The notes beneath the pieces were generated by a model. That model was not told the origin of the DNA. It worked only from the letters and a program-made list of their open reading frames with translations, and did not search any database. Positions 1-64,000 of a stretch of 64,000 nt of DNA are shown here, one piece after another. This DNA is from a virus: positions 1 to 64,000 of the IMG/VR virus record IMGVR_UViG_3300030104_005320. One strand, 5' to 3'. The position numbers were made by a program, and so were the translations under genes. How positions within the stretch are numbered: position 1 is the first letter of the stretch; each line of letters starts with the position of its first letter.

Positions 1-757
1 CACGTCTTTCTCCGTCTGCTATTCTCTTTTGAAGATCTTTTGGAAGTGTTTTATATACGTTTTTATTTTTAGTAGAAGTTTTTAGTAAGGATTGATAAGT
101 ATACTTTGACAGATTTAAAAAGAACTCAGGCTTGCCAACGCTGTACATTCCATAATCCTTAACGTCTACAGCTACAGGATTTAGAAAATCATACATCCAA
201 GGCACTTCTCGTTTTTTTGCCTTTATAGTTTCGATCAACACGTCGGCACCCGCTGATCTTTTTAGCTCTGCCTCTTTCTTAGGATCTAGCTTTGCGGTTC
301 TTCTTTTTACTACAACGTTTCCACATCTATAGAGATAATTTAAGAATCTCTCTGATCTATCTGTGCCATTAACTTGGTTAAACCATTTCCTGTAGAACTT
401 CTCTATGGTTTTATTTGGATGTACTAGAGTTAATCCTTGGCTGGCAAAATCACTCATTAAATCTACAATATTTCTAATTATGCCAACCCTGTCGTAAGCA
501 TTCATACAGGCTGCCATTATTTTTTTCTGCTTTGTAGGAAGAGCCTCACCCGGACGAAAAGAATCATAGTCAGATCTACTAAAGCTAGGACGAACCGATC
601 TGTTAGATTCAACGTCTATATATGTCTGACGATTACTACTATAAGGAAAATGTGCTACCGACTTATGAGCCACTCCGTCGTAGCCATCAAGATCAAGCTT
701 ATAAATACTTGCTTTTTCCGACTCGCTAGCCCATGTGCTGTATAAAGGATCAGACAT
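1..757 (-). CDS. Portal protein, N-terminal part (runs off window)
   Basis: The reading frame is open from an ATG at 757 to the window edge, so about 252 residues are visible and the C-terminus is missing. The product starts MSDPLYSTWASES. A stretch reading IRNIVDLMSDFASQG near residue 105 resembles the conserved N-terminal part of portal proteins, the dodecameric ring through which DNA enters the head. Position directly after the large terminase gene supports this. A GGAGA ribosome site lies 10 nt before the ATG and a TTGTGTATA-type promoter lies about 50 nt upstream. The identity rests on weak motif similarity plus gene order. Confidence 0.7.
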   Translation of the reverse strand, partial: MSDPLYSTWASESEKASIYKLDLDGYDGVAHKSVAHFPYSSNRQTYIDVESNRSVRPSFSRSDYDSFRPGEALPTKQKKIMAACMNAYDRVGIIRNIVDLMSDFASQGLTLVHPNKTIEKFYRKWFNQVNGTDRSERFLNYLYRCGNVVVKRRTAKLDPKKEAELKRSAGADVLIETIKAKKREVPWMYDFLNPVAVDVKDYGMYSVGKPEFFLNLSKYTYQSLLKTSTKNKNVYKTLPKDLQKRIADGERR

Positions 758-804
758 TTATATTGATCTCCAAGTAATAGTATTGCAATAGTATTATTAA
801 TATG

Positions 805-817
805 ATTCTATACACAC
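805..817 (-). promoter_or_regulatory. Candidate late promoter before portal
   Basis: On the minus strand the sequence reads GTGTGTATAGAAT, matching the TTGTGTATA motif seen upstream of several other genes here. It sits just after the terminase stop codon and about 50 nt before the portal start. Confidence 0.5.
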
Positions 818-818
818 T

Positions 819-2801
819 TTAGTATAAATTCTGAGTTTTTTCAGTAAACCAGCTAGGGCCATTAAAAAGCTTCTCATTAGAGAATTGAGAGCCGCCCCCT
901 TTGGCAGCAAACCCGCCAAACGCACCATGCTCAATAGTCTCTTTTTCTACTAAAACAGATCTAGCAGACATGTTGGCCATGATTAATGAAGAATAACGGT
1001 CTTTTCTTAATCGGCTCTTCCTGCCTGCACTGGTCTTTACCTCTGGTGTGTCCCATCTTTCTCTTCCTGTAGATGTCTGCGTCATAACAATCATTGAAAG
1101 TTCATCTTTTAATTCTTCTATCTCCATAACGCAGTCTTCTAGCGTGTCATAGTTTCTTCCTGAAGCTTTGTCTACTTCTAATGCTATACCTAAACTGGCA
1201 GAATCAAAATAAGGAAACAGCACAAGTCTGTCTTCAAAATCTTTTCTTAGCCCGTGGTTTGCTTCTGCTAACCAATCGGCTCTAGCAAACTGACACAATC
1301 TCAAAATATGTAGGCCGGTGTGGTCATCCGTATCTTTAGGCTTTTCCTCTATTACAGGCCATATAGCGACCTCACCTTCTGGTATTTTATCTTTGTCGTG
1401 CAAAGCCTCCATAACGGCGATACCGCCGCCTTGTGCATCTAGGGCTATTTCTACACAAGGGAAAACCTTCATTAGCTGTCTTATCTTTTTAGCACAGTAA
1501 GAGTAAAAATCGTCTTCATCGACAATTTTTGATTTTAGCTTATCCTTATGCTGCTGTCGATTGGTTGTCCAGCAGTGAACTATTCTTCTGTGGTCTGAGT
1601 TGACCTCCATAACTACAATGCTAAAGTTATCAACCTCAGAGGCGGGATCGACTCCAAATACATATTTTTTTCCGGATACGCCCTTCAAGGAAGCTTCAAA
1701 CCAAACATCTCCAGAAGGGAATATTGCCGGATTGGTAGGGGAGGTAGTGCAGGACTCTAACAGGCTGCGTTTGAAAAAACCTTGGCTGTCGGTGGTAAAA
1801 ACTGCACCGTATTCCATGTTATAAATTCCAGAGTGAACCGTCGCTTTTGCTCTGGCTATTTGGCCGCTATCCATGAATCCGTCAGGCAGCTTGTCTACAG
1901 ACATTCTCATAATTGAATACTCGGTCCAGTCAAATCCGGGGGGAATAGACCCGCCAAAAACTTCTTCAAGCTTCTTGGTGTCTCCTCCGCTGGAAACTAT
2001 AGATCGATATCTTTTCCAGTATTCTGCAAAATGATTAAAATCATAATATGCAGTTCCCGATAATATTATCTGGTTAGACTTATCAGAACCCATCTCTTTA
2101 TTAGGCTTGTCAACAGAAACTCCTAGCTCTTTAGCCTTTTTTTCCTTTGCCTTTTCTTTAACTTTTTCAATAGGAGAGGCGGCGACGGCAGCGAAACCAG
2201 CAACGACATTTTCAAAAATATCTCTAGGTATAGAGGCAAATTCATCAGCTATAATATCGTTTGCCCTCTGGCCTCTAATTTTACTACCGTCACCGAGTGG
2301 AAGACAGGTTATAGTGCTCTGACCAATATGCATAACACATCTATCCACATCTCTCCTTGGGCCGCTATTAGTAGGACATAAGTCTCTAAGAATTGGAGCA
2401 TTTTTCCAAATGGTATCCATATACTCAAACAAGACTTTGGACTGCCTAAAAGCGGCACCAACAATAATTATTTTACGTCGCGGCATAAATAAAGCTCGGA
2501 GTAGAGGATACACAGAAAGGATAAAAGATTTACCCATACCACGACTTCCTATGAGCATTGGGAATTTTCTATTCCACATCTCATAGAGCAGAAGAGACTG
2601 AAAAGGAGAAAGCTCTATATTTAAAATATATTTACAAGCAAAAGAAAAGTATTCAGGACGCATCATGAGCCAAGCCACTCGTTCTAGTAGCTTTTCGTTG
2701 TCAGAATCGCTCATCACAAAATCCATAGGATTGAACAGCTTAGATTCGTCTACTTCTATGTTAAGCCAAGCGTCCTGTATTTTTTGGCTATCAGATATCA
2801 T
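819..2801 (-). CDS. terL: Terminase large subunit
   Basis: This is the DNA-packaging motor: an ATPase that drives DNA into the prohead, joined to a nuclease that cuts concatemers. The 660-residue length is usual. Visible motifs are Walker A GSRGMGKS at about 85-92, Walker B DIIADE at 181-186, a coupling motif ILSGTA at 245-250, and nuclease aspartates in FGVDPASEVD (D384) and IALDAQGGG (D454). The start overlaps the stop of the upstream ClpP-like protease gene (ATGA), so both are translated from one message. Confidence 0.95.
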   Translation of the reverse strand: MISDSQKIQDAWLNIEVDESKLFNPMDFVMSDSDNEKLLERVAWLMMRPEYFSFACKYILNIELSPFQSLLLYEMWNRKFPMLIGSRGMGKSFILSVYPLLRALFMPRRKIIIVGAAFRQSKVLFEYMDTIWKNAPILRDLCPTNSGPRRDVDRCVMHIGQSTITCLPLGDGSKIRGQRANDIIADEFASIPRDIFENVVAGFAAVAASPIEKVKEKAKEKKAKELGVSVDKPNKEMGSDKSNQIILSGTAYYDFNHFAEYWKRYRSIVSSGGDTKKLEEVFGGSIPPGFDWTEYSIMRMSVDKLPDGFMDSGQIARAKATVHSGIYNMEYGAVFTTDSQGFFKRSLLESCTTSPTNPAIFPSGDVWFEASLKGVSGKKYVFGVDPASEVDNFSIVVMEVNSDHRRIVHCWTTNRQQHKDKLKSKIVDEDDFYSYCAKKIRQLMKVFPCVEIALDAQGGGIAVMEALHDKDKIPEGEVAIWPVIEEKPKDTDDHTGLHILRLCQFARADWLAEANHGLRKDFEDRLVLFPYFDSASLGIALEVDKASGRNYDTLEDCVMEIEELKDELSMIVMTQTSTGRERWDTPEVKTSAGRKSRLRKDRYSSLIMANMSARSVLVEKETIEHGAFGGFAAKGGGSQFSNEKLFNGPSWFTEKTQNLY

Positions 2802-3436
2802 ACGCCCTCCACAGAGTCGGCAAAACCATACTTGACAGCCTCTTCAGAGGTTAAAAACCAATCTCCTCTAGTATCTAGTTTTCTTTTTATATCTGATCTT
2901 ATTTGCGAATCGGTCTTGCCTTTATAAAAGGGAGACTTTTTACATCTTGACGCAAATATTTCTATCATTCTTTTATCCCCATGAGCCTCCCAAGCAGCCC
3001 AAGATTTAGCCTGTTTTCTAGTCAGGTGATCTCCTATTCCAGTTGTGCCTCTGTGTATCATCCAACAACAACTAGGCATTGTTATCCTATGATCGGCGGC
3101 CTGTGGAACTATAGAGCCCATTGACGCTGCGACCCCGTGGGTGTAAATTGTAATGTGACATTTGCTTCGTTTGATGGAGTCATACATCATGTAACCCGCT
3201 TCTTCGTCTCCCCCTATACTCATCTGGTGGATAATTATATCTTCAGTAGATATCGCTTCAAGTATTCTTAGATTTTTGACTAGCGTATTGGCCATTCTCC
3301 AGTCTACTCCCGGATCTCCCTCTTCAGGAGAAGAATAGTTTCCATGTACAAACAGCTCTCGCCTGTCGATCATTAGATTTAAAACATGGGCTTCTTCTGC
3401 CATAGAAGAAAAAGTAGTTCTCTTAGAATTGCTCAT
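2798..3436 (-). CDS. ClpP-like prohead (head maturation) protease
   Basis: A 212-residue member of the ClpP/S14 serine-protease fold. The nucleophile serine is in GVAASMGS (S105) and the catalytic histidine in MIHRG (H128). In tailed phages such proteins trim scaffold and capsid proteins during head maturation, and a place next to terL and portal fits that role. The gene overlaps both neighbours by a few bases. No major capsid gene is visible beside it, so that gene probably lies outside the window to the left. Confidence 0.85.
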   Translation of the reverse strand: MSNSKRTTFSSMAEEAHVLNLMIDRRELFVHGNYSSPEEGDPGVDWRMANTLVKNLRILEAISTEDIIIHQMSIGGDEEAGYMMYDSIKRSKCHITIYTHGVAASMGSIVPQAADHRITMPSCCWMIHRGTTGIGDHLTRKQAKSWAAWEAHGDKRMIEIFASRCKKSPFYKGKTDSQIRSDIKRKLDTRGDWFLTSEEAVKYGFADSVEGV

Positions 3437-3929
3437 TCTCTGTGCCCTCTTTGTGGAAAAGTTCGTTAAGCCTCTTGAATATACTGTTACAAACTAAAAA
3501 TGCATTTTCTTTGTTGCCACAGAATATTATCTTAGTGTCATACCATATCTGGAATTCCATTAAGCATTTTAACAAATATTTACCTGTAATTCTAACCTTA
3601 GATCTTGCCCTATGAGGGACTTTTGATCCTTCGGGAAATTTTAAGATATCTGCCATATCAAACTCGCATATTAAAAAAGAGAAAGGATAATCTTTCATTC
3701 TTTCCATTTCTTCCATGAAAGGTTTTTTCTTTCGTCCTAGATTCATAGATATTTCGGAAACAGAGGCTTTACGCTCAATACAAACGACTTCCTCAAATCC
3801 CTTCAAGGTGTAGTCGCCTGTATGGAGCGTGTCTACCTCCATTCCTTCGCACTTATCGTACTCGGAAAAGAACCATCCATCCTGTTCTCTTGTGTCTTTT
3901 ATGACCCTATACTTCTTTATCTTTTTCAT
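3423..3929 (-). CDS. ERCC4-type nuclease domain protein
   Basis: The 168-residue protein has the XPF/ERCC4 nuclease signature: DTREQ at 12-16, GDYTL at 38-42 and IERK at 51-54, giving the metal-binding D, D and ERK residues. Family members cut branched or flapped DNA. There is no helicase or helix-hairpin-helix part, so it is a stand-alone nuclease domain as in several phages. A role in resolving replication intermediates before packaging is inferred from its place in the packaging operon. Confidence 0.85.
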   Translation of the reverse strand: MKKIKKYRVIKDTREQDGWFFSEYDKCEGMEVDTLHTGDYTLKGFEEVVCIERKASVSEISMNLGRKKKPFMEEMERMKDYPFSFLICEFDMADILKFPEGSKVPHRARSKVRITGKYLLKCLMEFQIWYDTKIIFCGNKENAFLVCNSIFKRLNELFHKEGTENEQF

Positions 3930-4296
3930 TCAAATTCCACCAAGGTTTTTTCTTTTCTTCCTTTTCTGGTGTTTCTTCTTCAGGCTCCGGAACAACAACA
4001 TCTTCTGGCACAACTGGCTCAGGTTCTGGTTCTGGTTCTGGTTCGGGATCTGGGATTACAACTTCTGGCTCTGGAACAACCTCTCCGGCCTTCTTGATGG
4101 TTATAGTTGTATAATCATCATTCAAAAATACCGAGTAGTCTTTAGCTTCGCTATATCTATGCTTCCATGCCCAGTTGCTCAAATTAGCATGAGCCTCTTG
4201 CCATTCATCTGGCCTAGACGATATAGATACTTCTACAGAATCTCCGGCCTCTATGCTTTCTACTATTTTCCACAATTCTTTTTCTAGCTTATTCAT
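3907..4296 (-). CDS. Acidic Pro-Glu-repeat protein
   Basis: 129 residues with no recognised domain. The first ~70 residues look folded. They are followed by a low-complexity stretch of alternating Pro and Glu/Asp (about residues 74-112) and a Lys/Trp-rich tail. Such PE stretches often act as extended spacers. The gene overlaps both the HNH gene and the ERCC4 gene by a few bases, so it belongs to the operon. Function unknown. Confidence 0.7.
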   Translation of the reverse strand: MNKLEKELWKIVESIEAGDSVEVSISSRPDEWQEAHANLSNWAWKHRYSEAKDYSVFLNDDYTTITIKKAGEVVPEPEVVIPDPEPEPEPEPEPVVPEDVVVPEPEEETPEKEEKKKPWWNLNEKDKEV

Positions 4297-4568
4297 TTTC
4301 TACCCTCTCTTATTTTGTTTAAAAAGTATGACATGTAGTGTGCTTCTTTGCCAGTCACGGACTTGTGACAGGCAACACACAAAGTTATTCCATTATCCGG
4401 GTCATATCTTAGGGAACTAGCAGAACTCCACTTCATGATGTGGTGAACATTTAGTCTCGCCCTCTTGCCCTTCTTTCCGCACATTTGGCAAGTGTATTTG
4501 TCCCTCTTTAATACCTTCTTCCTAAACTCCTTGTAAACAGGATCGCTGTAATCTCGCCGCTTCGACAT
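4293..4568 (-). CDS. HNH endonuclease
   Basis: 91 residues with the HNH fold: two CxxC zinc knuckles (CQMCGKK and CVAC) around the VHHI core and a downstream asparagine/histidine (NGITLCVACH). HNH proteins beside terminase genes often assist DNA packaging cleavage; others are free-standing homing nucleases. The start overlaps the 3' end of the GDP-mannose dehydratase gene by 47 bp, suggesting insertion at that gene's end or simple compaction. Confidence 0.85.
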   Translation of the reverse strand: MSKRRDYSDPVYKEFRKKVLKRDKYTCQMCGKKGKRARLNVHHIMKWSSASSLRYDPDNGITLCVACHKSVTGKEAHYMSYFLNKIREGRK

Positions 4569-5643
4569 CGCTCTTAACCATCCTTTCGGTAAGTTCTTTA
4601 AAGCTGATTTTTGGTTTCCAGCCCAGCTTTTGTTTTGCCTTGTCGGGTTTGCCGAGTAAGTAATCTACCTCCGCAGGACGGTAAAACTCAGGATCAATTA
4701 CAATATATTGCTCCCAGTCGTCTATGCCGATTACACTAAAAGCCACCTCTAAAAATTCTCTAACGCTATGTGTCTCGCCAGTAGCCACCACATAATCGTC
4801 TGGAACTTCCTGTTGTAACATTAGCCACATCGCCTCTACGTAATCCTTAGCATGTCCCCAGTCTCTTCTAGCGTCTATGTTTCCAAGTCTAAGCTTAGGA
4901 AACTGAAATCCTTGATCTTTGTTTGTTCTTCCCGGTATATATACCTCATCCTGATCTACCGTAACCAATTGATCTGCGTTAATGTCCTTAGAGTCCATCC
5001 ATGCGGCAAATTCGCCAATCCACTTAGTAATTTTTCTGGTAACAAAAAGCTCTCCCCGCCTTTCGCTTTCATGGTTGAATAATATACCAGAACTAGCATG
5101 TATACCGTAACTATCTCTGTAAATTCTAATCATGTCGTGGGCACCACGTTTAGCCACTGCATAAGGACTCTGCGGAACAAACGCGGTGTTTTCGTCTTGA
5201 TATTTTTCTATACTTTTGCCAAATATAGGCTCAATCTTTTCCGTATAGTTTTTGCCAAACATCTCGCTAGAGTTTGCCTGATAAAGTTTAATTTCGTTTT
5301 TTCGAGAAGAATACCTGATTGCTTCAAGTATGTTTACAAGACCACTGTAAGTCACGTCGGAGGTTAGATGCACTTGGTCAAAACTAGTCTTAACATGGGA
5401 CTGTGCGGCAAGGTTGTAAACTTCGTCTGGCTTATGCTCTTCGATTATTTTACTAACATTAAATCCATCCGTTACATCGCCCTCGACTATTTTTATTTTT
5501 GGCAAGATGTGAGAAATTCTAGTCAGAGTGTTAACACTAACACGTCTAGTAACGCCAACAACCTTATATCCTCTACTTAAAAGTAGTTCTGCCAGATAGC
5601 TACCATCTTGTCCAGTTATACCGAAAATAATTGCTTTTTTCAT
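4522..5643 (-). CDS. gmd: GDP-mannose 4,6-dehydratase
   Basis: A short-chain dehydrogenase/reductase that turns GDP-mannose into GDP-4-keto-6-deoxymannose, precursor of GDP-fucose and other deoxysugars. The Rossmann motif GITGQDG is at 8-14, the SSE motif at 125-127 and the catalytic YxxxK (YAVAK) at 161-165. The length of 373 residues is usual. The start overlaps the upstream methyltransferase gene (ATGA). A fucosyltransferase-like gene lies at 42991-43737, so the phage may supply its own deoxysugar. No GDP-fucose synthase (fcl) is seen in the window. Confidence 0.9.
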   Translation of the reverse strand: MKKAIIFGITGQDGSYLAELLLSRGYKVVGVTRRVSVNTLTRISHILPKIKIVEGDVTDGFNVSKIIEEHKPDEVYNLAAQSHVKTSFDQVHLTSDVTYSGLVNILEAIRYSSRKNEIKLYQANSSEMFGKNYTEKIEPIFGKSIEKYQDENTAFVPQSPYAVAKRGAHDMIRIYRDSYGIHASSGILFNHESERRGELFVTRKITKWIGEFAAWMDSKDINADQLVTVDQDEVYIPGRTNKDQGFQFPKLRLGNIDARRDWGHAKDYVEAMWLMLQQEVPDDYVVATGETHSVREFLEVAFSVIGIDDWEQYIVIDPEFYRPAEVDYLLGKPDKAKQKLGWKPKISFKELTERMVKSDVEAARLQRSCLQGV

Positions 5644-6395
5644 CTTTGTATTGGCTCCTTAACTATTCCTTCGTTGTTTAATTTACATAGTTCAAATGAT
5701 TTTCTGGCTTTACGACGCTTTTCCCATAGTGTATCTTTTATAATATGAGCTATAAACATATTTTCACGAACAACCTCTCTTCTGGTTACATAGTTGCACG
5801 ATTCGATTCCCGCCCATGTGCCAGCTCTAACCTGATCCTCTGGCCAGTCATCACATATAAAAATGAATTCATCTGCCAAAACCGGATAGTAATAATAAAG
5901 AGCCATGAAATGACTGCCGAGACTATGGTCGCCATCATAAAAGTACACATTGATAGGCTCTTTGATAAGGTCTAGTGGGATACCAAAAGAGTCTCCATCA
6001 TAAAACTCAAACTCCATTGGCTCCTCTTCTTCCGAAGACATTAGACCAAGCATAACGTCAGAGTTTAAATTCATATGTGTCTTCATGCCTCCGTTGCCAT
6101 CTTTAAAAGATGCACCCTGACGCAAAGCAAACTGAGAAAAGTTATCACACGCAAAAGCATAATTAGGTTTGTTTTTGTAAAGTGCCGAATACAAACACGC
6201 CCCCTTCCAAGTACCCACCTGCATGTAATTACATCCATCAAAATCGACCAGCAAGTTTAATAAGTTTCTGGCTCCCTCTTGAACCATACCCTGCATAGTC
6301 TTTGCTTTTTCGTTTAATTTTGAATAGCCGTTATCGTGCTTTTCAACACAGTCGTCTATATGGTCATCCAAAAATTGTCCCATTTCTCCAGTCAT
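5640..6395 (-). CDS. Class I SAM methyltransferase-like protein
   Basis: 251 residues. A glycine-containing first strand (YMQVGTWKGACL, about 57-68), an acidic second strand end (FACDNFSQ) and YFYDGDHS near 150 resemble methyltransferases of the Methyltransf_24 type, often linked to sugar or surface-polymer genes. The substrate is unknown. Its place directly before gmd suggests modification of a glycan. The assignment is from fold motifs only. Confidence 0.65.
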   Translation of the reverse strand: MTGEMGQFLDDHIDDCVEKHDNGYSKLNEKAKTMQGMVQEGARNLLNLLVDFDGCNYMQVGTWKGACLYSALYKNKPNYAFACDNFSQFALRQGASFKDGNGGMKTHMNLNSDVMLGLMSSEEEEPMEFEFYDGDSFGIPLDLIKEPINVYFYDGDHSLGSHFMALYYYYPVLADEFIFICDDWPEDQVRAGTWAGIESCNYVTRREVVRENMFIAHIIKDTLWEKRRKARKSFELCKLNNEGIVKEPIQR

Positions 6396-6396
6396 G

Positions 6397-6861
6397 TCAT
6401 CCTTTATATTTTGTTCTAAATATATAATCTGTAAATAAATAAACTACACCAAAATTCTTTGCCGGTCGGCGGTGGTGTAATTCGTGATGTTCTTTAGCCT
6501 TCTTGTAATATCCGGGGAAGCACTTCATTATCCAGTTTTTTTCTAAATCGTGTATCCCTCTATGTATTTTAGTCCAAGTATACGAATGAAACACAAAAAC
6601 CGCCAATAAAGATAATAAACATGGCCACCCTATAAAGAAAGCCCCAATAATTAAGGGACTGCCTATAATCAAATGATTCCAGACTGGCAAATCTATATTC
6701 ATGTCGTTTCTCTCGTTTTTGTGATGCTCAACCGCATGATCTCTCCAGATCCAACTAGGAAGCCACATTTTTCTTTTGTGCATTGTATGTTTATGTATTA
6801 GATATTCTGCCAAAGCCATTACTATCGTCCAAATCGCAAACCACACTATAAAGCTAATCAT
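6397..6861 (-). CDS. Fatty-acid-hydroxylase-like membrane protein
   Basis: 154 residues with two or more membrane segments and clustered histidine boxes: HKHTMHKR, HAVEHHKN, HRGIHD and HHELHHRR. This is the di-iron pattern of the fatty acid hydroxylase/sterol desaturase superfamily, which oxidises membrane lipids. The start overlaps the upstream gene. A phage copy could change host envelope lipids, but this is inference. Confidence 0.7.
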   Translation of the reverse strand: MISFIVWFAIWTIVMALAEYLIHKHTMHKRKMWLPSWIWRDHAVEHHKNERNDMNIDLPVWNHLIIGSPLIIGAFFIGWPCLLSLLAVFVFHSYTWTKIHRGIHDLEKNWIMKCFPGYYKKAKEHHELHHRRPAKNFGVVYLFTDYIFRTKYKG

Positions 6862-7657
6862 CGTCTTCCCCTTTTAAGGTTTCGGGAGTTAAAAATGGTT
6901 GATCCACTTTGCCGTCCTCATATGTCGTGTATTCCGACAGTCGTTCTTTCTCGTTCTCCATTGCTAGTCGCATTTTTTCCATTTCAATACCAATGCCGGT
7001 ACGAAATGTTTCATCCGTGGCTATTTGTTTCACTAATGAAGCGAACGTTTGCTTACTGTCTTCAATGGCTTTAATACGTTGCTCCCTCGTCCCCTTTAGA
7101 TCCTTAAGCATCGTAGCCTTACGAGCTTGGAGATCCTTGTAGTCTTTTGATAGTGTTTCTAGACCGGCCCTCAGAACTGCTATCTGACGCTCCAGTTGCA
7201 TAATGTAGTCCATGTCTCTTTGATCTTTATCTACCGCCTTTTCTTGCGAAACTAAAGTAGCAAAAGTTTGTATCTGTGTCTGACTCTCATGTTGGCTTTT
7301 TAGAATCCTATTCATCAATATTTCTAGTTTTATCGTATCGATGATTTGCATTTCTTCTGTATGAAATACATCGTCTTTAAACTGACTCCACATCTTCTTG
7401 AAATGAAACTCAAACATTTCCAACTCTTCTGGCGTAAATTGTTTATCCAATTCGCGGTAGTATGGCTTCTCTTTGAGTTCATTAGCAACTAGTGCTTCTT
7501 TTTTCTGTTTGTTACTAAAGCCAATATTTTTTCCTATCCACTCCTTAATGCTTTCTGGATCTCGGTCTAGGTGATTAGCTATGTCTTCTGGAGAAAGAAC
7601 CTCGGCTTTCGCCTCGATAAAGTCCATGTCCTCTTTAGAGAATCTACCCTTTTTCAT
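6854..7657 (-). CDS. HTH and coiled-coil protein, possible small terminase
   Basis: I place the start at 7657 (MKKGRFSKEDM) because GAGGTG lies 9 nt upstream; a longer frame begins at 7693. An N-terminal helix-turn-helix-like stretch (SPEDIANHLDRDPESIKEWI) is followed by long charged helices, probably coiled coil. Small terminase subunits, which bind the packaging start site, have this layout, and the gene lies in the packaging operon. No specific signature confirms it. Confidence 0.55.
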   Translation of the reverse strand: MKKGRFSKEDMDFIEAKAEVLSPEDIANHLDRDPESIKEWIGKNIGFSNKQKKEALVANELKEKPYYRELDKQFTPEELEMFEFHFKKMWSQFKDDVFHTEEMQIIDTIKLEILMNRILKSQHESQTQIQTFATLVSQEKAVDKDQRDMDYIMQLERQIAVLRAGLETLSKDYKDLQARKATMLKDLKGTREQRIKAIEDSKQTFASLVKQIATDETFRTGIGIEMEKMRLAMENEKERLSEYTTYEDGKVDQPFLTPETLKGEDDD

Positions 7658-8414
7658 AACCAAGCACCTCAAATTCATCATGGTAAGCGTCAAACAAAAA
7701 CTCTTTTAAATCAGGCGTGTAAAACCGCTCACAAGTCTCACGACTTAAACCCCCGGCTGTAGAGTTATACTTTGCAAGTTCGCGATATTGTAATCCTATT
7801 TTTTGGCAAACCTTTTTCCAGTCTTCATTCATGTTTTCAAAGCGGCCCATAAAATTTAACATAATGTTGTTATCGTGATCGCACACATCACTAACCTGTG
7901 TGCCGCCCGCATTATAGTTAAATTCCCGCAAGAACCAGTCAAACGTAAATTCATAATTGCCCGGCTCAATATTTGGAACATTGTGTCCGAGGGGCAAATT
8001 ATATTGTAATTCACTAGGGTCTATGTCTAAAACCTGTTGTGCAGAAAGATGCCAACTACTATGGGGCAGATTCATAAAAACAGATTGTATCTGCTGAATA
8101 TATAAAGACACACATCGCGTAAAAGGATCACGCACAAACCCAAAACAAAAGAACTCGTCAGGATCAAAAATCTCTATTGCGGCCCATCGCCTCATTTTAG
8201 TGTGCATGTTGGAATATTGGATGCCCACCCCATAATCGAACGGGGTAAAGTTGAGAGAAGGCATTTTGCCAGTTAATTGCATCTCCTCGTATCCCTCATT
8301 AAGATCGGTTGCAAGAAAATACCAACCCGGCTGAGATCTAAGTTCTATCGACATACTAGTGCCACCGCATTTTTCAACATGACAAAAAAGATATTTTTTT
8401 TCCAAGTTAATCAT
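7644..8414 (-). CDS. Sulfotransferase family protein
   Basis: 256 residues. The PAPS-binding 5' loop HVEKCGGTS is at 12-20 and the 3' phosphate motif VRDPFTR at 94-100, both typical of carbohydrate sulfotransferases (Sulfotransfer_2 type). The enzyme would move sulfate from PAPS to a sugar. The gene overlaps its neighbours by a few bases. A second, shorter sulfotransferase is at 29816-30403. Confidence 0.8.
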   Translation of the reverse strand: MINLEKKYLFCHVEKCGGTSMSIELRSQPGWYFLATDLNEGYEEMQLTGKMPSLNFTPFDYGVGIQYSNMHTKMRRWAAIEIFDPDEFFCFGFVRDPFTRCVSLYIQQIQSVFMNLPHSSWHLSAQQVLDIDPSELQYNLPLGHNVPNIEPGNYEFTFDWFLREFNYNAGGTQVSDVCDHDNNIMLNFMGRFENMNEDWKKVCQKIGLQYRELAKYNSTAGGLSRETCERFYTPDLKEFLFDAYHDEFEVLGYEKG

Positions 8415-8926
8415 AAAACATCCTCTCCATTTATAATATTTTCTATCACTCCAATGATTATGGCCTTGCGGCCTTTAGGCAGAGGAGCGTTGTGTCTGAG
8501 TTTTAGATAGTCTCGACGTAGGTGGGGAGGGAGCTTTTCGTCTATAAGCTTTAGTACTTCATTTAGGTGGGCTTGACTGCCTATGTTGTCTGGGGTGCAA
8601 ATGTTATATAGGGCGTCAATGTCTATGGGTTCAAGAAGGGACTTTTTGCGGTCCTGAATCTTTTGGGCGGCGGAGCCATAGTCAAGTCTGTAATAATTAT
8701 CACGCTTGAAGGTTTTGAGGCGATTGTTTATGTGGGTATACATGAAGTTCTCTAAGGGGCGACTTTTGTCGTACTTAGCTAGTCCTGCAACGCCAATTAG
8801 AAAAGCCTCCTGTTCTATGTCTTCAATCTCGTATGTGGCAAAGACATATTTAGGGGCTAGTCGCTTTGATATCTTTAATATAACCTCTATGGCTTTTTCT
8901 TCATCAATACCGTCTGGAATCTTCAT
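8411..8926 (-). CDS. Phage sigma-70-like factor, region 2
   Basis: 171 residues. The segment DIEQEAFLIGVAGLAKYD, followed by PLENFMYTHINNRLKTFKR, matches sigma region 2, which binds core RNA polymerase and the -10 element. A clear region 4 is not seen, although the C-terminal half carries a short helical stretch. It may direct transcription of late genes. It lies promoter-proximal in the packaging operon. Confidence 0.7.
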   Translation of the reverse strand: MKIPDGIDEEKAIEVILKISKRLAPKYVFATYEIEDIEQEAFLIGVAGLAKYDKSRPLENFMYTHINNRLKTFKRDNYYRLDYGSAAQKIQDRKKSLLEPIDIDALYNICTPDNIGSQAHLNEVLKLIDEKLPPHLRRDYLKLRHNAPLPKGRKAIIIGVIENIINGEDVL

Positions 8927-9158
8927 CCTCTTCCCTTGCTTGATCTCTTATGTCCAAATGGTCAGCATAGTTCTCTTCGAACTTACGCTCACGCTTTTCT
9001 TTGGTTTCCTCGTCTTCGGGCTCCCAGCTAAAGACTTCCGCCAGCGGTTTATCGGGATCGGGAATTTTCTGTTCAAGTAGTGAAGATATCTCTTTGTTCA
9101 GTTTAGCGGTGCTTTTTGAACTAAGGGACGATTTGACTTTTTTAGATTTTTTTGGCAT
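8904..9158 (-). CDS. Small charged protein, first gene of packaging operon
   Basis: 84 residues, basic at the N-terminus and strongly acidic near the C-terminus. No domain recognised. A strong site (GAGGAGG) lies 7-8 nt before the ATG and a TTGTGTATA-type promoter about 45 nt upstream. It overlaps the sigma-like gene by 23 bp. Confidence 0.65.
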   Translation of the reverse strand: MPKKSKKVKSSLSSKSTAKLNKEISSLLEQKIPDPDKPLAEVFSWEPEDEETKEKRERKFEENYADHLDIRDQAREEDEDSRRY

Positions 9159-9194
9159 ATTGGTATCCTCCTCTGTATTATAGACGCAACATTG

Positions 9195-9207
9195 ATTCTA
9201 TACACAA
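9195..9207 (-). promoter_or_regulatory. Candidate late promoter of packaging operon
   Basis: The minus strand reads TTGTGTATAGAAT, nearly the same as the site before the portal gene. It is the only promoter-like sequence upstream of the operon that runs from 9158 down to terL. Confidence 0.55.
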
Positions 9208-9209
9208 TT

Positions 9210-9472
9210 ATTAGTATAAAATAGGAACTTTCAGGGGCAGTCAAGTAGGTTTAGCTAAGACATATTTGATATTTTTGTTTGAATTGCTTCTACACCACCC
9301 CCGCTTTTCTAAGCACACAGCGGGTACAGCCAGACAAACAGAAAACCCCCCCATGACCTAAATACATATCACAAAACAACTTAGGGCATGTACGACCGAC
9401 CGGCCCGACGTAAGTCGTTTGATAGTATAGACTTACAACTATTTTATTTTCTTTTGAGAATCTTTTGTTTAT
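9210..9472. other. Divergent intergenic region
   Basis: No open frame with a ribosome site is seen. The left part is plain sequence with C runs (9290-9350). The right part holds a copy of the two-hairpin repeat (9357-9437) and then a dyad promoter. It separates the minus-strand packaging operon from the plus-strand accessory region. Confidence 0.6.
9357..9437 (+). repeat. Two-hairpin repeat, copy 1 (left unit degraded)
   Basis: The right unit reads CGTAAGTCGTT, a 9-nt loop, then GACTTACA. The left unit is diverged but still has CCTAA and TTAGG ends. GC-rich sequence lies between. It precedes the first dyad promoter of the accessory region. Confidence 0.6.
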
Positions 9473-9504
9473 TGACCTTACGTGTCACACTAGTATACGA
9501 TAAT
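9473..9504 (+). promoter_or_regulatory. Dyad promoter 1
   Basis: TGACCTTACGTGTCA (9473-9487) is followed after exactly 11 bp by a -10 box GATAAT (9499-9504). There is no normal -35 box 17 bp upstream; the dyad centre falls near -31. It drives the 9541 small gene. Confidence 0.6.
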
Positions 9505-9540
9505 ATATATAGTTAAGAAGTTAAGCAACAAAGGAGACGA

Positions 9541-9612
9541 CATGACTAAACCATCGGCAGTAGAATTGGCAATAATTATTTCCCTGTTTATTTATATTGT
9601 TTGGAACGTTTG
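9541..9612 (+). CDS. 23-residue hydrophobic peptide
   Basis: A short frame starting MTKPSAVELAIIISL with one membrane-spanning stretch. GGAG lies 7 nt before the ATG and the gene has its own dyad promoter. The good ribosome site and promoter are the only support. Confidence 0.45.
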
Positions 9613-9642
9613 ACCTAACGTGTCAAAGGGTTATGCTATAAT
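9611..9642 (+). promoter_or_regulatory. Dyad promoter 2
   Basis: TGACCTAACGTGTCA (9611-9625) stands 11 bp before TATAAT (9637-9642), which also has an extended -10 TG. The dyad overlaps the stop codon of the 9541 gene. Confidence 0.65.
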
Positions 9643-9678
9643 TAAGGCATGAAAGAAACAAACAACAAAGGAGAAACC

Positions 9679-9840
9679 ATGATTAAGATTATCATCAAAA
9701 CTTACGAAGGCCAAACCTACACCAAAACCGTTGACCGTATGGGAACGCCTGATACTGGAATCAACTGCTTGGTTGAAGATGTCGTATTTGGAACGTTCAT
9801 GCGATGCGAAGTTAAAGAATTGAATTGGAGATTTATCTAA
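9679..9840 (+). CDS. Small early protein
   Basis: 53 residues, starting MIKIIIKTYEGQTY. I chose the ATG at 9679 because AAAGGAGAAACC precedes it; an upstream ATG at 9649 falls at the likely transcription start. No domain recognised. It overlaps the next gene by one base (TAATG). Confidence 0.6.
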   Translation: MIKIIIKTYEGQTYTKTVDRMGTPDTGINCLVEDVVFGTFMRCEVKELNWRFI

Positions 9841-10040
9841 TGAAGATGACACTAAACGAAATTTTTACCTGTAAAGAAATTAACGGTAAAGAGGTTACAA
9901 GGATCGGAACCAAGAATCTGGTAGCCACTTTCAAGGATGTCGAGGGTAACATTATTGCCGTCGATGTCGATTGTGACGACTATCCTGAAATCAAGGATAG
10001 AGAGAAGCTGTCACACCTCAAAGGTCGAGGTACTTGGTAG
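9840..10040 (+). CDS. Small early protein
   Basis: 66 residues, starting MKMTLNEIFTCKEIN. GGAG lies about 9 nt upstream inside the previous gene. The predicted fold is beta-rich with an acidic stretch (DVDCDDYPE). Function unknown. The stop is followed after 5 nt by repeat copy 2. Confidence 0.6.
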   Translation: MKMTLNEIFTCKEINGKEVTRIGTKNLVATFKDVEGNIIAVDVDCDDYPEIKDREKLSHLKGRGTW

Positions 10041-10045
10041 TTTGT

Positions 10046-10130
10046 CCTAAGTCGTTACCCCATAAGGGTTTACGGCTAGGTCGCCCCCGCCGCCGCGACG
10101 TAAGTCGTTACGGCGTAAGGGTTTACAACT
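10046..10130 (+). repeat. Two-hairpin repeat, copy 2
   Basis: Left unit CCTAAGTCGTT, 7-nt loop, AAGGGTTTACG. A GC-rich spacer follows, then right unit CGTAAGTCGTT, 7-nt loop, AAGGGTTTACA. Arms pair as RNA with G-U wobbles and one mismatch. It lies between a stop codon and the next promoter. Confidence 0.8.
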
Positions 10131-10166
10131 ATTTCTATTATTTTTCAAATAAACTTCAGAATGGGG

Positions 10167-10195
10167 TTTACAAGTGCCGATAACTTATATATACT
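10167..10195 (+). promoter_or_regulatory. Extended promoter with CGATA spacer
   Basis: TTTACA (10167-10172), 17 bp containing TGCCGATA, then TATACT (10190-10195). It drives the 10235-10696 gene pair. Confidence 0.65.
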
Positions 10196-10234
10196 TCAGT
10201 ATCAAAATTAAGTTTCACTTTTGGAGTTTATTTT

Positions 10235-10414
10235 ATGTTCGACGCTCAAATCACATCGCACGAAACTACTCTTGACACTCTCACCGATGCGGAGCGTGCC
10301 GAGCTTAATGCTTGGTTTGACCGGCAACAGCATCGCAACGCTTGGCAGGATGCTATTGATTCCCTGCAACAGGGCGAAGACGATCAGCTTGAATGGATTG
10401 AACAACCTATCTAG
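10235..10414 (+). CDS. Small acidic early protein
   Basis: 59 residues, starting MFDAQITSHETTLD. TTGGAG lies 8-9 nt upstream. It is rich in Gln, Asp and Glu and probably helical. Codon choice (CGC, CTG, GGC) is GC-richer than most of the window. No domain recognised. A longer frame in another phase across 10221-10691 is a shadow. Confidence 0.6.
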   Translation: MFDAQITSHETTLDTLTDAERAELNAWFDRQQHRNAWQDAIDSLQQGEDDQLEWIEQPI

Positions 10415-10426
10415 GAGAATTTTATT

Positions 10427-10696
10427 ATGTGTTTACGCGAATCTCTTTACTCTCAAATTTCCGACGTTTCCAAGACTGCAAACGGCAGTCGAATCCGTTT
10501 CGATTGGCGTGACTACTCCGTCGAAATTCTGGAGATGGAGCTTGCCTATTGGCAACGCAAGGCCGAAGGGGTCGTTGCTGCCGAAGCCGAGCTGGACGCT
10601 TGGGAGGAGCATTACAACGCTCAACGTGCGGACATGCTGGCCGTTGGCCAGTCGCACTTCTGCGATGTTGCCGACCAACTGGAGGGCGTGACGTAA
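10427..10696 (+). CDS. Small early protein ending in a repeat
   Basis: 89 residues, starting MCLRESLYSQIS. AGGAG lies 9 nt upstream. Mostly helical and acidic (about residues 34-70). The stop codon TAA is part of the first arm of repeat copy 3, so repeat and gene end are fused. GC-rich codon use like its partner gene. Function unknown. Confidence 0.65.
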   Translation: MCLRESLYSQISDVSKTANGSRIRFDWRDYSVEILEMELAYWQRKAEGVVAAEAELDAWEEHYNAQRADMLAVGQSHFCDVADQLEGVT

Positions 10697-10775
10697 GTCG
10701 TTGCCCCGTAAGGGGTTACGCCCTGCGGGGCGGGGCCGCCGTGACGTAAGTCGTTTGGTGGTAAGGGTTTACGAC
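10692..10775 (+). repeat. Two-hairpin repeat, copy 3
   Basis: Left unit CGTAAGTCGTT, 7-nt loop, AAGGGGTTACG. A GC-rich middle can form its own hairpin (GCGGGGCGGGGCCGC). Right unit CGTAAGTCGTT, 7-nt loop, AAGGGTTTACG. It supplies the stop codon of the gene before it. Confidence 0.85.
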
Positions 10776-10808
10776 TATTCCTAAAATCTTTTAGAATCTT
10801 TGAGATAG

Positions 10809-10840
10809 TGACCAGATGTGTCACACCTATGGACGATAAT
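10809..10840 (+). promoter_or_regulatory. Dyad promoter 3
   Basis: TGACCAGATGTGTCA (10809-10823), 11 bp, GATAAT (10835-10840). Same spacing as the other dyad promoters. Confidence 0.65.
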
Positions 10841-10846
10841 ACTTAT

Positions 10847-10966
10847 ATGAACATTAAACGAGTGATGAACATGATTGTATATGGTCGATTGGTTCGACCG
10901 GCTAACGTATCCCGTGGGCGATGGTCCGCGATGGTTAAGATTGCAAGGAGAGAATTGAATGGCTAA
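10847..10966 (+). CDS. Possible 39-residue basic peptide
   Basis: An ATG at about the predicted transcription start opens a frame beginning MNIKRVMNMIVYG, rich in Arg. It would need leaderless translation and overlaps the start of the next gene. It could equally be a non-coding leader. Confidence 0.25.
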   Translation: MNIKRVMNMIVYGRLVRPANVSRGRWSAMVKIARRELNG

Positions 10967-11204
10967 GTTTATTATGTGTCCGAGTTGTGAATTTGAAGTT
11001 GTCCCTAATGATGATGGCACTTGCTACAATTGTTCAGAACCAGTAGAATTAGTTGACGTTGCTGACATTATACAGATTCACCACATCGACGAAACTATCG
11101 GGATGTTAAACGATATGATAATCCACAACAATTGCCACACGGATTTCATTGGAGAAGTACAGCAGGCAATAAAAAGTTTGAGAAAAGTTAGACAATCCTG
11201 CTAA
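10959..11204 (+). CDS. Small zinc-ribbon protein
   Basis: 81 residues. Two knuckles, CPSC at about 7-10 and CYNC at about 22-25, form a zinc ribbon, followed by a helical tail. AAGGAGAG lies upstream. Such proteins often bind nucleic acid or polymerase; no specific role can be given. Confidence 0.65.
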   Translation: MAKFIMCPSCEFEVVPNDDGTCYNCSEPVELVDVADIIQIHHIDETIGMLNDMIIHNNCHTDFIGEVQQAIKSLRKVRQSC

Positions 11205-11207
11205 TAG

Positions 11208-11239
11208 TGACCAAACGTGTCACTACCATAGCCTATAAT
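11208..11239 (+). promoter_or_regulatory. Dyad promoter 4
   Basis: TGACCAAACGTGTCA (11208-11222), 11 bp, TATAAT (11234-11239). It begins a run of eight small genes up to 12469. Confidence 0.7.
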
Positions 11240-11275
11240 AGTAGTATAAGAAGTTAGTTAATCGAAAGGAAAGTT

Positions 11276-11497
11276 ATGTTAGATTTAGTTTGCAAGATCC
11301 TGAATAAGAATTACCGTTACACTACCGACCGTTGGTATGAGGTGAAACAGGATTACAATGGCAACGATTGTTTGTATTGGTCCAACGATGTCTGTGGTGG
11401 ATATCTTGACGACGTGCAGATGTTTGAGTTGCTAGGCAATAAAATGCCAGTCGATCCATACGCCAAGAAAACGGCGAAACTATATTCGAGGGGTTGA
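11276..11497 (+). CDS. Small early protein
   Basis: 73 residues, starting MLDLVCKILNKNYR. AAAGGAAAG lies just upstream. Rich in Tyr and Asp. No domain recognised. First gene of its transcription unit. Confidence 0.6.
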   Translation: MLDLVCKILNKNYRYTTDRWYEVKQDYNGNDCLYWSNDVCGGYLDDVQMFELLGNKMPVDPYAKKTAKLYSRG

Positions 11498-11499
11498 TT

Positions 11500-11556
11500 A
11501 TGGAATTGTTTGTTGTCTTGTTGTTCGTTTGGTTAGGTATTTATTACGGGAGTTGA
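11500..11556 (+). CDS. 18-residue membrane peptide
   Basis: Starts MELFVVLLFVWLG; a single hydrophobic segment. GAGGGG of the preceding gene end can serve as ribosome site. Very short, so support is only its fit between two genes. Confidence 0.35.
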   Translation: MELFVVLLFVWLGIYYGS

Positions 11557-11557
11557 C

Positions 11558-11641
11558 ATGAGTATTGGAATTGCTATAATCTCGATTATGTTAGTGGTTG
11601 CTATTGGTTTTGGTGCTATGGAGGTTTTGCTTAATGATTGA
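11558..11641 (+). CDS. 27-residue membrane peptide
   Basis: Starts MSIGIAIISIMLVV; one membrane segment ending in a short acidic tail. GGGAG lies 9 nt upstream. It overlaps the next start (TTAATG and TGA). Confidence 0.4.
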   Translation: MSIGIAIISIMLVVAIGFGAMEVLLND

Positions 11642-11885
11642 CTGTATTCAAAAGATTCGTGAGAATTATCGTTGCTGGGATGAAAACCCAAAAAGGAACA
11701 GGGGCATATCGGAACACGAAAGAAAGAAGGCCGAACGGGCCAAGCGTGTTAAACTTTATGCAGAACAGATAAAGGATACCTGCCGGATAAAGTATCTTGA
11801 CCCCGACGAAGATTCCAAGTATAAATTTGAAATGGCGTTTGCCAAGTATTGCCCAACTATTGATCTGGAGGATTGTGATGAGTAA
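11634..11885 (+). CDS. Small basic helical protein
   Basis: 83 residues, starting MIDCIQKIRENYR. GGAGG lies about 10 nt upstream. The middle is Arg/Lys-rich and helical, the end acidic. Four cysteines are spread out. No domain recognised. Confidence 0.6.
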   Translation: MIDCIQKIRENYRCWDENPKRNRGISEHERKKAERAKRVKLYAEQIKDTCRIKYLDPDEDSKYKFEMAFAKYCPTIDLEDCDE

Positions 11886-12030
11886 ATACTATGTTATCTC
11901 TGTTGACTCCATGAAAACTATTGCCGCCGATTCAGAAGAACAAGCACTAGAAGACGCAAAGCAAGAATTCATCGAGATGCTACAAAGAGACGAAGTGGAT
12001 TGGTATGTGGAGGAATATGAAGATGAGTAA
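11878..12030 (+). CDS. Small acidic protein
   Basis: 50 residues, starting MSKYYVISVDSMKT and ending in a very acidic tail. GGAGG precedes the ATG. The pattern of beta strand, helix (EEQALEDAKQEF) and strand resembles small DpnD/PcfM-like or DNA-mimic proteins, but this is not established. Overlaps both neighbours. Confidence 0.55.
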   Translation: MSKYYVISVDSMKTIAADSEEQALEDAKQEFIEMLQRDEVDWYVEEYEDE

Positions 12031-12148
12031 ACGAGTAAAAATTGAAATTGAATTTGAACGTGATGATATTGAGGATGTAGATGTAGAAGAATATCTAATT
12101 GAGTTGATCGAAAATGGTGGTATAGATTGGGAGATTGAAGATGAGTAA
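12023..12148 (+). CDS. 41-residue acidic protein
   Basis: Starts MSKRVKIEIEFERD; almost half the residues are Asp or Glu. The ribosome site GAGG lies in the previous gene. Charge suggests a DNA mimic or protein-binding decoy; function unknown. Confidence 0.5.
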   Translation: MSKRVKIEIEFERDDIEDVDVEEYLIELIENGGIDWEIEDE

Positions 12149-12383
12149 CGAACAATTATGGCCTAGAGTATTTGTAAAGTTGGTAAGGCAGAATCAAGCC
12201 ATCGGGAACGTGTCCACAATGTGGGCCGAAACACCTTGGCACGTTTCACACGCCGGAGATCCAACGGCTATTCAACAATGGATCACTGACGAATTTCATG
12301 GTAGTTGGTTTGCCAATGGTGCGTTAGTTGCGTGTCATACTACAGATCACATTGATGACCTATTAAACGAGGTGACGAAATGA
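12141..12383 (+). CDS. Small early protein
   Basis: 80 residues, starting MSNEQLWPRVFVK. GGGAG lies about 9 nt before the ATG. Rich in Trp and His. No domain recognised. Overlaps the genes on both sides by 4-8 bp. Confidence 0.55.
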   Translation: MSNEQLWPRVFVKLVRQNQAIGNVSTMWAETPWHVSHAGDPTAIQQWITDEFHGSWFANGALVACHTTDHIDDLLNEVTK

Positions 12384-12469
12384 ACAAGGCTGACTATATC
12401 GAATTTGGGATCTATCTATTTACGTGGGCGGTGATCTATCTCTGTTTCTTCTCTGGCGGAGAGACGTAA
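12380..12469 (+). CDS. 29-residue membrane peptide ending in a repeat
   Basis: Starts MNKADYIEFGIYLF; one membrane segment. The ATG overlaps the previous stop. The stop codon TAA is part of the first arm of repeat copy 4, as in the 10427 gene. Confidence 0.45.
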   Translation: MNKADYIEFGIYLFTWAVIYLCFFSGGET

Positions 12470-12546
12470 GTCCTTTGCTGGTAAGGGGTTAGGGCCGGGG
12501 CGGCGGGGCCGCAGGCCGTAAGTCCTTTGGTAGTAAGCACTTACAA
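12465..12546 (+). repeat. Two-hairpin repeat, copy 4
   Basis: Left unit CGTAAGTCCTT, 7-nt loop, AAGGGGTTAGG. GC-rich spacer with CGGCGGGGCCG. Right unit CGTAAGTCCTT, loop, then ACTTACA, where the outer arm is a perfect complement. It is followed 40 bp later by the promoter of the RNA candidate. Confidence 0.85.
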
Positions 12547-12585
12547 CTATTTGGATTATTTTTTGAAAAAAGGTGGTGATAGGGG

Positions 12586-12613
12586 TTTACATCTGCCGAT
12601 ATATTATTATAAT
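12586..12613 (+). promoter_or_regulatory. Extended promoter of the 12.6 kb RNA
   Basis: TTTACA (12586-12591), 16 bp with TGCCGATA, then TATAAT (12608-12613). It is one of the best matches to the consensus, yet no gene with a ribosome site follows for over 550 bp. Confidence 0.75.
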
Positions 12614-12616
12614 GGG

Positions 12617-13035
12617 GGAGTGTTAAGGGCATGACCCGCAAGCGTTGCCTAAGTCGCAACCATAGCTGGCGAGCTATTCAAGATACGCACCAAACATTAT
12701 ACTGGAGATGGTCGCACTAGGATGAGACATTCAGAATGTGGGACTCGCGAAACGTGGACGCACGTCAATCCGATATCCCTTGCCGCTGCTCAAAGTGGTG
12801 ATTCTGGTTGCCTAGTATAGTAGGGTTCGATTCCCTACTCCAGTACCGTACAAGCCGTCTCCCTGTCTGCGGAAAAATGTCGTGTTCTGGGGTATAAATG
12901 GCGGCACAAAATACAAGGCAGGCACGCAGTAACTCCCGAAAGCAAATACGGGCCGTAAGCCGTCGTCTGTCTTACCTTAACAGGTAAGATTAGGTACTTT
13001 GGGGATAGTCAGCGAGTCAGCAAAAAAAGTTAAAG
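12617..13035 (+). ncRNA. Candidate structured non-coding RNA with tRNA-like domain
   Basis: About 420 nt without a supported gene, behind a strong promoter. Visible stems: GTTGC/GCAAC and ATAGCT/AGCTAT near the 5' end; TACTGGAG (12700-12707) with CTCCAGTA (12838-12845); ACTAGG (12716-12721) with CCTAGT (12811-12816); a T-arm with loop TTCGATT between CCCTA arms (12823-12837); TGTCTGC with GCAGGCA further on; and CTTACCT/AGGTAAG near 12980. The middle part has the layout of a tmRNA tRNA-like domain, but no tag frame and no D arm are seen. It matches no RNA family I can name; GOLLD- or ROOL-like phage RNAs are possible comparisons. Confidence 0.55.
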
Positions 13036-13042
13036 ATTTAGT

Positions 13043-13070
13043 TTGACAATGACGATAACTATAGTATAAT
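13043..13070 (+). promoter_or_regulatory. Extended promoter with CGATA spacer
   Basis: TTGACA (13043-13048), 16 bp with TGACGATA, TATAAT (13065-13070). TTAAAGATT lies just upstream (13030-13038). Confidence 0.8.
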
Positions 13071-13076
13071 AGAGAC

Positions 13077-13163
13077 ATAAGAGGATAAGTAGCAAACAAC
13101 GAAAACCACTCGCTCGGAGTTTGCCGCATTAGCAGGCGTTTGGTTTCCTCTATTTTTTCACAC
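13077..13163 (+). promoter_or_regulatory. Structured leader with terminator-like end
   Basis: The leader of the 13184 gene can close with AGAGG near the start and CCTCT near 13153, with AAACC/GGTTT inside, and ends in ATTTTTT. This looks like an attenuator or a short RNA followed by read-through to the gene. Confidence 0.4.
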
Positions 13164-13183
13164 CACTTTTAGGAGCGAAAGCT

Positions 13184-13399
13184 ATGAAGATTGAGCAACG
13201 AGTCACCATTAAGTATCACTATTCTTATTTTGCCTTCGGCGGTTTAGAGATTGAGGACACCAACGGCAACAAGATTTTTGTCGAGATGAGTGACGATCAG
13301 GCTATGGACCTGTACGATAAATCGGCAGCCAAGAAAGAGTACATTTTAGAAAAACGAAAGGAAAAAATGGAGGAGCAAAATGCAGAAGCCGATAGTTAA
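13184..13399 (+). CDS. Small early protein
   Basis: 71 residues, starting MKIEQRVTIKYHYS. AGGAGCGAAAGCT precedes the ATG. A beta-rich first half is followed by a charged helix. No domain recognised. Overlaps the next gene by 20 bp. Confidence 0.6.
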   Translation: MKIEQRVTIKYHYSYFAFGGLEIEDTNGNKIFVEMSDDQAMDLYDKSAAKKEYILEKRKEKMEEQNAEADS

Positions 13400-13517
13400 A
13401 GTAGGAACTGAACTAGCAGTAGGAAAAGTTGTGTCTATCCATAAGGACGGATGCAAAGTAGAAAAAGACGAAGCCGTTACTAAATACACACTAAAACAAA
13501 TCGAGGAGATTATCTAA
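13380..13517 (+). CDS. 45-residue small protein
   Basis: Starts MQKPIVKVGTELAVG. GGAGG lies 8-9 nt upstream inside the previous gene. Beta-rich with Lys and Glu. The stop overlaps the next ATG (TAATG). Function unknown. Confidence 0.5.
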   Translation: MQKPIVKVGTELAVGKVVSIHKDGCKVEKDEAVTKYTLKQIEEII

Positions 13518-13720
13518 TGATTACTGATCTTTACAACAAACGAAACGAGCGTAAGATTTCTGTTCTTTATCCAGTAGGAGGCAAACGAAACGTATTGCGA
13601 CGAGTTCAAGGTGTCAAGCTACGATCCTTTACCGGCCCAAGTGGTCGGGGGATCACAGTCCAAGAACGGGACGGACAGATTCGCTCCCTGTCCATCTCGA
13701 AGTGTGTCGCTTCTTTGTAG
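13517..13720 (+). CDS. Small basic protein
   Basis: 67 residues, starting MITDLYNKRNERK; Arg-rich, with a beta pattern (KISVLYPV, RGITVQERDG, IRSLSIS). GAGGAG lies upstream. Last gene before a terminator. Function unknown. Confidence 0.55.
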   Translation: MITDLYNKRNERKISVLYPVGGKRNVLRRVQGVKLRSFTGPSGRGITVQERDGQIRSLSISKCVASL

Positions 13721-13727
13721 CGGCTTT

Positions 13728-13776
13728 AAGCGGGACGTAAGTCCGCCTTGAACTACGGCAGTCCCGCTTCTTTTAT
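13728..13776 (+). terminator. Terminator merged with a repeat-like core
   Basis: AAGCGGGAC (13728-13736) pairs with GTCCCGCTT (13761-13769) and is followed by CTTTT. The loop contains GTAAGTC, the same core as the two-hairpin repeats, suggesting a relation between the two elements. Confidence 0.6.
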
Positions 13777-13796
13777 ATTTGGTCGTTTCCTTTCTC

Positions 13797-13880
13797 CCTA
13801 AGTCCTGACCTCGTAAGGGGTTAGGGCGACGGGCGGCTGGCCGCCGCGACGTAAGTCCTTATGCCACAACGACTTACGAC
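13797..13880 (+). repeat. Two-hairpin repeat, copy 5
   Basis: Left unit CCTAAGTCCT, loop, AAGGGGTTAGG. GC-rich middle with GGCGGCTGGCCGCC. Right unit CGTAAGTCCTT, 7-nt loop, AACGACTTACG, where the outer seven bases are perfectly complementary. Confidence 0.85.
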
Positions 13881-13895
13881 AATTCGCCTTTCTGT

Positions 13896-13925
13896 TGACC
13901 AAACGTGTCATGACCTAACGTGTCA
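13896..13925 (+). promoter_or_regulatory. Two abutting dyads
   Basis: TGACCAAACGTGTCA and TGACCTAACGTGTCA stand end to end with a 15-bp period. No good -10 box lies 11 bp downstream; a normal promoter follows at 13948. Confidence 0.65.
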
Positions 13926-13947
13926 AAAAAATATCTAAAGTTTTCCA

Positions 13948-13976
13948 CTTGCATGTGCCGATAAATATATTAGAAT
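13948..13976 (+). promoter_or_regulatory. Extended promoter with CGATA spacer
   Basis: CTTGCA (13948-13953), 17 bp with TGCCGATA, TAGAAT (13971-13976). CTAAAG lies upstream. It drives the GP88-family gene. Confidence 0.55.
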
Positions 13977-14085
13977 GGTACTCAAGCGGTTAAGCAATTT
14001 GCAAAGGTGAAGCAGCTATAAAGCTCTGTTGCTCAATGTAGCCCAGCCCTGCCGCTTATTTTTTTCCAACCACGAAAGGGTAAAT

Positions 14086-14874
14086 ATGTTAAAGTTTTCA
14101 AAAGCCAACGCAAAAATCGAAGCACTGGCCAAGGTTCCCGAACTAGCTCAATATCTGGAAGGCAAGCGTAAAGTTTACTCGTTTGATCTTATTTCTGGCT
14201 ATTCTTGCCCGTTTGCGTCTCAGTGTCTCAGTCGTGCGACTGTAGACAAAACAACTGGCAAGCGTAAAATCAAAGATGGACCAAAAACAGAATTCCGTTG
14301 CTTTTCTGCTTCTCAAGAGGTACAATATACAAACGTCTATAATTTGCGTAAAGGCAACTTTGAAACGATGCGTAAACACAAAGACGCATTTGATATGTGC
14401 AAAGATATTATTGACGCAATGCCAGAAAATGCTGGAATCGTGCGGATTCATGTTGCGGGCGATTTCTTCAATGAAAAATATTTTAAGGCTTGGATGATGG
14501 TTGCTCACCTTTGCCCAACTCGTTTGTTTTATGCCTACACAAAATCTCTCGCCTATTGGATCAACAATAAAAGTTTGATTCCAAAGAATCTAATTTTGAC
14601 TGCTAGTCGTGGCGGTCGTTTGGATCATCTAATCGACGAACACAATTTACGCGAAGCTGTTGTAGTGTATTCAGAATTTTCAGCCCAAATGAAAAAGCTA
14701 ATCATCGACCATGATGATTCACACGCGGCCCGTCCAAGTCTGAAAAATGACAGTTTCGCACTTCTTATTCATGGAACCCAACCCAAAGGAACGGAGGCAG
14801 CTAATGCGTTAAAAACTCTCAAGCGTGACAAGGTTAAACATTCCTATAGTAGAAAGCAGGCGGTGGCAGTGTGA
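14086..14874 (+). CDS. GP88-family protein
   Basis: 262 residues. I use the ATG at 14086 with GAAAGGG upstream; an in-frame TTG at 14029 is less likely. Pattern GYSCPFASQCLSRA, a later FRCFSASQE, RIHVAGDFF, FYAYTKSL and LTASRGG matches the phage and plasmid GP88 family. Those proteins share conserved cysteines, possibly metal-binding, but their biochemical role is not settled. It lies in the early accessory region. Confidence 0.65.
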   Translation: MLKFSKANAKIEALAKVPELAQYLEGKRKVYSFDLISGYSCPFASQCLSRATVDKTTGKRKIKDGPKTEFRCFSASQEVQYTNVYNLRKGNFETMRKHKDAFDMCKDIIDAMPENAGIVRIHVAGDFFNEKYFKAWMMVAHLCPTRLFYAYTKSLAYWINNKSLIPKNLILTASRGGRLDHLIDEHNLREAVVVYSEFSAQMKKLIIDHDDSHAARPSLKNDSFALLIHGTQPKGTEAANALKTLKRDKVKHSYSRKQAVAV

Positions 14875-14879
14875 TATAT

Positions 14880-14933
14880 ATGGCAGTTTTTGCAGCAGCT
14901 TTTTGTTTAGAGTACTATAAGAGAAAGGCATAA
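14880..14933 (+). CDS. Possible 17-residue peptide
   Basis: Starts MAVFAAAFCLEYY, between two genes and without a clear ribosome site. It may only couple translation to the next gene. Confidence 0.2.
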   Translation: MAVFAAAFCLEYYKRKA

Positions 14934-14934
14934 A

Positions 14935-15408
14935 ATGATTAAGCAGATTAACGGACCCAACGCGGCTTGGAATAAACAATGGTTTACGGAAATGGCCGAA
15001 AGGGTAATACTTAATAAGCCGATTGAAGTTTACAAAAATCTACACAAGGGGTGTTGGTCCGTTAGGCAGGGTGGTAAAGTTTTGTTTCATACTACCTATA
15101 TCTGTATGCACGATTGCCGGTTTGTAGTTAGACCGGCGGGACATGCAAAGGTAATTAAGGAGCAAAGAAAAAATGTACACGCCTTTGTAAGAGGTTATTT
15201 AATTTCAAGCAGGGCGGCTGATTCTTTAACGGAGGGGATAGAATGGCAAGAAGAAAAGGTCACCTATAATCCCTATAAGCAACCGCATTTTACGTGTGGA
15301 AAGTATGCCGTATCTCGTGCCGACGTTGTTGACATGGCAAGCGATGCCAAACATGGCGGGGTGCTGGCATGGGGGATAACTACAATAGACGGTAAAAAGT
15401 TACCGTAA
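14935..15408 (+). CDS. Uncharacterised early protein
   Basis: 157 residues, starting MIKQINGPNAAWNK. GAGAAAGG lies upstream. The first half is beta-rich with Cys and His (KGCWSVRQGG, YICMHDCR); the last part contains GGVLAWGITTIDG. No family recognised. The stop is followed after 7 nt by repeat copy 6. Confidence 0.65.
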   Translation: MIKQINGPNAAWNKQWFTEMAERVILNKPIEVYKNLHKGCWSVRQGGKVLFHTTYICMHDCRFVVRPAGHAKVIKEQRKNVHAFVRGYLISSRAADSLTEGIEWQEEKVTYNPYKQPHFTCGKYAVSRADVVDMASDAKHGGVLAWGITTIDGKKLP

Positions 15409-15415
15409 GATTTGC

Positions 15416-15499
15416 CGTAAGTCCTTTGCCCGTAAGGGTTTAGGGCGAGGCGGCCACCCCCCGCCGCTCCTAAGTCCTTTGATACCAACGACTTACGAC
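15416..15499 (+). repeat. Two-hairpin repeat, copy 6
   Basis: Left unit CGTAAGTCCTT, 7-nt loop, AAGGGTTTAGG, a ten-pair RNA stem with two G-U pairs. GC-rich middle. Right unit CCTAAGTCCTT, 7-nt loop, AACGACTTACG. Confidence 0.85.
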
Positions 15500-15517
15500 G
15501 ATTATCCGGCAGAATTG

Positions 15518-15547
15518 TGACACCTTTGGTCGTGACCTAACGTGTCC
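15518..15547 (+). promoter_or_regulatory. Two abutting dyads in opposite orientation
   Basis: TGACACCTTTGGTCG (15518-15532) is a reversed copy of the dyad, directly followed by TGACCTAACGTGTCC (15533-15547). The arrangement repeats that at 13896-13925. A normal promoter follows 26 bp later. Confidence 0.55.
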
Positions 15548-15573
15548 AAGAAATAATAATTAAAGATTAGGGT

Positions 15574-15601
15574 TTGACATTGCCGATGATATATGTATAA
15601 T
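15574..15601 (+). promoter_or_regulatory. Extended promoter with CGATA spacer
   Basis: TTGACA (15574-15579), 16 bp with TGCCGATG, TATAAT (15596-15601). TTAAAGATT lies upstream. It drives the DUF932-family gene. Confidence 0.8.
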
Positions 15602-15642
15602 GAGAGTCTGTTAAGTTAGTTTTTTCTTTGAAAGGGTTTTTT

Positions 15643-16524
15643 ATGTCTTCTGTTTCTAATTCTGTTTCTGATCAGATCCGCTCGACTTTCAACTTTACTG
15701 TTGACAAGTTCCCGCTATCCGGTCCCGATGGGATGTCCACCCCGTTGTATGGTTTGTTCCGTAGCGATAATAGTTCGCTCGTTGGTTCAAAATCCGTCAC
15801 TGCTCGCTATCATCCACACACCACCGACGACGTTTGTGCGTTGGCAGATGCTGCGGAAAATGCGTTCGATGGCGATATTGACATTCGTTGCCATTTTCGC
15901 AATGGTCACTATGTTGACGTGAAACCCAACATTGCAGAACGTAAAGCCGTGTACGGTACTGCGGACAATATCTGGCCTCGCGTGTTAATTCGTGCGGGTT
16001 ACGATGGCGAATCGTTTCGGGCCTCAATGGGTTATTTCCGCGATGCTTGCAGCAATATGGCTATGATGTCGATGGTTAACGGTACGTCCGTTTGTATCCG
16101 TCACACCAGCGGCCTGCGTAGCAAGATGGACGAGCTAATCGCTACGTTCAACACGCTGAAAAATTCGTGGTCTAATCTGTCTGATGTCGTCGATCAGATG
16201 CAATCGCGTGAAGTTGTTCTGACTGACTTCCTCAATCAGTTGTATCCACAACCAACACAGACCGAAGGTCGTGGGGTTACGATGCACAAAAATCGTACTG
16301 AGTCAATCGTCCGTCGCGTTATGCGGGAGCGTTTGACAACTGGCCGACCTACCCTTGGTCAAGATTTCAAGATTTCAGCGTGGGAAGCGTACAATGCTGT
16401 TCAGGGCTATGTCCAGCATGATGCGAACGCCCGCAAAGGTTTCACAGGTGAGTTCGACCGCATCATTCGTGCGGCTAACGATCAGACAGTCCGCAAGGCT
16501 GAACGATTAGCACTCGCCGCCTAG
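15643..16524 (+). CDS. DUF932-family (phage/plasmid-like) protein
   Basis: 293 residues, from the ATG at 15643 (GAAAGGG upstream). Overall size and pattern, with a conserved beta core (PLYGLFRSDNS, DIDIRCHFRNGHYV, VLIRAGYDGE, then RHTSG), fit the DUF932 family found in phages and plasmids, whose role is unknown. Codons are GC-richer (CGC, GTC, CTG) than in late genes, so it may have a separate origin. A strong terminator follows. Confidence 0.6.
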   Translation: MSSVSNSVSDQIRSTFNFTVDKFPLSGPDGMSTPLYGLFRSDNSSLVGSKSVTARYHPHTTDDVCALADAAENAFDGDIDIRCHFRNGHYVDVKPNIAERKAVYGTADNIWPRVLIRAGYDGESFRASMGYFRDACSNMAMMSMVNGTSVCIRHTSGLRSKMDELIATFNTLKNSWSNLSDVVDQMQSREVVLTDFLNQLYPQPTQTEGRGVTMHKNRTESIVRRVMRERLTTGRPTLGQDFKISAWEAYNAVQGYVQHDANARKGFTGEFDRIIRAANDQTVRKAERLALAA

Positions 16525-16535
16525 TACCCTTTCTA

Positions 16536-16564
16536 CCGTCCCCCGCTTGGGGGGCGGGCTTTTA
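16536..16564 (+). terminator. Rho-independent terminator
   Basis: CCGTCCCC (16536-16543) pairs with GGGGGCGG (16550-16557), followed by GCTTTT. Confidence 0.75.
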
Positions 16565-16569
16565 GGGGT

Positions 16570-16653
16570 ATGCCTATGGAATTTGGTTATATATTTTTCT
16601 TGGTTTTTTTCTTTTTTATTTTTCTTTCATTTTTAAAAGAGAAATTGACCTAA
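16570..16653 (+). CDS. Possible 27-residue membrane peptide
   Basis: Starts MPMEFGYIFFLVFF; one Phe-rich membrane segment. AGGGG lies 5 nt upstream. It lies between two terminators and its stop codon is inside a degenerate dyad, so expression is doubtful. Confidence 0.3.
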   Translation: MPMEFGYIFFLVFFFFIFLSFLKEKLT

Positions 16654-16660
16654 CGAGTCC
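16646..16660 (+). promoter_or_regulatory. Degenerate dyad
   Basis: TGACCTAACGAGTCC differs from the dyad consensus at two positions. It runs into the stem of a terminator, and no -10 box follows. Confidence 0.35.
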
Positions 16661-16685
16661 CCGTCGTTTTTTGGCGGGGATTTTT
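16659..16685 (+). terminator. Rho-independent terminator
   Basis: CCCCGTC pairs with GGCGGGG around a T-rich loop and is followed by ATTTTT. It abuts repeat copy 7. Confidence 0.7.
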
Positions 16686-16770
16686 CGTAAGTCCTTATAG
16701 CGTAAGGGTTTACGGCGAGGCGGGCGGTCGCCGATTGACCTAAGTCCTTACTATCAAAAGAGTTGCAACA
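16686..16770 (+). repeat. Two-hairpin repeat, copy 7 (right unit diverged)
   Basis: Left unit CGTAAGTCCTT, 7-nt loop, AAGGGTTTACG. GC-rich middle GGCGGGCGGTCGCC. Right unit CCTAAGTCCTT with a poorly matching second arm. Last copy in the window. Confidence 0.75.
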
Positions 16771-16874
16771 AGTTTAGTTATTTTTTGCTCCAAGTCATTG
16801 TCTGGATTGTACTTATGGAAAATAGTGTTTTGGTATGGTATGATGGTAGGGTGGCATACTCATATCTGTCGGGC

Positions 16875-17080
16875 CTAAACCCTCCTGATTTCGCCAGCTT
16901 CGCAGGCACTAGCCACTGAGGCCACTATGTCTAACCCCAAGCCTTAAGATTTCGCCAAGATTGCCAGCACTGGCCACGGTGTCCAATCTAAACTTTACTG
17001 ATTTGGCCTGCGGTGCAGGCTCTGGCCTCTAACGCCACTTGTCCTAGCTAAATATTACAGATTCGAGACTATGAAGACAG
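16875..17080 (+). repeat. Three and a half imperfect tandem repeats of ~57 nt
   Basis: Copies begin with CTAAAC or CTAACC at 16875, 16931, 16988 and (partial) 17048. Each continues with GATTTCGCC or a variant, then GGCACTGGCCAC-like sequence. The periods are 56, 57 and 60. Each copy can form a GGC/GCC hairpin. No open frame with a ribosome site lies here. There are no unique spacers as in CRISPR. Function unknown. Confidence 0.6.
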
Positions 17081-17093
17081 TCAGCCAATTACA

Positions 17094-17119
17094 TAAAAAA
17101 AGCCGCCCCGAAGGACGGC
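17094..17119 (-). terminator. Terminator of the protease gene
   Basis: Read on the minus strand: GCCGTCC, loop TTCG, GGGCGGC, then seven T. It lies 13 bp after the protease stop codon. Confidence 0.85.
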
Positions 17120-17131
17120 CCGTTGCGACGA

Positions 17132-17809
17132 CTATGATTGTTGTATTTTGTTGAAGATTCTTTCTACATTTGATCCGTATATTGGTCCGACTATAATTCT
17201 TTGAGTATCTTCATACTCTTTAATGCCAGTACCGAAACAAATTACTCCAACTACTTTTCCTTTATGAATGATCGGCCCACCACTGTCACCTTGTATTGCC
17301 CAAGAGAATACTATGTGTCCACCTTGACCCATTCCCTTACCACAATATTTAGAGTTCCAGTGACGAAAATCCCCAGTTCCAAACCCACACATTTCTACCG
17401 TATCTCCAATTGGGACATCTTCAGTGCTAATTTCCATCGGCACAATGTCTTCAGGTATCAATGCACGAATTAACGCAAGGTCATTGAAACTGTCTAAGTC
17501 GTGGTTTTTCTTAACAATGACAGTACCATTTTGGGTAACTTCACCATTATTAAAATAAACCTTGAAAAGTGTATCAGATGAATTTATAACATGTGATGCA
17601 GTTAGAATCCACCCGACGTAATATCCTTCATGTTTCTCGCTATCCTCTATAAATTTTATGACTGTTCCGCTTCCAGAATATCCATCGCCCGAAATCTTTA
17701 CTATACTTGAATGGTAACTTGCAGGCTCAGACGCATCCCAGTTTTGGGCAGAAACTAAAGATGTGAAGAGCAGGCAAAACGCTAAAGTCGATAAAACTTT
17801 CTTTATCAT
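17132..17809 (-). CDS. Secreted trypsin-like serine protease
   Basis: 225 residues with an N-terminal signal peptide (cut likely after VSA, residue 21) and the S1 fold. The triad is visible: H73 in LTASHV, D110 in NDLALI and S176 in GDSGGP. It would act in the periplasm or outside the cell. It is a single-gene unit with its own TTGTGTATA-type promoter and a strong terminator, transcribed against its neighbours. Possible roles are superinfection exclusion or attack on envelope proteins; both are guesses. Confidence 0.85.
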   Translation of the reverse strand: MIKKVLSTLAFCLLFTSLVSAQNWDASEPASYHSSIVKISGDGYSGSGTVIKFIEDSEKHEGYYVGWILTASHVINSSDTLFKVYFNNGEVTQNGTVIVKKNHDLDSFNDLALIRALIPEDIVPMEISTEDVPIGDTVEMCGFGTGDFRHWNSKYCGKGMGQGGHIVFSWAIQGDSGGPIIHKGKVVGVICFGTGIKEYEDTQRIIVGPIYGSNVERIFNKIQQS

Positions 17810-17839
17810 GATAACCCCTTACTTTATGTCGCAAAGAGT

Positions 17840-17848
17840 TATACACAA
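17840..17848 (-). promoter_or_regulatory. Candidate TTGTGTATA promoter of the protease gene
   Basis: TTGTGTATA on the minus strand, 31 bp before the protease ATG. Confidence 0.45.
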
Positions 17849-17869
17849 ATATTAACTAATTATTAACTT

Positions 17870-18232
17870 TTAGCCTTCAGGGAAGTCTGTTGCTATCTGG
17901 CTAAAGTAGTGTTCTATGATCTGTTTAACTATCCACCCTATAACTTGTTGGGCAATATACACCCAAATGAATGTGGGCAGAAAGTATGATTTCTTATGGT
18001 CGCTGAGATCAATGTTCTTCTTAATGTATCTCCTTAGTGCTATTCTTAACTCTCTCTTAGTGTCTAGTTCTGAGTCATCCCTCCAAGGGGCGGAGTCAAA
18101 CCATTGTTGAGAGTACATGAAAACATCATCAGCCAGATCAATGGCCTCGTCAGTGTGGGCGTTTCTTCCTTCTTTGCCAAATCTCTCTTTAACCTTTGGC
18201 ATGAAGTATGATTTATCTATCTTTATCGACAT
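17870..18232 (-). CDS. Uncharacterised helical protein
   Basis: 120 residues from the ATG at 18232, with GGAG 8 nt upstream. The C-terminal third (FLPTFIWVYIAQQVIGWIVKQ) could insert in a membrane or be a buried helix. No family recognised. A promoter-like TATGTATAGAAC lies about 45 nt upstream. Confidence 0.6.
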   Translation of the reverse strand: MSIKIDKSYFMPKVKERFGKEGRNAHTDEAIDLADDVFMYSQQWFDSAPWRDDSELDTKRELRIALRRYIKKNIDLSDHKKSYFLPTFIWVYIAQQVIGWIVKQIIEHYFSQIATDFPEG

Positions 18233-18278
18233 TACAATCTCCAAGCGTTAATTGTTTAGGTTGGACAAGTGTTAGTTC

Positions 18279-18286
18279 TATACATA
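18279..18286 (-). promoter_or_regulatory. Weak TTGTGTATA-like promoter
   Basis: The minus strand reads CTATGTATAGAAC, one mismatch from the late-type core, upstream of the 18232 gene. Confidence 0.35.
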
Positions 18287-18289
18287 GGA

Positions 18290-18810
18290 AGTACACCTGT
18301 CTTATCTAAACCTTCCTATATTATTATCTGCCAAAAGGCCGTAAGGCCAGAGCATGTCATTTAATTTTTAATTTATTGTTGGGTTAAAACCCTAGATCGA
18401 GAAGAATATACACCTTATATTCACCTAGAAATGGAGCAAATGGGTCAATAAAGTTTCAACTTTTATGCTTTTTTTATCAGATAACAACCATTTGAAGGCA
18501 ACTAAAGGGCTAAGACAACCAAAATAATTACTTATTGCGGGAACACGACATTCAAACAACTGTTTTAACTGTCTCAGCCCTCCATGTCATTCTCTATGTT
18601 TGTTAGTATGTATATGTATGTAGTGTACTATATAAAATGTCAATAATCCTCGGTAAACTCTAATGTTTTAGGCTAGACACCCATATATAGGGAACTAATA
18701 TCTATATAGCAAATCTAATATAAAAAACACTGTGTTTAGCAGCATTATATACACTATTATAAAACATGGAAAAGACTTGGAAAGGAATCATAAAGGAGAA
18801 AAATTATTTT
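18290..18810. other. Gene-free AT-rich region with inverted repeats
   Basis: About 500 bp without a supported gene, between divergent units. It contains GGCC-GTAA-GGCC (18337-18348), GGGTT/AACCC (18381-18392) and a long-range stem GGGCTAAGACA (18507-18517) with TGTCTCAGCCC (18570-18580), which has one mismatch. An origin or a regulatory RNA are possible; neither is shown. Confidence 0.4.
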
Positions 18811-18811
18811 T

Positions 18812-18991
18812 ATGACAAAAAAACAAGAAAAAAAAGTGCAATGTATAGACTGTGATAAAAAAACAGCTAACTACTACAAGATAGCGACCAACAGGGGCTA
18901 TATATCGAAGTGTAAAGAGTGTTACGAACTATGGATTTCAAGATCGGTAAGAGATGAAGGATATATTAAGAGGAACCAAGAAGTGAATTGA
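18812..18991 (+). CDS. Small zinc-finger protein
   Basis: 59 residues, starting MTKKQEKKVQCID. Two knuckles, CIDC and CKEC, about 24 residues apart, form a treble-clef or ribbon-like zinc site. AAAGGAG lies 15 nt upstream, slightly far. Too short for a family call; nucleic-acid binding is likely. Confidence 0.5.
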   Translation: MTKKQEKKVQCIDCDKKTANYYKIATNRGYISKCKECYELWISRSVRDEGYIKRNQEVN

Positions 18992-19000
18992 TTGTGTATT
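18992..19000 (+). promoter_or_regulatory. TTGTGTATT motif
   Basis: Matches the late-type motif except at the last base and lies 20 bp before the 19020 gene, close for a promoter. May be chance. Confidence 0.3.
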
Positions 19001-19019
19001 TATAATAAAGGAGGTAGAT

Positions 19020-19157
19020 ATGTCCAGAAGCCCGCTTTCAGAATTAGTGACAGATATTATTATAATGACTTTAATACTACTACCATTGATAGCCATGTCT
19101 TCAATTGGCATCTTCTGGCTGTTGTATAATGTATTCGACCAACTTTACGAACTCTAA
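19020..19157 (+). CDS. 45-residue membrane protein
   Basis: Starts MSRSPLSELVTDIII; a long hydrophobic stretch of about 30 residues. A strong AAAGGAGG lies 6 nt upstream. It is followed 9 bp later by the thioredoxin-like gene, so the two may work together in the membrane. Confidence 0.55.
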   Translation: MSRSPLSELVTDIIIMTLILLPLIAMSSIGIFWLLYNVFDQLYEL

Positions 19158-19166
19158 GGGGCAATA

Positions 19167-19511
19167 ATGAAGAAAATAATTACTATACTGGGATTCTCTC
19201 TATTTATGCTGGGGTGTTCGGCAGATACAGCCGATACTACAAAAACACAGACAACTGCTCAGGCAGACATAATGTATTTTGGGGCGACTTGGTGAGGCCC
19301 GTGTAAAAAGATGAAACAGTTGTTTCAAGACCAAGATGTTAAAAAAGAACTTGACGAAATAGACTTCCAACAGTATGATATAGACTCCAGACCAGACCTA
19401 GCAAAAAAATACAACATTCGCTCTATCCCAACACTTATAACCAAAAGCGGCCAAAGATACACAGGTTTTCTAGGTAAGGAAAAACTTTTGCAAATATTGA
19501 GAAAATACTAA
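19167..19511 (+). CDS. Thioredoxin-like lipoprotein with in-frame UGA: candidate selenoprotein
   Basis: Read through the TGA at 19293-19295 the product is 114 residues: a lipoprotein signal with lipobox LGC (residues 14-17 region), a spacer, then the thioredoxin strand IMYFGATW, UGA, GPCKKMK, and a cis-proline SIPTL further on. The UGA stands exactly at the first cysteine of WCGPC. A hairpin, TGAAAC/GTTTCA with loop AGTT (19312-19327), begins 16 nt after the UGA and fits the bacterial SECIS model. Most other genes here use TGA as stop, so the code is standard. A simple nonsense mutation (TGC or TGT to TGA) is the alternative. AAGGGG lies before the ATG. Confidence 0.65.
19311..19328 (+). promoter_or_regulatory. 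Candidate bacterial SECIS hairpin
   Basis: A 6-bp stem TGAAAC/GTTTCA with apical loop AGTT. The loop starts 22 nt after the UGA and has G as its second base, as the bacterial SECIS model asks. The stem is short, so this is weak alone. Confidence 0.45.
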
Positions 19512-19520
19512 AGGCTAGGT

Positions 19521-19548
19521 TTGACACGGACGATATAGATAGTAAGAT
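19521..19548 (+). promoter_or_regulatory. Extended promoter with CGATA spacer
   Basis: TTGACA (19521-19526), 16 bp with GGACGATA, TAAGAT (19543-19548). The leader then carries CCAACCAACCAC before the ribosome site. Confidence 0.75.
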
Positions 19549-19587
19549 CAGGACGTAACACCAACCAACCACATTAGGAGAATCAAG

Positions 19588-19803
19588 ATGAGTAGAGGAC
19601 AACTATTAACAAGTGATGAGTATGTAGCAAAACATGGGATGGCGTGTCCCGCATGTTTATCAGACAATGTACGATCTACACAGCCGATGCAGCAGGACGA
19701 CATGAACTGCTGGCAAAATTGCAAGTGTGATGACTGTGAGCAAGAGTGGGACGATCATTACGAATTAGTTGGCTATTATCCTTTGGAGACTGAAGATGAG
19801 TAA
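19588..19803 (+). CDS. Zinc-ribbon protein
   Basis: 71 residues with CPAC at about 20-23 and CDDC at about 47-50, the two halves of a zinc ribbon. TTAGGAG precedes the ATG. Acidic C-terminus. Starts a run of small early genes; nucleic-acid binding is likely. Confidence 0.65.
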   Translation: MSRGQLLTSDEYVAKHGMACPACLSDNVRSTQPMQQDDMNCWQNCKCDDCEQEWDDHYELVGYYPLETEDE

Positions 19804-20020
19804 CTTTAAAGAAAAGACAGTAAATATTATCGTGAGTGGTGGAGTAGTAGTTGACGTGGAAGGTTTGCCAGAAGATTGGGACGTTGCCATCACTGACGTA
19901 GACGACAATCCTGAATCATGGGAGGCACGAAACATGTTCGACCTAGATATTGCAGAGATGGCAGACCTAAAAGAACAGTTGCGTAAATTTTCACCGCCAC
20001 AGGAGATTGAAGATGCCTAA
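19796..20020 (+). CDS. Small acidic protein
   Basis: 74 residues from the ATG at 19796 (GGAG 9 nt upstream). The first part reads VNIIVSGGVVVDVEGLP, a strand-turn-strand pattern common in small phage proteins that carry DWDVAITDVDD. Function unknown. Overlaps both neighbours. Confidence 0.55.
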   Translation: MSNFKEKTVNIIVSGGVVVDVEGLPEDWDVAITDVDDNPESWEARNMFDLDIAEMADLKEQLRKFSPPQEIEDA

Positions 20021-20204
20021 TCAATATTACGTCAACCTAAAAGACGGATATGAAATTGGTGATACTTACGTTCACAACGGAGATGAAACAATAAAGTATA
20101 TAGTTGTTGACATCGAAGCGTTTAATGGTCTAATGCTTGTAGAAGAAGTTGATTACGATATTGAAATTATTTGGGAGGTTGAGTCAGATGATGAAGTGGC
20201 CTAA
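20013..20204 (+). CDS. Small acidic protein
   Basis: 63 residues from the ATG at 20013 (AGGAG 7 nt upstream). Acidic and beta-rich, starting MPNQYYVNLKDGY. No family recognised. Confidence 0.5.
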   Translation: MPNQYYVNLKDGYEIGDTYVHNGDETIKYIVVDIEAFNGLMLVEEVDYDIEIIWEVESDDEVA

Positions 20205-20412
20205 ACAAATGGGACGAACAGTAAATTATGACTTTACTATTGATAGCTTGGTTAGTGTTGAGGCTCCTGCTGGCACTGATCCTGATGAGCTTATTGATAT
20301 GGCACTCGCAAAGTTAGCACAAAGAGCCAAAGAAGGCGACATTGCACTAATGTTTGATACTTGTTTCGATAGCGAAACGGGTAACTACAACGAAGACTGG
20401 AGAACGATTTAA
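20188..20412 (+). CDS. Small acidic protein
   Basis: 74 residues from the ATG at 20188, with GGGAGG 9 nt upstream. Contains APAGTDPDELIDMALAKLAQRA, a helix after a strand. Function unknown. The stop overlaps the next ATG. Confidence 0.5.
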   Translation: MMKWPKQMGRTVNYDFTIDSLVSVEAPAGTDPDELIDMALAKLAQRAKEGDIALMFDTCFDSETGNYNEDWRTI

Positions 20413-20594
20413 TGAAAACAGATAGAGAGTTCGAACTAGAGCAACTTCGTTTAGCTGTTGATTTTTTTGAGAGGCAGCTAGAGGACCACTGGTATACCGA
20501 AAAAGCCAACAACATCGAGAGAAATATAAACAAGTTTAAAAACAAGTACGAAGAATTAAAAAAATGGACTACAAAAAAAGAACACTCTATTTAG
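20412..20594 (+). CDS. Small coiled-coil protein
   Basis: 60 residues, almost all helical and charged, starting MKTDREFELEQLRL. Translational coupling (TAATG) with the gene before. Function unknown. Confidence 0.5.
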   Translation: MKTDREFELEQLRLAVDFFERQLEDHWYTEKANNIERNINKFKNKYEELKKWTTKKEHSI

Positions 20595-20767
20595 AGATAG
20601 CCATAGACCTACTAGACAGGGCAGAGGGTACTAAGTTATACGACGTAACAAGGAGGCTTTCAGGCTGGTCTAGGAAAGATTACGAAGAGATGTTAGAGAT
20701 GCTTGCACTATTGCTGATTAAATTCAAAAAACTAGAAAACAAAGAAGACGAGGACAAGGAATGGTAA
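20564..20767 (+). CDS. Small helical protein
   Basis: 67 residues, starting MDYKKRTLYLEIAI; helical and ending in a Lys/Asp/Glu tail. Overlaps the previous gene by 31 bp and has no strong ribosome site, so it may be translated by coupling. Confidence 0.45.
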   Translation: MDYKKRTLYLEIAIDLLDRAEGTKLYDVTRRLSGWSRKDYEEMLEMLALLLIKFKKLENKEDEDKEW

Positions 20768-20961
20768 AGCATCTACAAGATGCTGGAATGAATTATTTTC
20801 AGCACATGATACACGCCTTACATATATCTTACTTATTATTTGTTGCTTGCTTTTGCTGCTTTATACACTCTTTCATTCCTTTTATATTTCAAACAAAAGC
20901 CTCTTGCATTATCAAATATTTATCAGATAATGTAATAAACAGACAGATAAGGAGAAATTAA
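20761..20961 (+). CDS. Small membrane protein, DUF6356-like
   Basis: 66 residues. KHLQDAGMNYFQHMIHALHIS, a membrane stretch and HSFIPFIFQTKAS fit the pattern of the DUF6356 family (an HL..AG.SY..H start, then a membrane helix and H..PF.F). Role unknown; a membrane effect is likely. AAGGA precedes the ATG. Confidence 0.55.
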   Translation: MVKHLQDAGMNYFQHMIHALHISYLLFVACFCCFIHSFIPFIFQTKASCIIKYLSDNVINRQIRRN

Positions 20962-21369
20962 ATGCCACACAGTTCAAACACTCTAATTGTAGATTGCGAT
21001 GGAGTTATAGCAGACAAAAATCACGGAGGCGACTACGCAAAAGCCGGTCCACTTCAGCATGGTATAGATCAAATCAATTCAATGTATGACATGGGTTATA
21101 CAATAAAATTGTACACAGCTAGATACGGAGACAGGGAATCAGGAAACATACACCTTCAGTATGAGCGAGGGTATGTGGAATGGATTAACTGGCTCGATAA
21201 ACACGGCGTTAAATACCACCATGCGTTTATGGGAAAGCCTGCTGGGGTGATGTATATCGACGACAAAGCCGCCCGTGTAGACGGAGACAACGAAGACGGA
21301 TGGAAACAGGTGTGGGACGAAATTAACAATCTAGAAGGAAAAGATAAATACGGAAATAAAATACAATGA
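20962..21369 (+). CDS. HAD-superfamily phosphatase-like protein
   Basis: 135 residues. Motif I is VDCDGVI with aspartates 11 and 13; motif II lies in LYTARYG; and KPAGVMYIDDKA supplies the lysine and the acidic pair. Such small HAD proteins dephosphorylate nucleotides or sugars. GGAG lies 9 nt upstream. The next gene overlaps by 4 bp. Confidence 0.75.
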   Translation: MPHSSNTLIVDCDGVIADKNHGGDYAKAGPLQHGIDQINSMYDMGYTIKLYTARYGDRESGNIHLQYERGYVEWINWLDKHGVKYHHAFMGKPAGVMYIDDKAARVDGDNEDGWKQVWDEINNLEGKDKYGNKIQ

Positions 21370-21791
21370 AAGAACAAAACCTTTTAAAATGGATTTCTAT
21401 AACAAGTATAGCTATTATCTCTCTGCTGGTTGCAGAGTTTAAATTCACTGCCTTTTCCTCCTTGGCATCTGCGGATATTACTTTTATCTGCTACGCTATA
21501 TTGTTACTGGGGATCAGTGCTATCTTGTTCAGTTTCAGGCAGGTTATGAACAAAACCTACCACATGAAAAAAATGAACGACCTATCTTATGTCGCCCAAA
21601 TGCTTGGGCTACTGGGAACTGTGGTTGGCATGAGCTATCTTTTCGCGTCACTTAGTTCGCTTGAAGACCCTGAGCTTAGACAAAAACTTATCACGACAGG
21701 AATGGCTACGGTACTAAATACTACCATAGTTGGTATTGTTTGCAGTCTTGTTATTTACGCATACGTAATATTCTTGAGGGAAGACAAATGA
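21366..21791 (+). CDS. MotA/TolQ/ExbB-like membrane protein
   Basis: 141 residues with about four membrane segments. The stretch LGLLGTVVGMSYLFASL and then MATVLNTTIVGIVCSLVIY matches the conserved pore helices of the MotA/TolQ/ExbB proton-channel family (GLLGTV.G and T..G). The large cytoplasmic loop of typical members is short here. It starts a three-gene membrane cluster. Proton flow is inferred from the family only. Confidence 0.7.
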   Translation: MKEQNLLKWISITSIAIISLLVAEFKFTAFSSLASADITFICYAILLLGISAILFSFRQVMNKTYHMKKMNDLSYVAQMLGLLGTVVGMSYLFASLSSLEDPELRQKLITTGMATVLNTTIVGIVCSLVIYAYVIFLREDK

Positions 21792-22351
21792 AAATTCCTA
21801 TTTGTTTTCTAGATATTATATTGATTTTACTGGTTTGTATGATATTACTGTATAATCCGGTAACAAAAAAAGAAGAGATACCAACTCCTCCTCAAATGGC
21901 AGAGTTTATATTAACAGTACACTGGGAAGCAAAATTGAACGCCGACATAGATACGTGGGCCTTAAGAGTTGATAATCCAGCTTCAATCACTGGCTTTACT
22001 CGAAGGGAAAACGATGTATTCATTCTTCATAATGACAACACTTCTAGAGAATATGGTCAAATCGACGGTGAAATTCTTGAAGAGGCTAGGGAAACGCTCA
22101 CAATAGAAAGAATAAAAGAAGGAGAATACATCTTTGCATTGCATGGATACAGAGTGCCGCCCGACGCTGAACCAGTAGAAGTCACGTTAGAATTTCAAAA
22201 GTCAAGACCTTACTCTCATATATTTAAAAAGACTGTAACAGTAATACACGACGAAGAGGTTCCTATTGTATCTTTTTACATAGATGCAGATGGTAATGTC
22301 AAAGACCTACAATTAGATCAAAATTTAGTACAAAGGTTTATAAACCAATGA
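21788..22351 (+). CDS. Single-pass membrane protein with outer domain
   Basis: 187 residues from the ATG at 21788, overlapping the channel gene. One N-terminal membrane segment (FLDIILILLVCMILL) is followed by an outer beta-rich domain. The layout recalls ExbD/TolR/MotB partners, but the outer domain is not recognised and lacks a peptidoglycan-binding OmpA motif. Confidence 0.6.
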   Translation: MKIPICFLDIILILLVCMILLYNPVTKKEEIPTPPQMAEFILTVHWEAKLNADIDTWALRVDNPASITGFTRRENDVFILHNDNTSREYGQIDGEILEEARETLTIERIKEGEYIFALHGYRVPPDAEPVEVTLEFQKSRPYSHIFKKTVTVIHDEEVPIVSFYIDADGNVKDLQLDQNLVQRFINQ

Positions 22352-22851
22352 TACCATTTATCATAAACTTATTCATTGCTATCATATGTTGCCTTGCTAT
22401 AATTTTTAGATTTAAAGACTTTACTTTGCGTTGCGGTATGATATTATCAGTTACGATTGCTTCGCTTATTAGTTTCTGGTTAATTACTTTATATGCCGGA
22501 AAACCTGTGGAAAAATCCTTACCTAGTGATATAATTGTCTACGGTCAAGCTATAGACATGAAAGAGCTAAAGGTATACATACTTTATAAAAAGACTAACG
22601 GAAAACTGCCTCCTACTTTGGTTGAATTAGACTATTCAAAAGAACTAAAAGAAGCATTAAAGAAAGGTCTTAAGGAACAAAAAGGAAAGCCTTTTAGAAT
22701 GAAGAAAGGAGAAGGAGAAGGCGAAGGAAAAGAAGGAGATGGACAAGAGGGAGATGGAGATGGCGAAGGAGAGGGAGATGGCTCCCTGTCTAACGAATCA
22801 GAAACTTGGAATATAATGCGGCTTCCTCCTCCAAGGTTGCCAAGTAAATAA
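22348..22851 (+). CDS. Membrane protein with Gly-Glu-rich tail
   Basis: 167 residues: two N-terminal membrane segments, a soluble part, and a tail of Gly, Glu and Asp repeats (about 125-148). It overlaps the preceding gene by 4 bp, so the three genes form one unit with the ExbB-like protein. Function unknown. Confidence 0.6.
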   Translation: MIPFIINLFIAIICCLAIIFRFKDFTLRCGMILSVTIASLISFWLITLYAGKPVEKSLPSDIIVYGQAIDMKELKVYILYKKTNGKLPPTLVELDYSKELKEALKKGLKEQKGKPFRMKKGEGEGEGKEGDGQEGDGDGEGEGDGSLSNESETWNIMRLPPPRLPSK

Positions 22852-22886
22852 TTTTTGAAACAAAAAACATTAAGGAAAACTATCTC

Positions 22887-23426
22887 ATGGGAATTGATTA
22901 TGCCGCTGGACACGCAATGTGTGTTGAAATTGACAATATGGTTGGATTGATTAACGGCAAAAACAAAAAATATGTTCTTGAAGTTATTCAAAGTTTTCAC
23001 GACTCCGTTATGTCTGGTCAATACACCAGCGATAAAGCGAAAAAAGCTGTTACAGCACTAGACAACATAGATTCTAAAATTAAACTTGCTGATCTAAAAG
23101 AATTGATTTTGGAGTACCATGCGGTCGAGGGCGAGGCCGGAAAGTACGAGGGTGATTGTAAGTTTGCTAATGATCTATGGGGCGATGATCTTCTTGAGCT
23201 ATGGGAGGGCATCTTAGACGTTTGCGACATGCCGATGCCATCACTGTCAGAAGTTAGAATCTTTGACTCACATCGACAGAATTATGATTGCCCGCTAGAA
23301 GTTCCATGCTTTCTTTTTGAAGTAGAAGATTGTTATGAGCGAACACTTAACGAGGAAGGCAAAAACCTAAACAAGTTATCAGGAGGATATTTAAATGAAA
23401 TTTCATGGACCGATGTTAGTTACTAA
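22887..23426 (+). CDS. Uncharacterised early protein
   Basis: 179 residues, starting MGIDYAAGHAMCVE. Mostly helical and acidic. No family recognised. AAGGAAAAC precedes the ATG. It lies between the membrane trio and an exported protein. Confidence 0.6.
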   Translation: MGIDYAAGHAMCVEIDNMVGLINGKNKKYVLEVIQSFHDSVMSGQYTSDKAKKAVTALDNIDSKIKLADLKELILEYHAVEGEAGKYEGDCKFANDLWGDDLLELWEGILDVCDMPMPSLSEVRIFDSHRQNYDCPLEVPCFLFEVEDCYERTLNEEGKNLNKLSGGYLNEISWTDVSY

Positions 23427-23436
23427 GGAGAATTTT

Positions 23437-23820
23437 ATGTTGAAAAGTTTGATCGTACTGTTTACAGTTCTTATTGCCACAACTACTTATGCTCAAGATT
23501 ATGAGTTAGTCAATACTATTTCTAGCGATGCGGAGCTTGCAGAGTTTTGGGAAAAAATTGAAGGCGAGATGAATCCCGACTCTATCTGGGGTGACGCAAA
23601 GACAGATCAAGAAAAGTGTCAGGCAGAAGCTAACTATATGGCAAAGTTTTATAAGTTCTGTCATGTTGGTCCTTGTGTTGGACGCTTTGAGGGGATTGGC
23701 TGGAGTCGTTCTGGCAAGATGCCCGGAACATGTGTCCCAAGATACAGGATGTGCTTGACTGGCGATGCGACTGCCACCTGCGATGATGGCACTGTAATTC
23801 GCGTGCGAAGCTGGAGGTAA
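23437..23820 (+). CDS. Exported small Cys-containing protein
   Basis: 127 residues from the ATG at 23437 with AAGGAG upstream. A signal peptide ends at TTYA (about residue 19). The mature part has six cysteines (CQAE, FCHVGPC, GTC, RMC, TC), suggesting disulfides. No family recognised. The thioredoxin-like lipoprotein at 19167 could act on such proteins, but this is only a thought. Confidence 0.6.
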   Translation: MLKSLIVLFTVLIATTTYAQDYELVNTISSDAELAEFWEKIEGEMNPDSIWGDAKTDQEKCQAEANYMAKFYKFCHVGPCVGRFEGIGWSRSGKMPGTCVPRYRMCLTGDATATCDDGTVIRVRSWR

Positions 23821-23839
23821 AAAAAATTAAAGATTCTTC

Positions 23840-23867
23840 TTGACGTTGACGATACGTATATTAGAAT
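23840..23867 (+). promoter_or_regulatory. Extended promoter with CGATA spacer
   Basis: TTGACG (23840-23845), 16 bp with TGACGATA, TAGAAT (23862-23867). TTAAAGATT lies upstream and the CAACCAACCAC leader motif downstream. It drives rIIA. Confidence 0.8.
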
Positions 23868-23906
23868 CGAGGCATACAACCAACCAACCACCTTTAGGAG
23901 ATTAGG

Positions 23907-25784
23907 ATGAAACTGGACACAGCACCACAAGATGTTGCCGTACACGGAAACTTTGAGACTTCTGATTTTGCAGTAGGCGACGTGGCCTTTATCGTTGACA
24001 TGTTTGCCGATAAAGTTTACACGCACAAAGAACGTGCTATCATCCGTGAGCTATCATGCAATGCACATGACAGTCATGTAATGGCAGGCACTACAGATGT
24101 TCCCTTCAAAGTACATCTACCGACACCACTAGAGTCTTGGTTTTCTATCCGTGACTACGGCACAGGTCTATCAGACCACGAAGTCAGGACAATCTTTGCT
24201 GGTATTGGCATCTCTACCAAGCGAGATAGTAACGAGGTTATCGGATGCTTTGGTATTGGTAGCCTGTCTCCCTATGCTCTGACAGATAGCTTTACTGTTA
24301 AAAGTTATGTCGATGGCATGTGTCGCACATACAACTGCTATCGTGACGAGAATCGCAAGCCAGTCGTAGCCCTCTTGACAGAGATGCAAACAGACGAGCC
24401 AAACGGTCTAGAGGTATCTTTAACCGTTGATGATAGAGTCGGCGAGTTTGAGACAGAGGCCGAATATGTCTTTCGTTTTTGGGAGGGGACTCTTCCAGAC
24501 ATCAACAACAAACATGTAGTATCAGCCTGCGAGAGTCAGCGTAATGACTACTTCTTCAAGGGGGATAATTTTGGCCTTAGCAATGGATATGGTGGCATGT
24601 TTGCAGTCATGGGAAACATCGCCTACAGCATACCACCTGAAATTGGTGGATTCAGCAACATCAAGGGCTATATTAAGTTTGACCTTGGCGAGCTAGAGTT
24701 TGATACTGCCCGCGAAAACCTATCGCTCACAGACAAAACAAAAGAGTCAGTGGCCGCTAAGTTTAAGTCAGTAAAAGAAAAATTATCTGACTTTGCGATC
24801 CAGCAGATTGAAGACGAGCCTACGCCATTCAAACAAGCTTTGCTGGCTGAAAAGCTTGATAAAGGTCGCCTCGGTACATACGTCAAAGAAGATTTGGAAC
24901 AGTACAATCTGCCAGAGCCAGAGAATTCAGTTATATATTGGTCACGCCACTGGAACTCCACAGAGAAAGGTAGATCGGACCATATGCCAATTGGCGAAAA
25001 TGTCAGATACTACATGTACAAAGATCGCATGACTACACGTATTCGTAGCTACTTAAAAGATCACAACAACCTCACTATGGTTATGCTTTCACCAGAACAA
25101 GTTGATGAGTGCGGTATTGATGCCGAGTTTATCATGGACTTGGATGACCTACCTAAAGTAGCCAGAGCAGGCACTACGGGTGGTGGTTGCAAATTAAAGA
25201 CTTTTAAGTTTGATAAGCATTGTTATGGCTACGACAGGAAAAACCATTGGGATGCGGCTACATTAGAGCTAGACGGTACTGAGATTGTGTATGTTGAAAT
25301 CTCTAGGTGGGAGCCAACATTATATAGCCACAGGGCTTTAAAGAATAGGATTGAAGACCTTAAACAATGCGGAATCAATGTAGAAGTTTATGGACTAAAG
25401 ACGGCCTTTCTTAACACAAAAGCATTTAAGAAGGGTAACTTCATTGAAGTAACCGATTTTATGTCTCGTGAATTAAAATCTATTGCACCTTCGAGTAGTC
25501 CAGTGTACAATACAGACCAGTTCAACAGACTTGAGAGAATTTGCGAGCATATCACTTCGCCAGAATTAAACGAATGGCAAGAGCTAGTGTCCAGTTTCGC
25601 TGCGACAGACCTTGAAAAAGTTTGCAAAAAGTATTCAATCGAAATGGAGGATGATGATTCTTTACAGAATTGGATGGATGGATTTTTCTCAAAGTACGAC
25701 ATGCTAAATCTAGTAAAGACATATGAAATAGATAATGGCACAAAAGACACGGTAGCAAACTACATCAAAGGAACAATTAAATGA
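23907..25784 (+). CDS. rIIA: rIIA-like protein
   Basis: 625 residues with a GHKL-type ATPase N-terminus: N-box RELSCNAHD at 47-55, G1 box IRDYGTGL at 81-88, and G2 box GCFGIGSLSPYA at 113-124. This is the layout of T4 rIIA, a membrane-associated factor that with rIIB affects lysis timing and blocks the lambda Rex exclusion system. An rIIB homologue follows after two small genes. Confidence 0.85.
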   Translation: MKLDTAPQDVAVHGNFETSDFAVGDVAFIVDMFADKVYTHKERAIIRELSCNAHDSHVMAGTTDVPFKVHLPTPLESWFSIRDYGTGLSDHEVRTIFAGIGISTKRDSNEVIGCFGIGSLSPYALTDSFTVKSYVDGMCRTYNCYRDENRKPVVALLTEMQTDEPNGLEVSLTVDDRVGEFETEAEYVFRFWEGTLPDINNKHVVSACESQRNDYFFKGDNFGLSNGYGGMFAVMGNIAYSIPPEIGGFSNIKGYIKFDLGELEFDTARENLSLTDKTKESVAAKFKSVKEKLSDFAIQQIEDEPTPFKQALLAEKLDKGRLGTYVKEDLEQYNLPEPENSVIYWSRHWNSTEKGRSDHMPIGENVRYYMYKDRMTTRIRSYLKDHNNLTMVMLSPEQVDECGIDAEFIMDLDDLPKVARAGTTGGGCKLKTFKFDKHCYGYDRKNHWDAATLELDGTEIVYVEISRWEPTLYSHRALKNRIEDLKQCGINVEVYGLKTAFLNTKAFKKGNFIEVTDFMSRELKSIAPSSSPVYNTDQFNRLERICEHITSPELNEWQELVSSFAATDLEKVCKKYSIEMEDDDSLQNWMDGFFSKYDMLNLVKTYEIDNGTKDTVANYIKGTIK

Positions 25785-26131
25785 AAAAGAAGAAAAGAAA
25801 AAAACAAGAAATCCCACGAATGGTCCTTAAAAATTTCATAGGAGACTTAAAGTTGCCAAAAGAAATGGGACATAGTATAAAAATACAAGACATCGAAGCC
25901 AACGAGGTAGGAACACACGTTCACAAATCCAAGAAGATGCCTATATTTAGAATTGATGTCTGGGTGGACTGGTGGACATTTGAGATGCAGCAATTCCCTT
26001 CATCAAGGATTGGCAGGTCGTACTACCAAGCATACGATAAAGACACAAAAAAGTTTTACGATCTAGACAAGTCAACACCCGATTGCTTCGAAAACTTTTA
26101 TGCAGAAAGCAAAAGAAAAAGTAAAGTTTAG
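25781..26131 (+). CDS. Uncharacterised basic protein
   Basis: 116 residues, starting with a run of Lys and Arg and containing DVWVDWWTFEMQQFP. No family recognised. Overlaps the rIIA stop by 4 bp, so it is part of that unit. Confidence 0.6.
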   Translation: MKKKKRKKQEIPRMVLKNFIGDLKLPKEMGHSIKIQDIEANEVGTHVHKSKKMPIFRIDVWVDWWTFEMQQFPSSRIGRSYYQAYDKDTKKFYDLDKSTPDCFENFYAESKRKSKV

Positions 26132-26133
26132 AT

Positions 26134-26161
26134 TTGATATTGACGATACTTAGTTTATAAT
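26134..26161 (+). promoter_or_regulatory. Extended promoter with CGATA spacer
   Basis: TTGATA (26134-26139), 16 bp with TGACGATA, TATAAT (26156-26161). The leader again carries AACCAACC and TTAGGAGATT. Confidence 0.75.
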
Positions 26162-26193
26162 GAAGTTTTTAACCAACCCTTTAGGAGATTCAA

Positions 26194-26382
26194 ATGGACA
26201 TTAGTAAACAGATTGTTGTACAGGTTGCAGATGGTATAGTTCAGGCGGTTTACTGCCCGAATGAAAGTTACGAAGTTCACATCCTAGATTACGATGACAA
26301 TAATTCAGGAGATGATGTCAGTCAGTATTACAAAGATGTTGAAAGTTATTGTGTTAAATTAGTCGATTGTACCTCTATCTAA
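26194..26382 (+). CDS. Small acidic protein
   Basis: 62 residues, starting MDISKQIVVQVADG. TTTAGGAG lies 8 nt upstream. Acidic, beta-rich. Directly before rIIB. Function unknown. Confidence 0.55.
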   Translation: MDISKQIVVQVADGIVQAVYCPNESYEVHILDYDDNNSGDDVSQYYKDVESYCVKLVDCTSI

Positions 26383-26392
26383 GGAAATTTAA

Positions 26393-27220
26393 ATGTTGAA
26401 CCATATTAAAAGTAACGATAATCATTGGACAGTAGTTATCAACGGTCAGCCACATCAGTTTGACCATACTCACCCAGAGTACAACACTCTTGTTGATTGT
26501 GTGATGGGTGGTGATGAAGACACCTTTGTTGAAATGCTTAACACTGGCACTGTCATCGAAGACTGGTCAGAGGGCAACTTTGAGATGCGTGATGGATTTT
26601 TGTACTACGAAGACGAACAGGTCGCCAGCCAGCCAACTGAACGTATTGTTGGCATGATTAAAGGTGGTCACGATCACAAGCCTATGCTTGCATATCTTGA
26701 CAATCTTTATCAGAACGTCAGCAACCGAGCAGTACACGAGTCTTACAATTGGTGTAGCCACAAAGGTCTGCCCATCACAGAAGATGGCATGATGATTGGT
26801 TACAAGGGCGTTACAATGTACCAAGGCGAAGATACCAAAGACAAGAACGGACGTAAACTAGGCGAGGGGGACATGGTTGACAAATACACTGGCAAATCTT
26901 TTAGAAATAATGTCGGTGATGTTTGTAGCATGAGTCGTCGTCAGGTAAGCGACGATTGTGGTCAAGGCTGTGCTGCTGGCCTGCATGTCGGCACTTACGA
27001 TTATGCGAATGATTGGGCTGGCAAGGGTGGAGTTGTAGTCCTTGTTAAGTTTAATCCTGCCGACATCGTAAGCGTGCCTACCGACTGCAATCACCAGAAG
27101 ATGAGAGTCAGTCAGTACGAAGTGGTCAGCATTGCTCGTGAACAGCTTGAAGAAGAAGTTTACGAAGAAGAAAACGATATGGAGACAATGTACAAAATGT
27201 TAAGAGGATGGGATATCTAA
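26393..27220 (+). CDS. rIIB: rIIB-like protein
   Basis: 275 residues. The conserved rIIB core is clear: LDNLYQNVSNRAVHES, LPITEDGMMIGYKGV, then CAAGLHVGTYDYA, VVLVKFNPADIVSVP and a final RVSQYEVV. Partner of rIIA in T4-like phages. AAGGAAATTT precedes the ATG and a terminator follows. Confidence 0.85.
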   Translation: MLNHIKSNDNHWTVVINGQPHQFDHTHPEYNTLVDCVMGGDEDTFVEMLNTGTVIEDWSEGNFEMRDGFLYYEDEQVASQPTERIVGMIKGGHDHKPMLAYLDNLYQNVSNRAVHESYNWCSHKGLPITEDGMMIGYKGVTMYQGEDTKDKNGRKLGEGDMVDKYTGKSFRNNVGDVCSMSRRQVSDDCGQGCAAGLHVGTYDYANDWAGKGGVVVLVKFNPADIVSVPTDCNHQKMRVSQYEVVSIAREQLEEEVYEEENDMETMYKMLRGWDI

Positions 27221-27239
27221 TCGTGGTTGGTTAGGTTTT

Positions 27240-27272
27240 GGAGGGTATGGTTCGCCCTGCCCTCCTTTCTTT
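27240..27272 (+). terminator. Terminator after rIIB
   Basis: GGAGGG pairs with CCCTCC around a TTCG-containing loop and is followed by TTTCTTT. Confidence 0.6.
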
Positions 27273-27290
27273 AATTTTGAGGAACAAAAC

Positions 27291-27668
27291 ATGAAAAAGT
27301 TTATTATTTTGATTGCAGTCAGCTTTGTTTGTTGTAATATTAGTGTAGCTCAAGAGGGCAGAAAGTCTTTTGACCTTCATGTCATCAAGCCAAAGTCTGT
27401 TCTTAAAAGCACAGCAGGATACATGTGCAACACGGGTAAGAAGATGTTCAAAGCCAGCAAAGATTTTTGGACTGCCCCCTTCACCACTGTAGGGCCAGCA
27501 CTTGAAACCAAGAAGTTTAAATATACTCTACCAAAGTTCGAATGGAAGAAAGGGTTGTTTCAGCACATCCCCGGCCCTCCAGATGATGAGCAGATGAAAG
27601 ATTATCTGATTCCGATTATTATTGATGACGGAGACGGTAGTAACCCAACAATGATTTCTGATTTCTAG
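27291..27668 (+). CDS. Exported protein of unknown function
   Basis: 125 residues with a signal peptide ending near SVAQ (residue 20). The mature part is Lys-rich, with an acidic end. GAGGAAC precedes the ATG. No family recognised. The tRNA genes follow. Confidence 0.6.
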   Translation: MKKFIILIAVSFVCCNISVAQEGRKSFDLHVIKPKSVLKSTAGYMCNTGKKMFKASKDFWTAPFTTVGPALETKKFKYTLPKFEWKKGLFQHIPGPPDDEQMKDYLIPIIIDDGDGSNPTMISDF

Positions 27669-27675
27669 ATACTGT

Positions 27676-27747
27676 GGTACGGTGGGATTGGTCATCTCCG
27701 TGAGTCTTATATACTCGCCTCCGCAAGTTCGATTCTTGCCCGTACTA
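27676..27747 (+). tRNA. tRNA-Ile (anticodon TAT)
   Basis: Acceptor GGTACGG/CCGTACT closes with a G-U first pair. T-arm GCAAG-TTCGATT-CTTGC. Anticodon stem GTGAGT/ACTCGC with loop CTTATAT, giving TAT, which reads ATA. The D arm is weak and CCA is not encoded. Confidence 0.7.
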
Positions 27748-27751
27748 TTCT

Positions 27752-27825
27752 GGACTCGTAGCTCAGTTGGTTAGAGCAGGGGACTCATAATCCCTTGGCC
27801 GGGAGTTCGAATCTCTCCGAGTCTA
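27752..27825 (+). tRNA. tRNA with anticodon CAT (elongator Met or Ile2)
   Basis: Acceptor GGACTCG/CGAGTCT, D stem GCTC/GAGC, anticodon stem GGGGA/TCCCT with loop CTCATAA, T-loop TTCGAAT. It lacks the three G-C pairs of an initiator at the stem base. Whether it carries Met or, after lysidine change, Ile cannot be told. Confidence 0.85.
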
Positions 27826-27845
27826 TTTTTAATTAAGGAGTTATT

Positions 27846-28187
27846 ATGGAAGAAAAATACGTTCGATTTCAACGTAATGACGGGAAGATGACGGGTAAGG
27901 TTCATATACTTGAAGGTGAAGATACAAGATGTGAATTATTCAGTAAAAACGCCAACAAAAAGAAGTGGCACATGATCGGCCCGATCACGACACTCAAAGG
28001 TTTGTCATACCACGAGGTAGAAAAGCCCGAACAGAATAAGTCGAATCACTGCTGCGGAGCCTGTTTTAACATTAAAAAAAAGAAAAAGAAAAAGAAAAAG
28101 AAGAAGCTGGGGAAACTTCCTAAAGTAATTCCAACCAAAAGAGGAACCCCCAGAAATCACAAAAACAAATATAGATGGTACGAGTAA
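27846..28187 (+). CDS. Lys-rich protein between tRNA genes
   Basis: 113 residues. A beta-rich first half is followed by an unbroken lysine run (about residues 77-87) and a basic tail. CCGAC-like pair HCCGAC lies before it. AAGGAG precedes the ATG. RNA or DNA binding is likely from charge. No family recognised. Confidence 0.6.
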   Translation: MEEKYVRFQRNDGKMTGKVHILEGEDTRCELFSKNANKKKWHMIGPITTLKGLSYHEVEKPEQNKSNHCCGACFNIKKKKKKKKKKKLGKLPKVIPTKRGTPRNHKNKYRWYE

Positions 28188-28197
28188 ATTAATTAAT

Positions 28198-28269
28198 GGC
28201 CCTATAGTTAAACGGATATAACAGTAGACTTCTAATCTTCAGTTCCAAGTTCGATTCTTGGTGGGGCTA
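28198..28269 (+). tRNA. tRNA-Arg (anticodon TCT)
   Basis: Acceptor GGCCCTA/TGGGGCT, T-arm CCAAG-TTCGATT-CTTGG, anticodon loop CTTCTAA giving TCT, which reads AGA and AGG. CCA is not encoded. Confidence 0.85.
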
Positions 28270-28316
28270 TTTAACAATTAGTAATTACAGAGAGTCAGTA
28301 AAATAAAGGATAAATT

Positions 28317-28640
28317 ATGATAATTAAATTAACAGAAGCGGCAGCAGAAGAGGCAAAAAAGTACATCGAAGAAAAGGAAGAAAAGTATTTACGAATCGGA
28401 GTAAAGGGTGGCGGCTGTTCTGGGTTTGAATACAAACTAGAAGTCGGTAGCGAATACAATGACGAAGAAGATACACTATCCACCCAACACGGAGTAGATG
28501 TTGTAGTAGATAAAAAAAGTTCATTATTTTTAGAGGGTACTGTTTTAGACTACTATAATGATATTTCCCAGCGTGGTTTTGTTTTTCAGAACCCTAACGC
28601 TACTAGGTCTTGTGGTTGTGGTAGCAGCTTTCAAGTATAG
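28317..28640 (+). CDS. A-type Fe-S carrier (IscA/HesB-like)
   Basis: 107 residues with the three conserved cysteines: C34 in GGCSGF and C99, C101 in SCGCGSSF. Family members hold and pass on iron-sulfur clusters. A phage copy might support phage or host Fe-S enzymes under infection. AAAGGA precedes the ATG. Confidence 0.85.
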   Translation: MIIKLTEAAAEEAKKYIEEKEEKYLRIGVKGGGCSGFEYKLEVGSEYNDEEDTLSTQHGVDVVVDKKSSLFLEGTVLDYYNDISQRGFVFQNPNATRSCGCGSSFQV

Positions 28641-28648
28641 AGCATAAA

Positions 28649-29146
28649 ATGAAAAAAGCATTTGTATTTGATTTTGATGACACGTTAGCTACTACTGACT
28701 GCAAGGTTCAGGTTAGAAGTTTTGACAACTTTGACATCAACGCATATAAAAGCCTGACCTCTGCCGAGTACAACTCATATCAACTGGGGCCGAAGGAATA
28801 CTTTGACTACAGCGATTTCAAGTGTGGCAATAAAATTACAGAAGCGTCGGCCACATCTCTGATACATCTTGCAAAAGAAGTACATGACGAGAATCATGAC
28901 GTTTATGTTTTAACCGCAAGATCAAATGCTTGTGCGGACGCAATTAAAAAATTTCTAGAACTTCGCATGATTAAGCCAAAGTTTGTTTTCTGTGTTGGCG
29001 ATAATAATAAAGCGATTGAAGAATCTAAAAGAAATGTTTTGTTGACATTGCTTCAAGGCTATGATAAACTTTATTTTTACGATGACTACAAGGGCAATAT
29101 CGACTCTGCCCCAGACGACTCTAAGATAAGGAAGTATTTAGTATGA
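28649..29146 (+). CDS. HAD-superfamily phosphatase-like protein
   Basis: 165 residues with motif I FDFDDTL (D8, D10), motif II in VLTARSN and a late YDDYKGN acidic pair. Related to polynucleotide-kinase 3' phosphatase-type HAD domains of phages, but no kinase part is present. Overlaps the next gene by 4 bp. Confidence 0.7.
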   Translation: MKKAFVFDFDDTLATTDCKVQVRSFDNFDINAYKSLTSAEYNSYQLGPKEYFDYSDFKCGNKITEASATSLIHLAKEVHDENHDVYVLTARSNACADAIKKFLELRMIKPKFVFCVGDNNKAIEESKRNVLLTLLQGYDKLYFYDDYKGNIDSAPDDSKIRKYLV

Positions 29147-29664
29147 ATATCTTTGTACTCAGCGAAGACCCACAGATTGCCGCACAAGATCATTGTGACA
29201 AACACTGCGTTAAGATGGTACTAGAGCTTTATCAGCAGCTAGGGTCAGCCATGCGTCGTCATGGAGCCACCGATAAAGATATGCCTCTAACCCAGTCAGG
29301 GAAGCCCCTCAAGGGCGGTTATCACAATCATCCTTGCACGAGATGGTGTGGAGATTCAAGAAGTAACTTTGAGTGGGCTGCTGAACATGCTATAGCTTTA
29401 GCAAAAGAATACACCTACAGGTATGGCAAGAAGCACTCATGTGAAGATGCTATACGATACATGGCACAATGTAGCTGGATTATTCCAGAAGGAGACATGA
29501 CACCATTTGCTCAGGCTATGCCAGATGAATATAAAAATCAGTGTGCAGTTACCGCCTATAAAGACTATTATTGGAAAGACAAGCGTGTTAATATTGATGT
29601 CAAGTGGGACAAGAAAAGGAGTCAGCCGGAATGGTGGATGAATTTACAGAAAATGAGTTCATAG
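29143..29664 (+). CDS. Conserved phage protein, NIF-LSEDP type
   Basis: 173 residues. The start MNIFVLSEDPQIAAQDHCDKH and VKMVLELYQQL match a widespread phage family, sometimes placed near pyrimidine-dimer glycosylases. NHPCTRWCG is another conserved stretch. The activity is not established, so I give no enzyme name. Confidence 0.6.
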   Translation: MNIFVLSEDPQIAAQDHCDKHCVKMVLELYQQLGSAMRRHGATDKDMPLTQSGKPLKGGYHNHPCTRWCGDSRSNFEWAAEHAIALAKEYTYRYGKKHSCEDAIRYMAQCSWIIPEGDMTPFAQAMPDEYKNQCAVTAYKDYYWKDKRVNIDVKWDKKRSQPEWWMNLQKMSS

Positions 29665-29822
29665 TTTTAGAAGATATAAGATCGCACATAATATCGCCAG
29701 AGGAGCAACAGAAAATATACGATCATTTCTGGGTCGGCTGGATGATGACTTGCATCTGTTTGCTTTGTCTTGTTAATTATATCCTTGGCTTTTTAAAAAA
29801 GAAAGAAGTTGATAAATGGTAA
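29631..29822 (+). CDS. Small membrane protein
   Basis: 63 residues from the ATG at 29631 (AAAGGAG upstream). Acidic N-terminus, one membrane segment (WMMTCICLLCLVNYILGF) and a Lys-rich end. It overlaps both neighbours. Function unknown. Confidence 0.5.
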   Translation: MVDEFTENEFIVLEDIRSHIISPEEQQKIYDHFWVGWMMTCICLLCLVNYILGFLKKKEVDKW

Positions 29823-30403
29823 TTAATCACAGATATCAATTTTTGTTTATACATGTTCCTAAAAATGCTGGAAGTACCATCTCTAAAGTTTTATCGGAGG
29901 CTAGGGAAACAGAATTGATACATCCTCCACACATGAAGATGGCAAAGGCTATCGAGATGTATCCCGAAGCCACTAAATATTTCAAAATAGGGTGCGTAAG
30001 AAACCCTTACGATAGAATAGTCAGCGGATATCACTTCTTTAAAAGATCACTCAAGTATAGCGAAGAAGCAGAAAGTCTAGATGAATATAGAACATTCAAA
30101 CAGTTCATGTACAAGATCAAAGAAAATCCAGAAATAATAAATCAAAAAAGACTACTTAACAGGTCTTTTGACTTTTTGAGCGTAGACGGAAAAGTTGATG
30201 TCGATATTTTGATTAGATTTGAAAATATAAAAAACGATATAAAATCTATACAAGAACAATTTGGACTTAAAAGATACGTTGGCGTTAGAAATGCGACAGT
30301 ACACAAACCCTATCGAGAAATACACGACAAAGAAACAATAGACATAACTTACAACATTTACAAAAAAGATTTTGAAGAATTTGGTTATGACAGGAGAATT
30401 TAA
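29816..30403 (+). CDS. Sulfotransferase family protein
   Basis: 195 residues. PAPS-binding loop VPKNAGST at 14-21 and 3' phosphate motif VRNPYDR at 61-67. Shorter than the sulfotransferase at 7644 and only distantly alike. Probably sulfates a sugar; the target is unknown. Confidence 0.8.
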   Translation: MVINHRYQFLFIHVPKNAGSTISKVLSEARETELIHPPHMKMAKAIEMYPEATKYFKIGCVRNPYDRIVSGYHFFKRSLKYSEEAESLDEYRTFKQFMYKIKENPEIINQKRLLNRSFDFLSVDGKVDVDILIRFENIKNDIKSIQEQFGLKRYVGVRNATVHKPYREIHDKETIDITYNIYKKDFEEFGYDRRI

Positions 30404-30404
30404 A

Positions 30405-30554
30405 ATGGGCAAAGCAGAAAACGGCAAAGGAGACAGAAGAAGAAAGCAAGACTTAGAAAAATATGGAAAAAACTTTGTAGAGATATTTAAGAAATTTGAT
30501 TTTGCAAAAGCCGTGGATTCCATAAAGAAGAAACGAAAAAATAAAAAAGATTAG
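30405..30554 (+). CDS. Small basic protein
   Basis: 49 residues from the ATG at 30405 with AGGAG upstream; Lys and Arg make up about a third. DRRRKQD near the start recalls small basic phage proteins that bind nucleic acid. Function unknown. Confidence 0.5.
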   Translation: MGKAENGKGDRRRKQDLEKYGKNFVEIFKKFDFAKAVDSIKKKRKNKKD

Positions 30555-30555
30555 G

Positions 30556-30584
30556 TTGGCATACATATTAAATATGTATATAAT
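30556..30584 (+). promoter_or_regulatory. Promoter overlapped by a 19-bp palindrome
   Basis: TTGGCA (30556-30561), 17 bp, TATAAT (30579-30584). The spacer is filled by ATACATATT-A-AATATGTAT (30561-30579), a perfect inverted repeat, so a repressor operator is likely. A leader hairpin, ATCTAAC/GTTAGAT, follows at 30607-30632. Confidence 0.65.
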
Positions 30585-30656
30585 GAAGATATGGAAAAGG
30601 ATTTTCATCTAACGGAACCGTTTTGTTAGATATAATTTTTAATTGAGGAGACTTTT

Positions 30657-31010
30657 ATGAAGAGATTTTCTATTTTGACGATGTGTTTTATCGTCGGTGT
30701 TTTCGCCTGTCAAACGTCTTACGCCCAAGATTCTGAGAATATTCAAGCATCTGCACTTGATACTCAGTTTTCCGAGTGCGAAACCCCGTGTGTATCGTGT
30801 GATGGCCCGGTTCGAAAGATGGCGGCGGGTGTTGTTGGCAATGTTATGGGGATCGGCTCTCACGTAATGGGAGTGGCTAAAAATTCTGTGTGTCGAGTAA
30901 AAGGTTTCACTAAGAAAACCGTTTGCAGAACTCGGACAGTGACAAAGAATGTCTTATCTAAAACTCAAAGATTGACCAGAAGAGTTTTTCGACTTAGATG
31001 TTGTCAATAA
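30657..31010 (+). CDS. Exported basic protein
   Basis: 117 residues with a signal peptide ending at SYAQ (residue 23-24). The mature part begins acidic with CETPCVSC and ends Arg- and Lys-rich (TRRVFRLRCCQ). It has its own regulated promoter and a terminator. No family recognised. Confidence 0.6.
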   Translation: MKRFSILTMCFIVGVFACQTSYAQDSENIQASALDTQFSECETPCVSCDGPVRKMAAGVVGNVMGIGSHVMGVAKNSVCRVKGFTKKTVCRTRTVTKNVLSKTQRLTRRVFRLRCCQ

Positions 31011-31025
31011 TGTTGTTTGAGTTTT

Positions 31026-31057
31026 GCCACTTCTCCTAAAAAGTGGCTTTTATTTTT
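31026..31057 (+). terminator. Rho-independent terminator
   Basis: GCCACTT pairs with AAGTGGC, followed by TTTTATTTTT. It ends the 30657 unit. Confidence 0.8.
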
Positions 31058-31089
31058 GTGTTTAATGTTTACTATTTCAAGATAATTAA

Positions 31090-31485
31090 ATGAAAACAAC
31101 AAGAGTTAAAAGATTCGAGATCACACTTTTCGTTGGGGGCATAGACGAAAAGGTAAAACAAATAATCTGCTTACGTGCATTATCAAACTCTGTTCAGCAA
31201 TTTCAAGAATTTTATGGTGTAATTTATCCAATTAGGATACAAGAGGTAACATACGTTTCCGGCATGACCTACAGAGAAAGCGGCTTCTCTTTAACCGTGG
31301 CTGCTCTAGATTGGATAAACGCAAGAACGGATCACAAATCTCTACAAGACTTTATGGGCAAATTGGCAGAACATCTACTGCATGACTTAAACCAAACCAG
31401 AGTATGTGTTTCTGATGAATTTAATAAATCAATGACTACTTTTTACAATGAAGACCTAGAGGTATTTAATGAGTGTGAGGTATGA
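31090..31485 (+). CDS. Uncharacterised protein
   Basis: 131 residues, starting MKTTRVKRFEITLF. Mixed alpha-beta pattern. No family recognised. It overlaps the next gene by 17 bp. Confidence 0.55.
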   Translation: MKTTRVKRFEITLFVGGIDEKVKQIICLRALSNSVQQFQEFYGVIYPIRIQEVTYVSGMTYRESGFSLTVAALDWINARTDHKSLQDFMGKLAEHLLHDLNQTRVCVSDEFNKSMTTFYNEDLEVFNECEV

Positions 31486-32083
31486 CAACAGAAACGAAGA
31501 AACATTTAAAGCTAATGTTTATTTTTCGACTAAGATTGAAAAATACTTTTTTGATAAATGGCTAGAAGTTTGCTCAAATCACAATATACAAGTTAAGAAC
31601 TGGGCAGATGCCGGATGTGGAAACGATGGCGAGTTTATAAAAAAGGGCAAAACAGGAGGTGCGGATTACAAAGTTACAGGGTCTTTTAACGGGTCGGATT
31701 TATCAGATCACTATTTAGAAATGAAATGGTGTTCGTCTGAAGGTAAACTAACTCTAAAAAAATATGATCTAAGAGAATATGTAAAACAAGGTGCTTCTAT
31801 ATTATTTATCTACAACACTGTAAAACAAGACAACACGAAGTTGAAAATGCCACGACCTCTACCTCAAGACAGAGAGAGACTACAGCCCGTTGTCGATAGT
31901 CATATTAAATTATTAGAATCTAAGAGCCAGCAGTTTAAATGGGGCATAATGTGGGCTGATAAAGTTAAGGAGCTTTACGACACCGATAAGTGGGAGATTA
32001 TAAGGTATATGGGCAACAAGCCCGGAGTTGTTTTAAAATCAAAAGATTTTCACAATTGGTTTGAAGAAAGAGACTGGTCGTGA
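31469..32083 (+). CDS. Possible PD-(D/E)XK nuclease
   Basis: 204 residues. GGADYKVTG (D66) and YLEMKW (E84, K86) are spaced like the metal-binding D and ExK of PD-(D/E)XK nucleases, with a helix after. Substrate unknown; a restriction-like or resolvase-like role is possible. The call rests on this motif alone. Confidence 0.45.
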   Translation: MSVRYDNRNEETFKANVYFSTKIEKYFFDKWLEVCSNHNIQVKNWADAGCGNDGEFIKKGKTGGADYKVTGSFNGSDLSDHYLEMKWCSSEGKLTLKKYDLREYVKQGASILFIYNTVKQDNTKLKMPRPLPQDRERLQPVVDSHIKLLESKSQQFKWGIMWADKVKELYDTDKWEIIRYMGNKPGVVLKSKDFHNWFEERDWS

Positions 32084-32127
32084 AAACAACAAAAGTAAAC
32101 AAAGTTCACTTTGACAAAGCTGTATAA

Positions 32128-32136
32128 TGTGTATTA
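32128..32136 (+). promoter_or_regulatory. TGTGTATT motif
   Basis: ATGTGTATTAGAAA is one or two mismatches from the late-type motif, 20-30 bp before the 32155 start. It may be chance. Confidence 0.3.
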
Positions 32137-32154
32137 GAAATAGAAAGGTTATAC

Positions 32155-32466
32155 GTGCTTAATTCAGAAAGTGGCGAGATGGAGAAAACAAAATTACTAA
32201 AAGCTATAAACTCTACATATGAACACAATATGGAAGAGGACCATATATGGGATTGTTATTGTGCTTTCTTGGGTCTTTTCTTAGAAGATGATATAATAAC
32301 CACAAATTACCTTATAAACCTAATAGAATTAACTAGAGGCCAAAGACTTGTCTATAGAAATAAATTAGCGGAAATGGGCTTTGAATTAACCCCTAATGAA
32401 CTAAATCAATACATATTCTTGCTTTTAATAGCTTTAAATGAATACATGGATTCTATAGACGTATAG
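32155..32466 (+). CDS. Uncharacterised helical protein (GTG start)
   Basis: 103 residues with a GTG start (AAAGG 7 nt upstream); an ATG at 32179 is the alternative. All helical, with hydrophobic and acidic residues. No family recognised. It directly precedes the Ser-rich protein gene. Confidence 0.5.
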   Translation: MLNSESGEMEKTKLLKAINSTYEHNMEEDHIWDCYCAFLGLFLEDDIITTNYLINLIELTRGQRLVYRNKLAEMGFELTPNELNQYIFLLLIALNEYMDSIDV

Positions 32467-32483
32467 ACTACAGGAGAGGAAAA

Positions 32484-34139
32484 TTGGCAAGACCTTGTAA
32501 ATGTTGTAGAGGAGAGATTAGCTCGGTAAGTGTAAGTACGGTATCTGCTAGTAGTCCGTCTATATCTTCTGTTTCCGGCTCTAGCTCTAGTGCATCCGGT
32601 TCCTCGTCTTCTTCCTCGTCTTCTTCTTCCTCTTCTTCAAGTCGTCCTAGTAGTAGCGAGCCTAGTAGTAGTCGGCCCAGTAGTAGTGAACCGAGTAGCA
32701 GCCAGCCCAGCAGTAGCGATATAAGTAGCTCATCGTCTGACCCCTTGAAGTGTTGTCAAATAAAACTTAATTTCTTACCATCTTGCGGTTGCGATTTTTC
32801 TTGCAGTTATCTCGATCCAAGATGTCCTGACGGTAGAATAATGTGTCGAGATGAACCAGTGGTTGAGTCTGATCCATGTTGCCCTGCACCTTACGATACA
32901 TATCGTCAAATCTCTCGCTATGGGCCAGATGCGGGCTATTGCTGTTATGTTGGAATGGGTGCTGGCTGTAGTCAAGTAACTTGGAGACTTCTTGATTATG
33001 AATATGATTGCAGTAGTGGAGCTTTTACTGTAGAGGTAGAAAACTGTCCTTGGTTTTTCTTGTCGGGCGGTGCGATAAGTTTACCTGCGTATCCTTCTTT
33101 TGACAGATTTCCTAAACTTTTCGGCATGAACGCTAATGTTAGTTCGAATTTGACTGTCTCACTAGAAGGAGGAGGAACCGACCCACAGGCTTCTCCTTGT
33201 AACTACACTTCTTATAATGACCCCGTTGTAGCCATAGGGGGAGCACCCCCCAACGCATACACTCATGGGGCATGTATCGTAAATTTAAAATGGGAAGGCA
33301 CAACCACACCGCCTACAAAAGCTAACTGTGGGCGTGTTTGCGATTGTTCGATTGGAACAGGTTCGTCCCCAAGAAAGGTGTGCAGAAATGTTTATGGAGC
33401 ACAGTATGGTTGGCCTCTTGAGGATTGCGGCTATGAAGCCTGTGGATGGTTTTTCGGGATGCTTCCCGGCAGTCAGGACATAGACTATTATCAGCCTTTT
33501 GTCGATTTTGAACCGGGGCCAATTCCTCCCGAAACAAGTCCCGATCCACCAGATCCCTTTTACGCTACCTGCATGTCTCCTCGTTTCAGAACTGCCCACA
33601 CCCGCACCGGAAGATTTACTTGTGGTATAGAGGCTGCGGAGTGGGCTTATATTCACTGGAATTTTACCAGTGCAGAAATTTGCGATCCAGACGTGGAGTG
33701 CGGCGGATCGTCGATCGGACGAAATCTATTAGAGTTGCCGATTAGTAGTGCATTTTGTCAACAGGGATGTCAAGATGCAATGGGGTCATCAAACGAGGGC
33801 GGGACTGGTCCCGGTGGAGGCTTCGGCCAATGGCCACCAGAAGCCTACTCTTCTAATAGAGTTGAAGATTTTTTTGTATTAAGCTCATACGGCGAGCAAC
33901 TCAACAAAAAAAGATCGACAGGCTCAATAAGTAGTAATAGAATGAGTAAGGCAAAAAGAACTGATTGCGATCAGGGATCTTGTGTTTGGGAATGTGTTCA
34001 AGACGGCGACCAAACAAGTTACTCGCTACTGCTGGACGATAGCGACTGCCTAAGCAAAAACCAGCCCTGTGGATGTGGAGATACAGGCCCATGCGGTCCA
34101 TGTAACCCCGGAGACATAATTTTTACGGAGTGTATTTAA
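32484..34139 (+). CDS. Ser-rich, Cys-rich surface protein (TTG start)
   Basis: 551 residues. The start is a TTG with AGGAGAGG upstream. A Cys pair near the N-terminus (CKCC) is followed by about 65 residues made mainly of serine with Pro and Glu, a flexible stalk. The rest is a Cys-rich region with many CC and CxxC pairs (over 40 cysteines in all). No signal peptide is seen. A virion fibre or adhesin is likely; similar Ser stalks are common in planctomycete proteins. It overlaps the next gene (TAATG). Confidence 0.6.
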   Translation: MARPCKCCRGEISSVSVSTVSASSPSISSVSGSSSSASGSSSSSSSSSSSSSSRPSSSEPSSSRPSSSEPSSSQPSSSDISSSSSDPLKCCQIKLNFLPSCGCDFSCSYLDPRCPDGRIMCRDEPVVESDPCCPAPYDTYRQISRYGPDAGYCCYVGMGAGCSQVTWRLLDYEYDCSSGAFTVEVENCPWFFLSGGAISLPAYPSFDRFPKLFGMNANVSSNLTVSLEGGGTDPQASPCNYTSYNDPVVAIGGAPPNAYTHGACIVNLKWEGTTTPPTKANCGRVCDCSIGTGSSPRKVCRNVYGAQYGWPLEDCGYEACGWFFGMLPGSQDIDYYQPFVDFEPGPIPPETSPDPPDPFYATCMSPRFRTAHTRTGRFTCGIEAAEWAYIHWNFTSAEICDPDVECGGSSIGRNLLELPISSAFCQQGCQDAMGSSNEGGTGPGGGFGQWPPEAYSSNRVEDFFVLSSYGEQLNKKRSTGSISSNRMSKAKRTDCDQGSCVWECVQDGDQTSYSLLLDDSDCLSKNQPCGCGDTGPCGPCNPGDIIFTECI

Positions 34140-35476
34140 TGAACAAAATAATAGGAAATAAAGATTGGACTTTTGACGATGTTACTTGCGAGCATTTAGA
34201 CGAGAACAAGCACTGTAGAGTAGCCTCTAAAATGGCCAGATCGCCGGTAAGAACTACCCCATACAGTTGTTCGGTTTGCCTCAGTCGTGCCGACGCAAAA
34301 ACAGAACTTTGTCCAGCGATTCAAAAACTCGCAATCGTGGAAAAAAGAAGACAAAGAGAAAAAAGTATCGTAACCATAGAAGATAAACTAGGAACGGGGG
34401 TAGGTACTGAGCTTCATAAAATAATACCAACATTCCTAGAAAGAAAAAACTGTAGCTGCAACAGCTTCGCAAAAAAAATGAATGTCTGGGGGCCAGACAT
34501 GTGTGAAAAAAACAGAGAACATATCATTCAACATCTGGTTAACGAATCTAAAAAAAGATCCCTGTTCTCTTGGGTTCCTGAGACGGCAACAAAACTGGTC
34601 GCAGAAAAACTCTTGAACACAGCAATAACAAAGGCTAAATTCAAAGCCAAAAAAACACAAGACTCAGACGAAAAATGGTTCTGTGCTGTAACAACTGCAC
34701 CCAGAGAAATACCTACAATCAAAACATGCCTAGAGTCTTTACAAATAGCTGGATTTGAACCGTTTGTATTTGCCGAACCCGGAAGCCCCGATCTACCATT
34801 GGAGTTTAAAGAAACCACAATAAGAAACAAAAAGAAAAAGGGAGTATGGCATAATTGGCTTGATAGTATTCGTTATGCACTTAACAATAGTGATGCAAAC
34901 ATAATAATGACGGTGCAGGACGATTCTCTTTTTCACCCAGACTCTAAATCGTTTACTGAAAGTATTTTATGGCCACACAAAAAGGTAGGATTTGTTTCAC
35001 TTTATACACCCAAACATTATAACATCAAGCCACACAAAAAAACAGCATTGCGTGACTGTGGAATCAATAGAGTTATAACTAAATCTTTATGGGGTGCATG
35101 TGCTTTGGTTTGGCCTAGAAAGGTTTTGGAAGAATTGCTCGAACAAGACCTGACTAAAAATTGGGAGGGAGCACCAACAAAAACTAAAAACTCTACGGTA
35201 ATGCAAAAACGAAGAGAAGACCCGTCGTTAGTTCAGAACAGCGATACAGCTATAGGAAAACTAATGAACCGAATGGGTAGAACAATGTGGTTTATGGACC
35301 CATCGCCCGTAAATCATTTTGCTACAACTTCAGCAGCTAGTCACGGAGGCAACAAAGGTAGAAGAAATTGCGGAAGATGTGCAGAGTGGAGCAAGTCTCT
35401 TGAAGATCAAATACCGCTACTTACCAACGGTCAAGAGTTGCCAGAAAAAGTTTCTTACAAAAATATAATACCATAA
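34139..35476 (+). CDS. Glycosyltransferase-like protein
   Basis: 445 residues from the ATG at 34139. A Cys-rich N-terminal region (residues 17-60, CxxC-like), a linker with GTELHKIIP and CSCNSF, then a GT-A-like domain: WFCAVTTAPR, LESLQIAGFEPFVFAEPG, an acidic MTVQDDSLFHPD and WGACALVWPRKVLEEL. This pattern occurs in phage glycosyltransferases near tail-fibre genes. Donor and target unknown. Confidence 0.65.
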   Translation: MNKIIGNKDWTFDDVTCEHLDENKHCRVASKMARSPVRTTPYSCSVCLSRADAKTELCPAIQKLAIVEKRRQREKSIVTIEDKLGTGVGTELHKIIPTFLERKNCSCNSFAKKMNVWGPDMCEKNREHIIQHLVNESKKRSLFSWVPETATKLVAEKLLNTAITKAKFKAKKTQDSDEKWFCAVTTAPREIPTIKTCLESLQIAGFEPFVFAEPGSPDLPLEFKETTIRNKKKKGVWHNWLDSIRYALNNSDANIIMTVQDDSLFHPDSKSFTESILWPHKKVGFVSLYTPKHYNIKPHKKTALRDCGINRVITKSLWGACALVWPRKVLEELLEQDLTKNWEGAPTKTKNSTVMQKRREDPSLVQNSDTAIGKLMNRMGRTMWFMDPSPVNHFATTSAASHGGNKGRRNCGRCAEWSKSLEDQIPLLTNGQELPEKVSYKNIIP

Positions 35477-35485
35477 GGATTTCGT

Positions 35486-37483
35486 ATGAACATCTCAATC
35501 GATCAACAGTGGCTAGACGAAAACAAACAAGAATGGGGCGGCTGGATACTGGGCGAGGAGGGTGCTACATACATTCTTGAAACAAATGTGACTGCCCCTA
35601 GAACAGCATTTGCTCTTGGTGCGGACAACATAACACTAGACATACAAGACAAGACAATAAAATTTGGCTGTGAGTCTGAGATAATAGTTCCTAATTTTGA
35701 TTTTGAAAATCGAATAAGGGGCTGGAGAAATTTTTCAGGTGAGTCTCCAACATGGCAGACTAATTGCGAATATATTAAACAGGAATGTCAAACTGGAGAT
35801 TCGGCAGCAACAATCCCAGTAGTAGAGCCCGGAAAAGAATACGCAATAAAGTCAAACAAATACTTTGACCTCAAAGCTGGACACACATACGCCCTAGCAC
35901 ACTGGGATATAAGAAGGCCAGCAGGCACAAAGCTTCCCAAGTGTCTTGTGAGAACACAAATCGGCGATCTAGATCCCGCAAGAGGCCCAAGAAAAGATAA
36001 GCCCGGAACAACAAACTATTCCATCTTTATGCCAGAAGAAGATATGTCGGGTCCGATAAAGTTTTTTATATCAATACCTGAAGACGAAGAAGAATCTGGC
36101 TTCTATAGAATGGATAACGTGCTTTTGTCTTATAGTCGTTGTCACGGAATAACGGGCAGGGGCAGTAACTACCATTGGAATAACGCTGCTCCAGACTTAC
36201 CGATCACCAACGAATACAAAAGAGCTTTGTATGGATTTACCTTAAAGTCTGGCAGGCGTAGTAGAATTGTTCAGGGTGGTGCTGGATTTGGTGGATGCTG
36301 CATAAATCTTAAATCATCCAAGCAATGCAATATAAGTGGTGTTGTATACATGGCGACACATCCCAGAAGCGTCAACGAAGAAATGGGAAAGTGTATAATG
36401 AGCCAATATGCTACAGATCTAACAATAGATCCAAGAGTTAGATTAAACAATAGGGCCATAGCTAACACTAGTAGACAGGGCCACTATGGGTACAATCATC
36501 ATGGAGGCACTATGCAGGGCAATTGTGATATTGGAGTCAACTCACTGGGTGGAAACCAAGGTGCTGCCAGTCTTGGACTAAAAAAAGATAGTGATGGAAC
36601 ATTAACTGTAAGCGGAAAAGGAAAGGTTCAAACAAGGTTTACTAACGGTTTCTTTCTCATGATTCAAGAGGGCGGCCCTTTCAGTAGTACAATTGTCGAA
36701 AATATAAATGTTGATAATATGCAAAATGGTTTTGGTGGCAGGGGTGTGCATTGGAAGGGATATAGTCACGAGGCTTCTGGTGTTAATACTTTGAGAAACT
36801 GCAACATATCCACTAAAGGTCTGCCTTTAAATCAAGAATACGGAACCAACAATAATGGATACAGCCTTGGAGGTTGTTATGGAATACAAGTCGAGCAAAT
36901 CGCAAGTAATCTTGTTATAGAAAATAATTTTGTTTCTGTTAAGGGTCTAAGTGAATCTGCCGCATACAGACTTTCTACCCATAAAGATCATAAGTATCCG
37001 CTGGTATGTACTACTGTAAACAATACGTTTGAGGCACTGCATGACAATCCCGCCAATATGGAAGAATATATTGGTGGTAAAAGGGCAGCGGTCTTTAAGC
37101 CTTATGGCATAATAGGAGAGAATCTTGGTCCACAAAAAGGAAATAAATTTGTATTTAATGATTGCTTAATTAATTTCGAGGGCTATAATAGTGGTATAAT
37201 ATTATTTGAAGATACTACTATTGAATATGTAGACGAAAAATCTCCCCATGCTAGTGCTTATCAAGTATCCTACGCGGGAGGTGGAACCGTAGAGTTTAAA
37301 AACACAACCTTTGTAGGATCTGGAACTTGGGAAAGATTAACTGCACAGGTAGACTTAGAGCCAAACCTTAACCATGCTAAACAAGACATCATAGTTAAAT
37401 ATACAGACGTGAACGGTCAATTGTTATACATGGTTTCCGGAAACCACATAACTAAACAGACACACCATATATTCCCAACTTAA
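35486..37483 (+). CDS. Beta-helix tail-fibre/spike-like protein
   Basis: 665 residues. After an N-terminal part with a carbohydrate-binding-module-like stretch (about 65-210), many short strands rich in Asn and Gly (NLVIENNFVSVKG, LRNCNISTKG, IVENINVDN) suggest a right-handed parallel beta helix as in pectate-lyase-like phage spikes. Such proteins bind or cut surface polysaccharide. AAGGATTTCG precedes the ATG. Confidence 0.65.
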   Translation: MNISIDQQWLDENKQEWGGWILGEEGATYILETNVTAPRTAFALGADNITLDIQDKTIKFGCESEIIVPNFDFENRIRGWRNFSGESPTWQTNCEYIKQECQTGDSAATIPVVEPGKEYAIKSNKYFDLKAGHTYALAHWDIRRPAGTKLPKCLVRTQIGDLDPARGPRKDKPGTTNYSIFMPEEDMSGPIKFFISIPEDEEESGFYRMDNVLLSYSRCHGITGRGSNYHWNNAAPDLPITNEYKRALYGFTLKSGRRSRIVQGGAGFGGCCINLKSSKQCNISGVVYMATHPRSVNEEMGKCIMSQYATDLTIDPRVRLNNRAIANTSRQGHYGYNHHGGTMQGNCDIGVNSLGGNQGAASLGLKKDSDGTLTVSGKGKVQTRFTNGFFLMIQEGGPFSSTIVENINVDNMQNGFGGRGVHWKGYSHEASGVNTLRNCNISTKGLPLNQEYGTNNNGYSLGGCYGIQVEQIASNLVIENNFVSVKGLSESAAYRLSTHKDHKYPLVCTTVNNTFEALHDNPANMEEYIGGKRAAVFKPYGIIGENLGPQKGNKFVFNDCLINFEGYNSGIILFEDTTIEYVDEKSPHASAYQVSYAGGGTVEFKNTTFVGSGTWERLTAQVDLEPNLNHAKQDIIVKYTDVNGQLLYMVSGNHITKQTHHIFPT

Positions 37484-37492
37484 ATGAATAAA

Positions 37493-37501
37493 TTGTGTAT
37501 G
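37493..37501 (+). promoter_or_regulatory. TTGTGTATG late-type promoter
   Basis: Eight of nine bases match the motif. It lies 43 bp before the 37544 gene, just after the beta-helix gene. Confidence 0.5.
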
Positions 37502-37543
37502 TAATGGCGTTAAACCTAACCTTATTTTAATACAGGAAAAACA

Positions 37544-37753
37544 ATGTTACGACGAGACTCTGGATTGACAGACAGTCAGTTCATGGAGGCACAAAAAATG
37601 GTTCACGGAAGACATAAAAAAATATCTCAAGAATACGAAGATAGTATAAAAAAGACTAATGAAAAAATATTAAAGGAGAGGCTTGAAAGCAAATCTACTC
37701 AACCTCAAAACAAGACTTCACTATGGGACATGGTAACAGGATTATTTAAATGA
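37544..37753 (+). CDS. Small charged helical protein
   Basis: 69 residues, starting MLRRDSGLTDSQFM. Lys- and Glu-rich helix in the middle. CAGGAAAA precedes the ATG. It overlaps the next gene by 4 bp. Function unknown. Confidence 0.55.
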   Translation: MLRRDSGLTDSQFMEAQKMVHGRHKKISQEYEDSIKKTNEKILKERLESKSTQPQNKTSLWDMVTGLFK

Positions 37754-38124
37754 AAGTAATTATTGCTGGTGGTAGCACGTTTGAAGATTTAAACTTTATG
37801 CTAGACTCTATTCAACATGAGCTTGACGATATAAACATCATCGTTTCTGGAAGAAGTTTTGGTGCAGACGCAATAGCAGAAAAGCTGGCTAGTAGTTATG
37901 CTAAAGACTTAGAACTTTTCCCTGCTAACTGGGGCAAGTATGGAGAAAATGCCGGATACGACAGATGGCTCAAAGTTTTTAAAACGCAGGACATCGATAA
38001 GGTTATATTATTTTGGAATGGGAAAAGCTTGGGTACTAAAACTCTAAAAATTTTAGCTAGAGAGTTTGACATTCCCTGTGACGTGTATTATTATGAAGAA
38101 CGACAAAGCGGATATCCCGCTTGA
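37750..38124 (+). CDS. SLOG/DUF2493-like protein
   Basis: 124 residues: a Rossmann-like start KVIIAGGSTF, then IIVSGRSFGADAIAEKLA and FPANWGKYGENAGYDRW. This is the pattern of the DUF2493 branch of the SLOG superfamily, thought to bind nucleotide-type ligands. Common in phages; role unproven. Confidence 0.75.
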   Translation: MKVIIAGGSTFEDLNFMLDSIQHELDDINIIVSGRSFGADAIAEKLASSYAKDLELFPANWGKYGENAGYDRWLKVFKTQDIDKVILFWNGKSLGTKTLKILAREFDIPCDVYYYEERQSGYPA

Positions 38125-38134
38125 AGGATAACTA

Positions 38135-39052
38135 ATGATAAAAATAAAGCCAGTAAATAACAGAGAAAGTGATGTAACCGACCTTAGCAATATTCAATAT
38201 CATCTCGATGTACTTTCTAGATCGGCTAAAGAAAAAAATAAAAATGAAACACTAGTCTTACAGGATGGCGTATACTATTTAAACGGTCCCTTGACGATAT
38301 CTGGCCATGTCAGCCTAGTTAGCGAAGGCAGGGGCAGGAGATCGGTTAGATTGGTCTTTACTGATCCGCAAAGCGATACGGCCTTGGTTACAGTAAAAAA
38401 CTGCAACGGTATTGTCTTTGATGGTATAAACATAAAAGCTTTTGGCGATGCCAACAGAGTCATTGGGCTTTTAAGCGAAAGTAATTCCTCTGCCACATTT
38501 AGTAATTTTGATATACAACTACAGTTAGGATTTGATTGTGTTGGCCTCAAGCATCGGCGTAATAAAATATGGGGAGAATCTTGCATCTATGAGAAGTTTG
38601 ACATAAGATCAGATGGTTCGTGTGTCGAAATACAAGGAGGAGACAATAATCAGTTTAGAGATTTTGATTGTACCGCCGGAACAAAAGTTCATCAGATGAT
38701 ATCTTCTGTATTTAAGTTTGCTGACAATTCTGTTCCGCACAATATTGTTATTGGCCCCGGAACTGGACAAAAGGGAGATCACGCTTACTACTGCAACTCT
38801 GTTTCCGATTCTATTTCAGGTGGCTTGATTACCTTTAGAGATTATAGATGGGAACAGCCTTCGTCTAAAGATACTGTAGCCTTCCTGCACACACCAAAAA
38901 GAAAAGACGGCAAACCGGGACATGTCACAGAAAGAGTTAATTTTATAGGGTGTAGAAACTCTAGAGTTAATCAGGCAGTTAAAATTGAAAACACTTTAAG
39001 AACTAGAATTATCGGCTGCTTTTTAGATGGTCAAAAGGATTTAGGTAAATGA
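38135..39052 (+). CDS. Beta-helix protein
   Basis: 305 residues with a pectin-lyase-like pattern: LVLQDGVYYLNGPLTISG, CNGIVFDGINIKAFG and then repeated short strands. Likely a fibre or spike part that works with the 35486 product. AAGGATAACT precedes the ATG. Confidence 0.6.
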   Translation: MIKIKPVNNRESDVTDLSNIQYHLDVLSRSAKEKNKNETLVLQDGVYYLNGPLTISGHVSLVSEGRGRRSVRLVFTDPQSDTALVTVKNCNGIVFDGINIKAFGDANRVIGLLSESNSSATFSNFDIQLQLGFDCVGLKHRRNKIWGESCIYEKFDIRSDGSCVEIQGGDNNQFRDFDCTAGTKVHQMISSVFKFADNSVPHNIVIGPGTGQKGDHAYYCNSVSDSISGGLITFRDYRWEQPSSKDTVAFLHTPKRKDGKPGHVTERVNFIGCRNSRVNQAVKIENTLRTRIIGCFLDGQKDLGK

Positions 39053-39519
39053 TAGATAAAAAAGATGCGTGGCATATGCTTTCTGTATGGGCCGCAGTAA
39101 AAATTGTTATAGCTATTGTAGTGCTATCGGTTATATTTTATTTCAACATGCCCACACAGACAGATGAAATATTCGGTGCTCCACGACATGGAACCGAGAG
39201 ATATTGGCAAGATGTAATTCACGAAGAACTTTCACAAAGAGACGGGTGGGGTTCTATCGAAAAAGAATACCGGCTAGACGATGGGACTAGGGTTGATTTG
39301 CTTCTCGAAAATGAGGCATGTGAGATTGACTGGGCCGATAAGTGGGCCGAAGGCGTAGGTCAATCAATTTATTATGGACTAAAAACCCGTAGAGGGCCGC
39401 TGGTTATTTTGCTTGCCAAGAAAGATGGCTGGGAAAAATACAGAGACAGGGTTGAATACTGCGGGGTAAATTGTTGGGTTTATGACACTAGAATAGAAGA
39501 TTGGGTTGACAAAGAATGA
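39049..39519 (+). CDS. Membrane-anchored nuclease-like protein
   Basis: 156 residues. One N-terminal membrane segment (about 14-33), then EKEYRLDDGTRVDLL (D83) and CEIDWADKWAEGVGQSIYYG (E92, D94). The second block resembles a restriction-endonuclease-like family in which E-x-D/K is followed by KWAE..GQS.YY. Whether it cuts DNA is not shown; the usual lysine is replaced by Asp. Confidence 0.5.
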   Translation: MIDKKDAWHMLSVWAAVKIVIAIVVLSVIFYFNMPTQTDEIFGAPRHGTERYWQDVIHEELSQRDGWGSIEKEYRLDDGTRVDLLLENEACEIDWADKWAEGVGQSIYYGLKTRRGPLVILLAKKDGWEKYRDRVEYCGVNCWVYDTRIEDWVDKE

Positions 39520-39632
39520 TTACTGTTTTATCATGTGGACAATGCTGGCTTGGTATATCCCAGATATTAACCTTAGCCTTGATTTTTAGCGGGTCTGCTG
39601 TATATTGGATTAAAGAATTTTTTAAAAAGTAG
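39516..39632 (+). CDS. 38-residue membrane protein
   Basis: Starts MITVLSCGQCWLG, overlapping the previous stop. One membrane segment and a Lys-rich end. The tmRNA promoter lies within its 3' half. No further evidence. Confidence 0.45.
   Translation: MITVLSCGQCWLGISQILTLALIFSGSAVYWIKEFFKK
39579..39606 (+). promoter_or_regulatory. Promoter of the tmRNA
   Basis: TTGATT (39579-39584), 16 bp, TATATT (39601-39606), a reasonable sigma-70 promoter 25-30 bp before the acceptor piece. Confidence 0.5.
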
Positions 39633-39826
39633 CATGGCAGTTTGCCTGCCTAAACATGTAGATGTTATTATTGATGTTGTGACGGACGCGGGGGCAGTAC
39701 CCGCCACCTCCACTTCCCAGTCAAACGCTAGGGGGGTGAAACAGATTCGACGTGCGGCGTGATATAATAATTGCATGTGTTGGTTGATCTAAGGGCCAAC
39801 TAAAAAATAGATCAAAACTTTTAAAT

Positions 39827-39856
39827 GCTGAACCTTGTTTAGCTTTGGCTGCGTAA
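39827..39856 (+). other. tmRNA tag reading frame
   Basis: GCT resume codon after TTAAAT, then codons for AEPCLALAA and TAA. The LALAA end is typical of degradation tags read by ClpXP. Confidence 0.8.
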
Positions 39857-39873
39857 AAACAGTCCGGGGGGTT

Positions 39874-39905
39874 GCCCGCCCTTGCTATCCAAACGGGCTT
39901 TTATT
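39874..39905 (+). terminator. Terminator of the tmRNA
   Basis: GCCCG pairs with CGGGC across a 15-nt loop and is followed by TTTTATT. It overlaps the 3' end of the convergent 39901 gene. Confidence 0.55.
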
Positions 39906-40149
39906 CACATATTGAGAGGTTTGTTATAATGCTTCCGTTTTTGTCAAATTCTACAGGATTATCCAACACCCATTGATCTACACATTCTTTATGAAGAAAT
40001 GTCTCACCGGACAGTATAGACAGCATCCTAGCCACTAGAGGCTCGCTATACACCATTTTTTGCTCGCACTGGATACAGTTCGGGCTTGATTTAATCAAGA
40101 ATAACAAGCATACTACAGCAATAACTATATAGACCATGTATTTTTTCAT
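39901..40149 (-). CDS. Membrane-anchored Cys protein
   Basis: 82 residues: one N-terminal membrane segment, then CIQCEQKMVYSEP and HKECVDQW, two zinc or disulfide pairs. The same pattern (C..C, then H..EC) occurs in the 47209 product, so the two may be related. GAGGAGACG precedes the ATG. Transcribed opposite to its neighbours. Confidence 0.6.
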   Translation of the reverse strand: MKKYMVYIVIAVVCLLFLIKSSPNCIQCEQKMVYSEPLVARMLSILSGETFLHKECVDQWVLDNPVEFDKNGSIITNLSICE

Positions 40150-40178
40150 TTTCGTCTCCTCGTTGGTTGGCTACGATA

Positions 40179-40187
40179 TATACACAA
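40179..40187 (-). promoter_or_regulatory. TTGTGTATA late-type promoter
   Basis: A perfect TTGTGTATA on the minus strand, 30-38 bp before the 40149 start. Confidence 0.5.
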
Positions 40188-40242
40188 CACGCCCCCTAAA
40201 TACGGTTAAGATAAAATTAATTTATTTTTTTTAAAGAATATG

Positions 40243-40271
40243 TTGGCAATTTGACGATATTGATATATAAT
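40243..40271 (+). promoter_or_regulatory. Extended promoter with CGATA spacer
   Basis: TTGGCA (40243-40248), 17 bp with TGACGATA, TATAAT (40266-40271). It drives the unit ending with ssb. Confidence 0.7.
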
Positions 40272-40308
40272 CATTGTGAAGGAAGCAAATCAAAGACTTG
40301 GAGTAGAA

Positions 40309-40713
40309 ATGAAAACAGCACCATCAAAAAACTGCCCATCTTGCAACGCAAGAGTCCACGTTAGAAAATCTGAATGTTCCTGTGGACACTTATTTTATGA
40401 GAGAAAAAACAAAGTCATAACTAACTGGAAATCTTTAAAGGCTGGTGATACAATAAGATCTGTTTATGGCAATGGCCCATATTGGCAAGATCCCGAAACT
40501 AAAGAGAAAACATACATGGGTTCTTACGGTAAGTTTGTCGTTAATTATGTCGGCGACAACTACATAAGATGTACCGAGAAAGGTAGGAACCGTATGTCTG
40601 GCACTGTCATCTTGTACATGGGTGATGGTAAAAAATCGTTGTTGTGTGATAATTTGTATAAGTATCCACACAAATTAATTCGTGTTTCTTTGAAAAGAAA
40701 AGGAGAGTCTTAA
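40309..40713 (+). CDS. Zinc-ribbon protein
   Basis: 134 residues from the ATG at 40309 (TTGGAG upstream). An N-terminal ribbon, CPSC at about 9-12 and CSCG at about 23-26, is followed by a beta-rich domain. Nucleic-acid binding is likely given the ssb unit. No family recognised. Confidence 0.6.
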   Translation: MKTAPSKNCPSCNARVHVRKSECSCGHLFYERKNKVITNWKSLKAGDTIRSVYGNGPYWQDPETKEKTYMGSYGKFVVNYVGDNYIRCTEKGRNRMSGTVILYMGDGKKSLLCDNLYKYPHKLIRVSLKRKGES

Positions 40714-40932
40714 ATGACTACAGATTGGTCCTCGCTTCTTAGTACGAAGCGAAATGTTATGGTCGTTTCTAATTTTGCAAAAGGTAATATTTCTGGTCGC
40801 CAGTTTTATTCTATGTTTGCAAACACAACAAATGGCGGAGCCGCCAGAACTTTGTTGCGTGAGCATGGTGTGACACAAGCACGATCTCTTGCCCGCAAAG
40901 CGTTGTCTCGCCGGTCGCTTACAAATATCTAG
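40714..40932 (+). CDS. Small basic protein
   Basis: 72 residues, starting MTTDWSSLLSTKRN; helical and Arg-rich (REHGVTQARSLARKALSRR). AAAGGAGAG precedes the ATG inside the previous gene. DNA binding is possible. It lies directly before ssb. Confidence 0.55.
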   Translation: MTTDWSSLLSTKRNVMVVSNFAKGNISGRQFYSMFANTTNGGAARTLLREHGVTQARSLARKALSRRSLTNI

Positions 40933-40942
40933 GAGTTTTTAA

Positions 40943-41317
40943 ATGTTGAACAATAGAGTTATTCTAAAGGGAAATCTAACTAAAGATCCCGAATACAAAA
41001 ATGTATCAGAAAAACATCTTGTTACGTTTCGGATTGCTGTTAATGAATCAATCGGAAACGGACGAGAAGAAACTGTTTATCTAGATGTTGATGGGTGGGG
41101 TAGTCATGCAGATTATGCCCAGAACGTTTCGCTTGTCAAAGGTGATCGCGTTATCGTAGATGGCCGATTGCGTCAGCGTAACTGGGAAGACAAGAACGGT
41201 GTCAATAGAACTTCGTATACCGTCCTTCCTAGTACGTTTTCTAAGGTTGTCAAGCCTTCGCGTTCTGAGTCGCAGGGTACTGGCTTTGCCATGAACAAAG
41301 CCGAAGTGACAGTCTAG
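40943..41317 (+). CDS. ssb: Single-stranded DNA-binding protein
   Basis: 124 residues with the OB-fold pattern of bacterial SSB: NRVILKGNLTKDPEY, VTFRIAVNE, VYLDVDGWGSHAD, LVKGDRVIVDGRLRQRNWEDKNG. It coats single-stranded DNA in replication. The acidic DDDxPF tip that contacts host proteins is absent, and the protein is shorter than host SSBs (about 160-180). TAGGAG precedes the ATG. Confidence 0.9.
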   Translation: MLNNRVILKGNLTKDPEYKNVSEKHLVTFRIAVNESIGNGREETVYLDVDGWGSHADYAQNVSLVKGDRVIVDGRLRQRNWEDKNGVNRTSYTVLPSTFSKVVKPSRSESQGTGFAMNKAEVTV

Positions 41318-41331
41318 CCCGCTTTTGACCT

Positions 41332-41357
41332 GAGCAAGTCCTAAAACTGCTTTTTTA
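41332..41357 (+). terminator. Weak terminator after ssb
   Basis: AGCAAGT pairs with ACTGCT with one bulge and is followed by TTTTT. Confidence 0.4.
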
Positions 41358-41359
41358 TT

Positions 41360-41536
41360 ATGAATAGACAAACAATCATATCACAGATAAGAGAAGTGGA
41401 AGAGAGAATACAAAATCTTTCTGAAAGACTTTACAATCCGGATATAAATAATTCCGAGATGAAAGAAATAACAAAACGCAAAAAGAAACTCATCAAGACT
41501 AAAAATAAACTTTCAAAAAAACTAGACATGCGTTAA
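41360..41536 (+). CDS. Possible 58-residue coiled-coil protein
   Basis: Starts MNRQTIISQIREVEE; charged and helical, Lys-rich at the end. No ribosome site is seen and the ATG follows the T-run of the possible terminator, so expression is uncertain. Confidence 0.4.
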   Translation: MNRQTIISQIREVEERIQNLSERLYNPDINNSEMKEITKRKKKLIKTKNKLSKKLDMR

Positions 41537-41564
41537 TGTCTAAGCTATAGTAATAGGATTGAAG

Positions 41565-41786
41565 ATGACCAAACCTAAAAAAATGCAATCAGCTAAACAG
41601 CTAAAAAGAACCAAGCAGAAAGAAAAGGCTAAAAAACAAAGGGCTAAACTAAAGTCTTTAAAATCAAAAGCCTACAACAGAGAAGAAAAAAAGATAAAGA
41701 AAGAAACGATGCTTCTTGAAAAAGAGATCAAGAAGCTGCAAAAAAACACCACAACTTACAGAAAGCCTGTTGAATTAGGAGAATAA
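41565..41786 (+). CDS. Lys-rich coiled-coil protein
   Basis: 73 residues from the ATG at 41565. About a third of residues are lysine; one long helix. ATAGGATTG upstream is a weak ribosome site. Function unknown; nucleic-acid binding fits the charge. Confidence 0.5.
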   Translation: MTKPKKMQSAKQLKRTKQKEKAKKQRAKLKSLKSKAYNREEKKIKKETMLLEKEIKKLQKNTTTYRKPVELGE

Positions 41787-41788
41787 GC

Positions 41789-42262
41789 GTGCAACCCACA
41801 AATACAGAATTACTAGACGGTGTAAATTTTGAATACGGATTATTATTTGCTTTCTTTTTTACTTTGCCTATGGCTTTGATATTTGCCAGACATCTTGTGT
41901 TGGCGTTTAAAGCACAAAAAATAGTCTATGTTCCGGTAGAAGTGGAAGTAGAAAAGCCACAAAAAACAAAGATTGAATACCGATATATAACCAAATACAA
42001 AACACCCTCTAAAAGCTCCGCAAAACCTAAAAACAAAACAAAACCAAGAAAACAAAAGAGACATATTGAAAATAGTAAGAAACGCACACCTGCTAAAACT
42101 CTCAACGTTCGAATGATTAGCGATGCGGCAGATGGTCTTAAGAACATTGGAATACCCAAAAGACAGGGTGTAGAACTGGCTAAAAAATTGTATATGAGCA
42201 AAACTTACAATTCTACAGAAAAACTATTTGAAGACTGTCTATCTGAGCTAAAAAAATCCTAA
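41789..42262 (+). CDS. Membrane protein with basic tail (GTG start)
   Basis: 157 residues with a GTG start (TTAGGAG 7 nt upstream). One membrane segment (LLFAFFFTLPMALIFARHL), then a basic linker rich in Lys, and a C-terminal helix-turn-helix-like part (MISDAADGLKNIGIPKRQGVELAKKLY) of the kind seen in RuvA-C-like domains. Function unknown. Confidence 0.55.
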   Translation: MQPTNTELLDGVNFEYGLLFAFFFTLPMALIFARHLVLAFKAQKIVYVPVEVEVEKPQKTKIEYRYITKYKTPSKSSAKPKNKTKPRKQKRHIENSKKRTPAKTLNVRMISDAADGLKNIGIPKRQGVELAKKLYMSKTYNSTEKLFEDCLSELKKS

Positions 42263-42263
42263 G

Positions 42264-42272
42264 TTGTGTATA
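42264..42272 (+). promoter_or_regulatory. TTGTGTATA late-type promoter
   Basis: Perfect match, 32 bp before the PAP2 gene. A TATATAATC stretch follows. Confidence 0.55.
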
Positions 42273-42303
42273 TACTTTATATATAATCTTACAAGGGGAT
42301 AAA

Positions 42304-42984
42304 ATGCCAGAAGGAAAAATTTCAAAAATGACGAACACGGTAAGTCAAGAAGTGTCTGAAAAGATAAACCAATTGAAGTACACCGATTTTGACACTGACT
42401 ATAAGAAAAAAGATCACAATGTATCTGACAAAATGACGATAGATTGGAAAAATGTCTTACCTAAACCTCAGTCTAATACCTCAAAAGAAACGTCAAAAGA
42501 ATTAAGATATCTGTCCCAGCTTACTAACAACTTGTCTCCACAACAGATCGATCTAATAAACTTAGTAGATACTGAACCCCTAGATCTGTTTACCCCAATA
42601 CTCAGAAAAAACGGCTTGTCTCTGGATAAGAGTGTTTTTAACAAAATATGGAGCATGACTGAGCCTATCGTTATGTCTCTGAAAGACAAGTACGACAGAC
42701 CTAGACCGTATCAGATTGCTGATTTATTTGGTTTAAAAATAAAAGTTACAGAATCAAATACGCACCACACTCCTGCGTATCCATCGGGACATACTGCCTA
42801 CGCTGCTATGGCTGCTTTATATTTAGACGAACTATACCCAGATCTTGCCGACCAGTTTTTTCATCAGGTGGGTATGGCTGGATATGCTAGAATACTCCAA
42901 GGCGTGCATTATCCCTCAGACAACAGGGCTTCAATGGTAATAACCGGAGCAATTTGGGAAGATATAAGGCCGTTTTTTATATAG
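42304..42984 (+). CDS. PAP2-family phosphatase-like protein
   Basis: 226 residues. The three acid-phosphatase motifs are present: DKYDRPRP (128-135), PSGHT (160-164) and ARILQGVHYPSD (195-206) with R196, H202 and D206. Members remove phosphate from lipids or small molecules. There are few membrane segments, so it is likely soluble, as in class A acid phosphatases. The target is unknown. Confidence 0.8.
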   Translation: MPEGKISKMTNTVSQEVSEKINQLKYTDFDTDYKKKDHNVSDKMTIDWKNVLPKPQSNTSKETSKELRYLSQLTNNLSPQQIDLINLVDTEPLDLFTPILRKNGLSLDKSVFNKIWSMTEPIVMSLKDKYDRPRPYQIADLFGLKIKVTESNTHHTPAYPSGHTAYAAMAALYLDELYPDLADQFFHQVGMAGYARILQGVHYPSDNRASMVITGAIWEDIRPFFI

Positions 42985-42990
42985 ATCGAA

Positions 42991-43737
42991 ATGGGATACA
43001 AAAACTATACAATCAGAGGAAAAACAGACGGATTTGGATGTCAGTACAACGCCATACTTTCCGGCATAGCTTTTTGTACGAACTCTAATGGTAGATACAG
43101 ATATATACATACTCCATTTTCGAGAGTTTCTCACGGATGGGAGTCGCGTACAAAAGAATTAAGTGATTTTATAGGGGTTCCAGACAACAGACATGGAAAA
43201 AAAATACACGTAGCACAAAGGTACAACAAGGCTGTACATTTAGATCAAAGTCCTAGCAACTGGTACAACAAGGAAGTTTTAGATTTAATAAAAAACTACT
43301 ACTGGAGCACAGAAAAACCAGAAAAAATACAAGATGAAATAGTTGTACATATAAGAAGAGGAGATGTTCAGCCACATAGAGGCGGCGATAGAAAAGCTAG
43401 ACATATGAAAAACAAATGGTATAACGGAAGAATACCATGGCTTGCCGATAGATATCCGGATCACTACAAGATCACGATACATTCCGAAGGAGACATGTCT
43501 GAATTTCAAAGTATAATGGACGGATGGCCGGAAGAAATAAAGTCTAGAACGACTTGGAAGTTAAATGCGTGCCTTAAGGAAGCCTTTAATGATATGGTTA
43601 CTGCAAAGGTTTTTTTTCAAAGTAAGAGCGGACTTTCTTATACGGCTGGGATACTTTCGGATGGCGAAGTTTATTTTAAGATGGGCAGTAGTGCCAGAGG
43701 TCAAAAATATCCATTGCAAAATTGGATAGTTATTTAA
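42991..43737 (+). CDS. Fucosyltransferase-like protein
   Basis: 248 residues. VVHIRRGDV (HIRRGD at 120-125) is the GDP-fucose binding motif of alpha-1,2 and alpha-1,6 fucosyltransferases and O-FucT; an N-terminal DGFGCQYNAILSGIAF resembles the first motif of GT11-type enzymes. With gmd at 4522 the phage may make and use a deoxysugar. Family call is good; the linkage is unknown. Confidence 0.75.
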   Translation: MGYKNYTIRGKTDGFGCQYNAILSGIAFCTNSNGRYRYIHTPFSRVSHGWESRTKELSDFIGVPDNRHGKKIHVAQRYNKAVHLDQSPSNWYNKEVLDLIKNYYWSTEKPEKIQDEIVVHIRRGDVQPHRGGDRKARHMKNKWYNGRIPWLADRYPDHYKITIHSEGDMSEFQSIMDGWPEEIKSRTTWKLNACLKEAFNDMVTAKVFFQSKSGLSYTAGILSDGEVYFKMGSSARGQKYPLQNWIVI

Positions 43738-43751
43738 TTAGGGAGACGAAC

Positions 43752-43916
43752 ATGAAAGATTTTTGGTTGGGGTTTTCAGTAGCGACTTGTATTTGTCTGG
43801 CGGGATTTATAGCTTGGGAATATGTGAGATATGTTCCTGTTGTTGTTAAACCTGTTCCCGTTCCTGTTTCTAACGGCTCCAAGGTTCCCGAATTGTCCCC
43901 CGTTATTACAGAATAA
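43752..43916 (+). CDS. Small membrane protein
   Basis: 54 residues from the ATG at 43752 (AGGGAGACG upstream). One membrane segment, then repeated Val-Pro pairs (VPVVVKPVPVPV). Overlaps the next gene by one base. Function unknown. Confidence 0.55.
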   Translation: MKDFWLGFSVATCICLAGFIAWEYVRYVPVVVKPVPVPVSNGSKVPELSPVITE

Positions 43917-44800
43917 TGAAATTAGCAATAACTCCTAGTAATCAAGATTTAACTTTAGTTTTATTTGATACCGAAACACAAAAAACAAAATTTATAAAAT
44001 CTGAAAAGGATCAGTTTAATAAAAACGCAGACGACTCAAGACCTTTACATAGACCTTTCGGGATTACTTGGAACAAGGAGAAGATATTTATAGCCAGCAG
44101 AAAAAACCTACTGGTATTTGACAATAGATTAAACTATATAGGAAAGCACGAGAATATACTAGACGAGAACACACATCAAATAACTTACTACGATGGCAAA
44201 ATAATTGCCACTATGACTAGAAAAGATTGTGTGTTATTTATTAATCTCGAAAAAAATAAGCAAGAATTATATCATCCGATAAAAGGCTGGATTACAAGTT
44301 GTGAATCGCTATCGCATGAAAACGAACAGTTTCACATAAATTCTTTAAATGTAACAGATGGATTTTTATATGTCATGCTCCACAATAGAGGGGTAAAAAA
44401 TAGTGAAATATTAGTTTTAGATATGCGGTTAAAGTCTCTAGTAAAGATCATAAACATGAAAGCAAAAAGGGCACACGGCATATATGCTAAAAAAGAAGTC
44501 TTAGGCACGCTAAACACAAACGACAATAACATAGTGATTAAAAACAAAATAATAGATATAAGCATACCAAAAAATCATTTTCTTAGAGGCATGGCTGGAG
44601 ATGATAATGAAATATGCTTTGCTCATTTTAAAGAAAATCTAAGAAGTTATAGAGGCGAAGGCGGCTCCTACATAAAAACCTTATCAGGTAAAAGTGGATA
44701 TATTGATGGTATAGGTTCAGTCAATGACATGAGAAGAATAGATGGAGTTGATCTTTGCCACAATAATAAATACAAGTTTCCATATGTGGGTAGTTTTTAA
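43916..44800 (+). CDS. Beta-propeller-like protein
   Basis: 294 residues with repeated blade-like blocks (FGITWNKEKIFIASRKNLLVFD, HQITYYDGKIIATM, INSLNVTDGFLYVML). This pattern suggests a propeller. Similar open frames occur beside hydroxylases and glycosyltransferases in phages, and the next gene is dioxygenase-like. Function unknown. Confidence 0.5.
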   Translation: MKLAITPSNQDLTLVLFDTETQKTKFIKSEKDQFNKNADDSRPLHRPFGITWNKEKIFIASRKNLLVFDNRLNYIGKHENILDENTHQITYYDGKIIATMTRKDCVLFINLEKNKQELYHPIKGWITSCESLSHENEQFHINSLNVTDGFLYVMLHNRGVKNSEILVLDMRLKSLVKIINMKAKRAHGIYAKKEVLGTLNTNDNNIVIKNKIIDISIPKNHFLRGMAGDDNEICFAHFKENLRSYRGEGGSYIKTLSGKSGYIDGIGSVNDMRRIDGVDLCHNNKYKFPYVGSF

Positions 44801-45366
44801 TGATTTTAACAACCAAGCACATAGATAGCGATATAATAGAAGAAGGGTTTTCAAAGTTTGTAGAAATGTCTAAAGATGTATCTAGTCTAAATAGTGACTT
44901 TTGGGACTGCAATAAAAAATTTAGAGCTGAATCGCTATGGGAAATGTGTAAAAAGGATAAGGCGGACGAAGATTCTAGCAGATATAGACTAGGAGAATAT
45001 TCAGATCATATAGAATATATGGAATATGTAGCTAGAAAGTTTTTGCTAGAACAAGAAATTATAAATAAAAATGACTCTATAACAAGAAGCGGAGAAGGCG
45101 TTTATCCTCCGGGCGGTTATATGGGGTGGCACACAAATAGAAATCGTGCTGGTATTAGGTGTTATTTTAATTGGGCATCTGAATCTGGTAAATCAGGTTT
45201 AAAATACTGGTACGAAGGGACAGATAAAATAATTAGAGATTCTATAGATCAAATTGGCTGGCAACTCAGAATGTTTTCTACCGATTATTCGAAACCATTT
45301 TGGCACGCTGTTTGGTCTGACTGCACGAGATTATCAATAGGCTTTAGAATAATAAAAGGAAAATAA
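44800..45366 (+). CDS. 2-oxoglutarate/Fe(II) dioxygenase-like protein
   Basis: 188 residues. PPGGYMGWHTNRNRAG, a later PFWHAVWSDCTRLSIGF and the beta pattern fit the double-stranded beta helix of 2OG oxygenases: first His in GWHTN, second His in FWHAV, Arg in TRLSIGF for 2OG. The usual Asp/Glu two residues after the first His is Asn, so metal binding may be altered. The gene abuts the propeller-like gene. Confidence 0.55.
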   Translation: MILTTKHIDSDIIEEGFSKFVEMSKDVSSLNSDFWDCNKKFRAESLWEMCKKDKADEDSSRYRLGEYSDHIEYMEYVARKFLLEQEIINKNDSITRSGEGVYPPGGYMGWHTNRNRAGIRCYFNWASESGKSGLKYWYEGTDKIIRDSIDQIGWQLRMFSTDYSKPFWHAVWSDCTRLSIGFRIIKGK

Positions 45367-45367
45367 T

Positions 45368-46030
<663 letters not shown>

Positions 46031-46051
46031 TAAGATATTAGGAGAACAGCT

Positions 46052-47245
46052 ATGCCCCTGCCAAAAAAAGGCGAAAAAGAATCAAGAGAGCAGTTCATGT
46101 CTAGGTGCATGTCTGATAAAGATAGTAAAAAAGAGTTTCCCGATAACCAACAAAGAGTAGCAGTGTGTCTCAGCAACGCAGGTGCCTCTGCAATCGAAGC
46201 CGCTGATTTCATCTATCACATGGAAACATATGGATACACAGAAGACGTGAATGAGAACAACTTATATATTCCGACGCAGGAGGAATATGTAGATTTTGAC
46301 GAGCAGACCGAGGAATGGGACGTATCAATCGCAAAACCGGGACTCTGGGAGAACATACGGAAAAAGAAAGAACGCGAAGGCAAAAAATACCGACCAGCAC
46401 AACCGGGAGATCCAGATCGTCCCACGCAAGACCAAATTAAAAGAGCACAATCCGAGGCAGAAGCTTACGGCGTTCCGCCGAAAGAATCAGACGGTCTACA
46501 ATACGGCAAGCCAAAAAAGAACGATCCAAGAAAAACTCCCGCACCAAAGAAAGATCAAAAGAGAGGCTCAAAGAAAAACAAACCAGACAGTGCTAAAAAT
46601 CCCAGCGGGAAAATAACCTTTAGCAAAAAAGTATTGGACCAGTTAAAGAGCAAGGTTTCGGAGCACAACGCTAAAGACAAAGGATCTAAAGCAACTCTTG
46701 GCCAACTGAAAGCTGTATATAGAAGGGGTGCAGGAGCGTACTCAACTAGCCATGCTCCAAAGATGAGCCGACACGGATGGGCAATTGCTAGAGTTAATGC
46801 GTTTCTATATCTTCTGAGAAACGGAAGACCTAGCAACCCTAACTATAAACAAGACAACGACCTTCTGCCAAAGGGCCATCCAAGAAAATCAAAAGCTGCA
46901 TACCTTTATGAAAATCCCAAGACTGGGGAATTGCTTACTTACACCAGACAGGGAGTCTACAAGAAGGATGGAGTATTTTTAGTATACAAAGGGAAAGCTG
47001 CTGAATATCAAGGAAGAAAGGTAACTCTTAATAAACCATTTAGAACTCCTGATGGTCCTAAGAAATTTGCCGTCTACACTAAAAACGAAAAAGGCACAGT
47101 TGTGATTGTTAGATTTGGAGATCCTAATATGGAAATCAAAAGAGACAATCCCGCCAGAAGGAAAAGTTTTAGAGCTAGACATAAGTGTGATACGGCACCG
47201 GGACCAAAATGGAAAGCAAGATACTGGTCTTGCAGAATGTGGTAA
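46052..47245 (+). CDS. Head-assembly-type protein, multidomain
   Basis: 397 residues. The start MPLPKKGEKESREQFMSRCMSD matches a motif common at the start of phage head-maturation proteins. A central Lys/Pro-rich linker (about 115-190) is followed by a helical block (RGAGAYSTSHAPKMSRHGWA, RVNAFLYLLRNGRPSN) and a C-terminal MEIKRDNPARRKSFRARH with CDTAPGPKWKARYWSCRMW. Such ends recur in phage capsid-assembly proteins. Exact role unknown. Confidence 0.6.
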   Translation: MPLPKKGEKESREQFMSRCMSDKDSKKEFPDNQQRVAVCLSNAGASAIEAADFIYHMETYGYTEDVNENNLYIPTQEEYVDFDEQTEEWDVSIAKPGLWENIRKKKEREGKKYRPAQPGDPDRPTQDQIKRAQSEAEAYGVPPKESDGLQYGKPKKNDPRKTPAPKKDQKRGSKKNKPDSAKNPSGKITFSKKVLDQLKSKVSEHNAKDKGSKATLGQLKAVYRRGAGAYSTSHAPKMSRHGWAIARVNAFLYLLRNGRPSNPNYKQDNDLLPKGHPRKSKAAYLYENPKTGELLTYTRQGVYKKDGVFLVYKGKAAEYQGRKVTLNKPFRTPDGPKKFAVYTKNEKGTVVIVRFGDPNMEIKRDNPARRKSFRARHKCDTAPGPKWKARYWSCRMW

Positions 47246-47481
47246 TTGTGTTAAGATATTCTCTATGGACGATAGCGACTCTACTATTTATATTGCTTTT
47301 AATTAGCTTTGTAAAAGTAGATCGCTACTGTCATATATGTAATAAAAAATGTTTTGAAGAACCCCTGATTACTAACTTCACGGGTGCTGGCGACATTAAT
47401 TATGAACATGCCGAATGTTCTGGTCATTGGGGTTGGAAATTTCCTATGAAATGGCCAACAGCTAGAAAGGTAACAAAATGA
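47209..47481 (+). CDS. Membrane protein with Cys pair
   Basis: 90 residues if started at the ATG 47209, inside the previous gene; a GTG at 47248 would give a shorter form. One membrane segment, then CHICNKKCFEEP and HAECSGHW, the same pattern as the 39901 product. Function unknown. Confidence 0.5.
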   Translation: MESKILVLQNVVIVLRYSLWTIATLLFILLLISFVKVDRYCHICNKKCFEEPLITNFTGAGDINYEHAECSGHWGWKFPMKWPTARKVTK

Positions 47482-47723
47482 ATATGCTTCCATCCGGTAA
47501 GTACACTAAGGTTATAGAGCTTAGAATCGAGAGAGACAAGCTTATAAACGAAAGGCACCATCTAAAGAGTAGGATCGGACTCTGCGAGGGCCAAGAAAAG
47601 ATATGGAAAGAGCAAAGGCGTAAATTCGCACAAGAACTAAAGGGAGTAAATGAAGAAATAATTGAGCACAACGCAAACATTAAAATTGAAATGCAAAACA
47701 TCAATGGTAGTGGAATAAAGTAA
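47478..47723 (+). CDS. Coiled-coil protein
   Basis: 81 residues, starting MNMLPSGKYTKVIE; a long charged coiled coil. Overlaps the previous stop by 4 bp. Function unknown. Confidence 0.55.
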   Translation: MNMLPSGKYTKVIELRIERDKLINERHHLKSRIGLCEGQEKIWKEQRRKFAQELKGVNEEIIEHNANIKIEMQNINGSGIK

Positions 47724-47761
47724 TTTAACTAATAATTGAAGACGTAACAAAGAGGAATAAA

Positions 47762-48805
47762 TTGATAAACTTAACTACGCCTATAAACAATTTAGGATAT
47801 GGGGTTGCTGGATACAATATTTATAAAGAGATATATAAACTTCATCCGTCCACAGCCCTTTATCCTATATCTCAACCCGAATTTACAAATGAATCTATTG
47901 CTTCGGGTATTGACAATCAAGGTAAGAATAATTACCCTTCTGTTAAAATATGGCATCAAAACGACCTACATTCTCACGTTGGAAAAGTTAAACATATTGG
48001 ATTTCCTATATTTGAATTAACCGAGTTCAGCAAAATTGAAAAGAGAAGCATGGAGCACTGCGACTCCATATTCGTATGCTCTAAATGGGCAAAAGATATA
48101 GTAGTAAACCAAACTTCTTTTACAAGTGATAAAGTCCATGTCGTGCCATTAGGAGTTGATATTGATTTGTTTACTCCTAAACAACTAAAGCGTCCAAACA
48201 CAGTCTTTTTTAATTGTGGAAAATGGGAAAAAAGAAAAGGCCACGATATACTCCTAGAGTGTTTTAATAGAGCTTTTTCACCCGGAGATAATGTTGAATT
48301 ATGGATGATGTGCGAAAACCCGTTTATTGGAGAGATGAATAAGCAATGGATAGATCTATATAAAAGTTCTCCACTTGGAGATAAGATTAGAATTATTCCA
48401 AGACAGAAGACCCATAAAGATGTGTATAGTATAATGGCTCAAGCAGATTGTGGCGTTTTCCCCGCTAGAGCGGAAGGCTGGAATCTAGAGCTACTAGAAA
48501 TGATGGCGTGCGGCAAGGCTGTTATAGCTACGAATTACTCAGCACACACTGAATTTTGCGATAAAGACAACTCTTTTTTAATAGAGATTGACAGCCTTGA
48601 AAACGCTAGTGATGGAGTTTTCTTTTCTGGTTCACATGGAGAATGGGCTAGTTTACTGGAGCCACAAAAGTGTCAATTAATTGAACACATGAGGGATTTT
48701 CACAAAAGGAAAAATGACGGGTGGACTCAGAATACTGCCGGTATAGATACTGCTAATAAATTTACTTGGGAAAACTCAGCAAAGGAGTTATTAAATGGAC
48801 TCTAA
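47762..48805 (+). CDS. GT4-type glycosyltransferase (TTG start)
   Basis: 347 residues with a TTG start after AGAGGAATAAA. GT-B fold: VPLGVD at 128-133, GKWEKRKGHD at 153-162 and the E-x7-E motif from E238 to E246 in AEGWNLELLE. Retaining glycosyltransferase family 4. Donor and acceptor unknown. It overlaps the next gene by 11 bp. Confidence 0.85.
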   Translation: MINLTTPINNLGYGVAGYNIYKEIYKLHPSTALYPISQPEFTNESIASGIDNQGKNNYPSVKIWHQNDLHSHVGKVKHIGFPIFELTEFSKIEKRSMEHCDSIFVCSKWAKDIVVNQTSFTSDKVHVVPLGVDIDLFTPKQLKRPNTVFFNCGKWEKRKGHDILLECFNRAFSPGDNVELWMMCENPFIGEMNKQWIDLYKSSPLGDKIRIIPRQKTHKDVYSIMAQADCGVFPARAEGWNLELLEMMACGKAVIATNYSAHTEFCDKDNSFLIEIDSLENASDGVFFSGSHGEWASLLEPQKCQLIEHMRDFHKRKNDGWTQNTAGIDTANKFTWENSAKELLNGL

Positions 48806-49721
48806 TTTTAAAACGCCAAGAAAAATATTGAACCATTATCGGGATGGTTTTGTTGGCTCTGTGTGCGATCCGGAAGATGTGTCTAGGTTGATGGGTGAAT
48901 TACCCATGCCTGTTTTTGGAGCAGCGGCCTATAGTCTGTATGGAGACGGAGAAGGAAAACTAAGCTTACCTTTTAAATCTCTGTTGAAGTTTGATCCTGC
49001 GTTTGGTCCTTATGAAAGACAAACCACAGGAGATTGTGTGTCCCACGCCACAAGAAACGCGATTGATATCACTAGAGCCGTAGAAATAGACATCAAAGGC
49101 GAAAATGAAGAATTCAGAAAAAGAGGTGCTTGCGAGGCGATATATCAATCCAGAGGCCACAGAGGACAAGGAATGACATGCACCCAAGCTGCTAGATATG
49201 TTAATAAGACAGGAGGGCTGCTGATAAGAAAAGATTACGGATCTGTTGATCTTTCTAAATATAACTCCTCTTTAGGTGCTAATCTAAGTATACCTGAGAG
49301 TATTTATAAAGACGAAGCGAATAAACATCCGATAAAAACTATATCAAATATAAGAACTATAGAAGAGGCAAGAGACGCTCTGGCCAATGGATATTCTATA
49401 TCGGTTTGCTCTGGGTATGGATTTTCAAGTCGTAGAGATTCAAAAGGAATAGCTGCAAAAGGTAAGGGCTGGTCACATGCTATGGCATGGATTGGCTGTG
49501 ACGACACTAGAAAAAGATACAACGAAACTTTATTTTTAATACAAAATAGTTGGGGCAACTGGAATTCTGGACCAAAAGTCCACGATCAGCCAGACGGAAG
49601 TTTCTGGGTTAGAGAAAGAGATGCTAGAGGGATGCTCTCTGGTGGTGGTGCTTGGGTTTTTAGCAATGTAGAAGGCTTTCCCTCGCGTAAAATAGAGTGG
49701 AGTATAGGAGATGTTTTCTAA
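48795..49721 (+). CDS. C1-type (papain-like) cysteine peptidase
   Basis: 308 residues. The catalytic set is visible: Q76 and C81 in RQTTGDCVSHA, H228 in GWSHAMAWIG and N251 in IQNSWGNW. There is no clear signal peptide. In a phage it could mature virion proteins, cut host proteins or be carried in the virion. Confidence 0.75.
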   Translation: MDSNFKTPRKILNHYRDGFVGSVCDPEDVSRLMGELPMPVFGAAAYSLYGDGEGKLSLPFKSLLKFDPAFGPYERQTTGDCVSHATRNAIDITRAVEIDIKGENEEFRKRGACEAIYQSRGHRGQGMTCTQAARYVNKTGGLLIRKDYGSVDLSKYNSSLGANLSIPESIYKDEANKHPIKTISNIRTIEEARDALANGYSISVCSGYGFSSRRDSKGIAAKGKGWSHAMAWIGCDDTRKRYNETLFLIQNSWGNWNSGPKVHDQPDGSFWVRERDARGMLSGGGAWVFSNVEGFPSRKIEWSIGDVF

Positions 49722-50101
49722 TGAAAATACAACAAAAGGCCATCATAGGCATTATAGTCATAATTGGCTTCATATTTTTTTCAGCTAAATCTACAAACGG
49801 GTTGACAAATGATGAAGTCAATAAGATAATAAGTACAGTAAAAGAGTCTTTTGATAAAGCAGAAAGTATAGTGTTTGATCAAAAGCCAGACGTTCCAGAC
49901 GACGGACCTACCGGTCCTGATCCAGATCCTGAAAAGTGCATCTGCGAAGGTACTGGAAAAATAATACAGGGAGATGGCCATGTAACGCCATGTCCTTACC
50001 ATAGCGAGGATTCTAAGTCGGAAGAAGTACCTTCCTTTGAGAGTCCTACTATTTATAGAGTAATACCTAGAAGAAGAATCTTTGGAAACTTCTTCAGGTG
50101 A
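49721..50101 (+). CDS. Membrane-anchored protein with CxCxG motif
   Basis: 126 residues from the ATG at 49721 (TAGGAG upstream). One N-terminal membrane segment, an Asp/Pro-rich linker and CICEGTGKIIQGDGHVTPCPYH, a DnaJ-type zinc-knuckle pattern. The end is basic. Similar CxCxGxG proteins occur in phage lysis regions, but the role is not known. Confidence 0.55.
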   Translation: MKIQQKAIIGIIVIIGFIFFSAKSTNGLTNDEVNKIISTVKESFDKAESIVFDQKPDVPDDGPTGPDPDPEKCICEGTGKIIQGDGHVTPCPYHSEDSKSEEVPSFESPTIYRVIPRRRIFGNFFR

Positions 50102-50158
50102 CTAACATTTAACGGGAACAGTTGTTCCCATTTTTAACCTTTTTTGGAGAGTTTAGTT

Positions 50159-50335
50159 ATGAGTAAATGGAAATCTTTGTTGACTTCTAGACGTTTTTGG
50201 GTTTCTGCCGTTGGGCTAGCTGCGGTTTGTGCTAGCGATCTGTTTGGAATCACCCTAAATCAAGAACAAATGGTTGGCGTTATCACTATTGTTGTCGCTT
50301 GGGTTATTGGAGATACTGTAAGAGAAACCAAGTGA
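50159..50335 (+). CDS. Holin-like small membrane protein
   Basis: 58 residues from the ATG at 50159 (TTGGAGAG upstream). A basic start (KWKSLLTSRR), then two hydrophobic segments separated by a short polar turn, and a charged end. Such class II holin-like shape is suggestive only; no endolysin gene lies beside it. Confidence 0.45.
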   Translation: MSKWKSLLTSRRFWVSAVGLAAVCASDLFGITLNQEQMVGVITIVVAWVIGDTVRETK

Positions 50336-50356
50336 TACTACTTTGAGGACTTTTAA

Positions 50357-50680
50357 ATGTTGGAATTTTTTAAGCAGCTAAGTGTTTTTCAGTGGATTTT
50401 AATTGGGTGCGGTTTATTTTTGTTATTGCCCAATGTGGTTGATCTTTTCAAAAGGATACCGATGCCAAAAATTAATAACACACCTAAAGACAGTAGCTCA
50501 CACGCTCTAACGAACATAGTTTGCGAGTGGGAGTGTCTTTACGAGTCTTGCAAGAGTAAAAATCTCTTAGATGCTTGCGATCAACTTGAAAAAGTTTTTC
50601 CCTTACTGGTAAAGGTTAGGGAAGATAATAATAATCCAAAAACTTATACGGAGGAGAATACGTGCAAATCAGAACTATAA
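50357..50680 (+). CDS. Small membrane protein
   Basis: 107 residues with one N-terminal membrane segment (FQWILIGCGLFLLLPNVV) and a soluble helical part with three cysteines. Overlaps the next gene by 19 bp. Could be a spanin-like or lysis accessory protein, without direct evidence. Confidence 0.5.
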   Translation: MLEFFKQLSVFQWILIGCGLFLLLPNVVDLFKRIPMPKINNTPKDSSSHALTNIVCEWECLYESCKSKNLLDACDQLEKVFPLLVKVREDNNNPKTYTEENTCKSEL

Positions 50681-51114
50681 TAGGCGTGATAGTTGTTGTA
50701 GTTGGATTATTTTGGGTACAGATTCAGGAAGGGATTCCTGATATCGTTCCTGATGTTAGACCGGCTGTAGAGATAAACATAGACGAACCGACTCCTGAAA
50801 TAAAAGAAAAAGTATTAAGTATTGCCTCTCTTGTTACCGATACTAAAGATAGGTTAAATCTTTGTATCTTTAACAAAATTTTTTCAGAGAGAGTTCGAGA
50901 CTACCCAGCAGATGCCCAACAATTAAACGATGTATACACTGAGGCCGCAAAGATATTTTTTGGGGAGACTCTGAGGGGCAAGTATACTGGGTATTCAGAA
51001 GGTATTCAAAAGCTTATGTCTGACATAGTTGGTCAGGAGAATCATGAGCTAACACAAGAAGAAAAAAATAAACTAGCACAAGTTTTTAATGGTTTAGCTT
51101 GGGCACTGAAATAA
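50662..51114 (+). CDS. Membrane-anchored protein (GTG start)
   Basis: 150 residues with a GTG start (GGAGGAG upstream). One N-terminal membrane segment, then a soluble helical domain. Forms a row with the two small membrane proteins before it. No family recognised. Confidence 0.55.
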   Translation: MQIRTIIGVIVVVVGLFWVQIQEGIPDIVPDVRPAVEINIDEPTPEIKEKVLSIASLVTDTKDRLNLCIFNKIFSERVRDYPADAQQLNDVYTEAAKIFFGETLRGKYTGYSEGIQKLMSDIVGQENHELTQEEKNKLAQVFNGLAWALK

Positions 51115-51124
51115 GGATTTTTAT

Positions 51125-51370
51125 ATGGAAATATTAAAAGCTGTAATTAGCTCTGTACAATCTGAAATTGACTTAGCTTCATTTGAGATGAATATGATAC
51201 TAAATGACCAAACACAACCTGATGCTATAAGTAAATTTAAAAAAGCACTTGCCGCCCATAGTAAGGCCAAATCGCAAATGCAAATTTTAGATTCGATTAG
51301 AGAGCAGATACAACAAAATATTGAGAAAAACAATGAAAGTAAAAATAACCCTACTACTGACTCAGATTAA
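51125..51370 (+). CDS. Coiled-coil protein
   Basis: 81 residues, helical, starting MEILKAVISSVQSE. TAAGGA lies 11 nt upstream. Function unknown. Confidence 0.55.
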   Translation: MEILKAVISSVQSEIDLASFEMNMILNDQTQPDAISKFKKALAAHSKAKSQMQILDSIREQIQQNIEKNNESKNNPTTDSD

Positions 51371-51386
51371 TACATTAGCGAATCCT

Positions 51387-51704
51387 ATGTCAGACGATTT
51401 TATGCGTCTTTTTTTAGATGACGATGGAAATTTACCTAATAGATATGTGACCACCAAGACGATAAAAGAAACACTACAAGATCTTTATAATCAATTTTCA
51501 AGTTTAGAAGTGGATTGGGCCACTCCTACCCTAGAAGACTTTAGACACGTTTCCCAGTCTACAGAGTGTGAAGCCTTGTATTTTGTTAGAATACCTCAAA
51601 TAGATGGGTTTAATAAAAACGGCACTCTCGTTAGCCTTAATAATGTAGAATTAGAGGATTTTTATGAACAAGCCATCATCAGACAGCCAAGAAGCATATA
51701 TTAA
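51387..51704 (+). CDS. Uncharacterised protein, start uncertain
   Basis: 105 residues from the ATG at 51387 (MSDDFMRLFLDDDG); an earlier ATG at 51333 is also possible, and neither has a clear ribosome site. No family recognised. Overlaps the next gene by 41 bp. Confidence 0.5.
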   Translation: MSDDFMRLFLDDDGNLPNRYVTTKTIKETLQDLYNQFSSLEVDWATPTLEDFRHVSQSTECEALYFVRIPQIDGFNKNGTLVSLNNVELEDFYEQAIIRQPRSIY

Positions 51705-52011
51705 TTCAGAAGAAGAAATAGCGGCAAAACTTTCCGTGTTTGTAGACAACGAAGGCGAGATAATGTACAACTGCGATTGGGAGCCAACACAAGAAGGTTT
51801 GATTGGTATAGCTTCTATTTTTTATAAACTTTTAATAGATGATTTATCCGATCAAATTTTTGAGGAAGTGAAAGCACAATGCGTATCAAATAATACGGAG
51901 GAAGACTTCATGGCTATCGATAATCTAATTAAAGCTTATTCTTCTACACAAACGGCAACTAATTCAAACGATGAACTAGTCGTTCCTCCTGATAGAATTA
52001 TGAATATATAA
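51664..52011 (+). CDS. Uncharacterised acidic protein
   Basis: 115 residues, starting MNKPSSDSQEAYIN. AGAGGAT precedes the ATG. CDWEPTQEGLIGIASIFYKL is a characteristic stretch seen in small phage tail-region proteins, but no role is known. Confidence 0.5.
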   Translation: MNKPSSDSQEAYINSEEEIAAKLSVFVDNEGEIMYNCDWEPTQEGLIGIASIFYKLLIDDLSDQIFEEVKAQCVSNNTEEDFMAIDNLIKAYSSTQTATNSNDELVVPPDRIMNI

Positions 52012-52038
52012 GACGCTTTATAAAAACGGAGAGCGGAT

Positions 52039-52674
52039 ATGTTTACGCACAAAAAAATAGCTTGGCAAAGCTGGAATGCGTTGGTTCATCAATCTTTAGC
52101 GGAAGAACAAGAAATGCTAAAAGAGCTTGAAGAAGAGATGCAATCAGGGGGCGGCGTCCCTCCAGAGGGAGCTTCTTTTCTTCCGGTTGAATCTTTTCAA
52201 CAAAGGGTTTTACATACTCCGGTGGGCATTTATCCCATGGATTCTTTGTTTAAACCCTCTGACAGATGGGACTGCTGGATCGGGCACACTAACTTTGACA
52301 TAACCCATGCTGTAAAAAATGATCTATCAAAAGTGGCTGGAGTTGAGGCTGTAAGAATTTTAGGAAGATATACATTTTTTATTGGAATTGCAAAGCTTTT
52401 CGACATTAAAGATGTTAGGATGAATATTGAAAAACAATTATGCGTCTATACAGAACGAGAAGTTTTGTCTGACGAACAAACACAAGCGACTGTAGATATG
52501 GTCAAAGAACAACTAAAGACTAAAAAATATTGGTCCATATTAGTGGCCCCTACCGGAAAGGTCGATTATGTTGTCTCAGACGATCTAGATAAAGCTTACT
52601 TAGACGGTTTGAATGAACTATTGGAACTTAAACAATTACTAGGCGGAATTATTTTAAGAGGAGATTATGGATAA
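52039..52674 (+). CDS. Uncharacterised conserved-looking phage protein
   Basis: 211 residues. Helical N-terminus with a GGG linker (residues 38-40), then CWIGHTNFDITHAVKNDLSKVAGVEAVRIL. I know no family for it. It overlaps the sigma gene by 8 bp, so the two are coupled. Confidence 0.55.
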   Translation: MFTHKKIAWQSWNALVHQSLAEEQEMLKELEEEMQSGGGVPPEGASFLPVESFQQRVLHTPVGIYPMDSLFKPSDRWDCWIGHTNFDITHAVKNDLSKVAGVEAVRILGRYTFFIGIAKLFDIKDVRMNIEKQLCVYTEREVLSDEQTQATVDMVKEQLKTKKYWSILVAPTGKVDYVVSDDLDKAYLDGLNELLELKQLLGGIILRGDYG

Positions 52675-53131
52675 AATTTTTGAAGACCACTGGAATAAAA
52701 TTGACATACAAAATATCATGAACAAAGTTGCTGGCAGATATAAAACAGCAATAGATTTTGACGATATAGAGTCCATCAAAATGCAAACATTATGGAAATG
52801 TATTCAAAAGTACGATAAAACTAGAGGATCTAAATTTACGTCTTATCTTTATCAGCAGCTTTCTTTTGCATTTAAGAACAGACTAAAATCTAAAAAAATG
52901 GAGTTTGCTAATTCCGATATAGAAAAACAAGACTTCAATACAGGAAATAAGTATGAGATCATAGATATATTAACCGGCTTAGATCCTGAGCTAAAAGAGG
53001 TAATAAATCAAAGATTTTATCACAATATGACCATGGTAGAAATCGGACACGCCAATGGGTATAGCAGAGAAACGGCTAGAAGGCGTTTAAAAAAGGCTAT
53101 AAAAACATGCAAAAAAAACTGCATTTCTTAA
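52667..53131 (+). CDS. Phage sigma factor (regions 2 and 4)
   Basis: 154 residues. Region 2 is in IDFDDIESIKMQTLWKCIQKYD and GSKFTSYLYQQLSFAFKNRLK; region 4 HTH is in NMTMVEIGHANGYSRETARRRLKKA. ECF-like size. It likely gives promoter choice to host RNA polymerase. A TTGTGTATA promoter starts right after it at 53139. Confidence 0.75.
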   Translation: MDKIFEDHWNKIDIQNIMNKVAGRYKTAIDFDDIESIKMQTLWKCIQKYDKTRGSKFTSYLYQQLSFAFKNRLKSKKMEFANSDIEKQDFNTGNKYEIIDILTGLDPELKEVINQRFYHNMTMVEIGHANGYSRETARRRLKKAIKTCKKNCIS

Positions 53132-53138
53132 CGTAAAT

Positions 53139-53147
53139 TTGTGTATA
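53139..53147 (+). promoter_or_regulatory. TTGTGTATA late-type promoter
   Basis: Perfect match, about 90 bp before the abundant virion protein gene and directly after the sigma gene. Confidence 0.65.
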
Positions 53148-53234
53148 TCTTATTTAGGAACTGGATCTCTTTTTGGAAAAATTGGAAATATGAAAATTTT
53201 ACATTCTATTAAATTTTAGAAGGAGATTCTAATT

Positions 53235-53906
53235 ATGGCAGTTCCCGGCAACACGGCTGATTACCTGAAGAATACCACCGGTGGTGCGTTTGTTCAAACC
53301 AACGAAGGTGGTACTATTCTAGGTAACACTTCGACAGGCACAGCTATCACTAAAGCATTAGCTTTAAAAGATAACGCAACAGATTTTCCAAGATCGCCAA
53401 TTCCGGTTAATAAGGCCAACGGTCTTATCGGAAATCACAAACCTCTTACTGCGGGCACGTTCGCTTACGAGGCAGAAGGCAATTACACCATCGCCGCTTC
53501 AAGCACTACCATCTCTGGTGTTGCTAGTACAAAGGTGTTGATTACTAGTGCTTCTCCACGAGAAGCTATTCATCGCTTCATGCACTCCTTTGGTGCTAAA
53601 ACTGTCACAGCATTTCGTGCTGGCCGCTTTAGCTGGACATCTACCAAGCGTACTGGTGCGGCTCTTGCCGCCAGAATTAACTGGCTCAATATCGCTTCTG
53701 GCGGTATGGACACTGCGTCTGCTCCAGCCGCTCTCAATGAGAACATGTGGGACCCAAGTGCTGGCTCTGTTTCGGCTAACAGCGACGTTGCTGCTAACCC
53801 AACAAGAGCGGTTCCGGGTTCGCTTGTTATGAAAGTTGACTTTGTTGACTTGGACGAAGCCACTGGTGGTGACTTCTTCGTTTACAAAGCAATTACAGGT
53901 ATGTAA
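53235..53906 (+). CDS. Abundant virion structural protein
   Basis: 223 residues rich in Ala, Thr, Ser and Gly, low in Lys, with no cysteine, starting MAVPGNTADYLKN. A strong ribosome site (AAGGAGAT), biased codons, its own promoter and a strong terminator mark a highly made protein. It could be a capsid decoration, tail or minor capsid protein; the sequence does not tell which. Confidence 0.6.
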   Translation: MAVPGNTADYLKNTTGGAFVQTNEGGTILGNTSTGTAITKALALKDNATDFPRSPIPVNKANGLIGNHKPLTAGTFAYEAEGNYTIAASSTTISGVASTKVLITSASPREAIHRFMHSFGAKTVTAFRAGRFSWTSTKRTGAALAARINWLNIASGGMDTASAPAALNENMWDPSAGSVSANSDVAANPTRAVPGSLVMKVDFVDLDEATGGDFFVYKAITGM

Positions 53907-53918
53907 ACCTAAAACTCT

Positions 53919-53946
53919 GGGGCCGTTAATTCGGCCCTCTTTTCTA
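53919..53946 (+). terminator. Rho-independent terminator
   Basis: GGGCCG pairs with CGGCCC around a 6-nt loop and is followed by TCTTTTC. Confidence 0.85.
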
Positions 53947-53974
53947 TTTTTAACATTACATACTGGGTATCAAA

Positions 53975-54295
53975 ATGAACGAAGCTTGGAGTCTAGCAAA
54001 CGATATAGCGGGGGTCATAGGCATGTTTTTAGTTCCCATCACCGGATGGGTTCTGTGGACTATAGTGACTCACGGGAAACAAATAATAGTATTGGAGCAG
54101 CGTGTGAACGATTCTTTAAACCAACGTATGAGATCTATAGAAAAAAGAGTAGCAGGAGTGGAAGAAAAAGTTGACGAGATTAGCGAAAATGTAACGGAGT
54201 GCAAGATCGTTATCAATGACAACAAAGCACTTCATACTCAGATCAACAGCAAGTTCGACACTCTCATAGACAAGATGAATGATATGAATTATTAA
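53975..54295 (+). CDS. Membrane protein with coiled coil
   Basis: 106 residues: an N-terminal membrane segment (VIGMFLVPITGWVLWTIV) then a long coiled coil. This shape occurs in phage holin/lysis accessory proteins and in haemolysin XhlA-like proteins. Followed by a terminator. Confidence 0.5.
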   Translation: MNEAWSLANDIAGVIGMFLVPITGWVLWTIVTHGKQIIVLEQRVNDSLNQRMRSIEKRVAGVEEKVDEISENVTECKIVINDNKALHTQINSKFDTLIDKMNDMNY

Positions 54296-54317
54296 TTATT
54301 TTTTTTATCATTTTTAG

Positions 54318-54352
54318 AAACCGTTTGTGCGTATGTATAAACGGTTTTTTTT
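54318..54352 (+). terminator. Rho-independent terminator
   Basis: AAACCGTTT pairs with AAACGGTTT and is followed by T8 in all. It separates virion genes from the nucleotide operon. Confidence 0.8.
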
Positions 54353-54441
54353 GTTTTTCAGTTGGCAAATGCTCGTTGCTAGTAGTATAATAACTTGTAA
54401 CAAACGCCATTCATAATATATCAACACATAAAGAGGACACG

Positions 54442-56670
54442 ATGCAAGTCGCAAAAAGAGACGGAGACAAAGAAGAGTTCTCCGTAGAGAAGATTCATAA
54501 AGTAGTGGAGTGGGCTACAAACGGTATAAATGGAGTGTCCTTTTCAGATATCGAAATGAACGCCAATCTATCTTTATATGATGGCATATCTACTACAGAA
54601 ATTCATCAGATACTTATTAAGTCCGCCAACGATCTTATATCAACATCGACTCCCAACTATCAATATGTTGCAGCTAGACTTTTAAATATGCAATTGAGAA
54701 AACAGGTATGGGGCTGTGGAGACGAGGCTACGCCCTTTGCTTTGTTTCTAGAGAGAAATGTTGATAACGGAATATACGATCCTTCGGTTCTGGAAAAATG
54801 GACCGCTGAAGATGTTGAAGTGTTTTGCAATTACATTAATCACGAACGGGACGATTTGTTTACATATGCTGGGTTACAGCAGATGATAGATAAATACTTG
54901 GTAAAAAACAGAAGCACTGGCAGGATATATGAAACACCACAATTTGCTTATATGTGTATAGCCATGTGTTTATTCGAAACTACTTCAGAAGTAAAGAACG
55001 CATATGACTGCTACTCCACGTTTCAAATCAATCTGCCCACCCCGATTATGGCGGGCGTTAGAACTAACATACGGCAGTTTGCTTCTTGTGTTCTTGTTGA
55101 TGTTGATGATAACTTGGATGGTATTTTTAGTAGTATACACGCCGTTGGAAAATACACTGCAAGGCGGGCGGGGATCGGGCTCAACATCGGAAGAATGAGG
55201 CCAATCAATTCGCCCATCAGAGGCGGCGAGGTTATCCACACTGGCCTCATACCATATCTTAAAAACTTTGAGTCCGCTGTAAAGTCAACAAGCCAAAACG
55301 GCTTACGTGGCGGTTCGGCCACTGTTCATGTTCCTTTCTGGCATTATGAAATTGAAGATATTATGGTTCTCAAAAACAATGCGGGCACAGACGATAATAG
55401 AGTAAGAAAGCTTGACTACTCTATACAGTTTTGTAAGTTGTTTTACGAAAGGCTTGTTGCCAATGAAGACATAACGCTGTTCAGCCCCAACGAAGCCAAG
55501 GGTCTTTATGAAGCCTTTGGAGACAATGAAAAGTTTGAAGAGCTTTATCTTAAATACGAAGAATCTAAAAGTCTTAAGTTTAGAAAAAAGATTTCCGCTA
55601 GGAAGTTGGCCGAGATTTTTGCGAGGGAAAGATTGGAGACGGGACGAATATACTCTATGAACATTGACACCGCAAATGAACACGGATCTTGGGATGTTCC
55701 TTGTTATATGTCTAATTTATGTCAAGAGATCATACATCCAACAGTACCAATTAAATCTATAGACGATCCAAATGGCGAGATTGGAATATGTATTCTTTCT
55801 GCTTTGAATTTGCTAGAATTATCAACCGAGAAAGATATACAAAAAGCATGTCGAATGGCTGTCAGAACTTTAGAGTCTGTTATAGATTATCAAGACTATC
55901 CAGTTATAGCGGGAGAAAACTTTACTAAAAATAGAAGGTCTTTAGGGATTGGTATTACTAATCTAGCTGGCTTCCTAGCTAAAAACAAACTAAAGTACGG
56001 AGATAAGGAAGCACTTGAATTAGTTCATGAAACGATGGAGCAGATTCAATGGAACCTCCTCAATGCCAGTTGTGATCTAGCAAAAGAAAAGGGTGCATGT
56101 GCTAAGTTCCACGAGACAAAATACGCAAGAGGATTGCTGCCGGTTGACTGGTACAAAAAGACTGTTGATGAATTGGTTAAGCCAAACTACAACATGGACT
56201 GGGAGAGCTTAAGAAAGAGAATAGAAAAATATGGACTAAGACATTCTACTCTGTCGGCAATCATGCCTTGTGAGTCCTCTAGCGTCATTCAGAACAGCAC
56301 AAACGGCATTGAGCCTGTACGTAGCTTGCTTTTATACAAGAAGGCTAAAAACGGAATATTGAAACAATTAGTGCCAAATTATCATATGAGAAAAAAATAC
56401 TACACTATGGCTTGGGAAATGACCGATAACAAAGGTATGATGGACACAGCCGCTGTAATACAGAAGTTTGTAGACATGAGTATGAGCACTAATTTGTACT
56501 ACAACTATTCGCACCATGAAGATGGCAATGTTCCCTTGAGCACGTTGATTAGAGATCAAATATACGGATATAAATACGGATTGAAAAATTTCTATTACGC
56601 CAATACTCCAGATGGAGATGGCGATACAGAAAAAGAAATGAATTGTGAATCAGGAGCCTGTGCGATATAA
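54442..56670 (+). CDS. nrdA: Ribonucleotide reductase class Ia, alpha subunit
   Basis: 742 residues, the usual length. ATP-cone at the N-terminus (about 2-95); redox Cys C216 in ASCVLVD and its partner C450; active-site N425, C427 and E429 in NLCQE; C-terminal CESGAC pair. Makes dNDPs for phage DNA. The stop overlaps the glmS start (TAATG). Confidence 0.95.
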   Translation: MQVAKRDGDKEEFSVEKIHKVVEWATNGINGVSFSDIEMNANLSLYDGISTTEIHQILIKSANDLISTSTPNYQYVAARLLNMQLRKQVWGCGDEATPFALFLERNVDNGIYDPSVLEKWTAEDVEVFCNYINHERDDLFTYAGLQQMIDKYLVKNRSTGRIYETPQFAYMCIAMCLFETTSEVKNAYDCYSTFQINLPTPIMAGVRTNIRQFASCVLVDVDDNLDGIFSSIHAVGKYTARRAGIGLNIGRMRPINSPIRGGEVIHTGLIPYLKNFESAVKSTSQNGLRGGSATVHVPFWHYEIEDIMVLKNNAGTDDNRVRKLDYSIQFCKLFYERLVANEDITLFSPNEAKGLYEAFGDNEKFEELYLKYEESKSLKFRKKISARKLAEIFARERLETGRIYSMNIDTANEHGSWDVPCYMSNLCQEIIHPTVPIKSIDDPNGEIGICILSALNLLELSTEKDIQKACRMAVRTLESVIDYQDYPVIAGENFTKNRRSLGIGITNLAGFLAKNKLKYGDKEALELVHETMEQIQWNLLNASCDLAKEKGACAKFHETKYARGLLPVDWYKKTVDELVKPNYNMDWESLRKRIEKYGLRHSTLSAIMPCESSSVIQNSTNGIEPVRSLLLYKKAKNGILKQLVPNYHMRKKYYTMAWEMTDNKGMMDTAAVIQKFVDMSMSTNLYYNYSHHEDGNVPLSTLIRDQIYGYKYGLKNFYYANTPDGDGDTEKEMNCESGACAI

Positions 56671-58238
56671 TGTGCGGTATAGCAGCATACGTTGGTAAAG
56701 ATAACGCATTTGATTTTATATCTAAAGCGTTGATCAAAATGGAATACCGTGGCTATGACAGCTACGGTATGCTTATAGAGAACGAAGAACATAAAGCTCT
56801 TGGTGCTCCGTCTGAAAGTATGCCAAAATTCATAGAAGGAAATAGAGGAATAGGGCACACACGATGGGCCACTCATGGCGAAGTAAGTATCAAAAACTGC
56901 CACCCTGTTACTTATCTTGGTTGTCATGTTGTTCATAACGGCACAGTCGCAAATGAAAAGTACCACCGAACTAGACAGAGAGCTGACTATAACACCGAAA
57001 CAGACACAGAAATAATCGCTTGCGAGCTTTATAGAAGTATTAAGCTACATAAGGCAATTGAAAATCTAGATAGTATAGGAAGTTTTGTGGCTATGGTTGA
57101 TTCAGTTTCTGGCCTAGCCGTCTATAGAGGGTCTAGTCCTCTTTATTATCAGGATGGAAAAATAGCTAGTGACTTAAGAGCCTTTGAGGGAAAAGTTTGT
57201 GTCATACCAGAAAATACATTCTGCATGATCGACGACAGGTTTAGCCCTCCTGAATCGTGGGCAACCGTTGAAGTCGAGAAAGAGATCGAAGGCCATATAG
57301 AATGTCATATGAAACACGAGATTTTATCTCAGTCGTCAATTATGAAAAATTTACAATTAACAAACACTAGAATCTTAGCGGGCAATCCTAGAGTAAAGCT
57401 GGTCGCTTGTGGCAGTAGTTATTATGCTGCTATGATGGCGGCACATTTTATGAACACCCAAGGGGGCTATGATGCAACTGCGGTATATGCCACAGAGTTT
57501 GTGTTCACGGGCCATGAAGGCACTATAATATTTATTAGCCAGAGCGGAGAAACCAAAGACGTTATAGACGCACTAAAATCAGTCTTGGACAGCCCCAAGT
57601 CTTGGAAGTCTTCTATTGATCCGGGCGGTTATGAAAAACTACCAATACATATTTTACAAAACAAAAAAGAATCTACACTGTCACAGTTGTGCGACCATTG
57701 CAAAGTGGTAAACATTGGTGTGGGCTTAGAGGTTGGAGTAGCGGCCACAAAGACATTTACATCTACTGTTCTACAGCTATCATCAATGGCTGGAATGGAA
57801 GTGGATTTGAATAGTGTATCTTCTTCGTTAAATTGGCACGATGAAGAACGGCAAAGTTATCTCGCACAAACCGTGAGCAAATATAAAAATGCTCTTATAT
57901 TAGGCTCTGGAGAATTTTATCCTATAGCCTTAGAGGCGGCCCTGAAGCTAAAAGAAGTTGCATACCTGCACGCAGAAGCCATACCAGCAGACGAGATCAA
58001 ACATGGCCCTATTGCTTTGATAGATGAAAATACAATTTCTATTGTTATTGGAGATATTGATGATAGAATTGAAAACAACGTTAAACAAATAGAGTCTCGT
58101 GGAGGTAAAGTCATAAGACTTAACAATGGCCTCTGGGAAACTCTAGTAGAATTGCAATATCTTTCCTGCGATGTAGCGTTGCTTCGTGGGATAAATCCTG
58201 ACAGACCAAGAAACTTAGCGAAAACGGTAACAGTATGA
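56670..58238 (+). CDS. glmS: Glutamine-fructose-6-phosphate aminotransferase-like protein
   Basis: 522 residues against about 610 in host GlmS. It keeps the N-terminal amidotransferase nucleophile C2 (MCGIAAYVG), HTRWATHG and both sugar isomerase (SIS) domains (ACGSSYYAA, ISQSGETKD; HAEAIPADEIKHG). It makes glucosamine-6-phosphate for amino sugars. A phage copy inside the nrd operon is unusual and fits the many sugar genes here. Confidence 0.85.
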   Translation: MCGIAAYVGKDNAFDFISKALIKMEYRGYDSYGMLIENEEHKALGAPSESMPKFIEGNRGIGHTRWATHGEVSIKNCHPVTYLGCHVVHNGTVANEKYHRTRQRADYNTETDTEIIACELYRSIKLHKAIENLDSIGSFVAMVDSVSGLAVYRGSSPLYYQDGKIASDLRAFEGKVCVIPENTFCMIDDRFSPPESWATVEVEKEIEGHIECHMKHEILSQSSIMKNLQLTNTRILAGNPRVKLVACGSSYYAAMMAAHFMNTQGGYDATAVYATEFVFTGHEGTIIFISQSGETKDVIDALKSVLDSPKSWKSSIDPGGYEKLPIHILQNKKESTLSQLCDHCKVVNIGVGLEVGVAATKTFTSTVLQLSSMAGMEVDLNSVSSSLNWHDEERQSYLAQTVSKYKNALILGSGEFYPIALEAALKLKEVAYLHAEAIPADEIKHGPIALIDENTISIVIGDIDDRIENNVKQIESRGGKVIRLNNGLWETLVELQYLSCDVALLRGINPDRPRNLAKTVTV

Positions 58239-59305
58239 AAACTATTTTTAACACTAAAAATGTAGATCCAATGAGCCAGCCCCTCTTTCTAGGAAAAGAT
58301 TTGGGTGTTCAGCGATATGATATTATAAAGTATCCTGTGTTTAAAGGTCTTGATAGTAAGCAAATGATGAACTTTTGGAGACCAGAAGAAATCGAACTCA
58401 AGAAAGACCGAGGCGATTTTAAAGAGATGTCTGACAATGAGAAGTTTATCTTTACATCCAATCTCAAATACCAAACGATGCTTGATAGCGTCATCTGTCG
58501 CGGCGTTCCAACTCTTCTAGAGTACGTAACAAATACAGAACTAGAAGCCTGCATGATGACTTGGCAGTTCTTTGAGAAGATTCACAGCCAGTCTTACTCG
58601 TACATTATCCAGAACGTATATGCAGATAGCTCAGAAGTATTCGGAGGGATATACGAAGACAAAGAGATTATGAAAAGGGCAAAGAGTGCCATGGATGATT
58701 ACAATAATCTTATGGGGATGGCTTGCGAGTCAACTAAACTGACAGACCTGAAAAAGCAGATCTATATGACTATTGTAAGCATTAACATATTAGAAGCCGT
58801 TAGATTTTATGTGTCGTTTATTTGCTCCTTTGCCTTTGCAGAAAACAAAAAGATGGCCGGAAATGCCGACATCATAAAGCTAATCAAAAGAGATGAAGCG
58901 TTACACCTAGCTAACACTCAAGAGATATTGAAAATATTACACAAAGAAGATAGCGAAGGTTTTGTGAAGGTGGCCCGACAATGCCAAGATGCAGCTTGTG
59001 AAATGTTTGAAAACGCCGCACACGAAGAGAAGCAGTGGGCATCTTATTTGTTTAAGGATGGTTCTATTCTAGGGCTAAACGAGACAGTCTTACACCAGTA
59101 CATTGACTGGCTTTGCATGTCTAGAAGAAAGGCTATCGGTTTGCCATATGAAAGCGTAGGTAAAAATCCAATCGCTGGCTGGACCGGTCCTTGGATGAGC
59201 AGTGAGTCTGTTCAGGTTGCACCACAAGAGCATGAAATTACTAGCTACAAGATTGGAGCCAGCAGAAACGATTTAGAAGATGTGGACTTTGCAGGACTTT
59301 TATAG
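58235..59305 (+). CDS. nrdB: Ribonucleotide reductase class Ia, beta subunit
   Basis: 356 residues. Metal ligands D84, E114, H117, E187, E221 and H224 are in place, and Y121 in EKIHSQSY is the radical tyrosine, so it is a normal tyrosyl-radical NrdB. Its C-terminal acidic tail binds NrdA. Overlaps glmS by 4 bp. Confidence 0.95.
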   Translation: MKTIFNTKNVDPMSQPLFLGKDLGVQRYDIIKYPVFKGLDSKQMMNFWRPEEIELKKDRGDFKEMSDNEKFIFTSNLKYQTMLDSVICRGVPTLLEYVTNTELEACMMTWQFFEKIHSQSYSYIIQNVYADSSEVFGGIYEDKEIMKRAKSAMDDYNNLMGMACESTKLTDLKKQIYMTIVSINILEAVRFYVSFICSFAFAENKKMAGNADIIKLIKRDEALHLANTQEILKILHKEDSEGFVKVARQCQDAACEMFENAAHEEKQWASYLFKDGSILGLNETVLHQYIDWLCMSRRKAIGLPYESVGKNPIAGWTGPWMSSESVQVAPQEHEITSYKIGASRNDLEDVDFAGLL

Positions 59306-59317
59306 TGGAGAACCGTT

Positions 59318-59674
59318 ATGGAAATGAAAAGAACTAGCGTAAATCTTTTTACATTCACGGAAAAGGGAAAAGGCAAACTAGAAATGGTGGTTCTTTCAAA
59401 TAAAAAAGGATACTATGGAATTATAGAAAACGTGTTTGTTGAGCAAGAGTTCAGAAGGAGAGGCATAGCCGCTAAACTTATTAACGAGGCTAAATGTTTA
59501 GCCGAAACTCTAAAGCTTTATAAAATTGTTTTGACATGCAGTAAGGACTTAATTGAGTTTTACGAAAATTGTGGGTTTGAATGGCAGCAAGACGGTCAAG
59601 CATACTGCATGAGATCTGACTTCAAACAAAATATAAATGTTCCAATAAGGAAAACAAATGAAGAACAAAGTTGA
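59318..59674 (+). CDS. GNAT acetyltransferase
   Basis: 118 residues with motif A (ENVFVEQEFRRRGIAAKLI, RxxGxA type) for acetyl-CoA binding and a late FYENCGFEW motif B. The substrate is unknown; with glmS next door an amino-sugar N-acetyltransferase is one option. Overlaps thyX by 17 bp. Confidence 0.8.
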   Translation: MEMKRTSVNLFTFTEKGKGKLEMVVLSNKKGYYGIIENVFVEQEFRRRGIAAKLINEAKCLAETLKLYKIVLTCSKDLIEFYENCGFEWQQDGQAYCMRSDFKQNINVPIRKTNEEQS

Positions 59675-60326
59675 ACTGCTAGGATATTACGGATCAGATG
59701 AGACTATAGCTTGTAGTGCTTGGACTAGCACTAGTCGTGATTTAACAGACGATAAAAAAGCAAGAATCCCCAAACTGATTGATATGCTATGGAGCAACGG
59801 CCATGAAACACCATTCGAGAAGGGTACTGTTCATTTTCTTGTTGATACTGATATTGCCACTCATATACACCTACTTAAGCATAGAGTTTCTTCGCTTAAT
59901 GCTGAATCAGCTAGATATAAAGAATTAAAAGAAGACAAATTTTATCTACCTCTAGACTGGGGGGAAACTAGAGTCGGATCTTCTTCAATACCAAGGCTCG
60001 CAATAACCGGAGAGCATAGGTGGGTAGATATACTTGCCCAATACACAAACATAGGAAACGAGCTTTATCACAAATGTATTGATGATCTAACTCCGGTAGT
60101 TGGAAGAAAAAGAGCTAAAGAATCTGCAAGATTTTTCAAAACATATAACTCGCAAATTCAGGCTGACGTTATGTTTAACATGAGAAGTTTTGCAAACTTT
60201 CAAAAATTAAGAAATCACAAAGACGCACAGTTAGAAATTAGGGATATAGCTGTTGGGATGTTGGAACTGGTAAAAAACATAGAAGGACAACCATTCAAAC
60301 ATACTTTAAAATCTTGGAATTATTAG
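59658..60326 (+). CDS. thyX: Flavin-dependent thymidylate synthase
   Basis: 222 residues. The ThyX motif is KHRVSSLNAESARY (74-87) against RHR.aS.NeqSaRY; the first Arg is Lys. It makes dTMP from dUMP with FAD and folate. Sits in the nucleotide operon. Confidence 0.9.
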   Translation: MKNKVELLGYYGSDETIACSAWTSTSRDLTDDKKARIPKLIDMLWSNGHETPFEKGTVHFLVDTDIATHIHLLKHRVSSLNAESARYKELKEDKFYLPLDWGETRVGSSSIPRLAITGEHRWVDILAQYTNIGNELYHKCIDDLTPVVGRKRAKESARFFKTYNSQIQADVMFNMRSFANFQKLRNHKDAQLEIRDIAVGMLELVKNIEGQPFKHTLKSWNY

Positions 60327-60328
60327 CC

Positions 60329-60514
60329 ATGAATATAAACATATTAAAACAAAATCTAAGAACACTAAAGAAGGACTCTCAAAAAATACAAGAGCTGACG
60401 GGCAAAGAACCATCTGAAGATGGATATCTTATGCTAGGTATCAAAAATCTAGAACTAATCATAGGGAATATTATATTTAAAGACGCCATAAAGGAGTCTA
60501 ACCCCAACAAATAA
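60329..60514 (+). CDS. Small helical protein
   Basis: 61 residues from the ATG at 60329 (TTGGAAT upstream is a weak site). Helical, ending SNPNK. Function unknown. Confidence 0.5.
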   Translation: MNINILKQNLRTLKKDSQKIQELTGKEPSEDGYLMLGIKNLELIIGNIIFKDAIKESNPNK

Positions 60515-60539
60515 GACTGAAGAAAGGAAACGTGATATT

Positions 60540-60935
60540 ATGACAAACGACCACATAGCTAGAATGAACATGAGAGAAAAATTCATCAAACAAAAAAAAT
60601 GCGAAAAATCAAATTGCTGTAGAACCACAACACGAGAAACGCTTCAAACCTACATTAGACTAGTGACTCAGTGGCATAAAGACAGAAATCTTATAGAAGG
60701 CAGCACAGATAAAGACCAAACTCTTAAATTAATGCAAGAACTTGGTGAACTTTCTGACTCCGTGTGTAAAAATAAAGACGTAAAAGACGACATTGGAGAC
60801 ATGTTGGTTGTTATGATAAATATAGCCGAAAGAAACGGCATTTCTTTAACGGACTGCCTAGAAACAGCTTGGAACGACATCAAGGACAGAAAAGGCAGGA
60901 TGGTTGATGGTATTTTCGTCAAAGAAGGCGATTAA
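60540..60935 (+). CDS. MazG-like nucleotide pyrophosphohydrolase
   Basis: 131 residues. QELGELSDSVCK and DDIGDMLVVMINIAERNG form the two metal-binding helices (EELGE..D and D..GD). Family members break down NTPs or alarmones, or clean the nucleotide pool. AAAGGAAACG precedes the ATG. Confidence 0.8.
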   Translation: MTNDHIARMNMREKFIKQKKCEKSNCCRTTTRETLQTYIRLVTQWHKDRNLIEGSTDKDQTLKLMQELGELSDSVCKNKDVKDDIGDMLVVMINIAERNGISLTDCLETAWNDIKDRKGRMVDGIFVKEGD

Positions 60936-60937
60936 AA

Positions 60938-60945
60938 TGTGTACA
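60938..60945 (+). promoter_or_regulatory. TGTGTACA late-type motif
   Basis: Two mismatches from the motif, 40 bp before the 60984 gene. Weak alone but well placed. Confidence 0.35.
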
Positions 60946-60983
60946 TAATAATGTCCCGATGTATTATTTATCAGGAGATTAAA

Positions 60984-61124
60984 ATGCCTATTCTAAAAGG
61001 CCGAATTGCAAGTTGGGTAAGAGAGCGAAAGCTCGTCAGACGTACCGCTTTAGTTGGTGGTATTGTCGTTGGGATTTACTATATTGGAGTCGCTGCTGGT
61101 TGGTGGCCCAATTTTCTTGCATAA
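60984..61124 (+). CDS. 46-residue membrane protein
   Basis: From the ATG at 60984 (AGGAG upstream). Basic N-terminus (RIASWVRERKLVRR) then one membrane segment. Directly before the tail-tube-like gene. Function unknown. Confidence 0.5.
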   Translation: MPILKGRIASWVRERKLVRRTALVGGIVVGIYYIGVAAGWWPNFLA

Positions 61125-61169
61125 ATCAAAACCAAAAGGGAAAGGACTCCCTTACTTTAAGGACTTTGT

Positions 61170-62441
61170 ATGACCTCGATCTTTTCTGTTCCTAATGATA
61201 GAGTTTTCTACGCCTGTATAGGTGTCTTCTTTAGAGAAAGACAAACCACACAAACCGGAGGAGACAGCAATCTAAGCGGAACTATTTTTTTGGACGGTGT
61301 TCAATCTGTTGGAATAGATTCTTCATTTCCTAAAACTAGCTATTTAGACATTGGAAGAGCACAAAGAGTCCACTCTTCGTATGATAAACAAGAATTTACT
61401 ATAAATATTGAAAGAAATATACCATACGAAACCGGCAGGGCGGACGACGAGAATACTGGCACTTTCTACACTTCTGCCGGAACCAGCTATGAAGCTACCC
61501 ACATACTAAACGATGACAACATAGGATCTGCCGGTTTTGAAAACTCACTAAGAAACTATGACATAGTTTTAGTTTACGCACCAGACAGAATAGATACTTT
61601 GGGCGGAGGAACCTCTGGAAGCGATGTAGACAAGAATAAATTCATGGCAACTATTTATAGATGTTGTCTTCTAACCTCAATGTCATATAATATTGCTGTA
61701 AATGGCCCAGTAACAGAAACGCTAACATTTACTACAAGAGTTGCCAACCAGATTGATGCAAGCAGTTTAAACTGGTCAACTCTCTCACTACCAGATAATG
61801 GTGCCGCCGTTACTGGTAAAGTTCTTAAAAGAGATCATATAGATACTACAAATTCTGTTTTGCCAACAGAAGTTACTAGAATGTTTAATTTAGGAACATC
61901 TGACAAGGGGCTGCCGGTTTTAGGTCTCCAGAATATAGAGATAGCCGCTTCAATCAATTACAGCGACATGCTTGACGTGGGACAATGGAGAGGTTCTAAC
62001 TTGTCCGGGGGCTCTCTGTCTAAAGCTCTTACTAGTAATCCCGCCAAAACGATAACTGAATCCGCAGGCAGCGATGCCAAACGAGCGGAGGAAAATTTAT
62101 ATCGTCAAGTAATACTTCCCGTGGAAGTTACGGCTTCTTTTACCGGAGTAGCTAGAACACAATACAGAGCCGGTGGCTATCAAGATTTTGAGTTAGACAA
62201 CGACACATTTAGTGATACAGAAATAGCTATTGCGACATTGGCTCTAGCTGACGGAGGAACAAAAAGAGTGCAATGGAATTTAGGAAAAAAGAACTATTTA
62301 ACAGACATTAGTTATACAGGAGGAGACACAGGAGGAGGAAATGTGGAAGCGACATTATCTTTTCAAAATGACAGAAGCGATTTTGTCGTTTTAGAAAACG
62401 CAAGCGTTTTATCAATCGACCCCGGCTCTACAGTTTATTAA
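61170..62441 (+). CDS. Tail-tube-like virion protein
   Basis: 423 residues, beta-rich. VQSVGIDSSFPKTSYLDIGR and EFTINIERNI recall tail-tube proteins of myo- and siphophages. Mid-region has long Thr/Ser/Gly strands. AAGGAC precedes the ATG. The role as tube or tube-related protein is inferred from pattern, not proven. Confidence 0.55.
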   Translation: MTSIFSVPNDRVFYACIGVFFRERQTTQTGGDSNLSGTIFLDGVQSVGIDSSFPKTSYLDIGRAQRVHSSYDKQEFTINIERNIPYETGRADDENTGTFYTSAGTSYEATHILNDDNIGSAGFENSLRNYDIVLVYAPDRIDTLGGGTSGSDVDKNKFMATIYRCCLLTSMSYNIAVNGPVTETLTFTTRVANQIDASSLNWSTLSLPDNGAAVTGKVLKRDHIDTTNSVLPTEVTRMFNLGTSDKGLPVLGLQNIEIAASINYSDMLDVGQWRGSNLSGGSLSKALTSNPAKTITESAGSDAKRAEENLYRQVILPVEVTASFTGVARTQYRAGGYQDFELDNDTFSDTEIAIATLALADGGTKRVQWNLGKKNYLTDISYTGGDTGGGNVEATLSFQNDRSDFVVLENASVLSIDPGSTVY

Positions 62442-62450
62442 AGGAATGAA

Positions 62451-63125
62451 ATGGCTAGAAAGCAAAAAAGAACAACTAGCAAAAAATCTCCAATTCGACC
62501 TTCTCGCAAAAAATTAAAACCTAAAACAGAAAACCAAGAAGAATATATCAGATCAATGGTTGAGTCAGATGTTACATTCTGCTCCGGCCCAGCGGGATCT
62601 GGTAAAACGGCAGTAGCTGTTGGACTGGCTTGTGAATACATGCTAGAAAACAAGATAGAAAAAATAATAATCACAAGACCCGTTGTAGAATCTGGTAGAG
62701 GTCTTGGCTTTTTACCCGGAACATTAACTGAAAAAGTGCAACCGTATCTTGTGCCTATAACTGAAGAAATGAAGCTATATTTAGGCAGAGACACATACAA
62801 CTCAATGAGGTCAATAAACGCTATTGAAATTTGTCCTCTTGAATATATGAGAGGTAGAAACTTTCATAACTCTTTTATGATATTAGACGAAGCTCAAAAC
62901 GCGACTTTCGAGCAAATAAAAATGTTCTTAACGAGAATAGGGCTTGGATCAAAGGCTGTAATCAACGGAGACCTAGATCAAACAGACCTACGCGGGGAAT
63001 CTGGCGGCCTAGACTGCTGTATGTCTAGATTGTCCGGCCTAAGAGGGCTGGCCATATGTGAACTAGACCAGTCTGATATCGTTCGCAACGGAATAATATC
63101 TAGTATTTTAGACAGACTTCGCTAA
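62451..63125 (+). CDS. phoH: PhoH-like ATPase
   Basis: 224 residues. Walker A GPAGSGKT at 46-53 and Walker B FMILDEAQN at 142-150, then GDLDQTDL. Common in marine and other phages; linked to RNA or phosphate metabolism, exact role open. AAGGAATG precedes the ATG. Confidence 0.9.
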   Translation: MARKQKRTTSKKSPIRPSRKKLKPKTENQEEYIRSMVESDVTFCSGPAGSGKTAVAVGLACEYMLENKIEKIIITRPVVESGRGLGFLPGTLTEKVQPYLVPITEEMKLYLGRDTYNSMRSINAIEICPLEYMRGRNFHNSFMILDEAQNATFEQIKMFLTRIGLGSKAVINGDLDQTDLRGESGGLDCCMSRLSGLRGLAICELDQSDIVRNGIISSILDRLR

Positions 63126-63224
63126 ATTTTAGTGCGATAAAAGGTCTTATTTGATATAATAAATACAACTATGGAGCTAGGGGTTTGGTTCTTAGCTCCA
63201 TTATTTAAATTTGAAAGGAAAACA

Positions 63225-63572
63225 ATGCCTCTTTATGATTTTGAGTGCGAGCCTTGTGCCTATTACACAGAAATAAGACAGTCTATGGAAGGCCCAAGCA
63301 GTCTTGAATGCCCGGTCTGCGGACAAGAAACTTTAAAAAAAGTTTTTATAAACGCTCCTCATTGTTATGTTAGAGGAGAGTCCGCGACAATAGGACAAAT
63401 AGCAGACAGAAACACAGAAAAAATGGGCCTATATGAAAAACAAGAAAAGACCGCAAAAGACAAAAATGGAAAAGGCTTAACTACAGAACAAAAAGAAAAA
63501 AGAAAACAGCACCAAAAAATTGTATCTATGACCCCAGAACAAAAGATGAAGTGGATAAGAGAGGGTGATTAA
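63225..63572 (+). CDS. FmdB-type zinc-ribbon protein
   Basis: 115 residues from the ATG at 63225 (GAAAGGAAA upstream). MPLYDFECEPC then CPVCGQETLKKVF is the FmdB regulatory-domain zinc ribbon (CxxC...CPxC). A basic helix tail follows. DNA or protein binding; role unknown. Confidence 0.75.
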   Translation: MPLYDFECEPCAYYTEIRQSMEGPSSLECPVCGQETLKKVFINAPHCYVRGESATIGQIADRNTEKMGLYEKQEKTAKDKNGKGLTTEQKEKRKQHQKIVSMTPEQKMKWIREGD

Positions 63573-63835
63573 TGGCTAATAGACCTAAAATTATAGACAG
63601 GCAGCACAGCTCTACAAGCGTAGAAAGAAGTAAAAAGCCGCACATAGCGATAGTGACCATGAAAATAGATATTAGAGCGATGGAGTCAGATGGAACGCTA
63701 GACAACTATGTAATGGGAGAAAAGGAACTCAGAAAATATGGAATGTCCACAAAGGCACAGATAGCAATAAACGGCAAAGATGAAGCCGTATGTATTAAAA
63801 AACTAAAAGAATTATTGGAGAGATTAAATGGGTAG
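63572..63835 (+). CDS. Uncharacterised small protein
   Basis: 87 residues, starting MANRPKIIDRQHSS. IVTMKIDIRAMESDG and a GMSTKAQIAINGKDEAVCIKKLKELL end. The pattern recalls phage small tail-region proteins. Overlaps the previous gene by one base and the next one by 8. Confidence 0.5.
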   Translation: MANRPKIIDRQHSSTSVERSKKPHIAIVTMKIDIRAMESDGTLDNYVMGEKELRKYGMSTKAQIAINGKDEAVCIKKLKELLERLNG

Positions 63836-64000
63836 AGGAGAAAGAGAAGATATTTCAGGTCTTAATTTGCCAGATCCGGAAAAACCTGACATTATTTTTC
63901 TTGGCCTAAAAGGGGAGCAAACAGAAGAAAAAAAAGCTCTAGCGAAATGTGTCACAGTAAACAATGGATATGATAATACTTCAGTACAGTGCTTTATCAG
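63828..64000 (+). CDS. Start of a gene cut by the window end
   Basis: The frame opens at an ATG (TTGGAGAG upstream) with MGRGEREDISGLNLP and runs to the edge, 57 residues so far. No family recognised. Confidence 0.55.
   Translation, partial: MGRGEREDISGLNLPDPEKPDIIFLGLKGEQTEEKKALAKCVTVNNGYDNTSVQCFI

What the first reader, a model, noticed from the sequence alone, without database searches (positions are those of the whole stretch)
19167..19511. Candidate phage selenoprotein: UGA at the first Cys of WCGPC in a thioredoxin-like lipoprotein
Read through one TGA at 19293-19295, the frame gives a full lipoprotein with a thioredoxin core. UGA stands exactly where the nucleophilic Cys belongs (TW-UGA-GPCKK). 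A 6-bp hairpin with loop AGUU, 16 nt after UGA, fits the bacterial SECIS model. Most genes here end in TGA or TAA, so TGA is a normal stop and not reassigned. Few phage selenoproteins are known. A nonsense mutation is the alternative.
Basis: partly seen in the sequence, partly recalled or inferred. Interest (0 to 1): 0.9.

Follow-up and report, generated by a model that had tools for sequence, protein, structure and literature searches.

The report
Marine phage selenocysteine thioredoxin
A virus of ocean bacteria appears to carry a small redox enzyme whose active site is written with a stop codon that is read as the rare amino acid selenocysteine, and other marine viruses carry clearly maintained enzymes of the same sort, one of them together with its own selenocysteine tRNA.

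Summary
In detail: window 19167-19511 has one in-frame TGA (19293-19295) at the nucleophilic Cys of an otherwise intact, membrane-targeted thioredoxin, followed 16 nt later by a perfect 6-bp hairpin with an AGUU loop. The record is a 115.9-kb marine phage (IMG/VR); TGA is an ordinary stop elsewhere in it. Orthologues at the same locus in related phages have Cys here, so the UGA is derived. The best explanation is lineage-specific Cys-to-Sec conversion decoded by the host. The strongest support is indirect. I found 28 viral contigs (22 distinct proteins) of a separate marine T4-like phage thioredoxin with UGA at the same Cys, purifying selection after it (dN/dS about 0.25), and a hairpin in the same register with compensatory changes. 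One near-complete phage of that group encodes its own tRNA-Sec. None of 25 Cys phage thioredoxins has such a hairpin. Nine of ten bacterial genomes with similar UGA frames carry SelB. Against: the window gene is a single sequence, its host is unknown, and its phage carries no selB, selD or tRNA-Sec; a nonsense mutation or assembly error cannot be excluded. In the held papers I found phage tRNA-Sec genes reported but no phage selenoprotein gene.

The parts
19156..19161 (+). Shine-Dalgarno-like AAGGGG, 5 nt before the ATG
   Evidence: read from sequence
19167..19511 (+). candidate selenocysteine thioredoxin gene, 114 residues when UGA43 is read as Sec
19167..19217 (+). N-terminal hydrophobic signal ending in a lipobox-like MLGC (Cys17); export and lipid anchoring inferred by eye, no predictor run
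   Evidence: inference
19293..19295 (+). in-frame TGA at the position of the nucleophilic Cys (W-U-G-P-C)
19302..19304 (+). TGT for the resolving Cys46 of the UGPC motif
19312..19327 (+). SECIS-like hairpin TGAAAC-AGTT-GTTTCA, 6 bp, G second in the loop
19428..19430 (+). cis-Pro88 codon of the thioredoxin fold, intact after the UGA

Best explanation
The gene encodes a membrane-targeted thioredoxin-like thiol-disulphide oxidoreductase whose nucleophile is selenocysteine. During infection of a selenocysteine-decoding bacterium, host SelB with Sec-tRNA-Sec binds the hairpin at 19312-19327 and inserts Sec at UGA 19293-19295, giving a UGPC active site; without it, translation stops after 42 residues. 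The lineage arose from a Cys thioredoxin still present at the same locus in related phages. Shown: the frame, the TGA, the hairpin, the intact fold, the Cys orthologues, and a maintained UGA-thioredoxin family with a matching hairpin in other phages. Inferred: that Sec is inserted in this gene, that the host decodes Sec, the export, and the redox role outside the cytoplasm.
For: UGA sits exactly at the catalytic Cys and everything after it is intact. Syntenic orthologues in related phages carry Cys: WCPPC, WCSPC, WCTPC, WCDPC. A separate thioredoxin family in T4-like marine phages (28 contigs, 22 distinct proteins, collected by their UGA) has UGA at the same residue, dN/dS about 0.25 after the UGA, and a hairpin in the same columns (16-nt spacer, 6 bp, loop AGGU or AGUU); pooled with the window, three of six pairs change on both sides, reached by at most 2 of 500 shuffles. 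Hairpins of 5 or more Watson-Crick pairs follow 21 of 35 UGA frames but 1 of 25 Cys phage thioredoxins; the window has 6. One 113-kb phage of that group (gp23, sheath, gp32, UvsX, PolB) carries both the UGA thioredoxin and a tRNA-Sec with anticodon TCA, Rfam 69.4 bits. Nine of ten bacterial genomes with such UGA frames have SelB over the cut-off, against 2 of 14 control genomes.
Against: All orthologues found in the window's own phage lineage have Cys, and no second UGA copy of this gene was found in IMG/VR. The record has no tRNA-Sec, SelB or SelD and the host is unknown. The hairpin is not unusually stable and its register is favoured by the peptide itself (19% of synonymous recodings). A model built from the T4-like hairpins alone does not find it, though that model also misses four members of its own wider family. 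The T4-like thioredoxins are a different branch, so they are an analogy, not orthologues.
Confidence: 0.8

Rival explanations
1. A recent nonsense mutation: a Cys thioredoxin gene in this phage lost its nucleophile codon and is a young pseudogene, or only the first 42 residues are made.
For: All lineage relatives have Cys; one transversion from TGT or TGC gives TGA; host Sec decoding unproven; single sequence.
Against: Only 1 of 49 stop-making substitutions hits this codon; no other disruption in 71 downstream codons; the hairpin matches the register of a selected UGA family and is absent from 25 Cys thioredoxins; the second motif residue also differs from all the lineage relatives (GPC, not P/S/T/D-PC).
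Confidence: 0.13
2. A sequencing or assembly error at 19293-19295 in a normal Cys gene.
For: A single assembled contig; no read depth available to me.
Against: Not in a homopolymer; a random error would rarely land on this codon and be followed by a SECIS-like hairpin.
Confidence: 0.05
3. TGA is read by something other than the Sec machinery, for example a reassigned code or a suppressor tRNA.
For: The frame is open if TGA is read as any residue.
Against: 45 of 135 ORFs end in TGA; the record's tRNAs are Ile, Met and Arg only, plus a tmRNA; Trp would give WWGPC, which lacks the nucleophile.
Confidence: 0.02

Closest known systems
Bacterial Sec-thioredoxin (PF00085, UxxC), listed among characterised prokaryotic selenoproteins in PMC13188914 and PMC9312934; 'Trx-like 1' UxxC of the Global Ocean Sampling selenoproteome, PMC2398784
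   Same: Thioredoxin domain with Sec in place of the N-terminal Cys of CxxC, UGA followed by a hairpin inside the coding sequence.
   Different: Encoded by a phage, has an N-terminal membrane or lipoprotein signal, and lies in a lineage whose other members use Cys.
UGA-thioredoxin of marine T4-like phages (found here; L030-L097, phage record G070)
   Same: UGPC, same hairpin spacing and AGNU loop, phage-encoded.
   Different: No evident signal peptide, a different thioredoxin branch, a different phage lineage; at least one such phage has its own tRNA-Sec.
Cys thioredoxins at the syntenic locus of related phages (L165, L179, L181, L183, L267)
   Same: Same gene position and fold, about 37-46% identity.
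   Different: Cys and no SECIS-like hairpin.
Phage-borne tRNA-Sec genes (huge wastewater phages, PMC10747093)
   Same: Suggest phage use of Sec decoding.
   Different: The passages of that paper that I read describe no selenoprotein gene; the window phage has no tRNA-Sec.

Membership tests
bacterial-type selenoprotein | in-frame UGA at a redox Cys position with Cys homologues | tested here: met
bacterial-type selenoprotein | SECIS-like hairpin just downstream of UGA with a G in the apical loop | tested here: met
   SelB binding untested, and bSECISearch itself could not be run
bacterial-type selenoprotein | TGA is otherwise a stop | tested here: met
bacterial-type selenoprotein | selection on the frame after the UGA | tested here: inconclusive
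   met for the T4-like phage family (dN/dS about 0.25); for the window gene only distant Cys orthologues exist for comparison, with saturated dS
bacterial-type selenoprotein | selA, selB, selC, selD available in the phage or host | tested here: inconclusive
   no selB, selD or tRNA-Sec in the phage record; selA not searched; host unknown
bacterial-type selenoprotein | Sec present in the protein | not testable with these tools
   needs mass spectrometry or 75Se labelling
thioredoxin (PF00085) | domain match, fold, cis-Pro, resolving Cys | tested here: met
bacterial lipoprotein | signal peptide with lipobox | tested here: inconclusive
   MLGC at residues 14-17 by eye; no predictor available

The most novel reading that the evidence does not exclude
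Marine phages have a selenoprotein repertoire of their own: Sec was recruited at least twice independently into phage thioredoxins (this lipoprotein-like one and the T4-like one, with TlpA-like UGA proteins as a further family), some of these phages bring a tRNA-Sec to support decoding, and the full-length enzyme can only be made in Sec-decoding hosts.
Probability: 0.7. Interest if true: 0.85.

Novelty: new variant of a known kind. Interest (0 to 1): 0.72.

Why it matters
Sec is costly and needs four dedicated genes, and the selenoprotein reviews I searched do not mention phages. A phage gene that works only if the host decodes UGA as Sec ties viral fitness to host selenium metabolism, gives a genomic marker for host assignment of uncultured phages, and means that standard gene callers will truncate such viral genes. 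The T4-like phage with both a UGA thioredoxin and tRNA-Sec makes the idea directly testable.

Tried and rejected
Code reassignment was rejected because TGA is a common stop. Hairpin stability as evidence was dropped (z -0.03). A covariance model of the T4-like hairpins did not detect the window hairpin, nor the wider family's own variants, so it is not informative. Antisense and off-frame UGA/Cys alignments in a six-frame scan were treated as noise. About eight of the 27 matches of the first DNA pattern were chance matches in wrong frames and were discarded; the same applies to many of the bacterial matches. One bacterial UGA frame (L104) comes from a genome without SelB over the cut-off and is short, probably a broken gene. 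Host assignment by tmRNA or terminase similarity to isolates led nowhere. The nearest contigs to the window phage (L163 at 92%, L184 at 99%) do not cover the gene.

Full report
What is there. The window is the first 64 kb of a 115,903-bp virus record. Terminase and head-protease matches confirm a tailed phage. No named phage is close: no megablast match for a 25-kb stretch, and terminase identity to isolates is about 22-31%. Relatives of the terminase are abundant in IMG/VR: at least 598 stretches, the best 80 at 78-100% identity. That the phage is marine rests on the company it keeps (RNR nearest to marine T4-like phages) and is an inference. The frame 19167-19511 holds one TGA, at codon 43. 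With it read through, the protein is a thioredoxin (PF00085, 2.9e-15; predicted fold with core pLDDT about 93-98; nearest solved structures are ordinary thioredoxins) with an N-terminal hydrophobic segment ending in MLGC. TGA is a normal stop in this genome.

Homologues. In related phages the same locus, flanked by the same small genes, carries an intact Cys thioredoxin: WCPPC in L181, WCSPC in L165, L166 and L179, WCTPC in L183, WCDPC in L267. At 37-46% identity it is roughly as diverged as its neighbours (about 30-65%). The UGA is therefore a derived state in the window's lineage: either a Cys-to-Sec conversion or a nonsense mutation. No further YFGA-x-W-UGA reading frame of this kind was found in IMG/VR, and no other UGA in the window record behaves this way.

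A real phage UGA-thioredoxin family. Two DNA patterns around W-UGA-GPC were scanned across IMG/VR. After discarding wrong-frame matches, 28 contigs encode 22 distinct thioredoxins of the type KPIFIDFYATW-UGA-GPCKM, with dN/dS about 0.25 after the UGA. The patterns contain the UGA, so Cys members of this family would have been missed. The larger contigs are T4-like phages: gp23, sheath, tube, gp32, UvsX, PolB and a B12-type ribonucleotide reductase. A near-complete one, G070 (113,475 bp), also encodes tRNA-Sec with anticodon TCA at 103633-103723, found by Rfam at 69.4 bits and by ARAGORN. SelB was not searched in G070; SelD was and is absent. Five more contigs carry a TlpA-like IASFATW-UGA-GPC protein; one of them (G017) shares the T4-like replication genes and another (G001) has gp23, while two (G010, G019) showed only a deformylase match.

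The hairpin. In the T4-like family a hairpin starts 16 nt after UGA, mostly with loop AGGU or AGUU; the window hairpin occupies exactly the same columns with different stem bases. On the joint alignment, 92% of cells pair, three of six pairs change on both sides, and no slid register comes close. Among 35 distinct UGA frames from phages and bacteria, 21 have a stem of 5 or more Watson-Crick pairs with a loop G in place; among 25 Cys phage thioredoxins 1 does, and none reaches 6. Taken alone the window hairpin is weaker evidence: 4.8% of synonymous recodings of the same peptide would have one of 6 bp, and 19% would pair in this exact register if G-U is allowed.

Do such frames mark Sec decoders? 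A single scan of GTDB genomes found similar UGA frames in Neomarinimicrobiota, Planctomycetota and others. Nine of ten such genomes have SelB above the curated cut-off and seven of ten a tRNA-Sec, against 2 and 5 of 14 control genomes. Fifty-three of 80 Neomarinimicrobiota genomes have SelB, and among the tRNA-Sec genes compared the one of G070 is most like that of a Neomarinimicrobiota genome (76%). This hints at a host for the T4-like group only; the window phage's host is unknown.

Judgement. A random nonsense mutation would hit this codon about once in 49 stop-making changes and would then need the hairpin as well. Against that stand the single sequence, Cys in all lineage relatives, and no Sec genes found in the phage record. 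I put Sec decoding of the window gene at 0.8, and of the T4-like family at about 0.95.

Mechanism. Host SelB with Sec-tRNA-Sec would decode the UGA. The product would be a membrane-anchored redox protein outside the cytoplasm; its phage role (for example disulphide handling in the envelope during infection or lysis) is a guess. The T4-like version lacks an evident signal and lies in a genome with a B12-dependent ribonucleotide reductase, a class that needs a dithiol reductant (own knowledge), so there it may feed nucleotide synthesis.

Literature. Sec-thioredoxin is a known bacterial family (PMC13188914, PMC9312934, PMC2398784). Phage tRNA-Sec has been noted (PMC10747093). No held paper that my searches found describes a phage selenoprotein gene. 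Subscription journals and preprints are largely not covered, so priority is not established.

Noticed in passing
L292:3633-3727 (G070:103633-103727): tRNA-Sec (TCA) in a near-complete marine T4-like phage that also carries a UGA thioredoxin; the best case for phage selenoprotein synthesis.
   Followed up: yes
L029, L038, L040, L053, L055: TlpA-like proteins with UGA at the first Cys of CGPC in IMG/VR contigs; one contig shares T4-like replication genes and another gp23, the rest are not shown to be phage.
   Followed up: partly
L301-L420: At least 120 IMG/VR stretches match a tRNA-Sec pattern; ARAGORN calls SeC in about 57 of these loci (64 including seven bacterial control loci). Some may be long-armed odd tRNAs.
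   Followed up: partly
39620-39947: Permuted (alphaproteobacterial-type) tmRNA gene in the phage, with a short predicted tag; no match in named phages.
   Followed up: partly
21366-22851: MotA/TolQ/ExbB-like channel protein followed by two apparent membrane proteins, one with a long Gly/Glu/Asp low-complexity stretch; looks like a phage-borne proton-channel operon.
   Followed up: no
17132-17809: Trypsin-like protease with a signal-like N-terminus on the minus strand, conserved near the same locus in relatives.
   Followed up: no
28317-28640: HesB/IscA-type Fe-S assembly protein gene in the phage.
   Followed up: no
27846-28187: Small protein with a run of about eleven lysines.
   Followed up: no
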